The notes below the pieces were generated by a model that saw only the letters and a list, made by a program, of their open reading frames with translations, was not told the DNA's origin and made no database searches. The position numbers and the translations under genes are program-made. From positions 81,540,043 to 81,604,042 of the forward strand of contig OZ022509.1 in assembly GCA_963989385.1 (NCBI GenBank): a stretch of 64,000 nucleotides of DNA, in the 5' to 3' direction. This DNA is from Ctena decussata (Eukaryota; Mollusca; Bivalvia; Lucinida; Lucinidae). Of this stretch, positions 1 through 64,000 are shown piece after piece (within the stretch, counting starts at the first letter, position 1; each line of letters starts with the position of its first letter).

Positions 1-112
1 ATGACAGTGTTATCAATTATGTGTGTACGGAATAATTGTGAGTGGATAAATATAATTTTTACGATATTTATACAATTATTCAAACATAAATTTGTTGACA
101 TTTTCGAACCAT

Positions 113-238
113 TGTTATTATTATTATTAGTAGTAGTAGTAGTATATCTCGATCATTTTTTCTTCTTCTTCTTCTTGTTTTCTTTTCTTCTGTTATTATC
201 ATAATTATTATTATAGTTATTATTATAATTTACATCTA

Positions 239-269
<31 letters not shown>

Positions 270-296
270 TATTATTATTATTATTATATTCTTACT
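113..296. repeat. ATT/AGT trinucleotide microsatellite tract
   Basis: Interrupted (ATT)n, (AGT)n and TTC-rich runs. Short open frames here are homopolymer-like peptides and are not genes. Confidence 0.9.
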
Positions 297-800
297 GAAT
301 AAAAAAAATCTCAGAACTTTATGTGTTCGAAAAATATTGGCGCTCATTAAATTGTCAAACCCTCATTTTGTTATTTAGTAAACATTTCTGTGATAATCGA
401 AATGTTTTACACCATTTCTGACAAATGAAGTCACATTTTTTTAATCTATAGAAAAATCCAAAACACAACTTTTCCTATTCATAAGCGGTTGGCTTTTAAA
501 ATGTAATGCCGTTGCGAGATGATATTTTATAATAGCTACTGTTACCGACGTGCGTAAAGAGGACTGCTAAAATTCGAATGCTAATCAGTCTTCGCTGTTC
601 TTTTGTGCAAAGAAAGGGAGGCAAATTGAACATTTCCTCTTGACTAACTGATCTTTTTCAACTGATAATATTTGTTCAGTAGTGCTTGTTCAGCGAGGGA
701 TCTGCTGGACTAAGGAACCTGATCGGACATGTGCGCCCATAAGGAGTCGAATCCACAACGCGTGAAAGGCGAGCACTGAGTCCACAAGGTGATCAGGAAA
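297..800. other. no gene seen
   Basis: AT-rich sequence without coding signal or recognised repeat. Confidence 0.5.
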
Positions 801-1038
801 TGAGCCGCGACATGAGAAAACCAACAATGTGGTTGTGCACCCAGCGCAGACTCAGATCAGCCTGGGCATCGGCCCAGTCTGATCAGAGTCGTCGCTGTCC
901 GCAAGAAGGTAGCCTAGTACCTCAGCTACCCTTTAAGCGCTTAGCGAAGATTTTGATCAGCCTGGGCGAATGCCCAGGCTGATCTGAGCCTGCGCTGGGC
1001 GCACAACCACATTGTTGGTTTTCTCGTGTCGCGGCTCA
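801..1038. mobile_element. palindromic MITE, family A
   Basis: The element starts TGAGCCGCGACATGAGAAAA and ends with the near-exact reverse complement. About 47 bp of terminal inverted repeat are visible, with two mismatches. The middle contains further short palindromes of the GATCAGCCTGGGC / GCCCAGGCTGATC type. It has no coding capacity. A related copy lies at 2081-2321, and the same terminus (TTGGTTTTGTCCTGTCGCGGCTTA) recurs in the 33-40 kb repeat complex. The target duplication is not clear. The superfamily is unknown. Confidence 0.85.
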
Positions 1039-1695
1039 AATCAAGATTTTACAATTCACGTAAATAGTGCTTTATGCGTGTGAACAAAAATAAAATAAAT
1101 AAATGAACAACAACGTTGGCACATGCCCTTCCTGATCGGAATCTTCCAAAAAAAAAAAAAAAAAACGCAGACCGACTGGACGGACCGATAATTGATGTTG
1201 ATCTAAATCTATGCTCTTTGCTCAGGTAGCAGGATACATTCGCATGCTATTCGAATAGAGCCGTGCTTATACAAATAGTTTTTGCCAAGAGGACTGTTAA
1301 TTGAGCCCGTGTATCACTGTTCTACACATTAGCCCAGACCCAAGGCAAAAAATCCAGGTTATTTTTCATTAGACTCATACAGCTAGTCTACTCTATAATA
1401 GGAGGAGCAGATTTTATTTTTATAGACTGGGTCAGAGAAAAGAGGTAAAACATTTTCAAACTTCGCCCTCTCCGCCTCCCCTCTCTCCCAACTCTCCTAT
1501 GGGGACTTCTTCAGCAGTTTGCTCCATTTTAAAGATGGAAGAGTGACAGAGTTTCTTCCCCTAGTTTCTATATAAACAATGCCGAAACTCTAGCTAGGTT
1601 ATATAGCTGTGCAGTGGGGGGGGGACTATGGGGGAAAAGTGGCTCTATGAAGTCCGGACACTCCACTATATCGACGTCCTTCCTATCCATTTTTC
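1039..1695. other. no gene seen
   Basis: Contains a short A-run at about 1148 and a G-run at about 1616. No supported coding or RNA feature. The last part, from about 1640, may belong to the dispersed repeat that follows. Confidence 0.5.
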
Positions 1696-1699
1696 CGGG

Positions 1700-1975
1700 A
1701 GTGGTAGATGGGGCGATGGCGCTGGTTATAACTTCTAATACCGGAGCGTCCTACTTATTTGGATAAAAGTAGGGCAAGGGCCACTGTCCTTTCAGTAGGT
1801 GCGGGCAGGGGTGGTTTAGACATTTTTTTTCTCGTCTATCATTTCTCTTTTCTTTCTCCCTCTCTCTGGGAGACGGTCCGATATAGACCGAAATCTTGTC
1901 TCAAAGGGCCATTACACCCAATTTAATCAACCAACCCAAACCAACCAACCATACAATCAAGGCTCCCACTGTATC
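1700..1975 (+). repeat. dispersed repeat (GGGAGACGGTC family)
   Basis: Shares the ordered blocks GGGCGATGGCGCTGG, then GGAGCGTCCTACT, a T/C-rich stretch, CTCTGGGAGACGGTCCGATA, GGGCCATT, and AACCAACCAACCA with the reverse complement of 19720-19945. Two copies in opposite orientation show it is an interspersed repeat. No ORF or tRNA promoter was recognised. Just downstream, 1991-2060 holds a diverged ~35-bp tandem pair (TTCCCCAAAT...). Confidence 0.65.
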
Positions 1976-2080
1976 CTGCGCATAACCACACAGTTCCCCA
2001 AATAGAGCCCCACTGGATAACAGACTGTTCCCCAAATGCAGCCCCATTGAATAAAAGACAATAATATACAAAGCGGCCAG

Positions 2081-2321
2081 TGAGCTTGACACGAGAAAAT
2101 AAACAAAGTGGCATGTTCACCCAAGGAGGACCCAGATCAGCCTGGATGTCCGCTCAGTCTGCTCAGAGACTTCGCGTGTGCTTATTCAAGGGCAGCCATG
2201 GGTCTAAGCTACCTCAATGCCGACAGCGAAGGCTATGATCAGACTGGACGGATGCCCAGGCTAATCGGAGTCTTCGTTGAGCGCACATGCCACTGTGTTG
2301 GCTTTCGCGTGGAGCGGCTCA
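2081..2321. mobile_element. palindromic MITE, family A
   Basis: Diverged sibling of the 801-1038 element. The left end is TGAGCTTGACACGAGAAAAT and the right end is GCTTTCGCGTGGAGCGGCTCA. Inner arms carry GTGGCATGT / ACATGCCAC and AGATCAGCCTGG / CTGATCAGACTGG-type blocks. The similar length, about 240 bp, suggests a defined unit. Confidence 0.75.
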
Positions 2322-2702
2322 TTTCTGTCAAATTCACTTGATTATCTAGGGTCAAAACATACTGTAAACACTAGGACATATTTACCCTAAATCTGACATT
2401 TTTTTTTGTAACAGTATTCCAGTCATATCGGAACTACATGAGGCTTATTATAAAAAAATGTATGCAATGGATTCCATGTACGGTCGGACAGAATCCCGCA
2501 TCCAGCCAGATTCGAGCCCGGGACCGGTAGATCACCAGGTCGACGCTTACCCTGTCCGATACCGTGCCTCGCCTAAAAAATCGTGCAAATTAAAGATGTT
2601 CCAGAAATATATGCTAGGTGACTGACAAGCATTGTAGACCCTGATCCGGCCCTTCCTTTTTGACCAGTCTAACTTGTTTTATCGCTGTGTTTTGTGCATA
2701 CA
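2322..2702. other. no gene seen
   Basis: The piece AGATTCGAGCCCGGGACCGG at 2509 is tRNA B-box-like, but no A box or SINE body was recognised. Confidence 0.4.
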
Positions 2703-2704
2703 TA

Positions 2705-3893
2705 TGAGACGTTCTCAGTTAAGCTGGGCCATTCTCGGACAAAAATGGCCATATATACAACCATGCCAGAATTCAAGAAAAAATCACGACCATAATGCTC
2801 ATTATATCTGCTTCAAAGCTTTAAAATATTTTCAGATAATAGTTTTAGATTATGGAATACCAGCCATGCTTAGAGACATACCCTAACCATTAGAAAAGGC
2901 TTATTTCATGACGTTATGTATATAAGTTGAAGAACGATGTCGCATACGATTTCTTTTATATGCGTAACATTGCACATTTAAATCTACTGACATTTGATTA
3001 TTTCGGCTTGCTTCAATTTAAAATGTTTTTCTTTGCCTTTTTGGAAGAAAGGGGTTTTCTATGGAGCGCTGCTTAATCAAATGACGTCAACGCTTTCAAA
3101 ACGTGACCTTAGTGACGTTGTGACGTAGGTTACGTGTGACGTAGGTTACAGTACACACTTGTTAACGTTTTTATACCATTTAGTGTTTCAATGCATGAAA
3201 TCAAAGCACACCATCTTGTAGCTGTTACTAGGCAGGATTTTGCACATGAGTTTCAGAGCGATTGCTTTGCTCAGTGTTAAGAAAAGCCCGTGACGTAAGG
3301 TTACATTCTTACAGAAAAATGCTGGGGTAATGCATTTTGAAGTCGAGTAAAATATACAAAATGGAGCAAATTTGCACAAATGATATAAGATATTGACGAA
3401 CACATATTTCTTCGTGTGATCTAGTAAGTTTTATGTTGCCGGGCCATTTTAGTTAATACATGTATCACGAATTTGCCGCTGTGACGTAGGTTACATAAAA
3501 TTTGCGACATTAGTTCTCAGTCTCATTTTGTAACAAAACCTACCCTTTAGATATTGTTTAAGCGGGGAAATATGTAAGAAACCACCTGAATTTAATAATG
3601 GAACTCGATTTTAAGCAGTGATTTATCGTTTATAGCCGTGCGGCGTTCATATCTATGCAACGGCAATATTGCGACATTTAAAAACGTCGCCTTTTAAACT
3701 AGGGTATCATTATTCAAACCAGTGTTAAAAATATCTAACAAAACGCATGCATGTCTTGGTACTTTTATCTACTTCTTTAGACAGAGGGCTAATTGTCAGA
3801 GGGTAAACAGGACCGTTAATTTTCAATTTAAAGTAAGGGATTACGAAGGACAAAATTAATAGCTAATGGCCCAGCTTAACTGAGAACGTCTCA
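2705..3893. mobile_element. TA-flanked non-autonomous DNA transposon
   Basis: Terminal inverted repeats match exactly for about 29 bp. The left end begins TGAGACGTTCTCAGTTAAGC (2705) and the right end is its reverse complement, finishing CGTCTCA at 3893. Both sides are bordered by TA (2703-2704 and 3894-3895), as for Tc1/mariner-type target duplications. No transposase is visible in the 1.19 kb. The interior repeats TGACGTAGGTTAC four times (3122, 3138, about 3290, 3481). TA flanks with intact termini suggest fairly recent movement. The superfamily assignment rests only on the TA flanks. Confidence 0.85.
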
Positions 3894-4021
3894 TAATACG
3901 GCCTAGGTACCAGTCATGTTTTTTTTTTTTTTTTTTTTGTATTGTCAAATATGACAATACAAATACATGTATAACTAAAGATTTATAATATATATTTTAT
4001 TCTTTTATATTCTAGCAGTCT

Positions 4022-4180
4022 CTAGCAGTCCCGGGTTCGAGCCCCGCTGGTGGCGGAAATCTTTCCAGCCGTAAATCGGGTTCCACTGCACACAGCCTTT
4101 CATAATCACTCTCTCATCGTCCTGGTATGATTAAAATACGGTTGAAAGAACGTAAAATGGCAAGCCATCCACTCATCCAT
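4022..4180 (+). mobile_element. SINE-1, 5'-truncated copy
   Basis: Begins near a B box (GGGTTCGAGCCCCGCTGG) and continues with the SINE-1 body seen at 7353-7550: CCGTAAA, CCACTGCACACAGCC, CTCATCGTCCTGGTATGA, GAACGTAAAATGGCAAG, and a CATCCATTCAT tail. The A-box half is missing. Confidence 0.75.
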
Positions 4181-4444
4181 TCATAATGGAAAAAAGATCA
4201 AAATAAAACTGACAACTGGGCTGCTCAATTTTGAAGTTCTCCTGTGTATCCTAAAGCTCTAACCCTGATAGCACATATGCACTGGTCGGTCTGGGCTTGT
4301 ACAACTCACAATTCCCTGCATTTCATAACGATTTTCTAGTGTTACGCAGGCGGTTTTAACGTCCTTTTAATCAGTTTTTCAGTCATTTCCAGACGATGGC
4401 AGAGTGCTTATGAAGAAGCGTCCTTTAGATTCTAACAGAATCTC

Positions 4445-4515
4445 GCCTCCAGCGGGACTTGAACGTGTGACCCCCCGGTTATCCGAATTCGAAGGCATGA
4501 ATAGCTCGGCCATGC
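4445..4515 (-). other. tRNA-like relic
   Basis: On the minus strand there is an A-box-like GGCCGAGCTATTCATGCC, followed 40 nt later by a B box CGTTCAAGTCCC. The acceptor stem does not pair. It is probably a SINE head or tRNA pseudogene. Confidence 0.5.
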
Positions 4516-4574
4516 TCACTTTCGGGCCGATGGGAGAGAATAAGTAAGATGGAGATTATGTAAAAAAAAAAACA

Positions 4575-4645
4575 GGTCCATGGGAATCGAACCCGTTACC
4601 TGTAAATCATGAGGACAGCTTTTACCCCCCTCGGCCAACAGTCAA
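4575..4645 (-). other. tRNA-like relic
   Basis: Minus strand: A-box-like TTGGCCGAGGGGGGTAAAAG and a perfect B box GGGTTCGATTCCC. The spacing resembles a Leu/Ser-type tRNA. No matching acceptor strands are seen, so this is not called as a functional tRNA. Confidence 0.5.
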
Positions 4646-4715
4646 CACGACAGCGTTGAAATAGAGCTATTCATAACAGTATTGCTGAAGGGGAGGGGCG
4701 GGGTTAAGGGGCCGC

Positions 4716-4767
<52 letters not shown>
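4716..4767. repeat. (TG)n microsatellite
   Basis: Uninterrupted TG dinucleotide run of about 25 units. Confidence 0.98.
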
Positions 4768-4768
<1 letters not shown>

Positions 4769-5640
4769 GGGGTCGGGAAGGGGGTGGGAAAAGGGGCTAC
4801 ATACAATGAAGCCAATTTATGTTGGTATTTAATGCATTGACGGTCCTTGCAACAACGGCAGAATTACTTCGGGTCAGAACTGCATTTGAGTTTCTCGAGA
4901 AAATTCTGATCACACTGCGCAGTTGCGCCAACTGATCAGCTTATTATTAATGTACCGTAATACCCTAAATTTCTTGACAGAAGTGATAAATCAAAAGCGC
5001 ATACCCAATTTTGTAGGAGCAGTCTGATAAGGGTTTACACACTGTTTTGATAAATCGGCGAATGTCCGAATTTCGAAATAATTACGAAAATCGATAATTG
5101 GTGTCCCAACATTTTTAAGCTAGTCACCCCTATCAGTGTTAATATACTGTGTCAAAGAGTTCCCATATACACAGATACATGAAATTCTATGCTGCCATGG
5201 CAACAAGAGGAGTTATGAACATTTAAGTTTTATTGACATTAGAAGAGTATCCATGGGCTTGCCTTTTGTGTTGGTTTCTTAGGACAACCAAAAGGTCTCA
5301 AGATCCCTAAGGTGTATGGAGATATAGGCTAAGCGGAGAGGAGGGGGAGGGGGGGGGGGTGGAAGGGTGCGTGAGTGGGGAGGTGTAGTGGGAGATCCAA
5401 TGTTGAAACAACTTTGAGAGGCTTGGGGTGTGCGTGAGTCGGTAGGTGATGTGTGAGATCTAATATTGAAACAACTTTTATCCAACGTTGTTATTTTTGT
5501 ATCAGATTTACCTTCATGTGGTTAAACTACGTGGATACAACGTTTACACGCTTAAACGCTGTGTGCCTGCTGGGTTGCAGATCTATAAGAAATACTGTAG
5601 TAAGTCTGAATGAACAAAATGAAGAAAAAAATGAATTTGC
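4768..5640. other. no gene seen
   Basis: Unassigned sequence. Around 5340-5470 there is a G-rich stretch and a repeated word pair (GTGNGAGATCYAATRTTGAAACAACTTT at 5389 and 5452), so a ~63-bp diverged duplication is present. Confidence 0.4.
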
Positions 5641-5649
5641 ACCATGCTG

Positions 5650-5995
5650 TCCGCGCATGCGTAGGACGGTCAACGCATGCGCTGTCTTTAGTCGATAAAC
5701 GACATGAATCAGGCCGGTGCATGCGCAGTCTATTCAGCGCATGCGCATTTCGGTGCGCACATGCAGTCTGATCAGCGCATGCGCAGTCTATTCAGGCCAT
5801 GACAAATTGGCAGTGGAAAATGTTCAATAAAACTTTTCTTGGAGATTGACGCGTCCTGGCCAGCGTAAGTGTAGTCTCTTCAGGAGAACTTAGTCAGTGC
5901 ATGCCCCTTCCAATCTGCGCATGCGCTGATCGGTCAACGCATGCGCAGTCTTCGGTTGTCGACAAATAGCATGCAGCCTAGCCAGCCATGCGCAG
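5650..5995. repeat. cluster of GCGCATGCGC palindromes
   Basis: At least seven near-identical words of the form YGCGCATGCGCR or ACGCATGCGC occur, at about 5652, 5673, 5718, 5737, 5775, 5917 and 5937, plus weaker ones. Several are joined by AGTCTATTCAG. The word matches the known NRF1 binding consensus, but the arrangement also looks like a decayed short tandem repeat. Confidence 0.7.
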
Positions 5996-5999
5996 TCCA

Positions 6000-7350
6000 T
6001 TCAGCGCATGTAAAATTTGATCTGCACATGCAGTCTGGTCAGCGCATACGTTTTGGCCATGACTGAAATCGGCTGTAGAAAATGTCAATCAGTTAGGGTA
6101 AACTGTTTATTCCAAGCTTAGTGCGCACTGTCTGATCAGGTCATGTGCAATTTGCAACTTGCCCGGGCATCCTGTTCAAGTGATCTTAGCCTTCACGGGC
6201 CATTTAAATAGTTTTGTAGCATCCAAGAAGGCCGTCTGAAGGAATGCAAAGATTTGAACCCCAGTCAACAATGCTAAGACTTAATAACAAACTAACAATT
6301 TTGAAAAAAACGCAGCCTCATGGCTTGTGGTAGACAAAGTGAGGTATAAACGCATTAATTAAGGTCTTTATGGGAACAGCTTCATGTTTTCCTGTTTTCA
6401 CTTTTTTTACTCCCGAAGGAAGGCTCCCTTTTCCTTAGGGAGCAAATTCTTTCCTTAGAGTTAGAAATGGTAGTTATCTTCCCGTAAAAGTGTACCCAAT
6501 TAGCGTAATACATCTTTGTTGCAAAAAAAACGATTTAAGAATAAAAAGCTACGGAAAACCTCTACATGGAAAGACTGTGTACCATGGGCGTATATTATGA
6601 GATATGGATTTGTCCCTTGAGCCTCCTTCGAAACATTTCTATAAAATTGGATCACTTAAATGGTTCTGCAGTGTAAAACTAGACCAAATGCGACGGGATG
6701 CGTAGCATAGTTTTGTATTTTTGTATATTGTTGGTTTAAGAACTAATTGCCAATATGCTGGGCCACAACGACCCTGAAAATGCCATAAACGCCAGCTCCC
6801 TTCCCCCTCTCCCTCATGAACTATGATTATCAAGCCAGCTAAGCCCAGGCCTCCCACCCCTGAAGACCTCTCCTCCCCCCCCCCCCCCCCCCGTGGGCGT
6901 AGCTGGCTTGAAGACCCTCCTTCCACACACCCCAAACGCGCACACACTTTTATGGCAAATGGATTGCGTACACAGTATCTAATGGAATGCAGTTTCCCCA
7001 ACTGGGGCCTCAATTTAAAAAAAATGCAACTCAATAGACGGTTACCGGTGACCAACACTTCATCTAAATATTGGGTCATTTTCTCTAAAAATTATATCAC
7101 ATGTTTTATGTGCGTGTATTTTTTTTTTTTTTTTTTTTTTTAAGAAAAAAAAAAAACTCGCCTACTCACCCAGGCTGGTCATTCAGGCACAGTCTGATCT
7201 GGATCTCACATCTGAGCCGATCTGTACATTTGTATAGGCTGGTCAGGGCGTGTGTTGCCTAACATGCGTTCTTCTCACGGCAGATCAGAGGTTCTGCACA
7301 ATGTTAAAACCGCCTGAGGCATATGTGGACTCCGCATTCTACAACCAGTC
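6000..7350. other. no gene seen
   Basis: Contains a poly-C run at 6876-6893 and a poly-T/poly-A junction at 7118-7155. The overlapping open frames at 6639-7143 on both strands are low-complexity and not supported as genes. Confidence 0.5.
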
Positions 7351-7352
7351 TC

Positions 7353-7550
7353 AGGAGCTCCGGTAGCTCAGTAGGTTAAGCGCTGGCCTGCTGACCTAGC
7401 AGTCGCGGTTTCGATACCCGCTTGAGGTGAGAATCTCTTCGTAAACGGGGCTCCATCGCACACAGCCTTATATTAAAATCCTCCCATCGTCCTGATATGA
7501 CTGAAATACAGTCGAAAAGGACGTAAAATCGCAAGTCATCCATCCATCCA
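7353..7550 (+). mobile_element. SINE-1, full-length tRNA-derived copy
   Basis: The tRNA-like head has an A box (TAGCTCAGTAGGTTAAGCG) and a B box region (GCGGTTTCGATACCCGC). An unrelated body follows: CCATCGCACACAGCC, CCATCGTCCTGATATGACTG, GGACGTAAAATCGCAAG. The tail is a CATCCATC repeat. Pol III internal promoter, then body, then simple-repeat tail is the standard SINE plan. Related copies: 4022 (truncated), 7808, and a tail fragment at 52058. The partner LINE is not identified. Confidence 0.88.
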
Positions 7551-7807
7551 TACGACCAGCATCTGTATTGGCGTTGATATGGCAGAAAGAGACTGCAAGG
7601 GTAACGATCGACAAAAAGTGCCAAACTTTATCTTCATTTGAAATTCTTGCCACTCGTAAGCCTAAAAGAAATATGTCAATTATTTCATACACACGTGTGC
7701 GTTAGAACGTTGTCATATACTTCCCAAATTGCGAGCGTGCGTATGTGCGTATGTGTATTTTAAAGCTATATATTGCACCATATAATTAAGTACTCAGATT
7801 ACTGAAA

Positions 7808-7975
7808 TCCGGGGAGAAGGTTGGGCGTTAGCCTGCTGATCTAGCGATCCTGGGTTCGAGACCCGCTGGAGATGGAAATTTTCCAACCGTAAACGGAGAC
7901 CAACTGCACACGGTCTGTCATTTTCATCCCCCTATGGTCTTACATGACTGAAATGTCGTAAATCGCAATTCATGA
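7808..7975 (+). mobile_element. SINE-1, diverged copy
   Basis: Head: GGTTGGGCGTTAGCCTGCTGATCTAGCGATCC, then a perfect B box GGGTTCGAGACCC, then the SINE-1 body (CCGTAAACGGAGACCAACTG, GTCTTACATGACTGAAATG, GTCGTAAATCGCAA). The first half of the A box is degraded. Confidence 0.8.
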
Positions 7976-8111
7976 CTGGGAGCGATGGGGCGGGTTGGGG
8001 TGCGTAGTGGCTCTCTGAGATCGGAATATTCCACTGCATTGTCGTCTCTTTTTTCGAATAGCCATTTCCCTGGAAAAGGGGCGAGGACAACTTTCTGACA
8101 GATTATGATGC

Positions 8112-8114
<3 letters not shown>

Positions 8115-8155
<41 letters not shown>
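8115..8155. repeat. (GA)n microsatellite
   Basis: Uninterrupted GA run of about 20 units. Confidence 0.97.
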
Positions 8156-8158
<3 letters not shown>

Positions 8159-8272
8159 GGCAATGCCTGACTGGACTATTCTGGATCTCTGGATCGTGAA
8201 GCATTGTATCTTGTCATAAAGACAGAAAAAAACTTAATTAGTTTCTATGATAATTATGCCCATTTTTGGTAA

Positions 8273-9689
8273 GGGGGGGGGGGGGGTATCAATAAGGTGG
8301 GTTTTCTGCATCCTACCAAAGTTTATTTTTTTTTACTGATGGTATACTCCAGTGTATCTTGTTTATTGAACCATATGTGACTTTGCGCGGAAAGCCCTAG
8401 TTACTGAGCTATGGGTCCAAAGATGGTTTTAGCTGGTCTTATAAAAATGTCCTCATTTGGTAGAAGAGTACAGCAGACAGACAGGATTTAATAAAATGAT
8501 TAACAGAACATCTAAACTATATTTCCATATCATTTTATTTGGTCTAATTTGAACATATGTTGTCAAAAAAGACTTCCTTTGACATTTAGCATTTTTTGAT
8601 ATTTTTTACCTCAATTTTCAATATTTCTTGGCCTTATTGGTAAATGAACAGACATGTTATCATCAAACTCATGTCAAGGAAGTACCTTGAGAAGGACATT
8701 CAGATGATGTGACCAGAATATCACAATAGCATAGTTTTCATGGTCGACTGAACACATAAACGTGCTTGGAATATGGTTTTCTTTCTATTTTGACCTAGAA
8801 TTACGAACCTTTGGTCAAATAACTATTTTAACTGCTATATTATGCCCCCCGCCCCCGCCACTAAAGGTGAGGGAATACATATTGGCTTCAGTGCGGATCT
8901 CGTTGGCATCTGCAATTGTGTATGTGTCACATATTAAGTCCTTCTGTGACCTTGGAAACAAGGTCAAGGTCATCAAAATCTGACCTTGACCTTGTTTCCA
9001 AGGTCAAAGTATGTGACCCAGACACAGATGCAGACGCCAAGGAGATCCGATCTGAAGCCAATATGTATTCTTTCACCTTTAGTGACGGGGGTGTAGGGCA
9101 TAATATAGCAGTTAAAATAGTAATTTGGCCAAAGGTTCGTAATTCTAGGTCAAAATTAAATGAAAAAACATCTTCTGAGCAAGTTTATGTGTTCAGTCGA
9201 CCATGAAAACTAGGTCATTGTGAAATTCTGGTCACATCATCCGAATGTCCTGGTCAGGGTGCTTCCTTGACATTAGTTTGATGACAACTGGTCTGTTTAT
9301 TTAACCATTAGGCCAAAAAATATTGAAAATTGAGATCAAAAATATCAAAAAATGTTGAATGTCAAAGGAAGTCTTTTTTGACAACATATGTTCAAATTAA
9401 ACCAAATAAAATGATATGGAAATATAGTTTAGATGTACTGTTAATCATTTTATCAAATCCTGTCTGTCTGCTGTACTCTTCTACCAAATGAGGACATTTT
9501 TATAAGACCAGCTAAAACCATGTTGAATTACCCCACCCACTTCTGTAGACCCATAGCTCAGTAACTAGGGCTTTTCGCGCAAAGACACATATGGTTCAAT
9601 AAACTAGACACACTGGAGTATACCATCAGTTAAAAAAATAAAACTTTGGTAGGATGCAGAAAACCCACCTTATTGATACCCCCCCCCCC
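8273..9689. mobile_element. 1.4-kb foldback (hairpin) element
   Basis: The whole unit is an inverted repeat. The left arm is 8273-8972, the right arm 8981-9689, and the central spacer is only 8 nt (TCAAAATC). The arms run from an outer poly-G/poly-C tract through TATCAATAAGGTGGGTTTTC and many matching blocks to the inner AAGGTCAAGGTCA / TGACCTTGACCTT. Identity by eye is about 90 percent with a few small indels. No protein is encoded beyond mirror-image open frames (8762 and 8916). A transcript of either strand would fold into a long double-stranded RNA. No clean target duplication was found. Confidence 0.92.
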
Positions 9690-10292
9690 TTTACAAAAGA
9701 AAAAGCTAATGTAAATAATAATAAAAATAATAATCATAATAATGATAATGGAGCACTGTCTCTGTTTGATAAAGATAGAAAAATAATTATTTTTTATGAT
9801 AATTTTGCCTGTTTGGTAAATTGAAAAACGAGAAAAAGATGTATCAGCGACAACACCACCACCAACAACAATAACAATAACAATAACAATAATAATAATA
9901 ATAATATGATAATAATTTCGTAATAAGATCTTTATAGAAAAATAAAAAGGTGCATGTTGTCGCGAGGGGTCAAGTGATTAAATCCGATTATCGACTGGAT
10001 CCTGTAATACCCTAAAACTGATTTAACAGCCACATCCTGCAAATTGAACCGACATAGATAAAATATCCTGATGAATAATTATATGGAAAAGATATCAAAC
10101 AACAAATATAAGTTTTCAAGAAAGTAGCAGAAGAAAAATAGAAGAAAATCGATTAAGCTGAAAAAAGATAAAATAAAATATAGATAAAAGACAAACTCTT
10201 GAAACTAATGACACATAGATGAATAGGATATAAAATACGACAGAAAAATAAATAAATTCGTCCAATACTTGTCGCTCCGCTTTTACAAGTTA
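9690..10292. other. AT-rich, no gene
   Basis: Interrupted AAT/AATAAC microsatellites at 9713-9745 and 9850-9915. A direct repeat of 8216-8270 lies at about 9763-9822. Confidence 0.6.
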
Positions 10293-10330
10293 CCATTCCA
10301 TTTAACGATGGTAATTGGAATGGAATGGTC
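10293..10330. other. short hairpin (ACCATTCCATT)
   Basis: ACCATTCCATT ... AATGGAATGGT forms an imperfect stem around ACGATGGTAATTGG. ACCATTCCATTTACG recurs at 10391. Confidence 0.6.
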
Positions 10331-10508
10331 TGAAATATCGGTGCGTTCCACGGCGTTCCCGCGTCATTCAAAGGGCATTACTGGGGCGGTACCATTCCAT
10401 TTACGTGGCGGTAACGGTGCACTCGACTGGGAAGCTTTAATGTTGCCTGTAGTGTAACTTTGTACTGTCATTTCCTCCCTTGAGACCAATGATGGGACAC
10501 GAATGAAA

Positions 10509-11576
10509 TTGTAGGAATATTCCTACGATTTGCCTGATCTTTCACTTATTCAAAAGATGTCATCTTCGATCAAATGTATAATATTCCTACAATCTGAAAG
10601 ATCTGTGTTGAAATTGGATTGAACTAAATTGGGCGTAATCTCAAGAATGTAGGAATATTCCTACAATCTAAGTGAGTGAACTCGAGTTTAACGTCCTACC
10701 AACAAGGAGGTCATATGGAGACGGGACCTCGGTTTTAAGTCTCATCCGAAAGACCGGAGAAGCGGGGGATCGATCTTGCGATCCCTGGATTGGTAGTCCG
10801 GAGTGTTATCCACTACACTAAAGCCGCTCCTCCTACAATCTAAATGATGTGGAATGTATGTGGATTGAACTCAGATTTGGTCGTATGTTTTTAACCTTGG
10901 AAAATGAGCAATTACCAAAATGTAGGAATATTCCTACGTTTTGTAAAATATAAGTAGAAACATTATTCCCTAATTTGCATTTTCTGCAGTTTGAAAAAAA
11001 TCAATGATGGAACGAAGAATAAATTGTAGGAATATTCCTACAATCTGACAGATGTGGGTTGAATTATTATTAAACTTAACCTTATTCCATGAAAAAAGAT
11101 ATTCTTCAAAATGTAGGAATATTCCTACGATTTGTTTGGATCTTTCATTTATTGAAAATATTCATTTGGTCAGATCTTTCATTTATTGAAAATATACCAT
11201 CTCCAAAAAATGTAGGAATATTCCTACAATTTGTTTGGATCTCTCATTTATTAAAAATATGCATTTGGTCAGATCTTTCATTTATTGAAAAAATACCATC
11301 TCCAAAAAATGTAGGAATATTCCTACAATCCGGAAAATGTGGGAAGAATTTGAATTGAGCTCAGTTGTGTCTTATTTTTTTTTTACAAATGAGCAATTTC
11401 CAAATTTTAGGAATATTCCTATGATTTGTAATATAGAGTTAAAGCAGTTATGTCCTATTTGCATTTTTTCTGCAGTTAGAAAAAAATGATGATGAATCAA
11501 TATAGTAATAGCTGTTCATTTTAAAAGAAGTTGATGGTTCATGAATGAATGAAATTGTAGGAATATTCCTACAATT
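10509..11576. repeat. array of GTAGGAATATTCCTAC palindromes
   Basis: Ten copies of a 16-bp palindrome, often extended to TTGTAGGAATATTCCTACAA, start at about 10511, 10575 (degraded), 10649, 10922, 11026, 11113, 11212, 11311, 11407 (two changes) and 11557. Once the inserted SINE and its duplicated target are removed, spacing is mostly 87-104 bp. The inter-palindrome sequence (CATTTATTGAAAATAT, CATCTCCAAAAAATG, GAGCAATT) is shared among some units but decays far more than the palindrome. Confidence 0.9.
10672..10830 (-). mobile_element. SINE-2, tRNA-derived, with 13-bp target duplication
   Basis: On the minus strand the head is AGGAGCGGCTTTAGTGTAGTGG (A box) followed by GGATCGCAAGATCGATCCCC (B box region). 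The body contains GGTCTTTCGGATGAGACTT, GGTCCCGTCTCC and AGGACGTTAAACTCGAG. The element is flanked by identical TCCTACAATCTAA at 10659-10671 and 10831-10843, a clean retroposition footprint. It splits the palindrome array. Confidence 0.92.
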
Positions 11577-11734
11577 TCATGATATCAGTTGAGCCATAGC
11601 AAAACCAGTGCTGGTAAAGTGTGATTTCGGCCACCCCAAAACAAGGCTTCTAGGTAACTATTTTCAATGATGTTCAATTTTGCACTTGCTATTTAGCACT
11701 TTTTACAGTCTAAAAACCTGCATTTTCAGTGCAT

Positions 11735-11763
11735 AAAAGGACATCTCGTGGAGATGTCCTTTT
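11735..11763. other. perfect 13-bp hairpin at the 5' edge of the BEL/Pao relic
   Basis: AAAAGGACATCTC, loop GTG, GAGATGTCCTTTT: a perfect stem with a three-base loop, lying where recognisable retroelement coding begins. The function is unknown. Confidence 0.7.
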
Positions 11764-11766
11764 TAT

Positions 11767-12128
11767 TTTGGATTCACTTATTAATGACCGATATAAGTTG
11801 GTCCGTAGGTTAAAATTGTGTTATAATTGTTTGAAAGTTAAACATGTATCTAAAAATTGCAGGAAACTGCAAGCCTGCACGGTGCCTGACTGTAAACAAT
11901 TGCATCATATATTATTGCATAAATGGATAAATGAATCCGAACACGCAGCTGCGCAGCCCTCTGAACACGCAGCTACGCAGCCCTCTGTCAGTTGTGCGGT
12001 CACAAATTCCTCCGCCCCCAAAAATTGTTTGGGGATCATTCCTGTCGTGGTTCTGGGTGCGAATGGTAACTCGTGCGAGACGTATGCTCTTCTGGATGAC
12101 GGCGCGGACAAGACGCTGTGTGATAACG
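11767..12128 (+). pseudogene. BEL/Pao Gag C-terminus and protease
   Basis: The open frame carries a perfect retroviral-type zinc knuckle, C-x2-C-x4-H-x4-C (CYNCLKVKHVSKNC, about 11820-11861). A second cysteine/histidine-rich segment, CTVPDCKQLHH, follows. Two copies of a 24-bp in-frame repeat (SEHAAAQP / SEHAATQP) come next. After that is a protease-like YALLDDGADKTLCD (about 12085-12123). The usual protease active site is D-S/T-G; here it reads D-D-G-A, suggesting inactivation or divergence. The frame is lost near 12128 and coding continues in another frame. Confidence 0.88.
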
Positions 12129-12129
12129 C

Positions 12130-13232
12130 TTGCTGGCTGCCTTGGCCGTTGACAGCAGACCGGTGACATTCAATATTTCAACTGTGAGCTCTACTGGCAA
12201 CACCACTCATGGACAGGAGGTCGACTTACAAGTTCAGCAGGTGAACAGCAACGATAGAGTAAATCTGCATGATGTATGGTCGGTAAAGAGACTACCAATT
12301 TCAACTCGTTCCGCAGTGGTAAGTGCCGATATTCAGAATTTGTCTTACCTGAAGGACATTGATGTACCAAGAATTGACACAAAGGATGTTATGCTGTTGA
12401 AAGGCACAGATTCGCCAGCTGCTCATATACCTTTGGAGGTACGTTCAGGCAACAGTGACCAACCATACGCAATTCGTACACGTCTCGGTTGGGGGATACG
12501 TGGACCTGTTCGGCCTACAAATGCATCAGACACAATCAGTGTGAATTTTCAACAATCCAGTGACATTCTTTTGCAGCAACAGCTCGAAAGAATGTGGACA
12601 ACAGACTTCGATAAAAGTACGTGGAATGAATCGAAATCCATGTCTGTAGAAGATAAGCGTGCCATGACAATCATTGAGTCGTCCTTCACTCATGAAAATG
12701 GCCACTACCAACTCGCATTACCTTGGCGTGAAGAAGACACAGTACTACCAAATAATATTGTTTTAGCAACTGCCCGCTTACATCAGCTTAAACGCAAGTT
12801 ATCACGGTATCCTATGCTACGTCAAATGTATACAGAAACTGTACAAGATTATATAGCAAAGGGATATGCTAAGGAAGTGAATCACATAAATACAAACTCA
12901 AAGCGTGTGTGGTACTTACCTCACCATCCTGTGATAAATGTGAACAAACCTGGAAAGGTACGCGTGGTGTTTGACTGTGCAGCTAAGTATGAAGGCATTT
13001 CTCTCAATAGCCAGCTACTGCAAGGCCCCAACTTAATGAACAGCTTGGTTGGCGTTATTATCCGGTTCCGACAAGAACAAGTTGCTCTCGCCGCATATAT
13101 TGAGGCCATGTTTCACCAGGTACGAGTTCATGAAAAGGACTGCGATGCCTTGCGCTTTCTATGGTGGCCAAACGGGGATTTAAATGAACAACCTAGATGC
13201 TATTGTATGCAGGTTCATCTGTTCGGTGCGAC
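12130..13232 (+). pseudogene. BEL/Pao reverse transcriptase, N-terminal part
   Basis: This 1.1-kb open frame starts with the protease tail (GQEVDLQVQQ region) and contains TRLGWGIRGP, a segment typical of Pao elements. The RT fingers and palm then follow: WYLPHHPVINVNKPGKVRVV and VFDCAAKYEGISLN. The first catalytic aspartate position reads AAYIEAMFHQV: Pao RTs usually have a D before the aromatic/MF motif, and here it is E. The frame shifts at about 13232, within the GATSS region that precedes the YVDD box. Confidence 0.92.
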
Positions 13233-14205
13233 GTCGTCCCAAGTTGCGCCGCGCATGCGCTGAAACGGACCGCTGATGACCATGCCAACTTATTCGAACC
13301 AGAAGTGCTGTCGACCGTTCACAGAAATTCTTACGTTGATGACTGTCTGAAATCGGTTTCATCGGAAAAGGAAGCAGTAAAACTTGCCTTAGACTTGCGA
13401 TCACTGTTAAAGATGGGTGGATTCAAGCTGACTAAGTGGCTCAGTAACAGCAGAAACGTCCTAAATGCAATCCCAGAGTCCGAAAGAGCTCCAGCCATCG
13501 TCAGTCTGAACCCGTGCGACGCACTGCCCTGTGACCGTACTCTGGGCATAAACTGGGATGTAAATGAAAATGCAATAAAGTTCAATGTCAAGGTAAAGGA
13601 TCAACCATTCACAAGACGCGGCATTCTTTCAATCGTTAGTTCGATATTTGACCCATTGGGAATTGTGTCACCAATTACATTGAGAACAAAGGCTATCATC
13701 CAAAATCTATGCAGACAGAAGCTGAGATGGGATGACCAAATATCAAAGGTGGACCAAAATGAATGGCAAACCTGGTTGAACAATTTACCACATTTGGAAA
13801 ATGTAGCTGTGAATCGCTGTTTCAAGCCACAAGGTTTCGATATTATTAAAAACGCCAAGCTACACCTGTTCACTGATGGATCTGAACTTGGTTACGGAGC
13901 ATGTGCGTACCTGAGACTAGCTGACCAATCAAGGCAACATTAGCTGCTCATTTGTAATTGGAAAATCTCGCCTTGCACCAATCAAGCAGATGTCGATACC
14001 ACGACTTGAACTATCTGGAGCTGTAATTGCTTGTCGTCTCTACGGATTTTTGTCTGATGAATTAGAATTGAACATTGACCAGGTCACTTTCTGGACTGAT
14101 TCTATGATTGTACTTGGTTACATCAAGAACGTTTCGCGTCGGTTCAAGACCTTTGTTGGGAACAGACTAGGTATTATCCATGATGCAACTTGTCCAAACC
14201 AGTAG
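13233..14205 (+). pseudogene. BEL/Pao RT catalytic box and RNase H
   Basis: Contains the RT catalytic YVDD (13332-13343), a KLTKWLSNS segment, GILSIVSSIFDPLG (a Pao hallmark between RT and RNase H), and RNase H motifs LFTDGSELGYGA (about 13866) and FWTDSMIVLGYI (about 14091). The frame shifts near 13940, and a TAG at 14203-14205 interrupts the segment before RHVES. By family comparison this is a W-to-stop change. Confidence 0.9.
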
Positions 14206-14223
14206 CGTCATGTTGAATCCAGC

Positions 14224-15873
14224 TTGAATCCTGCTGACATTGCTTCAAGAGGCATCGATGCAAGTGATAAACAGAGCCTCCTCATTTGGCTGAATGGACC
14301 CAAGTTTCTCTGGCATGACAGTGAGCACTGGCCGCAGCAGCAACTTACGACTGAGGTAGCTGAAAATGATGCAGAGGTAAAGAAAGAGACAGTGATCCAC
14401 GCTACCATTAATGACTTTACAAAGAATTGGACTGATCCCTTCTCACACTGGTGGAAATTACTACGTTCAACAACTTGGTTAATTAAAGTCAAATCCTATT
14501 GCAGATATCGCTACTCACCCTATCAGGTGCAATGTAATAAGGGCAATATCACCTTAATAGACATACAGAAAGCTGAAAACGATATTTTACTCAGTGTACA
14601 AGAGAGTTACTTCCTGGATGAAATTACTCGTTTGAGAAACGGACGGCCTGTGAAGAAGGATAGTCGCATTGCAACACTTAATCCTCTTTTAGATGCTGGT
14701 CTTCTTCGATTGAAAGGCAACACAAATAAATGCATTGTTATACTGCCAAGTGGACATCACGTGACAACGTTGATTATTCGCGACTTTCATGAGACCAGGG
14801 ATCACGCTGGGGTACAGCAAGTGCTGGCGGCGATTCGTGAAAAGTACTGGATATTAAAAGGACACAGCACTGTGAAAAAGGTTATTAAGGGTTGCATCAT
14901 GTGCAAACGTCAACATGCTCCGCTATGTACGCAGCAGATGGCACCTTGATTGAAGCACAGATGACACCAGATAAACCGCCCTTCTCATTCGTCGGCATAG
15001 ACTACTTCGGACCACTCACTGTAAAGGCAGGCCGAACGCATTTGAAGAAGTATGGATGCTTATTTACGTGTTTAACGACTAGAGCAGTCCATCTAGAAGT
15101 TGCCTATAGTTTGACAGCTGATTCCTTCATTGCTGCGTTTCAACACTTCACAAGCCGACGAGGAGTTCCGGAAAAGGTATACAGTGACAATGGAACAAAT
15201 CTTGTCAAGGGTGACAAGGAGTTGCGGAAATCATTACAAGAATGGAAAAAATAAATGGTAGAACAACACATGATACAAAGAGAAATCGAATGGCATTTTA
15301 ATCCACCATCTGCAAGCCATGGAAGAGTATGGGAAAGAATGATTCGATCTACACGTACAATTCTGAAAGCACTTGCCAGAGAACAGTTACTCACTGATGA
15401 ATAGCTACAAACGCTTATGGCTGAGGCAGAGAGAATTATGAATGACACACCTATAACGCCAGTAAGCAGCGACCCAAAGGATCCGCCGGCTCTGACACCT
15501 AACATGCTGTTATTGATGAAATCAAACTCCTGTATTCCCTCCGGTGTGTTTGTGAAGGACGATGTATATGCCAAACGATGGTGGAGGCAGGTACAATATC
15601 TCGCCTCTGTATTTTGGAGAAGATGGATTTCGCGAGTATTTACCTGCACTGCAGGCTCGACAGAAATGGATGAGAGCCAAAACAGACCTTCGTAAAGGCG
15701 ACATTGTGCTTGTGGCGGAGGTAAACATCCCAAGAGGACAGTGGCCATTAGGCAGAGTTATTGACGTAAATGTGGGTCGAGATGGGCACGTTCGTAGCTG
15801 CTTGATCAGAATGCGTACGTCCCAAATAGTGCGACCAATTACTAAACTGTGCCTGCTTGAAAAAACAGATTGA
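14224..15873 (+). pseudogene. BEL/Pao integrase and C-terminal domain
   Basis: Begins LNPADIASRG, typical of the RNase H-integrase junction. It has an H-H-C-C zinc domain (HETRDHAGV ... CIMCKRQH, about 14788-14920). The DDE core follows: first D in GIDYFGP (about 14993) and second D in YSDNGTN (about 15180). The region around the third catalytic residue ([18 protein letters not shown]) is in frame after a TAA at 15252. Another TAG lies at about 15402. The last open frame (to 15873) matches the domain that ends Pao polyproteins, with KGDIVLVAEVNIPRGQWPLG. Confidence 0.9.
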
Positions 15874-15945
15874 AGAAACTGCCGTATATGGTTTGATTAA
15901 ACAAATACGTATCTAAAGCTTAATTTGATGAAATGTAGGTAATTT

Positions 15946-15957
15946 CATGGTGGGGAC
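15946..15957 (+). promoter_or_regulatory. purine-rich tract before the 3' LTR
   Basis: CATGGTGGGGAC lies immediately before the LTR TGT, the position expected of a polypurine tract primer. Confidence 0.6.
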
Positions 15958-16542
15958 TGTAAGAACTGTAGCCAGTTTTAAAAACATCGTTCAATGAAAA
16001 TATTAACGTGTAGAAGTCACTGTTGGGGCGTCCTTTGTTTGAACCGTAAATATAGCCGTTCCCGCGACGTTAACGTTACGTTGTGTTATTGTTACACTGA
16101 CGTTGCGTGACAACGGGTTGAAACCTTTAGTTGCTGATGAATATTCTTAAGGATTTCGAAGATATAAATGACCGCATAGTCGGTAAGCAATTTGTTTTAT
16201 TTTCTTATCAGCTAAGGATCCAGTTTCTATGATGTGGTAATTAAATTCTTTACTATTTGGTCAGAAAATACGGGTTTATTCTTATTTGTGGACCAGCCTA
16301 ACTGTTTTTAATGAAAATTATTTACTTAACTCTGCCTACGATGTAGACCAAAACGTGTTTGTTGCAGATTATTTTCTGATTTGAATTGTGTGTATTTATT
16401 TTCGATTTGTTTATATGTGATTGAATTAGAAATACATTTTTTATTAATTTATTTTTTGTTTCAGAGAATCGCTATCTTAAGATGTATTAAAGACATGAAG
16501 CGCATATCTCGTATGCTTATTGGTTAACCGAAATTCCTTACA
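15958..16542 (+). repeat. 3' LTR of the BEL/Pao element
   Basis: Starts TGTAAGAACTG and ends TTCCTTACA, giving the short terminal inverted repeat TGTAAG(G)AA. It is 585 bp long, preceded by a purine tract, and contains a TATA-like GATATAAATG at about 16160. Without the 5' LTR, the age cannot be estimated from LTR divergence. Confidence 0.8.
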
Positions 16543-18410
16543 CTACCTACCTAAATGCATTATTGTTAGTTACTACCTGCTAGTAGCGGCTGGTTAACGT
16601 TGTTTCTGTTGTCATTATCATTACTTTTGCCAGGGAAAAGGTACCTTATGGCCTTCTGCGGCCGATTTTAAGAGAAATACATACTGTAAATCTCGTACAG
16701 CCTAAATATTTCATAATGTTTATGGGGTTTCTGCGTATAATGATTGCACTTATGTAGTCCAACCATGGTGTAGTGATTTTACTATTATGACAATTATTAT
16801 CGTTACTATTACGAAAAGGTTCCTTTCGCCGCACGGTGAAATTACACATTTCTGTTCATTCCCATAAATTTCTTCCAATTAATGTCACATGTATGTGGCT
16901 TATATTCCCTGAAAGAACTACCTTTTCCTCAAAGAGTCATGTATAGTTTGATGCTTATTATCTCCAGAAGCTCCCAGTGGGGAGCAAAAGTTTACTCCAC
17001 CCCCAGATTTTCAGCGAGTTGTCGCGACCAAAATATTGGTTTTCAGCCTGTAAAATGTTTAATGTCTGCTTATATTATTGTAAGTTGCATTTTTGTAGGT
17101 TTTATTAAATTACATTTATTTAATTCATAATTAACATGATTTTTCTGAATTATTATTATTATGTTTAATACTTATAATACGCGTTTTTACCGTTTTTTCC
17201 GCAAAAGCCCGAAGGATTTGTCACTAGTTATTTTTTTTCTGTTCATGCTAAATGCATATTCTTTATATCAGCTTAAAGGTCTATTTATGGGCATTACAGC
17301 GATGTATACTTAATTAGCTCTTAGCATAGGGTACGTCTGTGGGGTAACAAAACTTTACCCTACCCCCTATATTTCATGCATTTGTCGCGAGCAAAATAAT
17401 GGTTTTCGGCTTGTAATAAGCTTATTTATGGATATATATATCAACAAAATTTGCATCGTTCTGTAGGTTTTATACAGCATCATGTATTCATAACAAGAAA
17501 TATACAATATTTCTTAAGAATTAGTATGTTATAGTACTTGAACGAGATGAAAACAAGCGTTTTTACCGTTTTTTTCCACAAAAGCCCGTAGGGTTTGTCA
17601 CTAGTAATTTTTTTGAAATGGCAATTTTGATCACTGTTTTCGATTAATGTTTCAATCAAAACAAAGCATCTATCTCTAAGTGGCAGTTGTATAATCATTT
17701 CGCTATACCTGGCTACTTACTAACAGACTGTATCCGGAGAAATCGAACTACTGAAATATTTTATTCGAAACATGTAACAAGGCGTAGTAAATCTAAAAGA
17801 CTCACTTATATTTCTACAGTGTTTTGAACCATATCGAGTTTATTTGAATTTTGAGTTCTCATTTCATAGTTTGGGTTCGAAATTTTCCAAAGCCGTATTT
17901 TGGTACGGAATACATTCATAATGGACCTTAAAGACTTGTCTCAGTATATATGAGCAAGCAAAACACTAATCAACCTACGCATCTGCTCCCCATGCTTTAC
18001 AGTAAATAGTCTAAAGGTTAGGACATCTAAATTGGGGAAAAAATCATAATTGTCATAAAATAAAACAATCTGGTTTTATGATGCATTAATAGCCTACTTC
18101 TAAACGATGCAGACGTAATGGTAAACAGTGTTGACCTTGATTGTAACGCTCCTTTAGGGCTATTTGCTCAGAAATGTGCTTATACTTAGAATTTTACGGG
18201 GGTAGAGTGGTTGCCTGAGTTTCCAATGTTGTTTGACTAAGCAAACGCGTGTCTGTTTCAATTTTTAAACAATCTACAAATAAAAACGAATTCTAAAATA
18301 AGAGAAGTAATATCATAAAAGAATAAAATCATTTCTCGTGTAAACATTAAAACGTTGTTTTTAACATACACACATCTTATCTCACATTGTATCTTTCATC
18401 ATTTTTGCAG
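16543..18410. other. non-coding, with a diverged tandem duplication
   Basis: No exon is recognised. 16970-17240 and 17325-17612 are diverged direct copies, sharing GCGTTTTTACCGTTTTTTCC, AAAAGCCCG(A/T)AGG(A/G)TTTGTCACTAGT and TGTCGCGA(C/G)CAAAATA. Probably intronic to the ETS gene if its 5' exons lie upstream. Confidence 0.55.
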
Positions 18411-19085
18411 AGGGCCCAAGGGCTCCATATGAACATCGTGCAGTAAAAACTAAACCCTTAGATCCAAGTGAAACTGACAACGATTCACAACTTCAGATTC
18501 ACAAAATTCATCCAACTTCTGCCAAGACCCACCCAACGTCTGTTAGAATCCACGGAACCTGCGATTTAAGTTTATCAACTGACATTAAAAATGAAAAGGC
18601 TGAGAATGTGGAAAATGAAAATTATGGTCCGTCTTATTATTCTTCTGGAACATTTGTCAAAAAAGAACTTTTTTGCTTATCAGTCGCTTTGGATCGGTCT
18701 AGTATATTCTATAATGGACATAGTAGAGATCCGTTTTATGAGGGGAATATCTCTGATCAGTTTTACAATAACCCACATGACTGTCAAGTGGCTAAAACGG
18801 TTATTGTGGAGTCACATCTACAGAATATCATCTACAGAATAGCATATAACATGGACTATCAAATGGTTATGGCTCAAGATGCTATGTCACAGCCAACCTC
18901 ATCGACGTATTGCCCCACGCCATCAGTCTATCGCCACGCGTCACTTGTAAATATGTCCCGCTATGTGTCGCAGACGGCGCCAGATCAAGCATTTTCTACC
19001 GGATGGTCGTCTGTTGCTTGAGACTTTAATACACGTGTTCAGTATGACCAACAAACGATGGACTGTAGTCGACCTGTTAGGAGAT
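18411..19085 (+). CDS. ETS-family gene, upstream coding exon with in-frame TGA
   Basis: A canonical acceptor (TTTCATCATTTTTGCAG) precedes 18411. Reading from codon 18413, the frame stays open for 202 codons and stops at TGA 19019-19021. It then runs open again to a strong donor at 19085 (AGGAGAT|GTAAGC). Used that way, the exon ends one nucleotide into a codon, exactly the phase needed by the ETS exon at 21030. The encoded segment is polar, rich in S/N/Q/Y/D, with no recognised domain, as expected of the linker before an ETS domain. No Pointed domain is seen. The stop may be a nonsense mutation, a sequence error or recoding. An alternative start at ATG 19058 would give a compact ETS-only protein of 104 residues. 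The 5' exons were not found. Confidence 0.7.
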
Positions 19086-21029
19086 GTAAGCTTATTTATT
19101 TATGTTGTGCCTGTACGGCTGAGTAGAATGGTCAAAACCACCAATACGAGAAGCTGATGGTCAATTACTGCTTTTAAATTGTCCGTTCCAGCCTTTAGAA
19201 ATGCGCTGTAACTCGAGGACGTAAAGCCTACTTGCTATTCCATGGATTAGTAAATTATAGATTAGAGGACCAACATATTCCTGAGAACACAGATCCAAAA
19301 CCTATACCTGCCAAAACTGATTTCAGTACTTAATTTGTTTTTTTGTAAACCACTAGTTTTCCATGGCCATAATCATCCGTTTTGTTGTAAGTTAAAAAAA
19401 ATAGTTTTAAACCCTTATTTATCTGGTGTGATAAAAACATTTATTTCTTTCTTTTTTCAAATACCGGACTTTCTTTTTCACTGACTTTTTCCACTAATAC
19501 ATAGATATGGCGGGTGTATTATAACAGGCACGTGATGCTTACTACTCGGGAGTTTCCTTTTTTTTCTCTCATGATATTCTATGTATTCCTGCAGTACAGA
19601 CATACATCCAAAAAAGGACAGGAGATTTTGGTGCTTTGGTCATTCTTTGCAAGTCTTTTTTGTTTTGTTTTTTAAATCTGATTAGTCTTGATTTTATGTT
19701 GTACATGTACATGGCCAGGGGATTGGTTGCTTGGTTGGTTAATTTGAGTTAAATTGCCTTTTGAAAGGCCCTTTTTACTTTTAGTCTGTATCGAGCCGTC
19801 TCCCAAAGAGAGGGTAAAAGAAAAGAAAGATAGAATAGACAAGAATCGCCCCACTCTTGCACTTGCTGCAAGTACAACCGACTAGTTTTCAGATTAGCAG
19901 GACGTCCCGGCTGTTAAAGTCAGCCAGCACCATCGCCCAAACAAAGCCAGAGGGAGGGATATACAAAGCCGGGGGATATTGATTATGATAGACAGTTTGA
20001 GCTATTTCAGTCATTTGTTTCAAAATTTTGTCGGAGGGGGTCGTCTATCCCTACTCCATATTTTTATCAAAACATGCTTTTTTATTTGCTTAAGTTGCAA
20101 ATGCAGCAGCTGCATGCCCGTGTTGTAGGACTACATTCCTGCATAACACAGGAAAAGAATAGATGAAATCAGAATATAAAAGCATTTTTCTTTAACTATC
20201 AACCGAAAAGTATGATGAGTAACTTTTAGTGGTTTACATTTTCACATTTCATAGTCTAATCAGACTTGGTAAGTATCAGTTGTTGACTTGGTACTCAGTG
20301 GAGCGAAATATGACTATCGCGGTACTGTTGTTTTTACAAAACCTGGCTGGAGACTTGTCAAAGAAAATAATACTTCCATTTTAATTATTAATGAAATTGA
20401 AAAGTAATATTAAATATAATCAATATAATGAAATAAAATAAACCATGACAATGAATCTATAATGTGAGTGCACGATGCAGAGGCATAAGCTGAATTTTCC
20501 TCTTTTTTATTTTCTTTTCATTTCTGTTTCATGTCATGTGATACCGTTTGATTTTATAGTACCGTTTCATTTCATAGTACCGATTAGATTTATTCTGTAG
20601 GGTACAGGTCAAAAGAATCATATTGTGCTCTCAAATTACAAAAAAAACATGACAAAGCAAGATGCTTCAAGAATCATGAAATACCTCTTGAGGGATATTT
20701 TTGGAAACCCAACCCATAAAAAAAATTAAGCACTAAATTGTCGCCAATTACAAACGAACCAATGAAATAACCTTTGTAGTACTTACCATATATTGTCGCT
20801 ATTTGAAGTTTCTGTAAGTATGATAGGAAAAAACGTATCATGACCCTGTAATATTGTCAACATCAGTGCCGATTGAAAAGAGACCTAAACAAATGCGGAA
20901 AATAGCAACTACAAATACCAGCCTGCGCATCTGCGCAAACCTACTGGGCTCACCTGTCTTCAACTGTTCTATTACACAATTTCACTTTTAACTATCAAAC
21001 TTTTATTTTCCCTTGCCTTTATTTTTCAG
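19086..21029 (+). other. ETS gene intron
   Basis: GT (19086) to AG (21029), 1.9 kb. Contains a minus-strand dispersed repeat (19720-19945) and AT-rich sequence. No other coding exon was recognised. Confidence 0.7.
19720..19945 (-). repeat. dispersed repeat (GGGAGACGGTC family)
   Basis: Reverse-complement relative of 1700-1975: GGGAGACGGCTCGATACAGA, AACCAACCAAGCAACC, GGGCGATGGTGCTGG and GGGACGTCCTGCTAATC in the same order on the minus strand. Confidence 0.65.
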
Positions 21030-21225
21030 TAAAAAGAGGATGTCGCCTCTGGGAGTTTATTCGGAATCTGTTGATGGACCCTGCGACAAACCCTTCCCTA
21101 ATCCGCTGGGAGAACATGGATGAGGGAACTTTCAAGTTAATGCAGTCTAAGACGATCGCGTTTATGTGGGGAATGAAGAAAGGGAACAGGGGAATGATCT
21201 ATGAAAAACTGAGTAGAGCAATGAG
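21030..21225 (+). CDS. ETS DNA-binding domain, exon 1 of 2
   Basis: Acceptor TTATTTTTCAG precedes 21030; donor ATGAG|GTATG follows 21225. The translation contains CRLWEFIRNLLMDP (helix 1), LIRWENMDEGTFKLMQSKTI (strand-turn), MWGMKKGNRGMIYEKLSRAMR (recognition helix 3). The arginines in LSRAMR are those that contact GGAA in ETS proteins. The first two nucleotides complete a codon begun upstream, and the last two are completed by the next exon. The RAMRYYYKR wording and short C-terminus fit the ELF3/EHF/ELF5 (ESE) group of epithelial ETS activators. It is a nuclear transcription factor. Confidence 0.95.
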
Positions 21226-21267
21226 GTATGTTTTTTTTTTCAATATTTGATCGGCACGTCCATAGAG

Positions 21268-21363
21268 GATCTTACACAAGTGGTCATTTCATATGAAATT
21301 CAAGAAACGAGCCTTCGGCGAGTTTCATAAATTTCATATGAAATGACCACGAGTGTAAGATTC
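21268..21363. repeat. hairpin inverted repeat
   Basis: GATCTTACAC...GTGGTCATTTCATATGAAAT pairs with ATTTCATATGAAATGACCAC...GTGTAAGATTC around a loop GAGCCTTCGGCGA. The stem is about 40 bp. The core GGTCATTTCATATGAAA recurs alone at 30629. Confidence 0.85.
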
Positions 21364-21767
21364 TGTTTATCATATGACCCTTTAAAATAGAATTTTATCG
21401 CCTTCAAAATTATTTCATTAAGAAAACGCATTGTTGACACGGACGTTGTCAATGATGTTACGTGTTCATGGCATAATATTTACACTTGCCTCTGACTTCC
21501 CATACGTGAACCCGTTAGAGCAACTAGCTTCATACACCGATGAAGGACAATTGATCATGTGACGTTATCGTCAAGCGACATCTTATGTAATCAAACGTCT
21601 TGATTGGTTCTTGTAACATTCGATTGACGCCACGTCAGGGCGACGGCTGTTTAACGTTATGGCCAAACACATCGTTACTAGCTTTTCTTCGACCCATATT
21701 TTGCCTATTCTACACCAAATTACCACGAAAACGGCACAGAGTTTCAGAAATAAAGTGTTAATATAAG

Positions 21768-21912
21768 AATAAAAATTTGATTTTTCGGCGTTCATCGTGT
21801 GAAGAAGCCAGTGGTCGTCGCTAAAATTTTACAAGAAGCGCTTCGCGCTTCATAGAATTTTAGCTCCGCCCACTGGCTTCATCACACGATGAACGCTAAA
21901 ATCAAATTTTAA
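21768..21912. repeat. hairpin inverted repeat
   Basis: AAAATTTGATTTTTCGGCGTTCATCGTGTG pairs with its near reverse complement ending at 21912. Inner arms GAAGCCAGTGG / CCACTGGCTTC and TAAAATT / AATTTTA enclose GAAGCGCTTCGCGCTTC. Probably a small MITE. Confidence 0.8.
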
Positions 21913-21951
21913 TTCTTAAATGTTATTAGAAGTGTGGTGATTGCATTTATA

Positions 21952-22438
21952 AGAAATGACTTTATCCACTGAATATCAGCGACGTCATGGGATACTTTAA
22001 GAAATGACTTTATCCACTGAATATCAGTGACGTCATGGGATACTTTAAGAAATGACTTTATCCACTGAATATCAGCGACGTCATGGGATACTTTATCCAC
22101 TGAATATCAGCGACGTCATGGGATAATTTATCCACTGAATATCAGCGACGTCATGGGATACTTTATCCACTGAATATCAGCGAAGTCATGGGATACTTTA
22201 TCCACTGAATATCAGCGACGTCATGGAATACTTTAAGAAATGACTTTATCCACTGAATATCAGCGACGTCATGGGATACTTTAAGAAATGATTTTATCCA
22301 CTGAATATCAGCGACGTCATGGGATACTTTATCCACTGAATATCAGCGACGTCATGGGATACTTTATCCACTGAATATCAGCGACGTCATGGGATACTTT
22401 ATCCACTGAATATCAGCGACGTCATGGGATACTTTAGG
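21952..22438. repeat. 12-copy tandem array with GACGTCAT core
   Basis: Unit: CTTTATCCACTGAATATCAG followed by CGACGTCATGGGATA, about 35 bp. Some units also carry AAGAAATGA, making them about 49 bp. Twelve copies of CCACTGAATATCAG were counted. Each holds (G/A)(C/T)GACGTCAT or a one-base variant; one copy reads TGACGTCA, the full CREB/ATF palindrome. The copies are nearly identical, so the expansion is recent. Confidence 0.95.
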
Positions 22439-22693
22439 TTATATGTCGCTTTCAACACAACGCTTGCCCTTTAGCAAATAAAGCATTTTATAGTCTGGTC
22501 CATTATGACAGGATAATTTATATGCATGTGTATTTTGCTGCTAAGAACTAGATCGAGTTGAACCCCAAGAAGAGTATGTGTATGTAGTGTATATTTTATA
22601 TATTATACCACCCTTACCAGAACATGCCAATCTTTGCACAAAATATTTCGCAGTGAGCAAGGTCTACCCTAATAAGGATAGTATAAAATAGTT

Positions 22694-22800
22694 ATACCAT
22701 TGTTTGTCCGTCTGTACGGGAGATAATCCGTTCATTAAGCCTGTAGATTATCTCCTCGTCTTGTGGGTTATCTCCTCGTATAGGCGGACAGACCATTGTA
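22694..22800. repeat. imperfect inverted repeat
   Basis: TGTCCGTCTGTACGGGAGATAA against TTATCTCCTCGTATAGGCGGACAGACCA. A related piece CGTACAGGCGGACAAACCATG lies at 23391. Confidence 0.6.
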
Positions 22801-23494
22801 TTGCTATTACTTAAACCTTGTTTACCCGTGGATTGCAGAATGGTATATTTCCAGGTCTGATTTTCTTATAAACCTCTTCCGGTTAAGCGTTAAAGTCCTT
22901 ATTTTTCTCGATAAACTGTACAAAATAGGCTATGCACCTGTAAATTAAAAAAAAAATAAAAAAATAAAAGCTTTCAGTACCTTCACGTTCACACTTAATT
23001 GACCGCGAAATATAACGTTTGTGATTTTGTCTCTGCTATATATGAAGGAGTCAGATGTAAAGAAAACCATATTATAAATAAACAAATGAGGTGATTTAAT
23101 GAAAACCAATTATAGCATTGAACTATCGACAAAACCTTGGCCGATTTTCTTGTAAAACCTTCTGTGGCCAAGTTCTAATGTCTTGGCTGTGGTAATATCT
23201 TCCCTTGCAAATGCTTCATTTCATTTGATAAAAAGCCTACTACAACAGGTTACCTTGGGTTTGAATGATTTAGTTATTGCAAGTTTTTGTCAATATCAGG
23301 CTCTGAATATAATCTTACAATTACTTAGAGCATGCGTTAACTGCCTTTACCGTTGACTATCCACTCGCTAATGTGCGTGGATTAACTACCGTACAGGCGG
23401 ACAAACCATGTTCTAATTAGAACTTAAGTTATATATGTACACGTTCATGTCTCTAGGCGACAAAACTCTTCCCAAATAGGATCTACTAAAACAG

Positions 23495-23745
23495 AGAGGC
23501 GCCGTGGTCGAGTGGTTAGAGAGAAAGTCATTGGAAGGCGCGAGTTCGCGGTTCAGCGTCGCCATCCGACGACTGGAAAACTCTCTCTGTCAACCCAGCA
23601 GTAAATGGGTACCTTTTTCGAACCGGGGAAGGATAAGGCAGCGAAAGGAGAAAGATGGGCTCCGCCTTTCATCAGCTGTGCCAAAGATACAGTGGGTCTC
23701 TAACCCCCACTGCCCCAACAGCTATTAGGCTATGGGAAACCTTTA
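23495..23745 (+). mobile_element. SINE-3, tRNA-derived, full length
   Basis: Head: GGCGCCGTGGTCGAGTGGTTAGAG (A box), with a B-box region at GCGAGTTCGCGGTTCAGC. Body: CCATCCGACGACTGGAAAA, CTCTCTGTCAACCCAGCA, AAGGATAAGGCAGCGAAAGG, GATGGGCTCCGCCTTTCATC, GGCTATGGGAAAC. Other copies: 42045-42305 and 42516-42690. It lies 150 bp upstream of the ETS terminal exon. Confidence 0.88.
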
Positions 23746-23895
23746 TCTTTTTAAATAGGAAAGAATTCGCTCTCTGAGGAGCAAACTTTTTCCTTTAAAT
23801 CCCATCGAAAAATGAGATTAAATTGAAAATGACAACTGCTTCTTTCGGAAGTGTACCGATTCACCATTGATAAAATCCGTACACTTTTCTTTCAG

Positions 23896-23986
23896 GTACT
23901 ACTACAAAAGACAAGTGTTCGCGCCTGTTCTCGGAAAACGCCTAGTATATAAGTTTGGCCCTCGGGCTGTCGGATGGAAGGCATAA
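23896..23986 (+). CDS. ETS DNA-binding domain, terminal exon
   Basis: Acceptor TTTTCTTTCAG; the first base completes the arginine of RAMR. Then YYYKRQVFAPVLGKRLVYKFG and GWKA follow, with TAA at 23984-23986. The three tyrosines and KRLVYKFG are the end of helix 3 and strands 3-4 of the ETS fold. The protein ends two residues after the conserved GW, as short ESE-group proteins nearly do. Counting from ATG 19058, the three coding pieces (28, 196 and 91 nt) total an exact multiple of three. No near AATAAA signal was recognised downstream. Confidence 0.95.
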
Positions 23987-24778
23987 ACTGAAGGAGTTAT
24001 TTTGACAATCAGTTGCTAACACAGAACATGTAGAAAACAAATGCTTGTATTATAAAGTTTTAAAGTTTTAAAAATTTAAAGTTTAATTCATATGAAATAT
24101 GATATGAAGACTGGTTGACCGTCAAAATAGTCATTCAGGAGTTTTCCTGTAATGACAAGAGGTTACATGTAAACTACAAATATATACATATGAAATTATA
24201 ATATTATGTCAATTACCGGTCAAGATGGCATCCGACTATGCTGAAATCAATTATTTTTTGGAGCTACAGTAAACGTTTCAAAATTGGGACACCTTAACCA
24301 ATTACAGTAATTATTTTAAAATTTAAACAAGAACTGTTACCAGAAAGCAGAGCTCGCTTAAACCTGTGTTTGCCCATCATGAACACAAAGTTCTAAGTTT
24401 GACCTTCAAGGTCAAGTAAGAAGCTGATGCTGGTTCTTGAAGAATTTACTCCCAGAGAAGAGAAATTCTTTCATTAAAAAGTAAGAATTTAGACTCTTAG
24501 AAACTAAAGATTTTCTGCTAGACTTTCCGTTTTTTGGGACCGGAGCCTTTTTGTCTGTTGCTTGGTCCACCGGGGCTCAACTGATGACCTTCTTTTGCTT
24601 CAGATTTCCAGTGGGGTTGTTTGGCAGGCCAGGGATCTCCACCTGTCAGACGGCCCGTTGTATCTGTTGAGTCCTCGTCTTTGCTTCTTCATGGTGTTGA
24701 AATTTGATTTATGTGTTTACCGTGATGATTCATTGACGAGTTAGAGGGTTATCATGCGAACCGAACAACCAACTAAAT
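23987..24778. other. 3' UTR / intergenic, no gene
   Basis: AT-rich. TTTGACCTTCAAGGTCAAG at 24398 is a small palindrome containing TCAAGGTCA. 24535-24750 may be a degraded relative of the repeats at 27480 and 27810 (reversed). Confidence 0.5.
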
Positions 24779-25131
24779 GTTTTGTACCACTTCAGAAACT
24801 GAGGGTGAGGTTGGGCCTGTAAAATCGATTTAAGCCCCCCAGTAATTCATTATTGACCGTTCCAAGGCGGTAGTTCTGTTGTGGTTCTCTGTTGCCTGTT
24901 TTTGGTGTCAGAGTTTCTGTGATGTTTTACCTTATGTATGTTCTTATTATTTTTGGTTCGGTTTGGGTTGCTGAGTGGCCACCTTTTGGGAACAAGCTGC
25001 TCACTCGGTTGGCCATATGTTCTCTGTATCTTGATTATTTGTAATCTTAGTTGTTTCCAACTATGGTTTGAGGGCTGGATTTTGATTTTGATTGTTTCAG
25101 TTCCTGGTCTTTGCATACTTTTTACTTTTAC
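24779..25131 (-). repeat. inverted-repeat element arm (block A)
   Basis: Almost identical to 50314-50664: CTGAGGGTGAGGTTGGGCC, ATCGATTTAAGCCCCCCAG, CCGTTCCAAGGCGGTAGTTC, GGTTGCTGAGTGGCCACC. Its reverse complement is homologous to block B (25938-26310). The open frame at 24938 (hydrophobic, repeated at 50473) lies in this arm and is probably not a gene. Confidence 0.85.
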
Positions 25132-25937
25132 ATGTAACTGGGACGGTGTTACTGACATTTTTGTTGGATTTGCAGAGCTCCAAATAAGCCATGGTTCTGA
25201 CTCAAATCTATTTTTTTCTATTTTTCCACAAAAATATGTCTGCGACCCTCATTTGAACCGCCAAAGAATATGTGAAAAAATTTGACGTCGAACTGTTACA
25301 TTATCTGGAGCTCCGCTTTGGAATATATCCACGTCGGGTAAATGCTCATTTTCATTCCAAAATGGAAATTATGAATCCAAGTTTCCTGAAATGGTTTGGT
25401 GTTGGAGAAGAACTAAATAAGCAACATACTTTTGTTCTAATCCTATAAGCTTATATGCTGTATTATCTATGGGTAATGTGAAAAAGTGAAATAAAAATGG
25501 TTTGCCAACCAAAGACTAATTCATATGTAAAGAACAGTCTAACCTGTCATAAGGGTTAACTCTGTGAAGGGTTCACCTGTTTTAAAGGGATACGTAAGGT
25601 AAGCCAGAAAGTGGTACCACTCTATAATGGTTTTATGACCCTGTTATCTCATTAGCTGTATGAGAAGCAGTATGAAATAGCAGTGTATAATAGAATTATG
25701 AAGTCAATGAACGAGGATTATGTCTTTAAGCAGTCATCCGTTTGGAGTCTCTTTAACCAAAGAATACAGTGTAAATGGACCTATATTTAGGGGCCACCTT
25801 CTTAAGCAGTCACTTTTTGTTTCCCCTTGGGCGGCCCTTGATAACAGGTTTAACTATATAAGTATAAAACTTTAAATAAACTGGTGGAACTACCGAAAGA
25901 AATCAAACTGCAAACTGGTTTGTTTGTATAACAACCA
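25132..25937. other. no gene seen
   Basis: Unassigned AT-rich sequence between the two repeat arms. Includes GAGCTCCAAATAAGCC (25175) and inverted GGAGCTCCGCTTTGGAATA (25307). Confidence 0.4.
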
Positions 25938-26310
25938 AATTTAAAGAGTAACTACACTTCAGGAACTGACTGAATCAGATCCCAAACCCTATCCCCAACA
26001 TCGAAGGGAAAGATTAACAAAGACATCCCAACAAACAAGAAATTACAAGTGATAAGCCGAGTCAGCAGCTCTTTCCCAAATAGGTGCAACTCAGCTATCT
26101 TTATTGAACTAAATAATTTAGACCAACAGAAGGATTACAACAGACTAAGCAAATTATACCAAAAACATTTAACAATTATGTTTACCTATTTTCTATTTTT
26201 ATTATAGAAGGGTTAAGATGAGAACACAATAAATTAAACAGCACCGAACATAAAACAAATGCAACTACAACGAAAGTACCGCCTTGGGACGGTCAGTAAT
26301 AAACCAAGTC
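25938..26310 (+). repeat. inverted-repeat element arm (block B)
   Basis: Close copy of 49317-49625: CACTTCAGGAACTGACTGAA, CCCAAACCCTATCCCCAACA, GATAAGCCGAGTCAGCAGC, AGTACCGCCTTGGGACGGTC. Homologous to the reverse complement of block A. Confidence 0.85.
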
Positions 26311-26557
26311 TGTCTTCTGACCACCCCAAACCATCAAACTGCCTCCACCAAATCGACCCATCTCCAGCACGTAGCAATCAGAAAATCTCTCGCTTGTGGG
26401 ACAGTAAACCCAAATCTTGCCATCAGCATGGCTTAGAGAAAACCGGATTCGTCACTGAACCGAACTCTGTTCCAGTCAGCATTCCGCCAAATGATACGAC
26501 GTCTAGTCCATTAAAGTAAGTAGGACAATTCTCAGGGACAGACGCAATTCAATCGCA

Positions 26558-26817
26558 GGGCCCAGGTTCACAATCATTCCTTAAACTTAAGGACGACCTT
26601 AAAGTTAAGATCTAAAATTTCAAATGTAAATAAAAAATACTAAAACTAAATGTATTTGATTTTTATTTTGTATTAAATTTCTATGACAATTGTCGGTAAG
26701 ATCACGCGCAAACTTCGATTTTCAATATGATTTAGATATGGATTATGTAAGGGCGAAAGTTCCTTCCTTAACTTTAAGGTGGTCCTTAACTTTAAGAATG
26801 ATTGTGAACCTGGGCCC
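26558..26817. mobile_element. 260-bp MITE, GGGCCCAGG termini
   Basis: Begins GGGCCCAGGTTCACAATCAT and ends with its exact reverse complement ATGATTGTGAACCTGGGCCC (with TT/AA next). The inverted repeat continues through TTAAGGACGACCTTAAAGTTAAG-like sequence for about 50 bp. No target duplication is obvious and there is no coding. Confidence 0.9.
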
Positions 26818-28329
26818 AGATCCCACCCGAGACAACATGTGGGAAAAGGCAATAAAGATTAGTAACCACCAAATAAGTCACCAGCGGCAGCCATGTGAAC
26901 AGTCATTTCCCATGTGGGTGGTCACTGAGCGAGCCTTAAAGATTTACTCCCTTGATAATTATAACAAAAAATGATTTGATGAAATTTTTCATGCAATACC
27001 TCCGCCATGGTCTAACTATACATTTGAAATAGAATTTAGATAATAATATTTGATAAAAGTGACTTTAAACAAAAAAAAAGATATATCTTTAAACTGTCGC
27101 GGACCGCGGACGAAATCGCATTATTGGACCAAAATAATTTATTCATACGTCACACTCACGTGTACGAATAAGAAAAATACCTGACACATGACAAACATGA
27201 CACACGTGGTCAAAATCGATATTCTTATAGGCCGTAAGGAAGTAGGTGATTTGCAGTTTAATTGGAAGATTATTTTTCATTTCAAATTTATCGAAAAAAC
27301 ATGCATTTTCTCAAAACTTGAACGGTTTATTATGAGACTATTACATAATGTCTAACGAAATTTTGTTAAAATATTTGTTTCTGAAAACATGAAATAAACG
27401 AGGGAGACAATCTTTAACATCACAAACAATGTAGTAACAGACATAGCAACTAACAACACATAAAAAGACCACGAAGAACCAAAACAAAACTGCCGCCTTG
27501 AGACTGCCAGTAATGAGATCACTGGGGCTTAACCGGTTTATGGTCGATCATCTCTCGCCCTTTGTTCTGGCTTGGTTCATCAGATACTTAGTTGTTCAAC
27601 CCAACAAAACAATCATCGCCAATACAACAGACTAACGAAAAGCACCAACCCCGGCAATAAGAACAAATCATATGAAAAACGTTAAACATCGTAATTTATC
27701 TATTTTCATTTTTTTATGTCAGGGCTAGCCTTAACATCGCAAACAATACGTCAAAACAGTCAAAGCAACAAACATCACATGAAACAATTAAGAAGAACCA
27801 AAACAAAAGTGCCGCCTCGGGATGGCCAGCACTGAAATAATGAAATTATTTCTTGGGTGGGGTGGAGGTGCTTATCTGGTTTGCGGTCGAGCCCTTGGTT
27901 CAGATTTGGTTCATCAGACACTTAGTTGTTCGGTTTTCATGAAAGATTCCTAACTCATAAGTATAATATCTCAGGAACATAGAAATCAAAATTAAAACTA
28001 AATCAAACAAACATAAGGACTCGCAGATATAGCAACACTGAAATTCCGGAGCAGAAAAAAATCCTACCAGTTAATCCACGGTTTGCCCGACCCAAGACGT
28101 CCCGGAACAGGTGTCAAGCGCCAGCCGTCTGTGTTACTATTAAGTTAGGTTAAGGTTGGCGCCTTCATAAAGTCCAAGGAACGACTCACCGTCGTACAAT
28201 CGAAAAGGTAAGCAAGCTGTTAACATTGATTGGATTAACCACCAAGCATGCAGTTTGTCGCGAAGCATCTATATTAAAACCAGTCCTTTTATATCGAATT
28301 ATTATCTCCTTAAAATGATGAGAAAAATC
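26818..28329. other. dispersed repeats, no intact gene
   Basis: 27405-27620 and 27721-27950 are diverged direct copies: AAGAACCAAAACAAAA(C/G)TGCCGCCT, then GG(T)TTATGGTCGA / TTTGCGGTCGA, then TTGGTTCATCAGA(T/C)ACTTAGTTGTTC. Both share CCGCCTtGaGAC with blocks A/B. They may be non-coding parts of the retroelement whose RT relic follows. Confidence 0.5.
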
Positions 28330-28905
28330 ATTTTTATCAATTATTGTTTCCTGAATTTTTACACCAAGTCGCCATAAAATTCAAGTTCCGAAAAGCCTTG
28401 CAGAAGAAGTGTTTCAATCCGATATTATATTTAGACACTAAGTCGATATGCCGTCGATAAAATTTTGAAAACGCTTTACGAAGTTTATGGTATCTATAAC
28501 TTTGTTTGAGAAGTTTTGCTGTCAAAACTTTATTACGAATATTAAAGTCATCAACTTGACTGGACTCGCGAGCAAAACGAATAAGTTGGAAATATAAATA
28601 CCATAGGATGTAGAACGAGGAACATCACCATCTGAAATTTGAAAATTAACAATACGAAAATCAAAATCATCCCGTTTATCGTATACAGTCTAACCTGTCT
28701 TAAGCAAGCAGCCAAGGGATAAGGCTGTAATATTTTAGTTGTAACAAAACCATTCGATATAGATAAATGTTAATCCAAAAATGAGGCCTCAATATCTGAG
28801 ACACTAGCCTTATTTAACTGAAGTTCAGAAGGGTAAATTCTATTGATGATCAATAGGTCATCCAGATACCGAGCAGTAGAATATTTAGTAGGTAAACCCT
28901 AATAA
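28330..28905 (-). pseudogene. reverse transcriptase relic (TARYLDD type)
   Basis: On the minus strand, starting near 28880, the translation gives TARYLDDLLIINRIYPSE, with the RT catalytic YLDD. It continues with LNKASVSDIEASFLD, then YDKRDDFDFRIVNF and DGDVPRSTSYGIYI, and finally SYRYHKLRKAFSKFYRRH. These pieces are in different frames, and about 28690-28735 has lost similarity, so it is a dead fragment. It matches a retroelement protein type common in cnidarian and mollusc genomes. I am not sure of its class (Penelope-like is possible). The N-terminal RT motifs and everything after KFR are missing. Confidence 0.75.
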
Positions 28906-28995
28906 GCCTGTGACGTCTTGTCATAATCTGGCCTCTATAACTTTTGCACAAACGGTTACCAACTATTTTGAGAATATAACAGATAACGCCCGGCA

Positions 28996-29139
28996 TGGTT
29001 TAAAGACCCCCAACTTATCTTGTTTACACAACACTGGCAAATTTATATACATAAGGCAAGTTAACACTCTCGGTAGATATAACATGTACACCTGTCACTG
29101 TGTGTTGCGTAAACAAGTTGGGTGGGGTTCTCTAAACCA
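28996..29139. mobile_element. 144-bp inverted-repeat MITE
   Basis: TGGTTTAAAGACCCCCAACT...TTGTTTACACAACAC pairs with GTGTTGCGTAAACAAGTTGG...GGTTCTCTAAACCA. The arms are about 42 bp with a few mismatches. Confidence 0.8.
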
Positions 29140-30284
29140 TTTAAAAAAGTTTTAATGAATCTTTGTTGAAAAAAAAAATTCGGCTGCGTTAGTTCATTGA
29201 TTATGCTATATGTTGGTGCAAAAAATCACATTTGTGATGAAGGAAAAAGGAGTTTCACGTTTCCAAAATTTGGCCAAGTTCAAGGTAGTATATGACTTAT
29301 TAAATAAAAGTTTATTTTTCATTCAACAACAAAAATATATAAATGAAATATGCGTATCTTATTATTATTTCTGTATATCCGAGCAAGAGTGCATATTGTT
29401 TTTGTTACACCTCAAAATACAAAGCAGCCGTATATTTTAGCAACCGAGTTATAACCTATATAATAAGTTAATAAGAAATACCTTAATATCAGAAAAAGTA
29501 CACCGTCATGTACGTTTATATGTTGACATTATGATTTTACAGCATCCATTACCGTCATGTAGGGATGGAGATAAAGCAGCAAACAATATTTAAAGTTTTT
29601 ATTTTTGCTAAGAAAATTTTATTGCACAATAGGGAAACCAGACGGAAAATATTGCCAACTGCTGGAGATTTTCCAGTATTCAGAAATTTTTCCTCCCTAC
29701 ATTTTGGCAGTCTTACGGCACGGTTGTCGAGTGGTTTGAGTGATTCGGTTATGGTGCAGAAGGTCGCTGGAAGGGCGTGACTTCAAACCCGTTCTGGTTA
29801 TTCATGTCAGTTTTTTTATTTAGTTATTTCCGCTTTTTCTAAAAAAATCATTCTTGGTCGCGTGTCTGACAGTCATATAAAGTTCATGCATACATATGTA
29901 TTTTCTTATATGTAACATTGAATAAGCATTTTACAACAGCATTTAGATACGATTGGCATTGTCTTACGAACTGTATCCAAAGGAGCGTGACGTCCCTTTC
30001 AACATCATTCAGGCATATAGAGAGGACGGCAGGATGATAATATAAAAAGTTTGTGGTAAACTGAAAAGTAAAAGATGACCGGTGATCAGGAACGGATACA
30101 ATCAGATCCTAGATCCTCTATGAATGATCAGAGAAGCAGCAAACATCTGGTAAGACACGACTATGTGTTGACTCCCGAGTGCAGGCTTACCCGACCGAGC
30201 CACCTGAACACCCATAAGTCGAGAAAGACGACAGGTCTCAAGTACGTAAAGAAGGAGATGTTTGGTGCAGCGAGAACCTGCAGC
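29140..30284. other. no gene seen; one tRNA-like head
   Basis: 29713-29800 resembles the SINE-3 head (GGCACGGTTGTCGAGTGGTTTGAG, GTGCAGAAGGTCGCTGGAAG) without its body. The 75-codon open frame at 30075 has no recognised features. Confidence 0.5.
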
Positions 30285-30596
30285 AAGCCAAGTAGAAGCT
30301 AAACTCCGCCGAGACACATGTCGCTATCACAAGTCGGTCTTAGTTTTAGGATATTAAGACAAGCCAAGCAGAAGCCAAAATCCGCTGAGACACATGTCGC
30401 TATCACCAGTCGGTCTTAGTTTTAGGATATTAAGACAACAAGCCAATTAGAAGCCAAACTCCGCTGAGACACATATCGCTATCACAAGTCGGTCTTTGTT
30501 TTAGGATATTAAGACAACAAGCTAAGTAGAAGCCAAACTCCGCTGAGACACATGTCACTATTACAAGTCGGGCTTAGTTTTAGGATATTAAGACAA
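30285..30596. repeat. 4-copy tandem repeat, 76-79 bp
   Basis: Units begin AAGCCAAGTAGAAGC at about 30285, 30361, 30440 and 30519. They share CTCCGCTGAGACACATGTCGC, CAAGTCGGTCTTAGTTTTAGG and ATATTAAGACAA, with only a few differences per unit. Confidence 0.95.
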
Positions 30597-31016
30597 TTTT
30601 ACTAGAAAAAGAGGCTATTATACGAATGGTCATTTCATATGAAACAAGCCTTGGGTGCAGGAGGTGCATCATATTTACTCGTTCCCTTGAGCCTGCTTGG
30701 GAAAATCAGTAGGAGAATTGGACGAAAAAAAAAAGATAAAAAAGAAAACAAACAAAAAAGAAAGTGACCAAATGACAGATGTGCATTGTTGACCAAATGA
30801 CAGATGTGCATTGTTATATCACCGTGATTCAAAAATACTGAAGCAATTTAAATGAAACATCGCAAAAAAACAATAATAATAATAATAAAATACTAATAAT
30901 AATAAACGCATTCTATCGAACGTAAGTCGTGCACAAGAGTTAAAGTTAAGGGTCAATGTCACAATCAGTGGTCAGTACTATAAGGGGTCTTCGGGGCATG
31001 TGTTACACTTTGTAAC

Positions 31017-31021
<5 letters not shown>

Positions 31022-31058
<37 letters not shown>
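31022..31058. repeat. (TC)n microsatellite
   Basis: Dinucleotide run of about 18 units. Confidence 0.95.
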
Positions 31059-31242
31059 TTTGGCAAACGCCTTATGTTTGCAAGAACTATAGATCGCCGA
31101 CGGTATTTTGGACGCTCAACAAACAATAACATAAACACAAAAAGGTGTAACAGGTATATGGACTCGTCCAAAAGTAAAATTAAAGCTAGTCAAGTTTGTC
31201 TACTTATATATCAAAAACATAATTGTCACTATACAAGCAGTG

Positions 31243-31312
31243 GCGGAAAGGATACAGCACAGCAGTTAATAGGTTTCAACAGTATCGTGATGGGTTCGAG
31301 TCTCACCATTTT
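31243..31312 (+). other. tRNA-like relic
   Basis: A-box-like GTGGCGGAAAGGATACAGC and a good B box GGGTTCGAGTCTC, directly followed by a T-run (possible Pol III terminator). The acceptor stem does not pair. Confidence 0.5.
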
Positions 31313-31881
31313 TTTTTTTTTTTTGCATCTAATATGATAATGGTTATTCATAAATGTCTTGATTTCTTCGTGCAAATTTTAGCGAGTATTAAATGAGTAT
31401 TGTATAAGAAAGTTTCCAAAGGAACATTTCGAACTTTTACTTGCTGTTAGAAAGACGTCTTATATCAAAATGAGTGACACAAAATTATCAGTCGTACAAA
31501 ATGTTCTGAAGGTTTCTATGATATATATATTTCGCGTAATTGAGTGGCGTCACGAAGACGGTACATTATGACATATACGAACAGTGAACACTGATCAGCC
31601 TGCGCACTGACTAGCCTATTCTGATTTTTTTTCTTGTTCGCGAAATAGCTACGCAGTAAAAAGTGAAGCATTTGATCAGTATAATGCAGCTGCACAGACT
31701 GATTTTTGCATTTGCCATATGCACATAAACGTATCTTTTTCTATGTGATGTCACTCAAATGAACACCATATCGACACTCGATTTAAATTATAAAATTATA
31801 AAAGATAACTCATTAAAAAAAAAACATGTATATATAAAAATTAACATACACAGTTGAGTAACAAAAAAAAGACAGATAGAA

Positions 31882-31966
31882 TGGGAATCGAACCTATGTC
31901 CACACGAGTCAAAAGTATCATGAATCCAGTGCTATAGCCACTGCGCCAGTGGAACATTTACAGTAT
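31882..31966 (-). other. tRNA-like relic
   Basis: Minus strand: A box CTGGCGCAGTGGCTATAGCA and perfect B box AGGTTCGATTCCC, with 40 nt between, Leu/Ser-like in size. The acceptor strands do not pair and no SINE body is recognised. Confidence 0.55.
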
Positions 31967-34900
31967 ACCGTATGCATGCTAAAGCTTAAATAATTATCAT
32001 TTTTGCATTATTATACCTGAAACACCTAAATCATAGTAAAAATGGACTAGGCCCATATTCGATAACGCCACATAATAAACTTCGATCTATAATGCTAATT
32101 CAAGACCAAAAACAAAAATACTAGTAAGTGTCAACACGTCAACACTTCCATTCACAATTTAGAAAACATGCAAATTCTCGTCTTAGGTTTAACTTGATTA
32201 TCCTGTGGATTTCTTGAATGAATTGATAAGGACAGTTTTATAATATTTTACTTCTAAAAATAAAACTGCAACGTTAATTGCAACATTTAGTTAACCTCAG
32301 TAATCAATCACGCAGAAGAAAATGACAGTTAAAAAATTTCTCAATGGATACTTTGCGTGCACTAACAAGGTAAAATGTAGTACCGTGTTTAGTTTGATAC
32401 TCGGACACTTGAACTTTTTTATAAATCAGCATTTTGGCTAAGCATATTTGATCTCGGCAAGGAGTATTTCATACAAATGTTGGCAGAAAGTAATAGCGTA
32501 GCTTGGATAATCTGATCAGCGTCTAACCCTAACACTGCAATATTTCTTAAGGCAGCTTGTTCGAATATTAGGGAGCATTAATATGTAATTTTTGTTACAT
32601 CAGCTGTTTCGATTGCGTGCAGGACGTAGGTGGAGGGAGATTTATTACAAAAATATGTCATGTTCGTACGTATGTATGTATGCGTTAGGCCGAGGCTGCA
32701 TGTGAGCGTGGTCCGTATCGTCTCCGGGTCCGTTTCCGGGCCGATGCATATCATTTGCAAGAATTCACGAAAGTGATCCGTATTTTCAAGACAGCATCAT
32801 GCTGAGGTTTTAACGGCAAAGTTAGAAGAGCCCAATGATTATCTTCTTGCGGCTATCCTTTTTCAATTTACAAAGAATGCAAGCTCAGCAGGAAACATAG
32901 ATGGTGGATCAACGAGATAAATCAATAGCGCTATATATACGGTCGTTAGTGAGAAAACCTCTATTTTAGACAAATGGATACACTTTCAGGTGAAGCAACT
33001 CTGCTATTTCTATTTTGCCCCTCCGCCACCCATCCCCGCTCGAACACAACTGAAAAAAGAATCGCTCACTTACGAACATTTTTTCTCTTAAGAGTAGACC
33101 CCATTTTGAAAGAGAGACGTCATCCGAGGAGGGATTTAAACAGGAAATTGTTCCCCTTTGAAAAAAATGGTAGAAAAGTGGCCTGTAGGTGTATCCATTT
33201 ACCTTAAGTCCGGATCAGTCTTCCGACTATCCACAGAGCTTTTTGGTGTGCATCCTGATACGGCCCTTACACGTATTAGAAGACATGGGATCCCGGACAA
33301 AGGGTTTCCCTATTCTACACTTTAAGCGCACTGGACAAATCATATTTGACTGGGCGGGTGCCCACATTGATCTTAGTCTCCCCTGGGTGCACATAAGACA
33401 CTGTTAAATGTTTAATCCGCCCAGTCTGATCAGAGTCTGCGCTGTCGGCATGCGGTTTGTTGCTTTTGCCATTCATCAAGTCTGATGAGTGCGCTCAAAG
33501 ATTATACTAGTGTCTAAGCTTCCTTCATGTCGATGTAGCGTAGACTCCGATCAGACTTGATGAAGGGCAAAATTAACATACTGCATGCATACAGCGCAGA
33601 CTCTGATCAGACTGGGCGGACTAAATATTTAACAAAGTGACATTTGCGCCCAGGGGAGACTCAGATCAAGCTGGGCACCCGCTCAGTCAAATATGATTTT
33701 TGCAGTGCATTTTAAGGATAAAATATGGTCTAAGCTAGTTTCATGTCGACATGGGCGACTCTGATCAGGTTGGGCGGATGACAAAAGCAAAAACATGCAT
33801 GTGCGCCAAGCAAATATTCAGGTCAATCTTGACATCCGCGCAGCCTGTTCAGCGGCTTCGCTGTGCATCTAAAGGATGGCTAAGGACATAAGCTGATACC
33901 AGCCATGTCTGATCAGAGTCTGCGCTGGGCGCACATGACAATTTGTTGGTTTTGTCCTGTCGCGGCTTAATAGTAAGTATGCAGATACCGCAAAATGCAT
34001 TAAAACGGGATTTTAAAATCAGGGATAGTTGTGCGGTCGGCTCATTGTGCGTACAATAATATAGATACCGTACATATAAATAATTATTAGCATTAGAAAG
34101 AACGTACATTCCCCTGCACGTCCGTACCAATTTTTTGTAAATATCTTTTCAAATGTTGAAGTTATGCAAGATTTGCAGTCACCAAAAAACAAGAATCATT
34201 CCAAAACGGACTGAAAATGACAATCTTATTGTTGCGAAATTTCAACTGTTGGACATATTCCTGTATATATTTTTGAACTTATGATATTTTCTGAAAGGCG
34301 ATCATCTCTGCTACATTATGGCATAATTAATATAATAATGTCTTTTCACATAAAAAACATGTAGAAGTTACATAGTCAATGTGTACCGCGAAATTCAGAA
34401 AAACGCGATTTTCAGTTACGGGTGCCTCGTAAGTTCGATCCCTGACTCCTCCAGTTTAATAGATAGGTATAAATAAATATATGTATCTTAAACCAGATGT
34501 ACTCCCCTTTCTTTTGATAGCTTAAACTTTTAATTACTCCAAAAATTAATGTAGTTATGCGAAATTTCTATGGGTAAAACCGCTAAATCGCGCCTGCTTT
34601 TAATGTTTGTCTTTACCTTAAACCAAAGAAAAAAAACCCGCCCAGTCTGATTAGAGTCTTGCATTGCTCCCAAAGGTTATATTAATGTCTAAGCTACCTT
34701 CATGTCGACAGCGTGGACTCTGATCAGACTTGGTGATGGGAAAATCAACAAACTTCATGCCGACAGCGCAGATTCTGATCAGACTGGGCGGATTCAATAT
34801 TTAACAAAGGGTCATGTGCGCCCAGCGAAGAATCTGATCATGCTGGGCACCTGCCCAGTCATATCAGATCTGTGCAGTGCGCTTAAAGGGTAGAATAGTG

Positions 34901-35044
34901 TCTAAGCTACATTCCTGGCGACAGGGGCGACTCTGATCAGGCTGGGCGGATGACAAATGCAAAAACATGCATGTGCGCCAAGCAAAGATTCAGGTCAATC
35001 TGGGCATCCGCGCAGTCTGTTCAGCGGCTTCGCTGTGCATTTAA

Positions 35045-36865
35045 AGGATTGCTAAGGCCATAAGCTGATACCAGCCATGTCCGATCAGAGTCTGCGCTGG
35101 GCGCACATGACAATTTGTTGGTTTTGTCCTGTCGCGGCTTAATAGTAAATATGCAGATACCGCAAAATGCATTAAAACGGGATTTTTAAATCAGGGATAG
35201 GGGCGCAGTTGGGTCAATTTGGGTCCCAATGTTATAAATACACATAAGTAATTATTAGCATCAAAAAGAACATAGCATCAAAAAGAACATACACTCCCGT
35301 GCACGTTCGTACCAATTTTTTGTAAGTATCTTATCAAATGTTGAAGTTATGCAAGATTTGCAGTTACCAAGAAACAAGAATTATTCCAAAACGGACTGAA
35401 AATAACAACTTGACTGTTGCGAAATTTCAACTGAGGGACATATTCCTGTATATATTTTTGTACTGATGATATTTTCTGAAAGGCGATCATCTGCATTAGA
35501 TTGTGCTGTAATTTTAATAATAATGTCTTTTTACGTCAAGAACATATAGAGTTTTCAGAGTCAATGTGTACCGCGAAATTCAGAAAAACGCGATTTTCAG
35601 TTACGGGTGCCTCTCCGGGTTGATCCCTGACTCCTCCAGTGTAAAAGATAGAAATAAATAAGTATTGTTATCAGAAACAAGATGTACTCTCCTTCATTTT
35701 GATACCAAAAACATGTAATTACTTTCAAAATTAATGAAGTTATGCAAAATTTCTATGCGTAAAACCGCAAAATTGCGCCTGGTTTAATGTTGGATAAAAA
35801 TACTAATTTTCCCTAAAACGCTGAAATTTAAAATATTTTGGGCGCGACAAATGCCAGAAAAAACTGGGCAGAGGGGAAAGGGGTTTTGGTGTCCCGATAT
35901 GATCTCTGATCAGGCTGGGCGGATGACAAAAGCAAAACATGCATGTGCGCCAAGCAAATATTCAGGTCAATCTCGGTATTCGCGCAGTCTGTTCAGAGTC
36001 TTCACTGTGCATCTAAAGGATGTCTAAGGACATAAGCTGATACCAGCCATGTCTGATCAGAGTCTGCGCTGGGCGCACATGACAATTTGTTGGTTTTGTC
36101 CTGTCGCGGCTTAATTGTAAACATGCAGATACCGCAAAATGCATTAAAACGGGATTTTTAAATCAGGGATAGGGGCGCAGTTGGGTCAATTTGGGTCCCA
36201 ATGTTATAAATACACATAAGTAATTATTAGCATCAAAAAGAACATAGCATCAAAAAGAACATACACTCCCGTGCACGTTCGTACCAATTTTTTGTAAGTA
36301 TCTTATCAAATGTTGAAGTTATGCAAGATTTGCAGTTACCAAGAAACAAGAATTATTCCAAAACGGACTGAAAATAACAACTTGACTGTTGCGAAATTTC
36401 AACTGAGGGACATATTCCTGTATATATTTTTGTACTGATGATATTTTCTGAAAGGCGATCATCTGCATTAGATTGTGCTGTAATTTTAATAATAATGTCT
36501 TTTTACGTCAAGAACATATAGAGTTTTCAGAGTCAATGTGTACCGCGAAATTCAGAAAAACGCGATTTTCAGCTACGGGTGCCTCTCCGGGTTGATCCCT
36601 GACTCCTCCAGTGTAAAAGATAGAAATAAATAAGTATTGTTATTAGAAACTAGATGTACTCTCCTTCATTTTGATACCAAAAACATGTAATTACTTTCAA
36701 AATTAATGATATATGCAAAATTTCTATGCGTAAAACCGCAAAATTGCGCCTGGTTTAATGTTGGATAAAAATACTAATTTTCCCTAAAACGCTGAAATTT
36801 AAAATATTTTGGGCGCGACAAATGCCAGAAAAAACTGGGCAGAGGGGAAAGGGGTTTTGGTGTCC
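35045..36865. repeat. near-identical ~980-bp tandem duplication
   Basis: 35060-35890 and 36040-36870 match almost base for base, including the local duplication CATCAAAAAGAACATA(G/C) and the ending AAACTGGGCAGAGGGGAAAG...GGTGTCCCGAT. The offset is about 979 bp. The very high identity implies a recent event. Confidence 0.95.
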
Positions 36866-38705
36866 CGATTTGATCGGCATTTCCGTAAAAAATAGAATGA
36901 AGGAAGGACAAAGTGATTAGATCATCTCAAAATTAAGATTTACTCTTCTATGGCGTGACACTAATTACATGACCGCTAATTAAATGGCCGCTCAGCCGTG
37001 ATTATCAGGGACTTGCGAAGATTTTGCAGGATGTACTCTTCCTGCCATTAGTGTCACCTTGAGTCTTTTCACGGTAATGAGCAGATAATTGTTAGCACTT
37101 CTTCGTTTGAGTGGTTATGTTTCAGTATATATGGTTTGATTATTTTCAGTTGCATTACTCGAAATCTTCTGCACTCTGAGATAAGTTGTTTTGTGCTTTG
37201 TGTTCGCTTTTGGATCTAATTCAATTTCTTTGTGCACTTGCTAAATTTATATAAGTGATTTATTTTTTTCATTCATTCTAGCATTGTTGGATTACTGTTT
37301 GATAATCGTTTCAGGAAAACTTTGGATTAATACTTGTGCGTTGAGGATTCTGTTGAGACGGCAGGCTTTGAATTTATATAAACTAAATCTTGTATTTGTA
37401 TCTTTGTATTTTGCGTTGCCCAGGTTGACCTGAGTCTTCTCCGGACGCACTTGGCACATTGTTAAATATTTTATCCGCCCAGTCTGATCAGAGTCTTACC
37501 TGTCGGAATGAAGGTAGCTTAGACCTTATTCTACCATTTTATCGCACTGCTAGACTAGGGTTCGACTGGTTGGATGCCCATGTTGATCTGAGTCTTCGCT
37601 GGGCGCAGATATGACTGTGTTAAATATGTTTTCCGCCCATTCTGATCAGAGTCTACGCTGTCGGCATTAAGGAAGCTTAGACCCTGTTCTACCTTTTAAG
37701 CGCACTGCACAACTATGATTTGACTGGGCCGATGTTCTCTGGGTGCACATGCCACTTTGTTAAATCCGCCCAGTCTGGTCAGCTTATCAGCTTATGTCCT
37801 TAGCCATCCTATAGATGCACAGTGAAGACTCTGAACAGACTGCGCGGATGCCCAGATTGTTCTCAATGTTTGCTTTGCGCACATGCATGTTTTTGCATTT
37901 GTCATCCGCCCAGCCTGATCAGAGTCGCCAAGAAGCAAGCTTAAGCACTATTCTACCCTTTAAGCGCACTGCACAAATCCGATATGACTGGGCGGGTGCC
38001 CAGCATGATCAGAATGGTCTCTGGGCGCACATGCCACTTTGTTAAATATCTCATCCGCCCAGTCTGATCAGAGTCTGCGCTGTCGGCATGTAGTTGGTTG
38101 CTTTTGCCATTCATCAAGTCTGATCAGAGTCTACGCTGTCGACATGAAAGGTAGATTGGCGCAGACTCTGAGCAGACATGGCTGGTATCAGCTTATGTCC
38201 TTAGCCATCATATAGATGCACAGTGAAGACTCTGAACAGACTGCGCGGATGCCCAGATTGATCTCAATGTTTGCTTGGCGCACATGCATGTTTTTGCAAT
38301 TGTCATCCGCCTAGCTGGATCAGAGTCGCCCCTGTCGCCAAGAAGCAAGCTTGGACCCTATTCTACTCTTTTTAAGCGCACTGCACAAATCTGATATGAC
38401 TGGGCGGGTGCCCATCATGATCAGATTGTTCTCTGGGCGCACATGACACTTTGTTAAATATTTATATCCGCCCAGACTGATCAGAGTCTGCGCTGTCGGC
38501 ATGCAGATTGTTGCTTTTGCCCTTCATCAAGTCTGATCGGAGTCTACTCTGTCGACATGAAGGTACCTTAGACATTAATATAACCTTTGAGAGCACTGCA
38601 AGACTGAGCAGACTGAGTGGGGTTTTGTCTTTGGTTTAAGGTAAAGACACACATTAAAATCAGGCGCGATTCAGCAGTTTTACGCATAGAAATTTCGCAT
38701 AACTA

Positions 38706-39554
38706 CAGTCGAACTTCACTGGCTCGAACTCGGATGGCTCGAACGCCATGCTTCGGTCGAACTAACTTTCCAGTCCCGGCAAAACTCCCATTCATTTTAA
38801 CTGAACCTGCGACCTTTGGCTCGAACTACGATGGCTCGAACGCTCGAACCCCAAACCCGTTCCCTAGGGTACATTTTCTATGTAAAAACCCACCGATGGC
38901 TCGCACTAATTGCTTTTTCATACCGGTCACTCAGACGTTTGATCATTGTCATAAGACGCTTTGATATTGACAAAGAGTTAACCGAAACCACAGGTATACT
39001 TGATTGGCGCGAGCTCAATTTAAGCCGCCCGTCAATCGATTAATGACGATTTAAGCTAATCAATGTCAATTTAAGCTGATTTTATAGCTTGGTCTTATCT
39101 ATCAAATCGGGTATTATCACCCTTGGCTAATGAGGCGGCATATGAAAATTAAAGATGGTAAATTAAAATTTCACACCGAAATTGAGTAAAACGTGCCAAC
39201 ATTTACCACTTCGCTTTTAAATACGTAACAAAATTAGGGCCCATCATCCACACCAGAACTTAAAGATTTGAAGAATTGGGCCCATCATTCACTCCTGCAG
39301 TCATGTCAGTACGTCAGCTTCCGAGCAATCTGGTGAAGGACCCGGCATCGGGGGATACCCAGATCGGAGATTTCTGCTGGCACCAAGTGGCTTAAATTAT
39401 GACCGATCAATAAACAGGAAGTCACCCTTGCTATGATAGAAAAGCATAATACATACGGCTGGACCTTGTGAGTTGGTCTTCAATGGCTCGAACTACCGAT
39501 CGCTCGAACTTTTTTGGGTGGTCCCGGCGAGTTCGAGCCATCGAAGTTCGACTG
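38706..39554. mobile_element. pogo/Tigger-like non-autonomous transposon
   Basis: Left end CAGTCGAACTTCACTGGCTC; right end GAGCCATCGAAGTTCGACTG. Both are flanked by TA (38704-38705 and 39555-39556). The sequence outside the flanks rejoins as CGCATAACTA|CATTAATTTT, which is the uninterrupted sequence of paralogous units near 34545 and 35735 (reverse complement). GGCTCGAAC words repeat inside both ends. There is no transposase; internal open frames are short. CAGT termini with TA duplication fit the pogo/Tigger branch of Tc1/mariner. Confidence 0.9.
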
Positions 39555-40204
39555 TACATTAATTTTAGGAGTAATTAAAAGTTTAAGCTATCAAAATAAA
39601 GGGGGTACATCTAGTTTCTTATGAAAATGTTTATTTATACCTATCTATTAAACTGGAGAAGTCAGGGATCGAACTGCTGGGGAACCCGGTACTGAAAATC
39701 GCGTTTTTCTGAATTTCGCGGTACACATCGACTATGTAACCTCTATATGTTTTTTTATGTGAAAAGACATTATTATATTAATTATGCCACAATGTAGCAG
39801 TGATGATCGTCTTTCAGAAAATATCATAATTAAAAAATATATACAGGAATATGTCCAACAGTTGAAATTTCGCAACATTGAAGTTGTCATTTTCAGTCTG
39901 TTTTGGCATAATTCTTGTTTTCTTTGACTGCAAATCTTGCATAACTTCAACATTTGAAAATATAACATTTGTACGAATGTGCAGGGGAATGCATTTTCTA
40001 TCTGATGCTAATAATTATTTACATGTATCTATAATTTCGGGAGGCAAATTGAGCCGACCGCGCACCAATCTCTGAATAAAAACTCCCGTTTTAATGCATT
40101 TTGCGGTATCTGCATATTTACAATTAAGCCGCGACATGACAAAACCAACAAATTGTCATGTGCGTCCAGCGCAGACTCTGATCAGACATGGTTACATACG
40201 TGCG

Positions 40205-40280
40205 CCCGTACGTATGCATGCATGCATGCATGCATGTTTGTATGTATGTATGTATGTATGTATGTATGTATGTATGTATG
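40205..40280. repeat. (ATGC)n/(ATGT)n microsatellite
   Basis: Tetranucleotide runs TGCA then TGTA. A second run of the same motif lies at 40399-40460. Open frames across them are tetranucleotide artefacts. Confidence 0.97.
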
Positions 40281-40398
40281 TCAGAACGTTCTATAAAAAT
40301 CCTTACAGACATGCAATCAACATACGCTATAGCATATTTGGTTACCAAATTATGTCATAATGGCACTTCTTATTTAACCATTCTCCCATGCTGGCAAT

Positions 40399-40460
40399 CA
40401 TGTATGTATGTATGTATGTATGTATGTATGTATGTATGTATGTATGTATGTATGTATGTC
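40399..40460. repeat. (ATGT)n microsatellite
   Basis: Second tetranucleotide run, about 15 units. Confidence 0.97.
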
Positions 40461-40954
40461 TGTCCATTTAAAGTTCGATGCTTAATACCTCCATAGGGCA
40501 ATGTTGTTATGAACCATTTTCCCGTGCGGCCATTCTTTTACACCATATATATTAATTTGGGTGTAAAAGGAGACTAAGTCTATACAATCTTGGAGGCTGG
40601 CATTGTTGTTCTGATCTATTATCCCATGCTGCTTTGCTATCATTAGGGCGCAGTAGTACCTTATACCTTGCGATGTTGTCCGGGGATTGTTGTTCTGAAA
40701 GATTCTATCATTCTGATAAATATGTATCTATACCTTAATAGCACTAAACACTGGTGTCGAGATCCGCCCTCTGCTCTTGCCTGTTTTTGCAATCTTTAGC
40801 ATGCACCCTTTTATCTTAACTTTTACTTTACCCAAAATCGAACACTGTATACTGCACCCTATATTTGCTTAATACTTACTTGTAGATTTGTTGCACACAC
40901 ATGCATTCATTCTAAATAAATTCAATTATTATAAACAATACCATTTAATTTTAG
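40461..40954 (+). other. non-coding upstream of the recombinase-SET gene
   Basis: No ORF. It ends in an acceptor-like CATTTAATTTTAG at 40954, suggesting a 5' UTR intron. Confidence 0.45.
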
Positions 40955-41108
40955 AGAGAATGGACTCCCAAGCAAGCATTTCCTCTACAGCCAGCACTGA
41001 ATCCAGGATACATAAAGCGCAAGAGAGTTTATGTCTAGTATGCTTCCAGAGATGGGATCGTGATATGGGCCGCCATGTTGTGAGATGCAAGGAAGCTAAA
41101 AAAGCTAG
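40955..41108 (+). pseudogene. recombinase-SET element: zinc-finger N-terminus
   Basis: ATG at 40960 in a good context (GAGAATGG), just after a possible acceptor. The translation starts MDSQASISSTASTES. It then has LCLVCFQRWDRDMGRHVVRC, a C-x2-C-x9-H-x3-C-like finger, and a basic KEAKKARR run. The frame ends at a TAG at about 41121, while the downstream frame takes over from 41109, so a frameshift separates them. Probably a DNA-binding finger of the element's protein. Confidence 0.55.
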
Positions 41109-41946
41109 AAGACGAAGCAGCTAGAAAAAGATTGGGTGTTAACAACGGCAAAGTTTTTAGAACTGCTTGTTCAAATGTTGGCCCCAGCATGTTTCTCAGC
41201 CTTTTTGAAATACAAAAAAAGAGAAAATGGTACTCCCATTACGCGGTTTGCGAGGTACTTCGATCTTTTGGACGCTCTGCAATTCCTGAGAAATATGATA
41301 GTACATTTGTTCGGAGACCAGTGTACAACACTCTTACAGACAGAAACTTTATAAAAAAAACTCCAGGAGGAAGATGAGAGAGAAGAAGAAGAAGAGTTTC
41401 GACGGCATGAGGCGAGGCCCCTACAAGAACGACGGGCAGATGTAACAATTTCTGAGCCTCATGAAGATATTGTACCGTTTCAGCCCTTACAAGACGACCT
41501 TCAAGAAGACTCGAATGTCTTTGACTCGCCAATTGTGCGCAACAAGGTGAGAGGGCGGAAAAGAAGTGCAATTGATTCAGACGAAGAGGAACAACCAGGA
41601 CCTAGTTGGCAAAATGAGGAGGAAATGGAGTTTCCTTCTCATCTTGTCAACCCTAGTTGCCAACATGAGGAGGAAATAGAGTTTCCTTCTCATCTTGTCA
41701 ACCCTAGTTGCCAACATGAGGAGGAAATGGAGTTTGCTTCTCATCTTGCCAACCCTAGTCGGCAACATTAGTAGGAAATGGGGTTTCCTTCTCATCTTGC
41801 CAACAAAAGAAAGACGCCATTTCACGGCAGGAGTGCAGCCAAGAAGAGTAGAGCAAGGAAAGATCCAGAGACGGATGTAGGACCAACAACTGCGGATGAT
41901 CATGACACTGCACCTGGGAAAGCTAAAAGGGTGCTGCGTTTTAAAG
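41109..41946 (+). pseudogene. recombinase-SET element: acidic exon with internal repeats
   Basis: One frame runs from 41109 to a donor at 41946 (TTTAAAG|GTAAAC). It is broken by TAA at 41352-41354 and by TAG-TAG at about 41769-41774. Parts: a helical segment (TTAKFLELLVQMLAPACF), an acidic run (EEDEREEEEEF), a basic RGRKRSAIDSDEEE patch resembling a nuclear localisation signal, 3.5 copies of a 17-residue repeat (EEEMEFPSHLVNPSCQH), and another basic segment. The paired TAG comes from G-to-T changes in a repeat unit that reads GAGGAG elsewhere. The exon ends one base into a codon (phase 1). Confidence 0.6.
41607..41815 (+). repeat. 51-bp in-frame coding minisatellite
   Basis: About 3.5 units of GAGGAGGAAATGGAGTTTCC + TTCTCATCTTGTCAACCCTAG + TTG(C/G)CAACAT. 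The length is a multiple of three, so it adds 17 residues per unit. Confidence 0.9.
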
Positions 41947-42044
41947 GTAAACGTTATTTATGTGTCTCTCATAGATTCTATACACAATAATGATCACTTA
42001 AAGTCCATTCCATGATTTCGCATTTATTATGTTTTGTTTAGAAA

Positions 42045-42305
42045 GGCACTGTAGTCGAGTGGCTCGGTTATTGTGCAGAAAGTCACCGGGAGGTCGTGAG
42101 TTCGCGGCCCACAGTCGCCATCCGACGACTGGAAAATTCTCTCTGTCAACCCAGCATTGAATGGGTACCTTTTTCGAATCAAGGAAGGATAAGACAGCGA
42201 AAGGAGAAAGATGGGCTCCACTTTTCATCACCTGTGTCTAAAATACAGTGGGTCTGTAACCCCCAATGCTCCTACGGCTATTAGGCAATGGGAAACATTT
42301 ACTTT
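42045..42305 (+). mobile_element. SINE-3 copy in intron
   Basis: Full-length relative of 23495-23745: GGCACTGTAGTCGAGTGGCTC, GTCGTGAGTTCGCGG, CCATCCGACGACTGG, CTCTCTGTCAACCCAGCA, GATGGGCTCCACTTTTCATC. Confidence 0.88.
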
Positions 42306-42400
42306 TATATGCTTTGTTTAATTGTGTTATGCTGTCGCATTATATGGTGTTTGATTTCGAAAAATAAATCTAAAAACGATATTTTATTTTATACTTATAG

Positions 42401-42463
42401 ATAATACTACTGGAAATGATGATGAAGAGGACCAAGCAAGAGCTGATGTGGCTAATAAAGCCG
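42401..42463 (+). pseudogene. acidic exon, copy 1 (donor lost)
   Basis: 63 nt after acceptor ATACTTATAG, coding for NTTGNDDEEDQARADVANKA. Its 3' junction reads CCG|TTAAGT where copy 2 reads CCG|GTAAGT, so the donor GT is destroyed. Confidence 0.7.
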
Positions 42464-42776
42464 TTAAGTTACCATGATGTCTAATATAAAAATAAAAAAA
42501 AATGAGTCCTTTCAAGAGCATCTCTCTGTCAGCTCAGCACTAAATTTTCGGATCAAGGAAGGATAATACAGCAAAAGGAAAAAGGTGGGCTCCGCCTTTC
42601 ATCACCTGTGTCCAAAATACAGTAGTTCTCTAACCCCAAATGACCGTACGGCTATTAGGCTATGGGAAACATTTACCTTTTTGTGCTTTGTTTAATTGTG
42701 TTATGCTGTCGCATTATATGGTGTTTGATTCTGAAATTACAACTCTTAAAATGAGATTTTATTTTTATACTTATAG

Positions 42777-42839
42777 ATAATACCACTGGAAATGATGATG
42801 AAGAGGATCAGGCAAGAGCTGATGTGGCTAATGAAGCCG
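42777..42839 (+). pseudogene. acidic exon, copy 2 (sites intact)
   Basis: Acceptor ATACTTATAG and donor GCCG|GTAAGTT are both good. The 63 nt are in phase 1 on both sides: the upstream G plus AT makes GAT. Codes for 21 acidic residues (NTTGNDDEEDQARADVANEA). Confidence 0.7.
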
Positions 42840-42893
42840 GTAAGTTACCATGATGTCTAATAAAAATTAAAAAAAAACGAGTCGCTTCAAGAG

Positions 42894-43383
42894 CATGTGC
42901 AACCCACATGTTTATTATGTTTTAAGCAAACTTTTTTTATATAGAGTCCTTTATTTCCTTTGTTTTATACATGGCAAACTGATTAATATTGGCGGTGTTA
43001 TTAATAAGATAATATGGGTTAGTAAGTTTGATAAATACAGTCATTTCCTTAATCAGATACTAGTGAGTTTATTGGTTAGTTATTTGGTTTTCTAGTTAGC
43101 CAAGTATTTTCACAGTTAATTACTTTTCTTGATTAGCTCCATAACGTCCCATTTGTTGAGAAAGGTACTTAAACCTTCTTTATTTTGAAAGCCATTGGCA
43201 ACTTTCTCTGCTAACCGGACGATAACTGGTCATTTGGTTAGTTAATATCTTGGCTAGACATTAAATAATGTGAGTTAGTAGTTATGGACCTCCCATAGTA
43301 GAAGCGACCTATTTTGTATGGTAGTTTGTTACCAAGTACAATTTTAGTGTGTTAATATTTCTTCCTTTTTTCAAACAACACAG
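42894..43383 (+). other. intron of the recombinase-SET element
   Basis: AT-rich, with repeated TTAGTTA words; ends in ...AACACAG at 43383. Confidence 0.5.
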
Positions 43384-43431
43384 CTGCAAGTGATCCTGGA
43401 GAAGAGGGGGAAGAAACTGTTACTGATGAAT
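43384..43431 (+). pseudogene. acidic exon
   Basis: 48 nt, acceptor AACACAG, donor GATGAAT|GTAAGT. Codes for AASDPGEEGEETVTDE in phase 1 at both ends, consistent with the exons on either side. Confidence 0.65.
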
Positions 43432-43844
43432 GTAAGTTTTGTATGTTAAATACGTTTTTTTTCTACTCTTGATCACATCTCTGTTGTGGGGTCCATGTCT
43501 ATGTATCTCATATATTTCAGAATTGACAATGTTTATATGATTTACGAGTTCAGGCTTATGATCTGGGATTTTTTCATTATTTTTACATTCTGCTAGCAAC
43601 ATAATTATGCACACGGGGTTAAATTACAAGAGAACTGCATCGTCCAAGCGAGTTAATAATAATGAGCATGTAACTGACTGTATAGATGCGTCATTTCTAA
43701 ATTGCATATCATAAAGCAATATGGGTTAGTTAGTCAGTTGATAAAGCTTCGCTTGTAATGCTTGAATGAATGGCTGGTGAAATATTATTTAAGAAAGGAA
43801 AGCTAGTTCCAACGTAAGCTTATTATTATTATTATCATTTGCAG
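43432..43844 (+). other. intron of the recombinase-SET element
   Basis: GT at 43432 to AG at 43844 (ATCATTTGCAG). No coding seen. Confidence 0.6.
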
Positions 43845-45050
43845 ATATGGACATGTTACAAGATGAGGATGATCAAATGACTTCGAAAAACAGGTCAATT
43901 ATAATGCAGGAATAAAGGGTATTTTGACAACACTTGGATGGTATAAAATTCCAAAGCAGTGGATCCAGAGTCAAGTTTTTAAAGAATTTTGGGATTGGTA
44001 TGTAAGACGAGGGAAGCCAGAGGCAACAAGGAAGAACAACGTAAGAAATGTGATCAAATTACTTTATAAAATGTCGAAGGGTACAAGAAAGGAATATTCC
44101 TATGATATCATAACCGAGAAAAACTTCCACGAGGTAGTACAGTCCCTGACTGAAGCTGGAGTTAACAACCAGACTATTTATAACTACTATAAATCACTCG
44201 TTCACTTTATTAACTTCGACAAACAAAGGCATCTGAAACTAAGAACCCCAGAAGGAGACAATAACGCAAAATCCCTGGAAATAGAGTTCAACGACATCAA
44301 GGAGATCGGAGCAAGCTTGCAGGTCATAAGTACGGAGCAGAGGAAAAAAGGCAAATTACTCGCCAAAGACCCACCGACCCCATTTGAAGTGACCGCCGTC
44401 ATGAGAAGTGAAGCCGGCCGACTTGTAGACAAACACCTGACGGCAGCAGAAAACGGAATTACGCTGAACCGGGACCAGACAGCACTAGTGAACAGATTTT
44501 TAGTATGTCACATTCTTTTAGACTTAGGGAATCGCTCGTCTTCAGCTGAAGGACTAACAGTAGATCACGTAAAACATGCGTTTCAACATAATCGAGTTAC
44601 ATACAAAGGCACCGAATTCGTTTGCATCAATTCAGATGACCACAAAACAGGGGAAAGTTACATAGCGCGAATAGTTTTAGAGGGACAAAGTTTAGATTTT
44701 TACGAGCGTTACGCAAAATTTGTAAGACCAGAAATTGTTAGCCGGACATTTAGCCTTTCTAGAGCCTTTTTTCTTCAGCATGATGGAGGACCTTTTAATA
44801 AAATTTCGGAAGCCCCAGTGAAACTGCAAAGAGAGTTTAACTGTGAAGAGATATGCAATGGAATGGCAAGGAATTCATACGAAACATACTCACAAGGATG
44901 CAGCCAGGAATTTCAGAAGGACATTCTGACTTTCTTTGTCATTCATTATCAACAAGGGACAAGCACTACAAAAAAGTTTAAAATGAGAAAGCCGTCGGTA
45001 TGTGCTACGATATGCGGCAAATGATAAAGTACTTTACCGCACGTGACGTT
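43845..45050 (+). pseudogene. Crypton-like tyrosine recombinase domain
   Basis: The exon starts after ATCATTTGCAG with MDMLQDEDDQ. After a one-base frame change near 43870-43900 it stays open to 45024. The first 120 residues look like a core-binding domain (KIPKQWIQSQVFKEFWDWYV, EATRKNNVRNVIKLLYKM). The catalytic half has Arg-I in LDLGNRSSSAEGLT (codon 44533), Lys in SDDHKTGESYIA (44644), Arg-II in NGMARNSYETY (44869), and His in FFVIHYQQG (44944). The tyrosine expected about 8 residues later reads TTKKF in this frame. The frame one base over reads DKHYKKV (Tyr codon 44967), then continues as MIKYFTARDVNRYP. Recombinases of this kind cut and join DNA through that tyrosine. The copy is broken but recent. 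Assignment as Crypton-like is by motif and host type; a DIRS relative is the alternative. Confidence 0.75.
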
Positions 45051-45740
45051 AACAGATATCCAGCGACATTTTCACAGACCACAGAAGCCATGGAAGAGGA
45101 CACAGCGACACAACGAAGGAAAACCGTGGAGGAGGAGCAAACTACATCAAATCAAATACACATCCAAGATCTAGGAGTCGAAAGAACAACTACCGACACG
45201 CCAAGGCCTGTAAGAAGGACAGAATCAAAACAAACCCGTACCCCACGAAAAAGAAGCCAGTTGCCTAGCCCACTGAGAGGCACACACGGCAGTCCTCTTA
45301 GTGTTCATGAAAAAGCAGATATTATCATAAAATGGATTAAGGAAACACAGGGAACCATAGCCGATGCAAAAATAACAAAAGCTGAAATTATGAACCACTT
45401 CAATGTAACTAGAGATGATGCCAGTTTCAATCACACGATTAGAAGGGTAAGGCACTTACAGACACAAGCGAGAGAGGATGCCGTAGCAAGAAAATTTCTT
45501 ATCCGACAGGCGAAGAGAAAGGGAATTAAAGTTTGCCAATTGGACACAGGGTCACTGGACCCTTTCACAAAAGAGGACATCCAGGCATATGGAAGAACCA
45601 CCAGCAACCCAGAAGGATGGGGAATGATCGTACCCAGGACCGTTTCCAACAAGATGGTAGGACTGCTCCATAAACATAAAGCGGAAGACAACAACGTAGA
45701 CGATGAAACACTATTACAAAGGATAGAGGACCAACAATAG
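45000..45740 (+). pseudogene. recombinase-SET element: middle region
   Basis: Open frame of 246 codons continuing the recombinase. A basic, proline-rich linker (RPVRRTESKQTRTPRKRSQL) leads to a helical domain: LSVHEKADIIIKWIKETQG, AEIMNHFNVTRDDASFNHTI and RRVRHLQTQAREDAVARKFL. It looks like a DNA-binding helix bundle, but I recognise no named family. The frame closes at TAG 45738-45740. The SET frame is already open from 45727, so one small frameshift separates them. Confidence 0.65.
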
Positions 45741-46193
45741 CGCAACATACACATTAAGGAAACAGGAGTATCAAATAAAAGGTAAAGGATTATTCAGCGG
45801 AATGCATAAAATCAACCGAGGAACAATTGTGTGCGATTATCACGGTAACGATGTTACCAGAGCAGAAGGAGAAAAAAGACTTAAAAAATACAAGCATCCA
45901 GACTGTAATTATTTAATGTTTTACAAAGCCAAAGAAGGACCAACCGGAAAAAGATGTATCGACGCCTGCAAGAAGTGTAAATGTCACACCGAAACAGAGT
46001 TTTGTAAAATGCCCGGGAGAATGGCCAACCATCTACGTGATTCACAGGCGAAACTACGTTTACAGGCAAGGGGAATTGGTAACAGTTGCCATGTTTTTTA
46101 ATTGCCAAAAAAGATATACAGCCGGGAACGGAATTAACTTTTGATTATGGAATTCGAAAAGATGAAGACGGCAACAGGTTAGACTGGGCATAA
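45727..46193 (+). pseudogene. SET lysine methyltransferase domain, KMT5A-like
   Basis: Reading starts in one frame with KGKGLFS, then NRGTIVCDYHGND, NYLMFYKAKEGPTGKRCIDA and GRMANH (SET consensus GRLINHS). It passes to another frame at about 46085-46100 with FLIAKKDIQPGTELTFDYG (consensus ending (F/Y)DYG), and stops LDWA-TAA at 46191-46193. These are the cofactor-binding and catalytic blocks of SET domains in order. The DYHG and single-domain layout resemble KMT5A (H4K20 monomethylase). A C-x-C-rich insertion (CKKCKCHTETEFC) sits between CIDA and GRMANH. The NH and FDYG residues are kept, but the frame breaks make this copy inactive. It lies in the same strand and order as the recombinase with no intervening spacer. 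Confidence 0.82.
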
Positions 46194-46222
46194 CAGGACA
46201 GATATCATATTATGTCACTAAA

Positions 46223-47780
46223 CCAATTTTCCTGAGAGCTTTTTGTTCCATTTCCCCTCCAAATGCGCCTTGCTGCTTTCTTATCCTTACGACCTTTCTC
46301 TCCCAAATAGCCCGCGCACCAGATACACAAAATTCCTTGACGCATCATCCACTTGTTTTCTCTTAGCTTCCGATTTCAAATCTGTTTCTTTAGCACGCTC
46401 TTCCCTAGTCATATCATGCCTGATACCAATTTACCTGAAAACTCTCTTTTTATCTCTATATTATGCCTGATACCAATTTACCTGAAAGCTCTCTTTTCAT
46501 CTATTTTATTCTCTTAGCATCCTGTTTGAAATCTGTTTCTTTAACACGCTCTTCCCTCGTCATATTATGTCTGATACCAATCTTCCTGAAAGCTCTCTTT
46601 TCATCTATTTTGTTCGCTTAGCATCCTATTTCAAATCTGTTTTTAGCACGCTCTTCCCTAGTCATATCATGCCTGATACCAATTTTCCTGAAAGCTCTCT
46701 TTTCATCTCTATATTATGTCTGATATCAATTTACCTGAAAGGTCTCTTTTCATCGATTTTATTCTCTTAGCATCCTGTTTCAAATTTGTTTCTTTAGCAC
46801 GTTCCTCCCTTGTCATATCATGTCAAATACCAATTTTCCTGAAAGTTCTGTTTCATCTCTCCTCAAACTGCACATTGCTTTTTTCTTACCCTCACCACCT
46901 TTTTCTCCCAAGACAGCCCACGCACCAGATACAAAAAAAAATCCGTGACGCATCATCCTCTTGTTTTTTTTAGCTTTCTGTTTCAAATCTGTTTCTTTAG
47001 CACGCTCCTCCCTTGTCATATCATGTCTGATAACAATTTTCCTGAAAGCTCTTTTTCATCTCTGTTATTTTCTTTGCTTCCGGTTTCAAATCTGTTTCTT
47101 TAGCACGCTCTTCCCTAGTCATATCATGTCTGATAGCAATTTTCCTGAAAGTTTTTTTTTCTCCTCAAGCTGCACATTGCTTTTTTCTTATCCTCACCAA
47201 CTTTCATTCCCAAGACAGCTCGCGCACCATTTACGTAAATAAATTCCTTCACGCATCATCCTCTTGTGTTTTTAGCTTCCTGTTTCAAATATGTTTCTTA
47301 AGCACGTTCCTCCCTTGTCATAGCATGTCCAATACCAATTTTCCTGAAAGCTCTCTTTTCATCTCTATATTATGTCTGATACCAATTTACCTGAAAGCTC
47401 TCTTTTCATCTGTTTTATTCTCTTGGCATCCTGTTTCAAATCTGTTTCTTCAGCACGCTCCTCCCTTGTCATATTATGTCTGATACCAATGTACCTGAAA
47501 GCTCTCTTTTCATTTATTTTATTCTCTTAGCATCCTGTTTCAAATCTGTTTCTTCAGCACGCTCCTCCCTTGTCATATTATGTCTGATACCAATGTACCT
47601 GAAAGCTCTCTTTTCATCTATTTTATTCTCTTAGCATCCTGTTTCAGATCTGTTTCTTCAGCACGCTCCTCCCTTGTCATATTATGTCTGATACCAAATA
47701 TCTGAAAGCTCTCTTTTCATCTCTATATTATGGCTGATACCAATGTACCTGAAATCTCTCGTTTCATCTATTTTATTCTC
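46223..47780. repeat. minisatellite array, left part (~104-bp basic unit)
   Basis: Units contain CACGCTCCTCCCTTGTCATA, TCTGATACCAATTT(A/T)CCTGAA, AGCTCTCTTTTCATCT, and CATCCTGTTTCAAATCTGTT. A longer variant adds CCAAGACAGCCCGCGCACC and TTGACGCATCATCCTCTTG. The 104-bp spacing is not a multiple of three. The array resumes at 54196 beyond an inserted element. Confidence 0.9.
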
Positions 47781-47970
47781 TTATAGTAGGGTGACTTTGG
47801 CCAGAAAATATGCATATTTCATAGGGTAGGTGGTCATAAAAATACTACAAGCAATGTTATATACCAAAATGTTTGTCATATCCCAAAGTTTGTAAAACAG
47901 CCGGGATCCATTGCGTGACTTTGGTGCGAACCGAGAAATCCAAGATGGCGTCACGAAATGGCCGCTGTTC

Positions 47971-49316
47971 ATTAAAAAGGGGCTCAATGTGGATTATTGG
48001 TGCTCATCATCTGTTTTATGTGGTTATGAACTCAAAACAGCTGCATTTTATCTTTAATAGTGCATACCATTTCAAACATGTAAAAACCATAAGATAAACC
48101 TCAAGGGTCAAGGTCAAATTCAAGGTCAAAGGTCAAATTCGTTTAAAAAATCGTGGTTTGACCAGATATTTTCTTCAATAACCTCTAAAATATCTATAGT
48201 AATGCTGTTGCACCTTCAGAATAACATTTTATGGATAACTGACTTCTGTTTAATGCAATGGGTTTAGATATTATACCATTTTAAGGAGGATATCAACAAG
48301 GGGTACTTCACGAAAATAAGCTATTTCAATAGGGGATATGCAGGAGAAATACAGTCAACATACAGTTTAAGAGAAAGTAAGTTGTATATATCAACAACAG
48401 GCTTATTGTTGTAGCACATTATGTTCTTTAAACAAGTTTCTTTTCTGAGCAGATATTTTCTATTGTTTATGTAGTTGGAGCGAATTCCCAGGGGTATTTT
48501 CATGGTGACACCGATCAAGTTTCTGTGGCGGGAAATTTGAAATGCTGTAAACAATGACTGATTTACATGACAAACATTCAAAATCTCAACCATTAAATGG
48601 TTATCATTCTGAAAAACTGTAGCCTATTATTATTTCCAGCAAAAGCAATGTTATACAGTTCTGTTTTGTTGCCCACTGTGTCAAAATAAACCTGTCAATA
48701 ATGGGGTCCGGGTATGCAGTGTCAGTATATACAGGATATAAACAAACCGTATTGATATCAATTTACAGTGCTCATCTATGCACATGTCTGGATAACATAC
48801 AGGATACCATGTATTCAAATTAATTGAAGTGTTAACAAACTGAAATCTGATGTCGGAACCTTACTGACAAGAATATTTTAGATTTGTCAATGATGTGGTG
48901 TCAAGGTAGATTTTCTCCATGTGATTTTATCCTATCTTGTATGCACAGAACATGTACTGGCAATAACTGGCCATATGCGTTTCGCTATTAATGATTCTGT
49001 ATTTGATCTTTCATTTGAGCCAGTGTCTGAGATTTTGGTACTATCGCATAAACACCCAGCTAAGGCTTATAGGGGCCTGCACATCCTGGCAGTTTCACCA
49101 GAGCCTTAATATAGTTCGCGCATACAAAGAATGTTAGTAACGTTAGATGATGGTAGACATCCTAAGCCTTACGGGATTGTTGCGCCTGCACATTTCAAGA
49201 ATGACTTACGCATATGTGATAAATATCATTTTCTCATGGGCTGGTCCATTTATTTGTCAATTCATTATCTGTTTATCAACTCGCTCTACTCCTAGCTTGA
49301 AATCAAATCTAATTTA
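47971..49316. other. interior of the 6.4-kb element, no gene recognised
   Basis: Contains GTCAAGGTCAAATTCAAGGTCA at about 48109. The 62-codon open frame at 48921 (FEPVSEILVLSHKHPAKAYRG) is unrecognised. Confidence 0.45.
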
Positions 49317-50665
49317 AAGAGTAAATACACTTCAGGAACTGACTGAATCAAATCCCAAACCCTATCCCCAACATCAAAGGGAAAGAATGACAAAGACATC
49401 CCAACAAACAATAAATTACAAGTGATAAGCCGAGTCAGCAGCTCTTTCCCAAATTGGTGGCAACTCAGCTATCTTTACTGAACTAAATAATTTAGACCAA
49501 CAGAAGGGTGAAAATTAATACACAATAAGTTAAACAGCACCGAACATAAAACAAATGCAACCGCAACGAAAGTACCGCCTTGGGACGGTCAGTAATAACT
49601 ACTGGGGGGTTTAAACCGGTTTTACTGGGCCCAAACCCAAATATCTAAACCGCCTTTAACACTGCACTATCAAATGACTGATGAAAGAGACTTCAAAATT
49701 CTTAGACATTCCTTTTTTCTATGGCGGTACTTTGCTTGTTATAGGTTAATATTTACATTCCTTGTACAGTTACTGAAAAGCCCTATAGTAATTAAACTAG
49801 GCGGGAATAATGTTATTCTTTCCAATCTGACAGGGCGTTGGTGATGTCATAACAATGTTTTCACCAAATTTCGACAGAAAAAGAATTTCAATAAAAGCAA
49901 TGAACTCAATTGTTCAGCTGTATATCGAAGGATTACAATATCGAGACCATTTAATTTAGATAAACATCCCAAAAATAAAACCCATTCTTTATTCATTCCT
50001 ACCTATGACTGTAAATGACAGGGAGGAGGGAGTGGGGGCTGGGTGTAACTATATTCTTTGAAAAGATCTCTCATAGCTACCATCAGAAGCAGAATGATAA
50101 ACAAGTTAAAATTTGATATAGTAAATTAATTGACATTTATAACATTGCAACATTAACACTGACACAAGTATTAAACACGAATAACCACATCCACGATGTT
50201 CCAAAGGAGCATTTTGATAGTAAAATTCCGCGCCATTTTGGGATCTATTGGTTTAAATTATCATGTTACAACACATATAATCCAATTACAATGGCAGGTT
50301 TTATAATAATAATGTTTTGTACCACTGTAGAAACTGAGGGTGAGGTTGGGCCTGTAAAATCGATTTAAGCCCCCCAGTAATTCATTACTGACCGTTCCAA
50401 GGCGGTAGTTCTGTTGTGGTTCTCTGTTGCCTGTTTTTGGTGTCAGAGTTTCTGTGATGTTTTACCTTATGTATGTTCTTATTATTTTTGGTTCGGTTTG
50501 GGTTGCTGAGTGGCCACCTTTTGGGAACAAGCTGCTCACTCGGTTGGCCATATGTTCTCTGTATCTTGATTATTTGTAATCATAGTTGTTTCCAACAATG
50601 GTTTGAGGGCTGGATTTGGATTTTGATTGTTTCAGTTCCTGGTCTTTGCATACTTTTTACTTTTG
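49317..50665. mobile_element. nested 1.35-kb inverted-repeat element
   Basis: The left arm (49317-49640, block B) is homologous to the reverse complement of the right arm (50314-50665, block A). Both contain CCGAGT(C/G)AGCAGCT(C/T)(T/G)TTCCCAAA, TACCGCCTTGG(G/A)ACGGTCAGTAAT, and ACTGGGGGG(T/C)TTAAA. The arms are about 330-350 bp. The interior (49650-50310) has no recognised coding. Matching arms occur at 24779 and 25938. Confidence 0.8.
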
Positions 50666-53600
50666 AAAACAAAGTAAAATGCTTAAAATACCAATCAGCT
50701 CCTGAAAATAAAGAGCGGCATGAACAACCCACACATCTGAATGCAGACAAACCCCTCGACCAGCCATAAAACCTGCCAGTAGTTCTTCATGCTACCAATG
50801 CTAGTCTGAACATCAGACCGGCACTGAAAACTAGAACAGATCGTTCCTAAGGACAATCCCTTTGGCCACATTATGGCCTGTGAGAGCTGAATCTGCCTAG
50901 GCTCAAATCAGTAGGGTCATTATTTGAGCACATGCTCGGGCATTTAGTATAATTAGACATATGCCCACCACTGTGATGGGGCCACTCTGTTGTCTTTGCT
51001 ATTATATTATGAAGGCAGTTAAAATGCTGCCCTGTTTATGATGCAGATTGCTGAGGAAGACTTGGGCTGCCAGTTGAACAGTGTACCAACTATTGTCATG
51101 AGGCAGCTTAATGGTCGTCAAGGATTCAGACCACCTGCGACAGCAGATCCTTGGTCTCTGACGCCTGAGGAAGACAAGACTATGTCTGTTTCGAGCAAGT
51201 TTGCTATGGTTCTGTCTCCAGACACTCAGGTTCTTTTTCAACATTTAAATACAGAGTCTAAACTATATGCATCATGCCCAGCATAATGATTGCAAAACCC
51301 GCATTAAACCCAATAAGATTTTGGGAGCTTGTTGACTGTATGCTGGTTTCAGGGCATCTGTATCTAGTCTGCAATGTCTCCTTCTGTCTTCTATATGGCA
51401 TGTAGGATAGAGTTTGTACTGAAATAAATACAATAACAACAGCATTTTCAGTCTGGCCCCCATAATGCCTTGACAGTGAATTTGAGTTAGGATAGTTGAG
51501 GAAATCCCCGTCTTTGTTTGTTTGTCTGTTTGTTTTCCTTAGTACTACAGGTATACATTACTCCAGTGCATGACTCCATTGCTGAAGCCCTTTCTTGCTC
51601 GATGAGTCTTCTTGGTATAGACCTTTGCATCTTGCTCAAGTCAAATCGAATCAATTCTGTTTGGTCTCAAACCCAGTCACAGGATTGAAATCAAGTATAT
51701 TAAAATACAATGCAATACAAAGCATCCAGGTACATGTATACACAAGTGATGTTTTTCTGACCATGATAGTGTATGGCTTACTTTTTTATGTTAATGTATA
51801 TGTCAAGATGAAACATCTTTAGAGGAACCAACACAGCCAATCCATCCCTGCCCCCTCTCCAACCCAGGCCCAGCTCCCAAAAGAATTTCCCCCATTCATT
51901 GGAGCAAACGCTATCCCTCAAAAGCAGACCCAAAAGGAAGGGCTATGCCTCCTGGGGAAGCATGCAAGAAGGAAGTCATAAAACCCGGCTGCCTTTGTTA
52001 AGTATGAAGGTGCACCCAGACATCCCAACTGTGCAACAGCTTGACAACCTTTCCTTATCACCCTCTCGTTGTCCTGATATGGCTGAAATACTGTTCAAAG
52101 CACATGAAATTGCATCAGTCATGAATCCATCCTTCGCTCCACAGCAGACTCCCCACCGAAAGGGCCACACTACAAAAGCAAACTAACAGACACAGTCTCA
52201 AGAGCAGCCTCCTCTTCAGGAAAAGCAACCCCACCATCCCCATCTCTGCGTTCCTTTTATTTAAGGGCCAACTCCCAAAGAAAAGAACCTACTCCCATTA
52301 AGGCAAATGCTCTCTCATCGAAGCAGTTCCCCCAGGAAGGGCATGCCACCTGAGGAAAAAGGAAATCGTGAAAATTGCCTCTCATTTGAAAACAGGTAAA
52401 AGAAACTTACACCGCGGAATACGACACGGACAGTAAGTGTGGCTCGAAGAGGGATGCTCGTTGCCTGCCGAGACCTGCGCATCACCTCTTTTCTTTCAAA
52501 CTTTTGAGGTTAGCGACACTGGAGAAGTTAAATACATTTGGTATGGATACGCTTATATAACACACACACAGGTTGCCTTATTCGAGTTGAGCTGACCTGT
52601 GAACCAATGCATAAACTGCATGGATGTCTCACGAGCTGCAGGGGCCTCTCACTAAGGATTTAGCTTTTACCATCAGAGCAAGTGGTGCAATGGAGAGACA
52701 ATTAAGTAAGCTGAAATGGTTTGCTGCATCTTGGCTCAGGCTGAACTAGACTACAACAAGTTGGTGCCAAGGGTTTCACCTCACCCCAGTCAAAGGTCTT
52801 CAAGGACCGTTCAGAGTGTTCGCATAAAGTGAAGAAAAATATGAAGGTACACCCTGACATCCCAACTGTGCAACAGCTTAACAACCTTTCTTTATCACCC
52901 TCTCAAATACATTTGACCTTGAAAATGGCATTGACCTTGTTCAATAGCATCATAACTGTGGACAGGGTTTGCTTGTACAGCACACCTCTTCAACGTTTTC
53001 AATAAATGCACGCCCCTTTCTTCAAAGTGTATGACAAAGTTAATGTAGGGGACATGCTATGATGGATCAGCAGATAATGTTATTAGGTTGTCTCTTGACC
53101 TTGGATATGGCCTTGACTTAATGACAAATGATGTTCTACATAATATAACAGCTATGTTCACAGTGCCTCACACCTTATCATGAGATTCATGCCGTGTTTT
53201 TAAGCTATTAAAATATGTTACATTAGTATGGATCATGAGACTAGTTTCATAAGAAAACGTGTATAGTATCATATATGAACACCAAAGGCACAGCCCAGCT
53301 TGTTTATAGGCACATGCTGATCAATGCCTATGTTATCTGCTGCATGTAGGTTAATTATTCTTGTTGATATTCAAAGTTTTAAGACCAAGCACTTGTAACG
53401 CAAATAGCCTAAGAAAACTTTTTAGAGACTTTATAAGTCTTAGATATCAGAAGGCACATTTTCCCGTATTTTGGCTTATATTATGCTTACTTTATTCACT
53501 CACATGACCTTTAATATCACCTTGACCTTGTTGCATATGATACATAGATAGTATGTTTGCTTTGTCAAAAAGGATGGTCAAATGATTTTCCCGCATAAAC

Positions 53601-54005
53601 ATCGAAAATGCAATTTCAAAATAAGAAAAATAAGTAGGATTTTGTTTCAATTTTAATCAGTATTTGACATGCTTGATGAATGTCAAGGTCAATAGTCCCA
53701 CAGTAATGGCGCAACAGGCATTCATAAGTCTCTAAACTATAACTATAAATACTGAAGTTAATCAAGATATACAAAAATCTACTCTGTTCAGCAAGATTTT
53801 TACAATAATTGTGAAAATAGGCGGTAAAATGAAGATTTTTCTCCAAACAAATACATTTGACCTTGAAAATGACCTTGACCTTGTATCACAGCAATCCACA
53901 ATACGCGCTCTTCAAATGTTGGTTTATGTTACATAAACATAAAGTCATTTCCTTTTCTGTGTTTTCCTTTCGTTAAATTTTACAGCAAGATACAAATATC
54001 TAGTG
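50666..54005. other. interior of the 6.4-kb element, no gene recognised
   Basis: Short open frames (51038, 51899) match nothing I recognise. 51998-52067 and 52838-52907 are direct copies (CATCCCAACTGTGCAACAGCTT, TTATCACCCTCTC). 52058-52135 is a SINE-1 tail (GTCCTGATATGGCTGAAATA, CATGAATCCATCC). TTGACCTTG words cluster at 52914-52942, 53095, 53505-53530 and 53859-53885. Confidence 0.5.
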
Positions 54006-54195
54006 CCCTATGCTAAACACAGCGGCCATCTTGGACGCCATCTTGGATTTCTCAGCCCGCACAAACATCTACCACTGGATCCCGGTGATTTCATAAACTA
54101 CAGGGTGTGACAAACATTTTGGTATATAGCGTTGCTTGTAGTATTTTTATGACTACCCCACCTTCATTTCACCTCTGAAAGTCACCCTACTATTA

Positions 54196-54850
54196 GCTTC
54201 CTGATTCAAATCTGTTTTTTTTAGCACGCTCCTTCCTTGTCATATCATGTCTGATTACAATTGTCCTGAACGTTCTCTTTCCATCTCTTTTAGCCTTTAA
54301 GCTTCCTGTTTCAAATCTTTTTTAGCACGCTCCTCTCTTGTCATATCATGTCGGATACCAATTTACCTGACAGCTCTCTTTCCACCTCTCAACCAAATGC
54401 ACCTTGCTGTTTTTTATTCTCACCAATTACTCTCCCAAGACAGCCCGAGCACCAGATACACAAAATTCCTTGACGCATCAGCCTCTTGTTTTCTCTTAGC
54501 TTCTGTTTCAAATCTGTTTCTTTACCATGCTCCTCCCTTGTCATATCATGTCTGATACCAATGTTCCTGATAGTTCTCTTTCCTTCTCCCCTCCAATTGC
54601 ACCTTGCTGCTTGCTTATTCTCACCACCTTTCCTCCCAAGACAGCCCGCGCAGCAGATACACAAAATTCCCTGACGCATTGTCTTCTATTTTTTCTTAGT
54701 TTCCTGTTTAAGATCTGTGTTTTTAGCACGCGCCTCCCTTGTCATATCATATCTGATACAAATTTTCCTGAAAACTCTACTTCCATCTCTCCTCCAAGTG
54801 TACCTTGCTGCTTTCTTATTCTCACCATCGTTCTCTCCAAAGGTAGCCCG
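54196..54850. repeat. minisatellite array, right part
   Basis: Same units as 46223-47780: CAAATCTGTTTCTTTA, GCTCCTCCCTTGTCATATCA, CCCAAGACAGCCCGCGCA, TTGACGCATCAGCCTCTTG. It was separated from the left part by the 6.4-kb insertion. Confidence 0.9.
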
Positions 54851-55373
54851 CACATAAGAGAACAGGCAAAGGGAAAAAGTCCAAGAAGTAGAAGGGTAAT
54901 AGGTATGGTTTGAAAAGGCAGTACCTGGTGTGAATGTGGCTATCCCCTATCTGTCCTATAATTATATCTTCTGTCTTTAAAGAACGTGCGAAAGTTGTTA
55001 CCAATTATTCTTTGTCAGAGAGTTTTGTTTTGGGCGCACAAGGGTTTGAGCCAGCCTAAGAACTTGATTGTTATGAATGAGAGTTGTGTGCGATAGTGAA
55101 CTTAGGGAGATAGTGAATCTTTGAGCGATAGTTACGCCAAAGTGTGAATGAGGTACTGCCACCCTGATGCAAAATGAAAGGTGCATCAGGGTCCCTCCGC
55201 AAGTCTCTCAGCCTCATCGGGGCCGGAGGGTGAACTTAAGTGTGCATAATAAACTATAAGTATTACATATTGTTCATTGTACTTTAGGCCAATGTAGAGA
55301 CATTATTTTTCGCTGATATCACCGGATTAAATGAAGCATCAGGGTCCCTCTGCAGCCTCGCAGCGTCATCGAT
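54851..55373. other. no gene seen
   Basis: Two diverged copies of GCATCAGGGTCCCTC(C/T)GC at 55183 and 55337. No other feature. Confidence 0.4.
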
Positions 55374-55805
55374 TTGTTCAAAAATCCATGCTTTGAGGGT
55401 GTGGACCATAATTTCGCGGTAAATGGCCTCCCCAGTGTGGTAAAAATGCCCAAAATCGGTATAAAAAGAAAGCTAAGATATTTTGCTAAACCATTATGAT
55501 AAGCTCTAACCTTTGAAACTGTTAGTTTAGCTGTTTTTAGCGTTTTGATAATTAGGATTGGTTCAAATATCCAATTTTTGAGGGTGTGGACCATCATTTC
55601 GCGGTACATGGCTTCCCCAGTGTGGAAAAATGCCCAAAATCAGAATAATATGAAAGCTAGGATATTCTGCTACTCCATTATAATAAGCTTTAACCTTTGA
55701 AACTGTTAGTTTAGCTGTTTTAGGGTTTTAAATAATTAGGATTGGTTCAAATATCCAATAATTGAGGGTATGGATCATCATTTCGCTGTACGTGGCTTAC
55801 CCAGT
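55374..55805. repeat. ~185-bp tandem repeat, about 2.3 copies
   Basis: GAGGGT(G/A)TGGA(C/T)CAT recurs at about 55396, 55580 and 55765, with CATTTCGCGGTA, CCCCAGTGTGG, AATGCCCAAAATC and CCTTTGAAACTGTTAGTTTAG. It directly abuts the satellite array. Confidence 0.9.
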
Positions 55806-58800
55806 GTAACTAAGCCGAGTCTTGTCCGATCCTCAAAAACTTTGCTGTTTCCTGAACAAGTGATTGGCCCCCTTCAAACAAAAGAAACACAAAATTTAAA
55901 AAATTAGGGGTTTAGATTTTGACTTGGGCTTAGGCTTAGGAAAAGCGCCATTTTGAAAGCGCTATAACAAAGCCGAGTCTTGTCCGATCCTCAAAAACTT
56001 TGCTGTTTCCTGAACAAGTGATTGGCCCCCTTCAAACAAAAGAAACACACAATTTAAAAAATAACGGGTTTAGATTTTGACTTGGGCTTAAGCTTAGGAA
56101 AAGCGACATTTTGAAAGGGCTATAATTAAGCCGAGTCTTGTCCGATCCTCAAAAACTTTGCTGTTTCCTGAACAAGTGATTGGCCCCCTTCAAACAAAAG
56201 AAACACAAAATTTAAAAAATTAGGGGTTTAGATTTTGACTTGGGCTTAGGCTTAGGAAAAGCGCCATTTTGAAAGCGCTATAACAAAGCCGAGTCTTGTC
56301 CGATCCTCAAAAACTTTGCTGTTTCCTGAACAAGTGATTGGCCCCCTTCAAACAAAAGAAACACACAATTTAAAAAATAACGGGTTTAGATTTTGACTTG
56401 GGCTTAAGCTTAGGAAAAGCGCCATTGTGAAAGGGCTATAACTAAGCCGAGTCTTGTCCGATCCTCAAAAACTTTTCTGTTTCCTGAACAAGTGATTGGC
56501 CCCCTTCAAACAACGAAACATAAAATTTAAAAAATAAGGGGTTTAGATTTTGACTTGGGCTTAGGTTGAGGAAAAGCGCCATTTTGAAAGGGCTATAACT
56601 AAGCCGAGTCTTGTCCGATCCTTAAAAACTTTGCTGTTTCCTGAACAAGTGATTGGCCCCCTTCAAACAAAAGAAACTCAAAATTTAAAAACTAAGCGGT
56701 TTAGATTTTGATTTGGGCTTAGGCTTAGGAAAAGCGCCATTTTGAAAGGGCCATAACTAAGCCGAGTCGTGTCTGTTCCTCAAAAACTTTGCTGTTTCCT
56801 GAAAAAGGATTGGCCCCTTCAAACAAAAGAAACACAAAATTTAAAAAATAAAGGGTTTAGATTTTGACTTGGGATTAGGCTTAGAAAAAGCGCCATTTTG
56901 AAGGGCTATAACTAAGCCGAGTCTTGTCCGATCCTCATAAACTTTGCTATTTCCTGAACAAGTGATTGACTCCCTTCAAACAAAAGAAACACAAAATTTA
57001 AAAAATAAGGGGTTTAGATTTTGACTTGGGGTTAAGCTTAGGAAAAGCGCCATTGTGAAAGGGCTATAACTAAGCCGAGTCTTGTCCGATCCTCAAAAAC
57101 TTTGCTGTTTCCTGAACAAGTGATTGGCCCCTAAACATAAAAGAAATTCAAAATTTAAAAAATAAGGGGTTTAGATTTTGAATTGGGCTTAGACTTTGAA
57201 AAAGCGCCAAATTGAAAGGGCTATAACTAAGCCGAGTCTTGTCCGATCCTCAAAAACTTTGCTGTTTCCCGAACAAGTGATTGGCCCCCTTCAAACAAAA
57301 GAAACACACAATTTAAAAAATAATGGGTTTAGATTTTGACTTTGGCTTAAGCTTAGGAAAAGCGACATTTTGAAAGGGCTATAACTAAGCCGAGTCTTGT
57401 CCGATCCTCAAAAACTTTTCTGTTTTCTGAACAAGTGATTGGCCCCTTCAAACAACGAAACATAAAATTTAAAAAATAAGGGGTTTAGATTTTGCTTTGG
57501 GCTTAGGCTTATAAAAGCGTCATTTTGAAAGGGCTATTACTAAGCCGAGCTTTGTCCGATTCTCAAAAACTTTACTGTTTCCCGAACAAGTGATTGGCCC
57601 CTTTCAAACAAAAGAAACACAAAATTTAAAAACTAAGGGGTTTAGATTTTGACTTGGGCTTAGGCTTAGGAAAAGCGCCATTTTGAAAGGGCAATAACTA
57701 AGCCGAGTCTTGTCCGATCCTCAAAAACTTTGCTGTTTCCTGAACAAGTGATTGGCCCCCTTGAAACAAAAGAAACACAAAATTTAAAAAATAAGGGGTT
57801 TAGATTTTGACTTGGGCCCAGGTTTAGGAAAAGCGCCATTTTGAAAGGGCTATAACTAAGCCGAGTCTTGTCCGATCCTCAAAAACTTTGCTGTTTCCTG
57901 AACAAGTAATTGGCCCCCTTCAAACAAAAGAAACTCAAAATTTAAAAACTAAGCAGTTTAGATTTTGACTTGGGCTTAGGCTTAGGAAAAGCGCCATTTT
58001 GAAAGGGCTATAACTAAGCCGAGTCTTGTCTGTTCCTCAAAAACTTTGCTGTTTCCTGAAAAAGGATTGGCCCCTTCAAACAAAAGAAACACAAAATTTA
58101 AAAAATAAAGGGTTTAGATTTTGACTTGGGATTAGGCTTAGAAAAAGCGCCATTTTGAAGGGCTATAACTAAGCCGAGTCTTGTGCGATCCTCATAAACT
58201 TTGCTATTTCCTGAACAAGTGATTGACTCCCTTCAAACAAAAGAAACACAAAATTTAAAAAATAAGAGCTTTAGATTTTGACTTGGTGTTAAGCTTAGGA
58301 AAAGCGCCATTGTGAAAGGGCTATAACTAAGCCGAGTCTTGTCCGATCCTCAAAAACTTTGCTGTTTCCTGAACAAGTGATTGGCCCCCTTCACATAAAA
58401 GAAATTCAAAATTTAAAAAAATAAGGGGTTTAGATTATGAATTGGGCTTAGGCTTAGGAAAAGCGCCAAATTGAAAGGGCTATAACTAAGCCGAGTTAAG
58501 CCGATCCTCAAAAACTTTGCTGTTTCCTGAACAAGTGATTGGCCCCCTTCACATAAAAGAAATTCAAAATTTAAAAAAATAAGGGGTTTAGATTATGAAT
58601 TGGGCTTAGGCTTAGGAAAAGCGCCAAATTGAAAGGGCTATAACTAAGCCGAGTTAAGCCGATCCTCAAAAACTTTGCTGTTTCCTGAACAAGTGATTGG
58701 CCCCCTTCACATAAAAGAAATTCAAAATTTAAAAAATAAGGGGTTTAGATTTTGAATTGGGTTTAGGCTTAGGAAAAGCGCCAAATTAAAAGGGCTATAA

Positions 58801-61800
58801 CTAAGCCGAGTCTTGTGCGATCCTCAAAAACTTTGCTGTTTCCTGAACAAGTGATTGGCCCCCTTCAAACAAAAGAAACACACAATTTAAAAAATAACGG
58901 GTTTAGATTTTGACTTGGGCTTAAGCTTAGGAAAAGCGACATTTTGAAAGGGCTATAACTAAGCCGAGTCTTGTCCGATCCTCAAAAACTTTGCTGTTTC
59001 CTGAACAAGTGATTAGCCCCCTTCAAACAACGAAACATAAAATTTAAAAAATAAGGGGTTTAGATTTTGACTTGGGCTTAGGTTGAGGAAAAGCGCCATT
59101 TTGAAAGGGCTATAACTAAGCCGAGTCTTGTCCGATCCTTAAAAACTTTGCTGTTTCCTGAACAAGTGATTGGCCCCCTTCAAACAAAGGAAACTCAAAA
59201 TTCAACAACTAAGCGGTTTAGATTTTGATTTGGGCTTAGGCTTAGGAAAAGCGCCATTTCGAAAGGGCTATAACTAAGCCGAGTCGTGTCTGTTCCTCAA
59301 AAACTTTGCTGTTTCCTGAAAAAGGATTGGCCCCTTCAAACAAAAGAAACACAAAATTTAAAAAAAATAAAGGGTTTAGATTTTGAACTGGGATTAGGCT
59401 TAGAAAAAGCGCCATTTTGAAGGGCTATAACTAAGCCGAGTCTTGTCCGATCCTCATAAACTTTGCTATTTCCTGAACAAGTGATTGACTCCCTTCAAAC
59501 AAAAGAAACACAAAATTTAAAAAATAAGAGGTTTAGATTTTGACTTGGGGTTAAGCTTAGGAAAAGCGCCATTGTGAAAGGGCTATAACTAAGCCGAGTC
59601 TTGTCCGATCCTCAAAATCTTTGCTGTTTCCTGAACAAGTGATTTGCCCCTTAACATAAAAGAAATTCAAAATTTAAAAAATAAGGGGTTTAGATTTTGA
59701 ATTGGGCTTAGGCTTTGGAAAAGCGCCAAATTGAAAGGGCTATAACTAAGCCGAGTCTTGTCCGATCCTCAAAAACTTTGCTGTTTCCCGAACAAGTGAT
59801 TGGCCCCCTTCAAACAAAAGAAACACACAATTTAAAAAATAACGGGTTTAGATTTTGACTTTGGCTTAAGCTTAGGAAAAGCGACATTTTGAAAGGGCTA
59901 TAACTAAGCCGAGTCTTGTCCGATCCTCAAAAACTTTTCTGTTTTCTGAACAAGTGATTGGCCCCTTCAAACAACGAAACATAAAATTTAAAAAATAAGG
60001 GGTTTAGATTTTGCTTTGGGCTTAGGCTTATAAAAGCGTCATTTTGAAAGGGCTATTACTATGCCGAGCTTTGTCCGATCCTCAAAAACTTTACTGTTTC
60101 CCGAACAAGTGATTGGCCCCTTTCAAACAAAAGAAACACAAAATTTAAAAACTAAGGGGTTTAGATTTTGACTTGGGCTTAGGCTTAGGAAAAGCGCCAT
60201 TTTGAAAGGGCAATAACTAAGCCGAGTCTTGTCCGATCCTCAAAAACTTTGCTGTTTCCTGAACAAGTGATTGGCCCCCTTGAAACAAAAGAAACACAAA
60301 ATTTAAAAAATAAGGGGTTTAGATTTTGACTTGGGCTCAGGTTTAGGAAAAGCGCCATTTTGAAAGGGCTATAACTAAGCCGAGTCTTGTCCGATCCTCA
60401 AAAACTTTGCTGTTTTCTGAACAAGTGATTGGCCCCCTTCAAACAAAAGAAACTCAAAATTTAAAAACTAAGCAGTTTAGATTTTGACTTGGGCTTAGGC
60501 TTAGGAAAAGCGCCATTTTGAAAGGGCTATAACTAACCGAGTCTTGTCTGTTCCTCAAAAACTTTGCTGTTTCCTGAAAAAGGATTGGCCCCTTCAAACA
60601 AAAGAAACACAAAATTTAAAAAATAAAGGGTTTAGATTTTGACTTGGGATTAGGCTTTGAAAAAGCGCCATTTTGAAGGGCTATAACTAAGCCGAGTCTT
60701 GTGCGATCCTCATAAACTTTGCTATTTCCTGAACAAGTGATTGACTCCCTTCAAACAAAAGAAACACAAAATTTAAAAAATAAGAGGTTTAGATTTTGAC
60801 TTGGTGTTAAGCTTAGGAAAAGCGCCATTGTGAAAGGGCTATAACTAAGCCGAGTCTTGTCCGATCCTCAAAAATTTTGCTGTTTCCTGAACAAGTGATT
60901 GGCCCCCTTCACATAAAAGAAATTCAAAATTTAAAAAAATAACGGGTTTAGATTATGAATTGGGCTTAGGCTTAGGAAAAGCGCCAAATTGAAAGGGCTA
61001 TAACTAAGCCGAGTTAAGCCGATCCTCAAAAACTTTGCTGTTTCCTGAACAAGTGATTGGCCCCCTTCACATAAAAGAAATTCAATATTTAAAAAATAAG
61101 GGGTTTAGATTTTGAATTGGGTTTAGGCTTAGGAAAAGCGCCAAATTAAAAGGGCTATAACTAAGCCGAGTCTTGTGCGATCCTCAAAAACTTTGCTGTG
61201 TCCTGAACAAGTGATTGGCCCCCGTCAAACGAAAGAAACACAAAATTTTAGAAATAAGGGGTTTAGATTTTGACTTGGGCTTAGGCTTAGGAAAAGCGCC
61301 ATTTTGAAAGGGCTATAACTAAGCCGAGTCTTGTCCGATCCTCAAACTTTGCTGTTTCCTGAACAAGTGATTGGCCCCCTTCAAACAAAAGAAACACAAA
61401 ATTAAAAAAAAAAAAGGGCTTTAGATTTTGACTTGGGTTTAAGCTTAGGAAAAGCACCATTTTGAAAGGGCTATAACTAAGCCGAGTCTTGTCCGATCCT
61501 CAAAAACTTTGCTGTTTCCTGAACAAGTGATTGGCCCCCTTCACATAAAAGAAATTCAAAATTTAAAAAATAAGGGGTTTAGATTTTGAATTGGGTTTAG
61601 GCTTAGGAAAAGCGCCATTTTGAAAGGGCTATAACTAAGCCGAGTCTTGTCCGATCCTCAAACATTGCTGTTTCCTGAACAAGTGATTGGCCCCCTTCAA
61701 ACAAAAGAAACACAAAATTAAAAAAAAAAAAAGGGCTTTAGATTTTGACTTGGGTTTAAGCTTAGGAAAAGCACCATTTTGAAAGGGCTATAACTAAGCC

Positions 61801-64000
61801 GAGTCTTGTCCGATCCTCAGAAACTTTGCTGTTTCCTGAACAAGTGATTGGCCCCCTTCAAACAAAAGAAATACAAAATTTAAAAAATAAATGGTTTAGA
61901 TTTTGACTTGGGCTTAGGCTAAGGAAAAGTGCCATTTTGAAAGGGCTATAACTAAGCCGAGTCTTGTCCGATCCTCAAAAACTTTGCTGTTTCCTGAACA
62001 AGTGATTGGCCCACCTCAAACAAAAGAAACACAAAATTTAAAAAATAAGGGGTTAGATTTTGAATTGGGCTTAGGCTTTGGAAAAGCGCCAAATTGAAAG
62101 GGCTATAACTAAGCCGAGTCTTGTCCGATCCTCAAAAACTTTGCTGTTTCCTGAACAAGTGATTGGCCCCCTTCAAACAAAAGAAACACACAATTTAAAA
62201 AATAACGGGTTTAGATTTTGACTTTGGCTTAAGCTTAGGAAAAGCGACATTTTGAAAGGGCTATAACTAAGCCGAGTCTTGTCCGATCCTCAAAAACTTT
62301 TCTGTTTTCTGAACAAGTGATTGGCCCCTTCAAACAACGAAAATAAAATTTAAAAAATAAGGGGTTTAGATTTTGACTTGGGCTTAGGCTTAGGAAAAGC
62401 GTCATTTTGAAAGGGCTATTACTAAGCCGAGCTTTGTCCGATCCTCAAAAACTTTACTGTTTCCCGAACAAGTGATTGGCCCCTTTCAAACAAAAGAAAC
62501 ACAAAATTTAAAAACTAAGGGGTTTAGATTTTGACTTGGGCTTAGGCTTAGGAAAAGCGCCATTTTGAAAGGGCAATAACTAAGCCGAGTCTTGTCCGAT
62601 CCTCAAAAACTTTGCTGTTTCCTGAACAAGTGATTGGCCCCCTTGAAACAAAAGAAACACAAAATTTAAAAAATAAGGGGTTTAGATTTTGACTTGGGCT
62701 CAGGTTTAGGAAAAGCGCCATTTTGAAAGGGCTATAACTAAGCCGAGTCTTGTCCGATCCTCAAAAACTTTGCTGTTTCCTGAACAAGTGATTGGCCCCC
62801 TTCAAACGAAAGAAACTCAAAATTTAAAAACTAAGCAGTTTAGATTTTGACTTGGGCTTAGGCTTAGGAAAAGCGCCATTTTGAAAGGGCTATAACTAAG
62901 CCGAGTCTTGTCTGTTCCTCAAAAACTTTGCTGTTTCCTGAAAAAGGATTGGCCCCTTCAAACAAAAGAAACACAAAATTTAAAAAATAAAGGGTTTAGA
63001 TTTTGACTTGGGATTAGGCTAAGGAAAAGCGCCATTTTGAAGGGCTATAACTAAGCCGAGTCTTGTGCGATCCTCATAAACTTTGCTATTTCCTGAACAA
63101 GTGATTGACTCCCTTCAAACAAAAGAAACACAAAATTTAAAAAATAAGAGGTTTAGATTTTGACTTGGGGTTAAGCTTAGGAAAAGCGCCATTGTGAAAG
63201 GGCTATAACTAAGCCGAGTCTTGTCCGATCCTCAAAAACTTTGCTGTTTCCTGAACAAGTGATTGGCCCCCTTCACATAAAAGAAATTCAAAATTTAAAA
63301 AAATAACGGGTTTAGATTATGAATTGGGCTTAGGCTTAGGAAAAGCGCCAAATTGAAAGGGCTATAACTAAGCCGAGTTAAGCCGATCCTCAAAAACTTT
63401 GCTGTTTCCTGAACAAGTGATTGGCCCCCTTCACATAAAAGAAATTCAAAATTTAAAAAATAAGGGGTTTAGATTTTGAATTGGGTTTAGGCTTAGGAAA
63501 AGCGCCAAATTAAAAGGGCTATAACTAAGCCGAGTCTTGTGCGATCCTCAAAAACTTTGCTGTGTCCTGAACAAGTGATTGGCCCCCGTCAAACGAAAGA
63601 AACACAAAATTTAAGAAATAAGGGGTTTAGATTTTGACTTGGGCTTAGGCTTAGGAAAAGCGCCATTTTGAAAGGGCTATAACTAAGCCGAGTCTTGTCC
63701 GATCCTCAAACTTTGCTGTTTCCTGAACAAGTGATTGGCCCCCTTCAAACAAAAGAAACACAAAATTAAAAAAAAAAAAAAGGGCTTTAGATTTTGACTT
63801 GGGTTTAAGCTTAGGAAAAGCACCATTTTGAAAGGGCTATAACTAAGCCGAGTCTTGTCCGATCCTCAAAAACTTTGCTGTTTCCTGAACAATCGATTGG
63901 CCCCCTTCAAACAAAAGAAATAAAAAATTTAAAAAATAAATGGTTTAGATTTTGACTTGGGCTTAGGGTAAGGAAAAGTGCCATTTTGAAAGGGCTATAA
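55806..64000. repeat. satellite array, ~157-163-bp monomer, with higher-order structure
   Basis: About 50 head-to-tail monomers run to the end of the window. Monomer words: AAGCCGAGTCTTGTCCGATC, CTTTGCTGTTTCCTGAACAA, GTGATTGGCCCCCTTCAAAC, GGGGTTTAGATTTTGACTTG, AGGAAAAGCGCCATTTTGAA. Variant monomers recur at fixed offsets. GCCGAGTTAAGCCGATCC occurs at about 58491, 58648, 61013 and 63377. TAAAAGCGTC or AAAAGCGTC occurs at about 57510, 60029 and 62397. So a higher-order repeat of about 2.36-2.52 kb exists, the difference being one extra monomer. No ORFs. The right boundary is not reached. Confidence 0.97.

Follow-up and report, generated by a model that had tools for sequence, protein, structure and literature searches.

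Fusion of a tyrosine recombinase with a KMT5A-like SET domain in the genome of the bivalve Ctena decussata, probably an old gene family carried by mobile DNA

A 64,000-nucleotide stretch of the Ctena decussata genome (assembly GCA_963989385.1, contig OZ022509.1, positions 81,540,043 to 81,604,042; henceforth the window) was found to carry a dead copy of a gene encoding a zinc finger, a tyrosine recombinase (YR), a linker, and a KMT5A-like SET domain. This YR-SET gene probably, at roughly two chances in three, represents an ancient family that mobile DNA carries in animals. The two domains are fused in one chain, the fusion recurs in divergent lineages and in intact single-frame copies, both folds were recovered, and the catalytic set as well as most SET motifs are conserved among the aligned YR-SET proteins. 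Because intact versions also occur at other sites in this genome and in a fish, the pairing of the two domains is apparently genuine and ancient, and mobile DNA is its probable carrier.

The original prediction had named recombinase and SET motifs on one strand between 43845 and 46193, and translation recovered them on the plus strand in the frames described. The extent given was that of a real feature, whose start at 43845 is the start of the last exon only, with further exons lying upstream from 40960; the gene, on its sequence a dead and intron-bearing copy, is thus longer than 43845-46193. Its parts are given below, where L002 and L004 denote near-identical copies elsewhere in the genome and P0001 a database protein.

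40960..41946, plus strand: predicted first coding exon with broken frames, starting MDSQASISSTASTESR (translation)
41032-41088, plus strand: C2HC zinc finger CLVCFQRWDRDMGRHVVRC within the first exon (translation)
42401..42463, plus strand: small acidic exon (DNTTGNDDEEDQARADVANKA), copy 1 of 2 in a 374-bp tandem duplication
42777..42839, plus strand: small acidic exon, copy 2, with acceptor and GTAAGT donor
43384..43431, plus strand: small acidic exon AASDPGEEGEETVTDE, acceptor ACAG, donor GTAAGT
43845..46193, plus strand: last exon (YR, basic linker, and SET) with frameshifts and a stop, ending at the natural stop of the family
43873..45021, plus strand: YR frame with SAM-like N part, first Arg, Lys, and second Arg; its true C-end lies in another frame
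44937..44978, plus strand: recombinase C-end one frame over, with late His (44940-44942) and Tyr (44967-44969); L002 and L004 have it in frame
44982..45740, plus strand: basic linker frame from YR to SET, the L002 counterpart of which aligns with P0001
45727..46101, plus strand: first SET blocks KGKGLFS, CDYHG, CIDACKKCKCH, and GRMANH (translation, Pfam)
46104..46193 (start approximate), plus strand: SET C-end in another frame, FDYGIRKDEDGNRLDWA-stop / IQPGTELTFDYGIRKDEDGNRLDWA, stop

The exon model was read by eye from the sequence, and its splice signals are plausible except for the donor of exon 42401-42463, which is altered relative to the copy at 42777-42839. The first exon includes an acidic stretch with 51-bp coding repeats and is followed by a GT donor at 41947; the repeats (EEEMEFPSHLVNPSCQH) were located at 41601-41804, within the zinc-finger exon. 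A counterpart of the zinc finger (CPNC...HMRRCC) is present near the N-end of an intact frame of 1102 aa in the same genome. All introns of the window gene, as read, cut the codon after base 1, so that small exons could be doubled or skipped without loss of frame. In the last exon, a stop (44979-44981) directly follows the recombinase C-end, and the family stop is seen as DWA-stop in L002. A degenerate tandem array of 47/104 bp (46206-47783), common to the C11 copy and one C14 copy, begins just past the stop of the gene.

Proteins with both domains in one chain were recovered from databases. P0001 (558 aa) matches a 487-aa frame of L002 at 32% identity over 98% of its length, and a profile built from this frame and P0001 retrieved P0003 and P0004, in which a recombinase lies ahead of SET, as well as P0005, the KMT5A of Hydra, which consists of SET alone. 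P0003 (616 aa) stems from a metagenome and P0004 (651 aa) is an uncharacterised protein of the fish Lampris incognitus (LOC130131646); hence, YR and SET share one chain in three database proteins (P0001, P0003, P0004), one of them from a fish. The match of P0004 is carried by its SET half (44% over 27%); the recombinase half scores less well (pairwise E 8e-8 with P0001) but retains the catalytic residues. Two single-protein searches of viral contigs, which reach close relatives only, and one search of prokaryotic genome contigs all gave pattern matches and no confirmed relative. The claim that the window frames derive from one ancestral YR-SET polypeptide was supported, as the frames are unbroken across the joints in L002, in the database proteins, and in the 1102-aa frame. 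Likewise, the intact single-ORF copies whose existence had been put forward for checking were found, namely the 1102-aa frame in the same genome and the one-chain proteins elsewhere.

In the recombinase half, the first Arg (LGNRSS), Lys (DDHKTG), and second Arg (MARNSYET) all lie in the window frame 43873-45021, and the late His and Tyr (CHSLSTRDKHYKK) follow in the next frame over; an out-of-frame catalytic residue had been predicted, and both His and Tyr (Tyr codon 44967-44969) turned out to be so placed. Searched singly against Pfam, window frames matched Phage_int_SAM_4 (E=0.0044) and SET (E=0.0013), both below cut-off, and score weakly because they are broken. The proposed domain search thus recovered both domains in the window at sub-threshold scores only, whereas the same region of copy L002 matched SET at E=5.1e-12. 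Structure models of the YR part match Xer/Cre recombinases, i.e., an Xer/Cre-like catalytic fold, and P0002, 58% identical to the window YR frame, is likewise predicted to fold as a tyrosine recombinase. Five YR-SET lineages were aligned (P0001, P0003, P0004, the 1102-aa frame, and the window family). All five sites (Arg, Lys, Arg, late His, Tyr) are present in P0003, P0004, and the 1102-aa frame; P0001 has Lys, second Arg, His, and Tyr; in the window family, first Arg, Lys, and second Arg are found in the L004 frame and second Arg, His, and Tyr in the L002 frame. As judged from this alignment, the five lineages retain Arg-Lys-Arg-His-Tyr at every readable site. By fold and catalytic residues, the recombinase half belongs to the tyrosine recombinase superfamily, with the exception of L010 and P0002, which have lost the catalytic Lys (DHEA and DKEV, respectively) and whose frames both stop short of His/Tyr. 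All five lineages lack the His of the HxxR motif, with D, T, N, N, or G three positions ahead of the second Arg.

Regarding the SET half, the best solved-structure matches were KMT5A or CpSET8 for three queries, and Foldseek matched the SET model to SETD8; the SET part is KMT5A/SET8-like, as originally proposed. The SET parts of YR-SET share 32-40% identity with Hydra KMT5A. All five YR-SET SETs carry a CxCH insert just before GRLINH (CIDA to GRLINH), which is absent from the one KMT5A compared (Hydra), and the KMT5A chains shown in the solved-structure alignment have a gap where the insert sits. An assignment of the SET part as an orthologue of host KMT5A was therefore rejected: it is fused to YR and carries the CxCH insert. 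The CDYHG, GRLINH, and DYG blocks are retained in P0001, P0003, and P0004; the window family reads MANH, and the 1102-aa frame has Cys for His in the NH motif (NHS) and NYG instead of DYG. With these changes in the 1102-aa SET and the missing HxxR His, the activity of the recombinase half, the SET half, or both may be altered. The CxCH insert common to the five lineages argues for SET having been acquired once, of which the small trees (5 and 6 sequences, only suggestive) are no proof: the SET tree joins the 1102-aa frame to Hydra KMT5A (support 0.65), and single capture is thus not proven. A scan against NCBIfam returned only models far below cut-off, a SET-type bacterial effector among them, and the fold of P0004 (mean pLDDT 52.5) gave usable matches from its SET part only.

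The genome (1.66 Gb, 245 contigs) was searched for further copies, which yielded five further near-identical copies at 97%, one of them a fragment. In L002, one open frame of 487 aa leads from the C-terminal part of the recombinase, with late His and Tyr, via the linker to the SET stop. Each of the four copies with frames listed (window, L002, L003, L004) is broken somewhere in the last exon; the P0001 search also counts stops inside the C13 and C2 matches. Counted by codon position, the variable sites of this 487-aa frame number 26/26/43 (one frame, six related copies), which may be a mild trace of constraint before decay. The C11 copy additionally has about 2 kb inserted in its SET region (L004:3694-5032) with two frames of 195 and 251 aa that resemble a Penelope-type reverse transcriptase. 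The relatives on C11, C13, and C14 have in common the gene and kilobases of flank, with small rearrangements, and 3 of the 5 near-full copies (C12, C11, C13) lie within about 170 kb of a contig end. Given the long shared flanks and the closeness to contig ends, the window family looks as if spread by segmental duplication near chromosome ends rather than inserted as a bounded element. Neither ends of an element nor target-site duplications turned up for it. Telomere targeting, at which the copies near contig ends could hint, was rejected, no run of three or more TTAGGG being present in the window or the five loci checked.

Five divergent loci were fetched in addition. Decayed YR, linker, and SET follow in this order at C12:36.75 Mb and C5:60.0 Mb; C14:75.27 Mb and C14:75.49 Mb have YR only within the fetched stretch, and C5:50.38 Mb gave no protein match. 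At C14:75.49 Mb (L010:1432-2574), an open recombinase exon of 380 aa shares 77% identity with P0002, a protein from another source, and no SET was found beside it within the fetched flank; the frames of L010 and P0002 break off at one and the same position ahead of His/Tyr, which points to the end of an exon. The decayed YR-SET at C5:60.0 Mb (L036:4261-5477) holds nine or more repeats of a segment encoding NPEGWGMIV, some spaced by 53 bp, which looks like part of the linker turned into a minisatellite.

The intact copies came from the search of the genome with P0001, for which 41 matches were listed. Eight of these, on eight contigs, share one score and have open frames of 1089-1107 aa without stops. 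One of the eight (L039, 1102 aa) was read and holds the C2HC zinc finger, YR, and SET in one frame; the other seven are represented by their coordinates and identity only. Across the 6.5 kb compared, all eight agree at 99-100%, right up to the limits of that stretch. Between the C2 and C4 copies, 7 of 10 probe pairs match, their best alignments at 98.5-100%, over the 37 kb between 11136000 and 11173299, and the three probes without a match (11126000, 11096000, 11202500) may be due to shifts in array length. One C5 match extends the shared stretch to about 46 kb with a left edge near 11127617 (L060:818), an edge that rests on this one copy at 89%. Much of the left part is filled by a satellite array of 41-bp repeats (L060:1276-9200 and L062:1-4117; C2:11.128-11.140 Mb), the length of which seems to differ between copies. 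Beside the 1102-aa frame, the C2 copy has no frame of at least 150 aa in L060 and L061 and, except for one satellite frame, none of at least 130 aa in L062-L064; among frames of at least 75 aa in the five C2 pieces, with satellite frames filtered and judged by eye, no cargo genes were seen. Comparison of L060:1-1500 with L061 and L064 revealed no terminal repeats, a weak test as the right edge was not reached; the matches consisted of 232 bp of a dispersed repeat, a weaker second match within the same repeat, and others of at most 74 bp. No ends, target-site duplication, or empty site were found for the eight-copy family. As all eight copies are alike to the limits of 6.5 kb and two beyond, interchromosomal segmental duplication is a possible source of them; near-identity combined with an open frame of 1.1 kaa also points to recent spread, so that live activity is plausible from the sequences. 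An open frame of 1192 aa at C14:20785187 matches P0001 over both parts, and further open frames with SET or YR-SET matches were noted at C2:10554505 (1348 aa) and C12:21507818 (664 aa). On the reverse strand of L039 (query 48-923), the 5' stretch recurs at many places at 76-87%, often with an inverted partner nearby, and is probably a separate dispersed element.

If the YR-SET protein moves its own gene, the recombinase would cut and rejoin DNA via a tyrosine intermediate, with the zinc finger and linker binding the element or chromatin. The SET part would methylate a histone lysine beside the bound DNA (H4K20 by analogy), which might keep the chromatin of the element open to expression and excision or ready the insertion site. 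The copy in the window can no longer act and was probably duplicated along with its flanks. A bolder version, which we regard as possible though doubtful, is a giant (tens of kb), recently active animal element whose YR brings its own KMT5A-like methyltransferase to write a mark at the donor or target site, with the window as an older dead branch; its basis is the shared stretch of 37 kb between the C2 and C4 copies, about 46 kb with the C5 match, and YR-SET being the only long coding frame recognised in the pieces read. If the intact copies are active, one protein would both recombine DNA and mark histones, and the long-standing question of how mobile DNA deals with host chromatin on insertion could be studied with one purified protein. 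Among the SET proteins that fish and invertebrate genome annotations call “KMT5A-like” or uncharacterised, some could then be products of mobile elements instead of host enzymes.

Among the rival explanations, the one that survives best, if still unlikely, is a domesticated host gene family, in which an old recombinase-SET fusion serves as a chromatin regulator, was spread by segmental duplication, and uses its recombinase only to bind DNA. Introns and small 5' exons, the long shared flanks and subterminal position of the window family, ordinary gene annotation in a fish, and the open 380-aa YR exon at C14:75.49 Mb, which like P0002 is without the catalytic Lys, would all fit such a history. 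However, the second Arg, late His, and Tyr are retained in five YR-SET lineages, as are Lys where reached and the first Arg in P0003, P0004, the 1102-aa frame, and the window family, whereas domesticated Crypton genes, according to PMC3212892, lost the second Arg as well as Tyr; for a host gene, eight near-identical copies, each on a different contig, would also be unusual. Far less probable is a large integrated virus with a tyrosine recombinase, of which the intact family would be a part. Long near-identical stretches in several places would agree with this, as would the endogenous nimaviruses of crustaceans, which use tyrosine recombinases with a zinc-binding domain (PMC10871703); yet the five further C2 pieces are without long frames except the satellite frame, the viral-contig searches, limited to close relatives, found none, and the main text of PMC10871703 contains neither “SET domain” nor “methyltransferase.” Chance neighbourhood of a decayed recombinase and a retrocopy of KMT5A or another SET gene, for which the separate window frames and the two divergent loci with YR but no SET in the fetched stretch could be cited, can be set aside almost entirely, since frames are unbroken across the joints in other copies and other species, the same order recurs at two further divergent loci, and the CxCH insert is found in five YR-SET lineages and not in Hydra KMT5A. 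Such a retrocopy and recombinase and SET always in separate genes were the outcomes named as counting against the original prediction, and both are contradicted by the single-chain relatives in distant lineages. The preferred reading remains an old YR-SET family carried by mobile DNA.

YR-SET was also compared with known systems. The H of the Crypton R-H-R-Y tetrad is the His of HxxR. This His is missing in the five lineages compared, and the original label “Crypton-type” is not supported. The likeness to Cryptons, which occur in animals (PMC3212892), lies in a eukaryotic tyrosine recombinase as the only mobility enzyme recognised; apart from the missing His, YR-SET differs by its zinc finger and SET, and the main text of PMC3212892 mentions “SET domain” or “methyltransferase” zero times. 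KMT5A/SETD8, an H4K20 monomethyltransferase, is among the best structure and fold matches of the SET part, from which YR-SET differs by the CxCH insert and the attached YR. In SETMAR of primates, a SET methyltransferase is likewise joined to a transposon recombinase (mariner transposase), but SETMAR is one host gene derived from a mariner insertion, whereas YR-SET has a tyrosine recombinase and forms a multi-lineage family. DUF3435 marks the captains of Starships. These giant transposons of fungi resemble YR-SET in having a tyrosine recombinase in a possibly very long element; YR-SET differs by its animal host and the lack of cargo genes seen, and membership was rejected as Pfam scans of the YR and SET frames gave no DUF3435 match at E up to 1. 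A DIRS-like retroelement was rejected as well, with no RT in Pfam scans of the same frames and, except for the satellite frame, no long frame in the C2 pieces beside the 1102-aa frame. Harbinger and MuDR enzymes are DDE transposases, and YR-SET is no HarbingerS element: its mobility enzyme is a tyrosine recombinase, and no DDE domain appeared in Pfam scans of the YR and SET frames. Among the literature matches listed, often a part of all matches (for example 10 of 286) and judged by titles and abstract beginnings, with subscription papers mostly outside, a tyrosine recombinase fused to SET was absent; the statement that no such family had been described was too strong for the kind. According to PMC12730594, Harbinger and MuDR transposons of oomycetes (Phytophthora) took up SET genes, HarbingerS and SET-bearing MuDR being cited there from Kojima and Jurka 2014. 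Both these and YR-SET are transposon lineages with a captured SET histone methyltransferase gene, set apart in that YR-SET has a tyrosine recombinase and SET in one chain and occurs in an animal genome and a fish. SET capture by transposons is therefore already in print.
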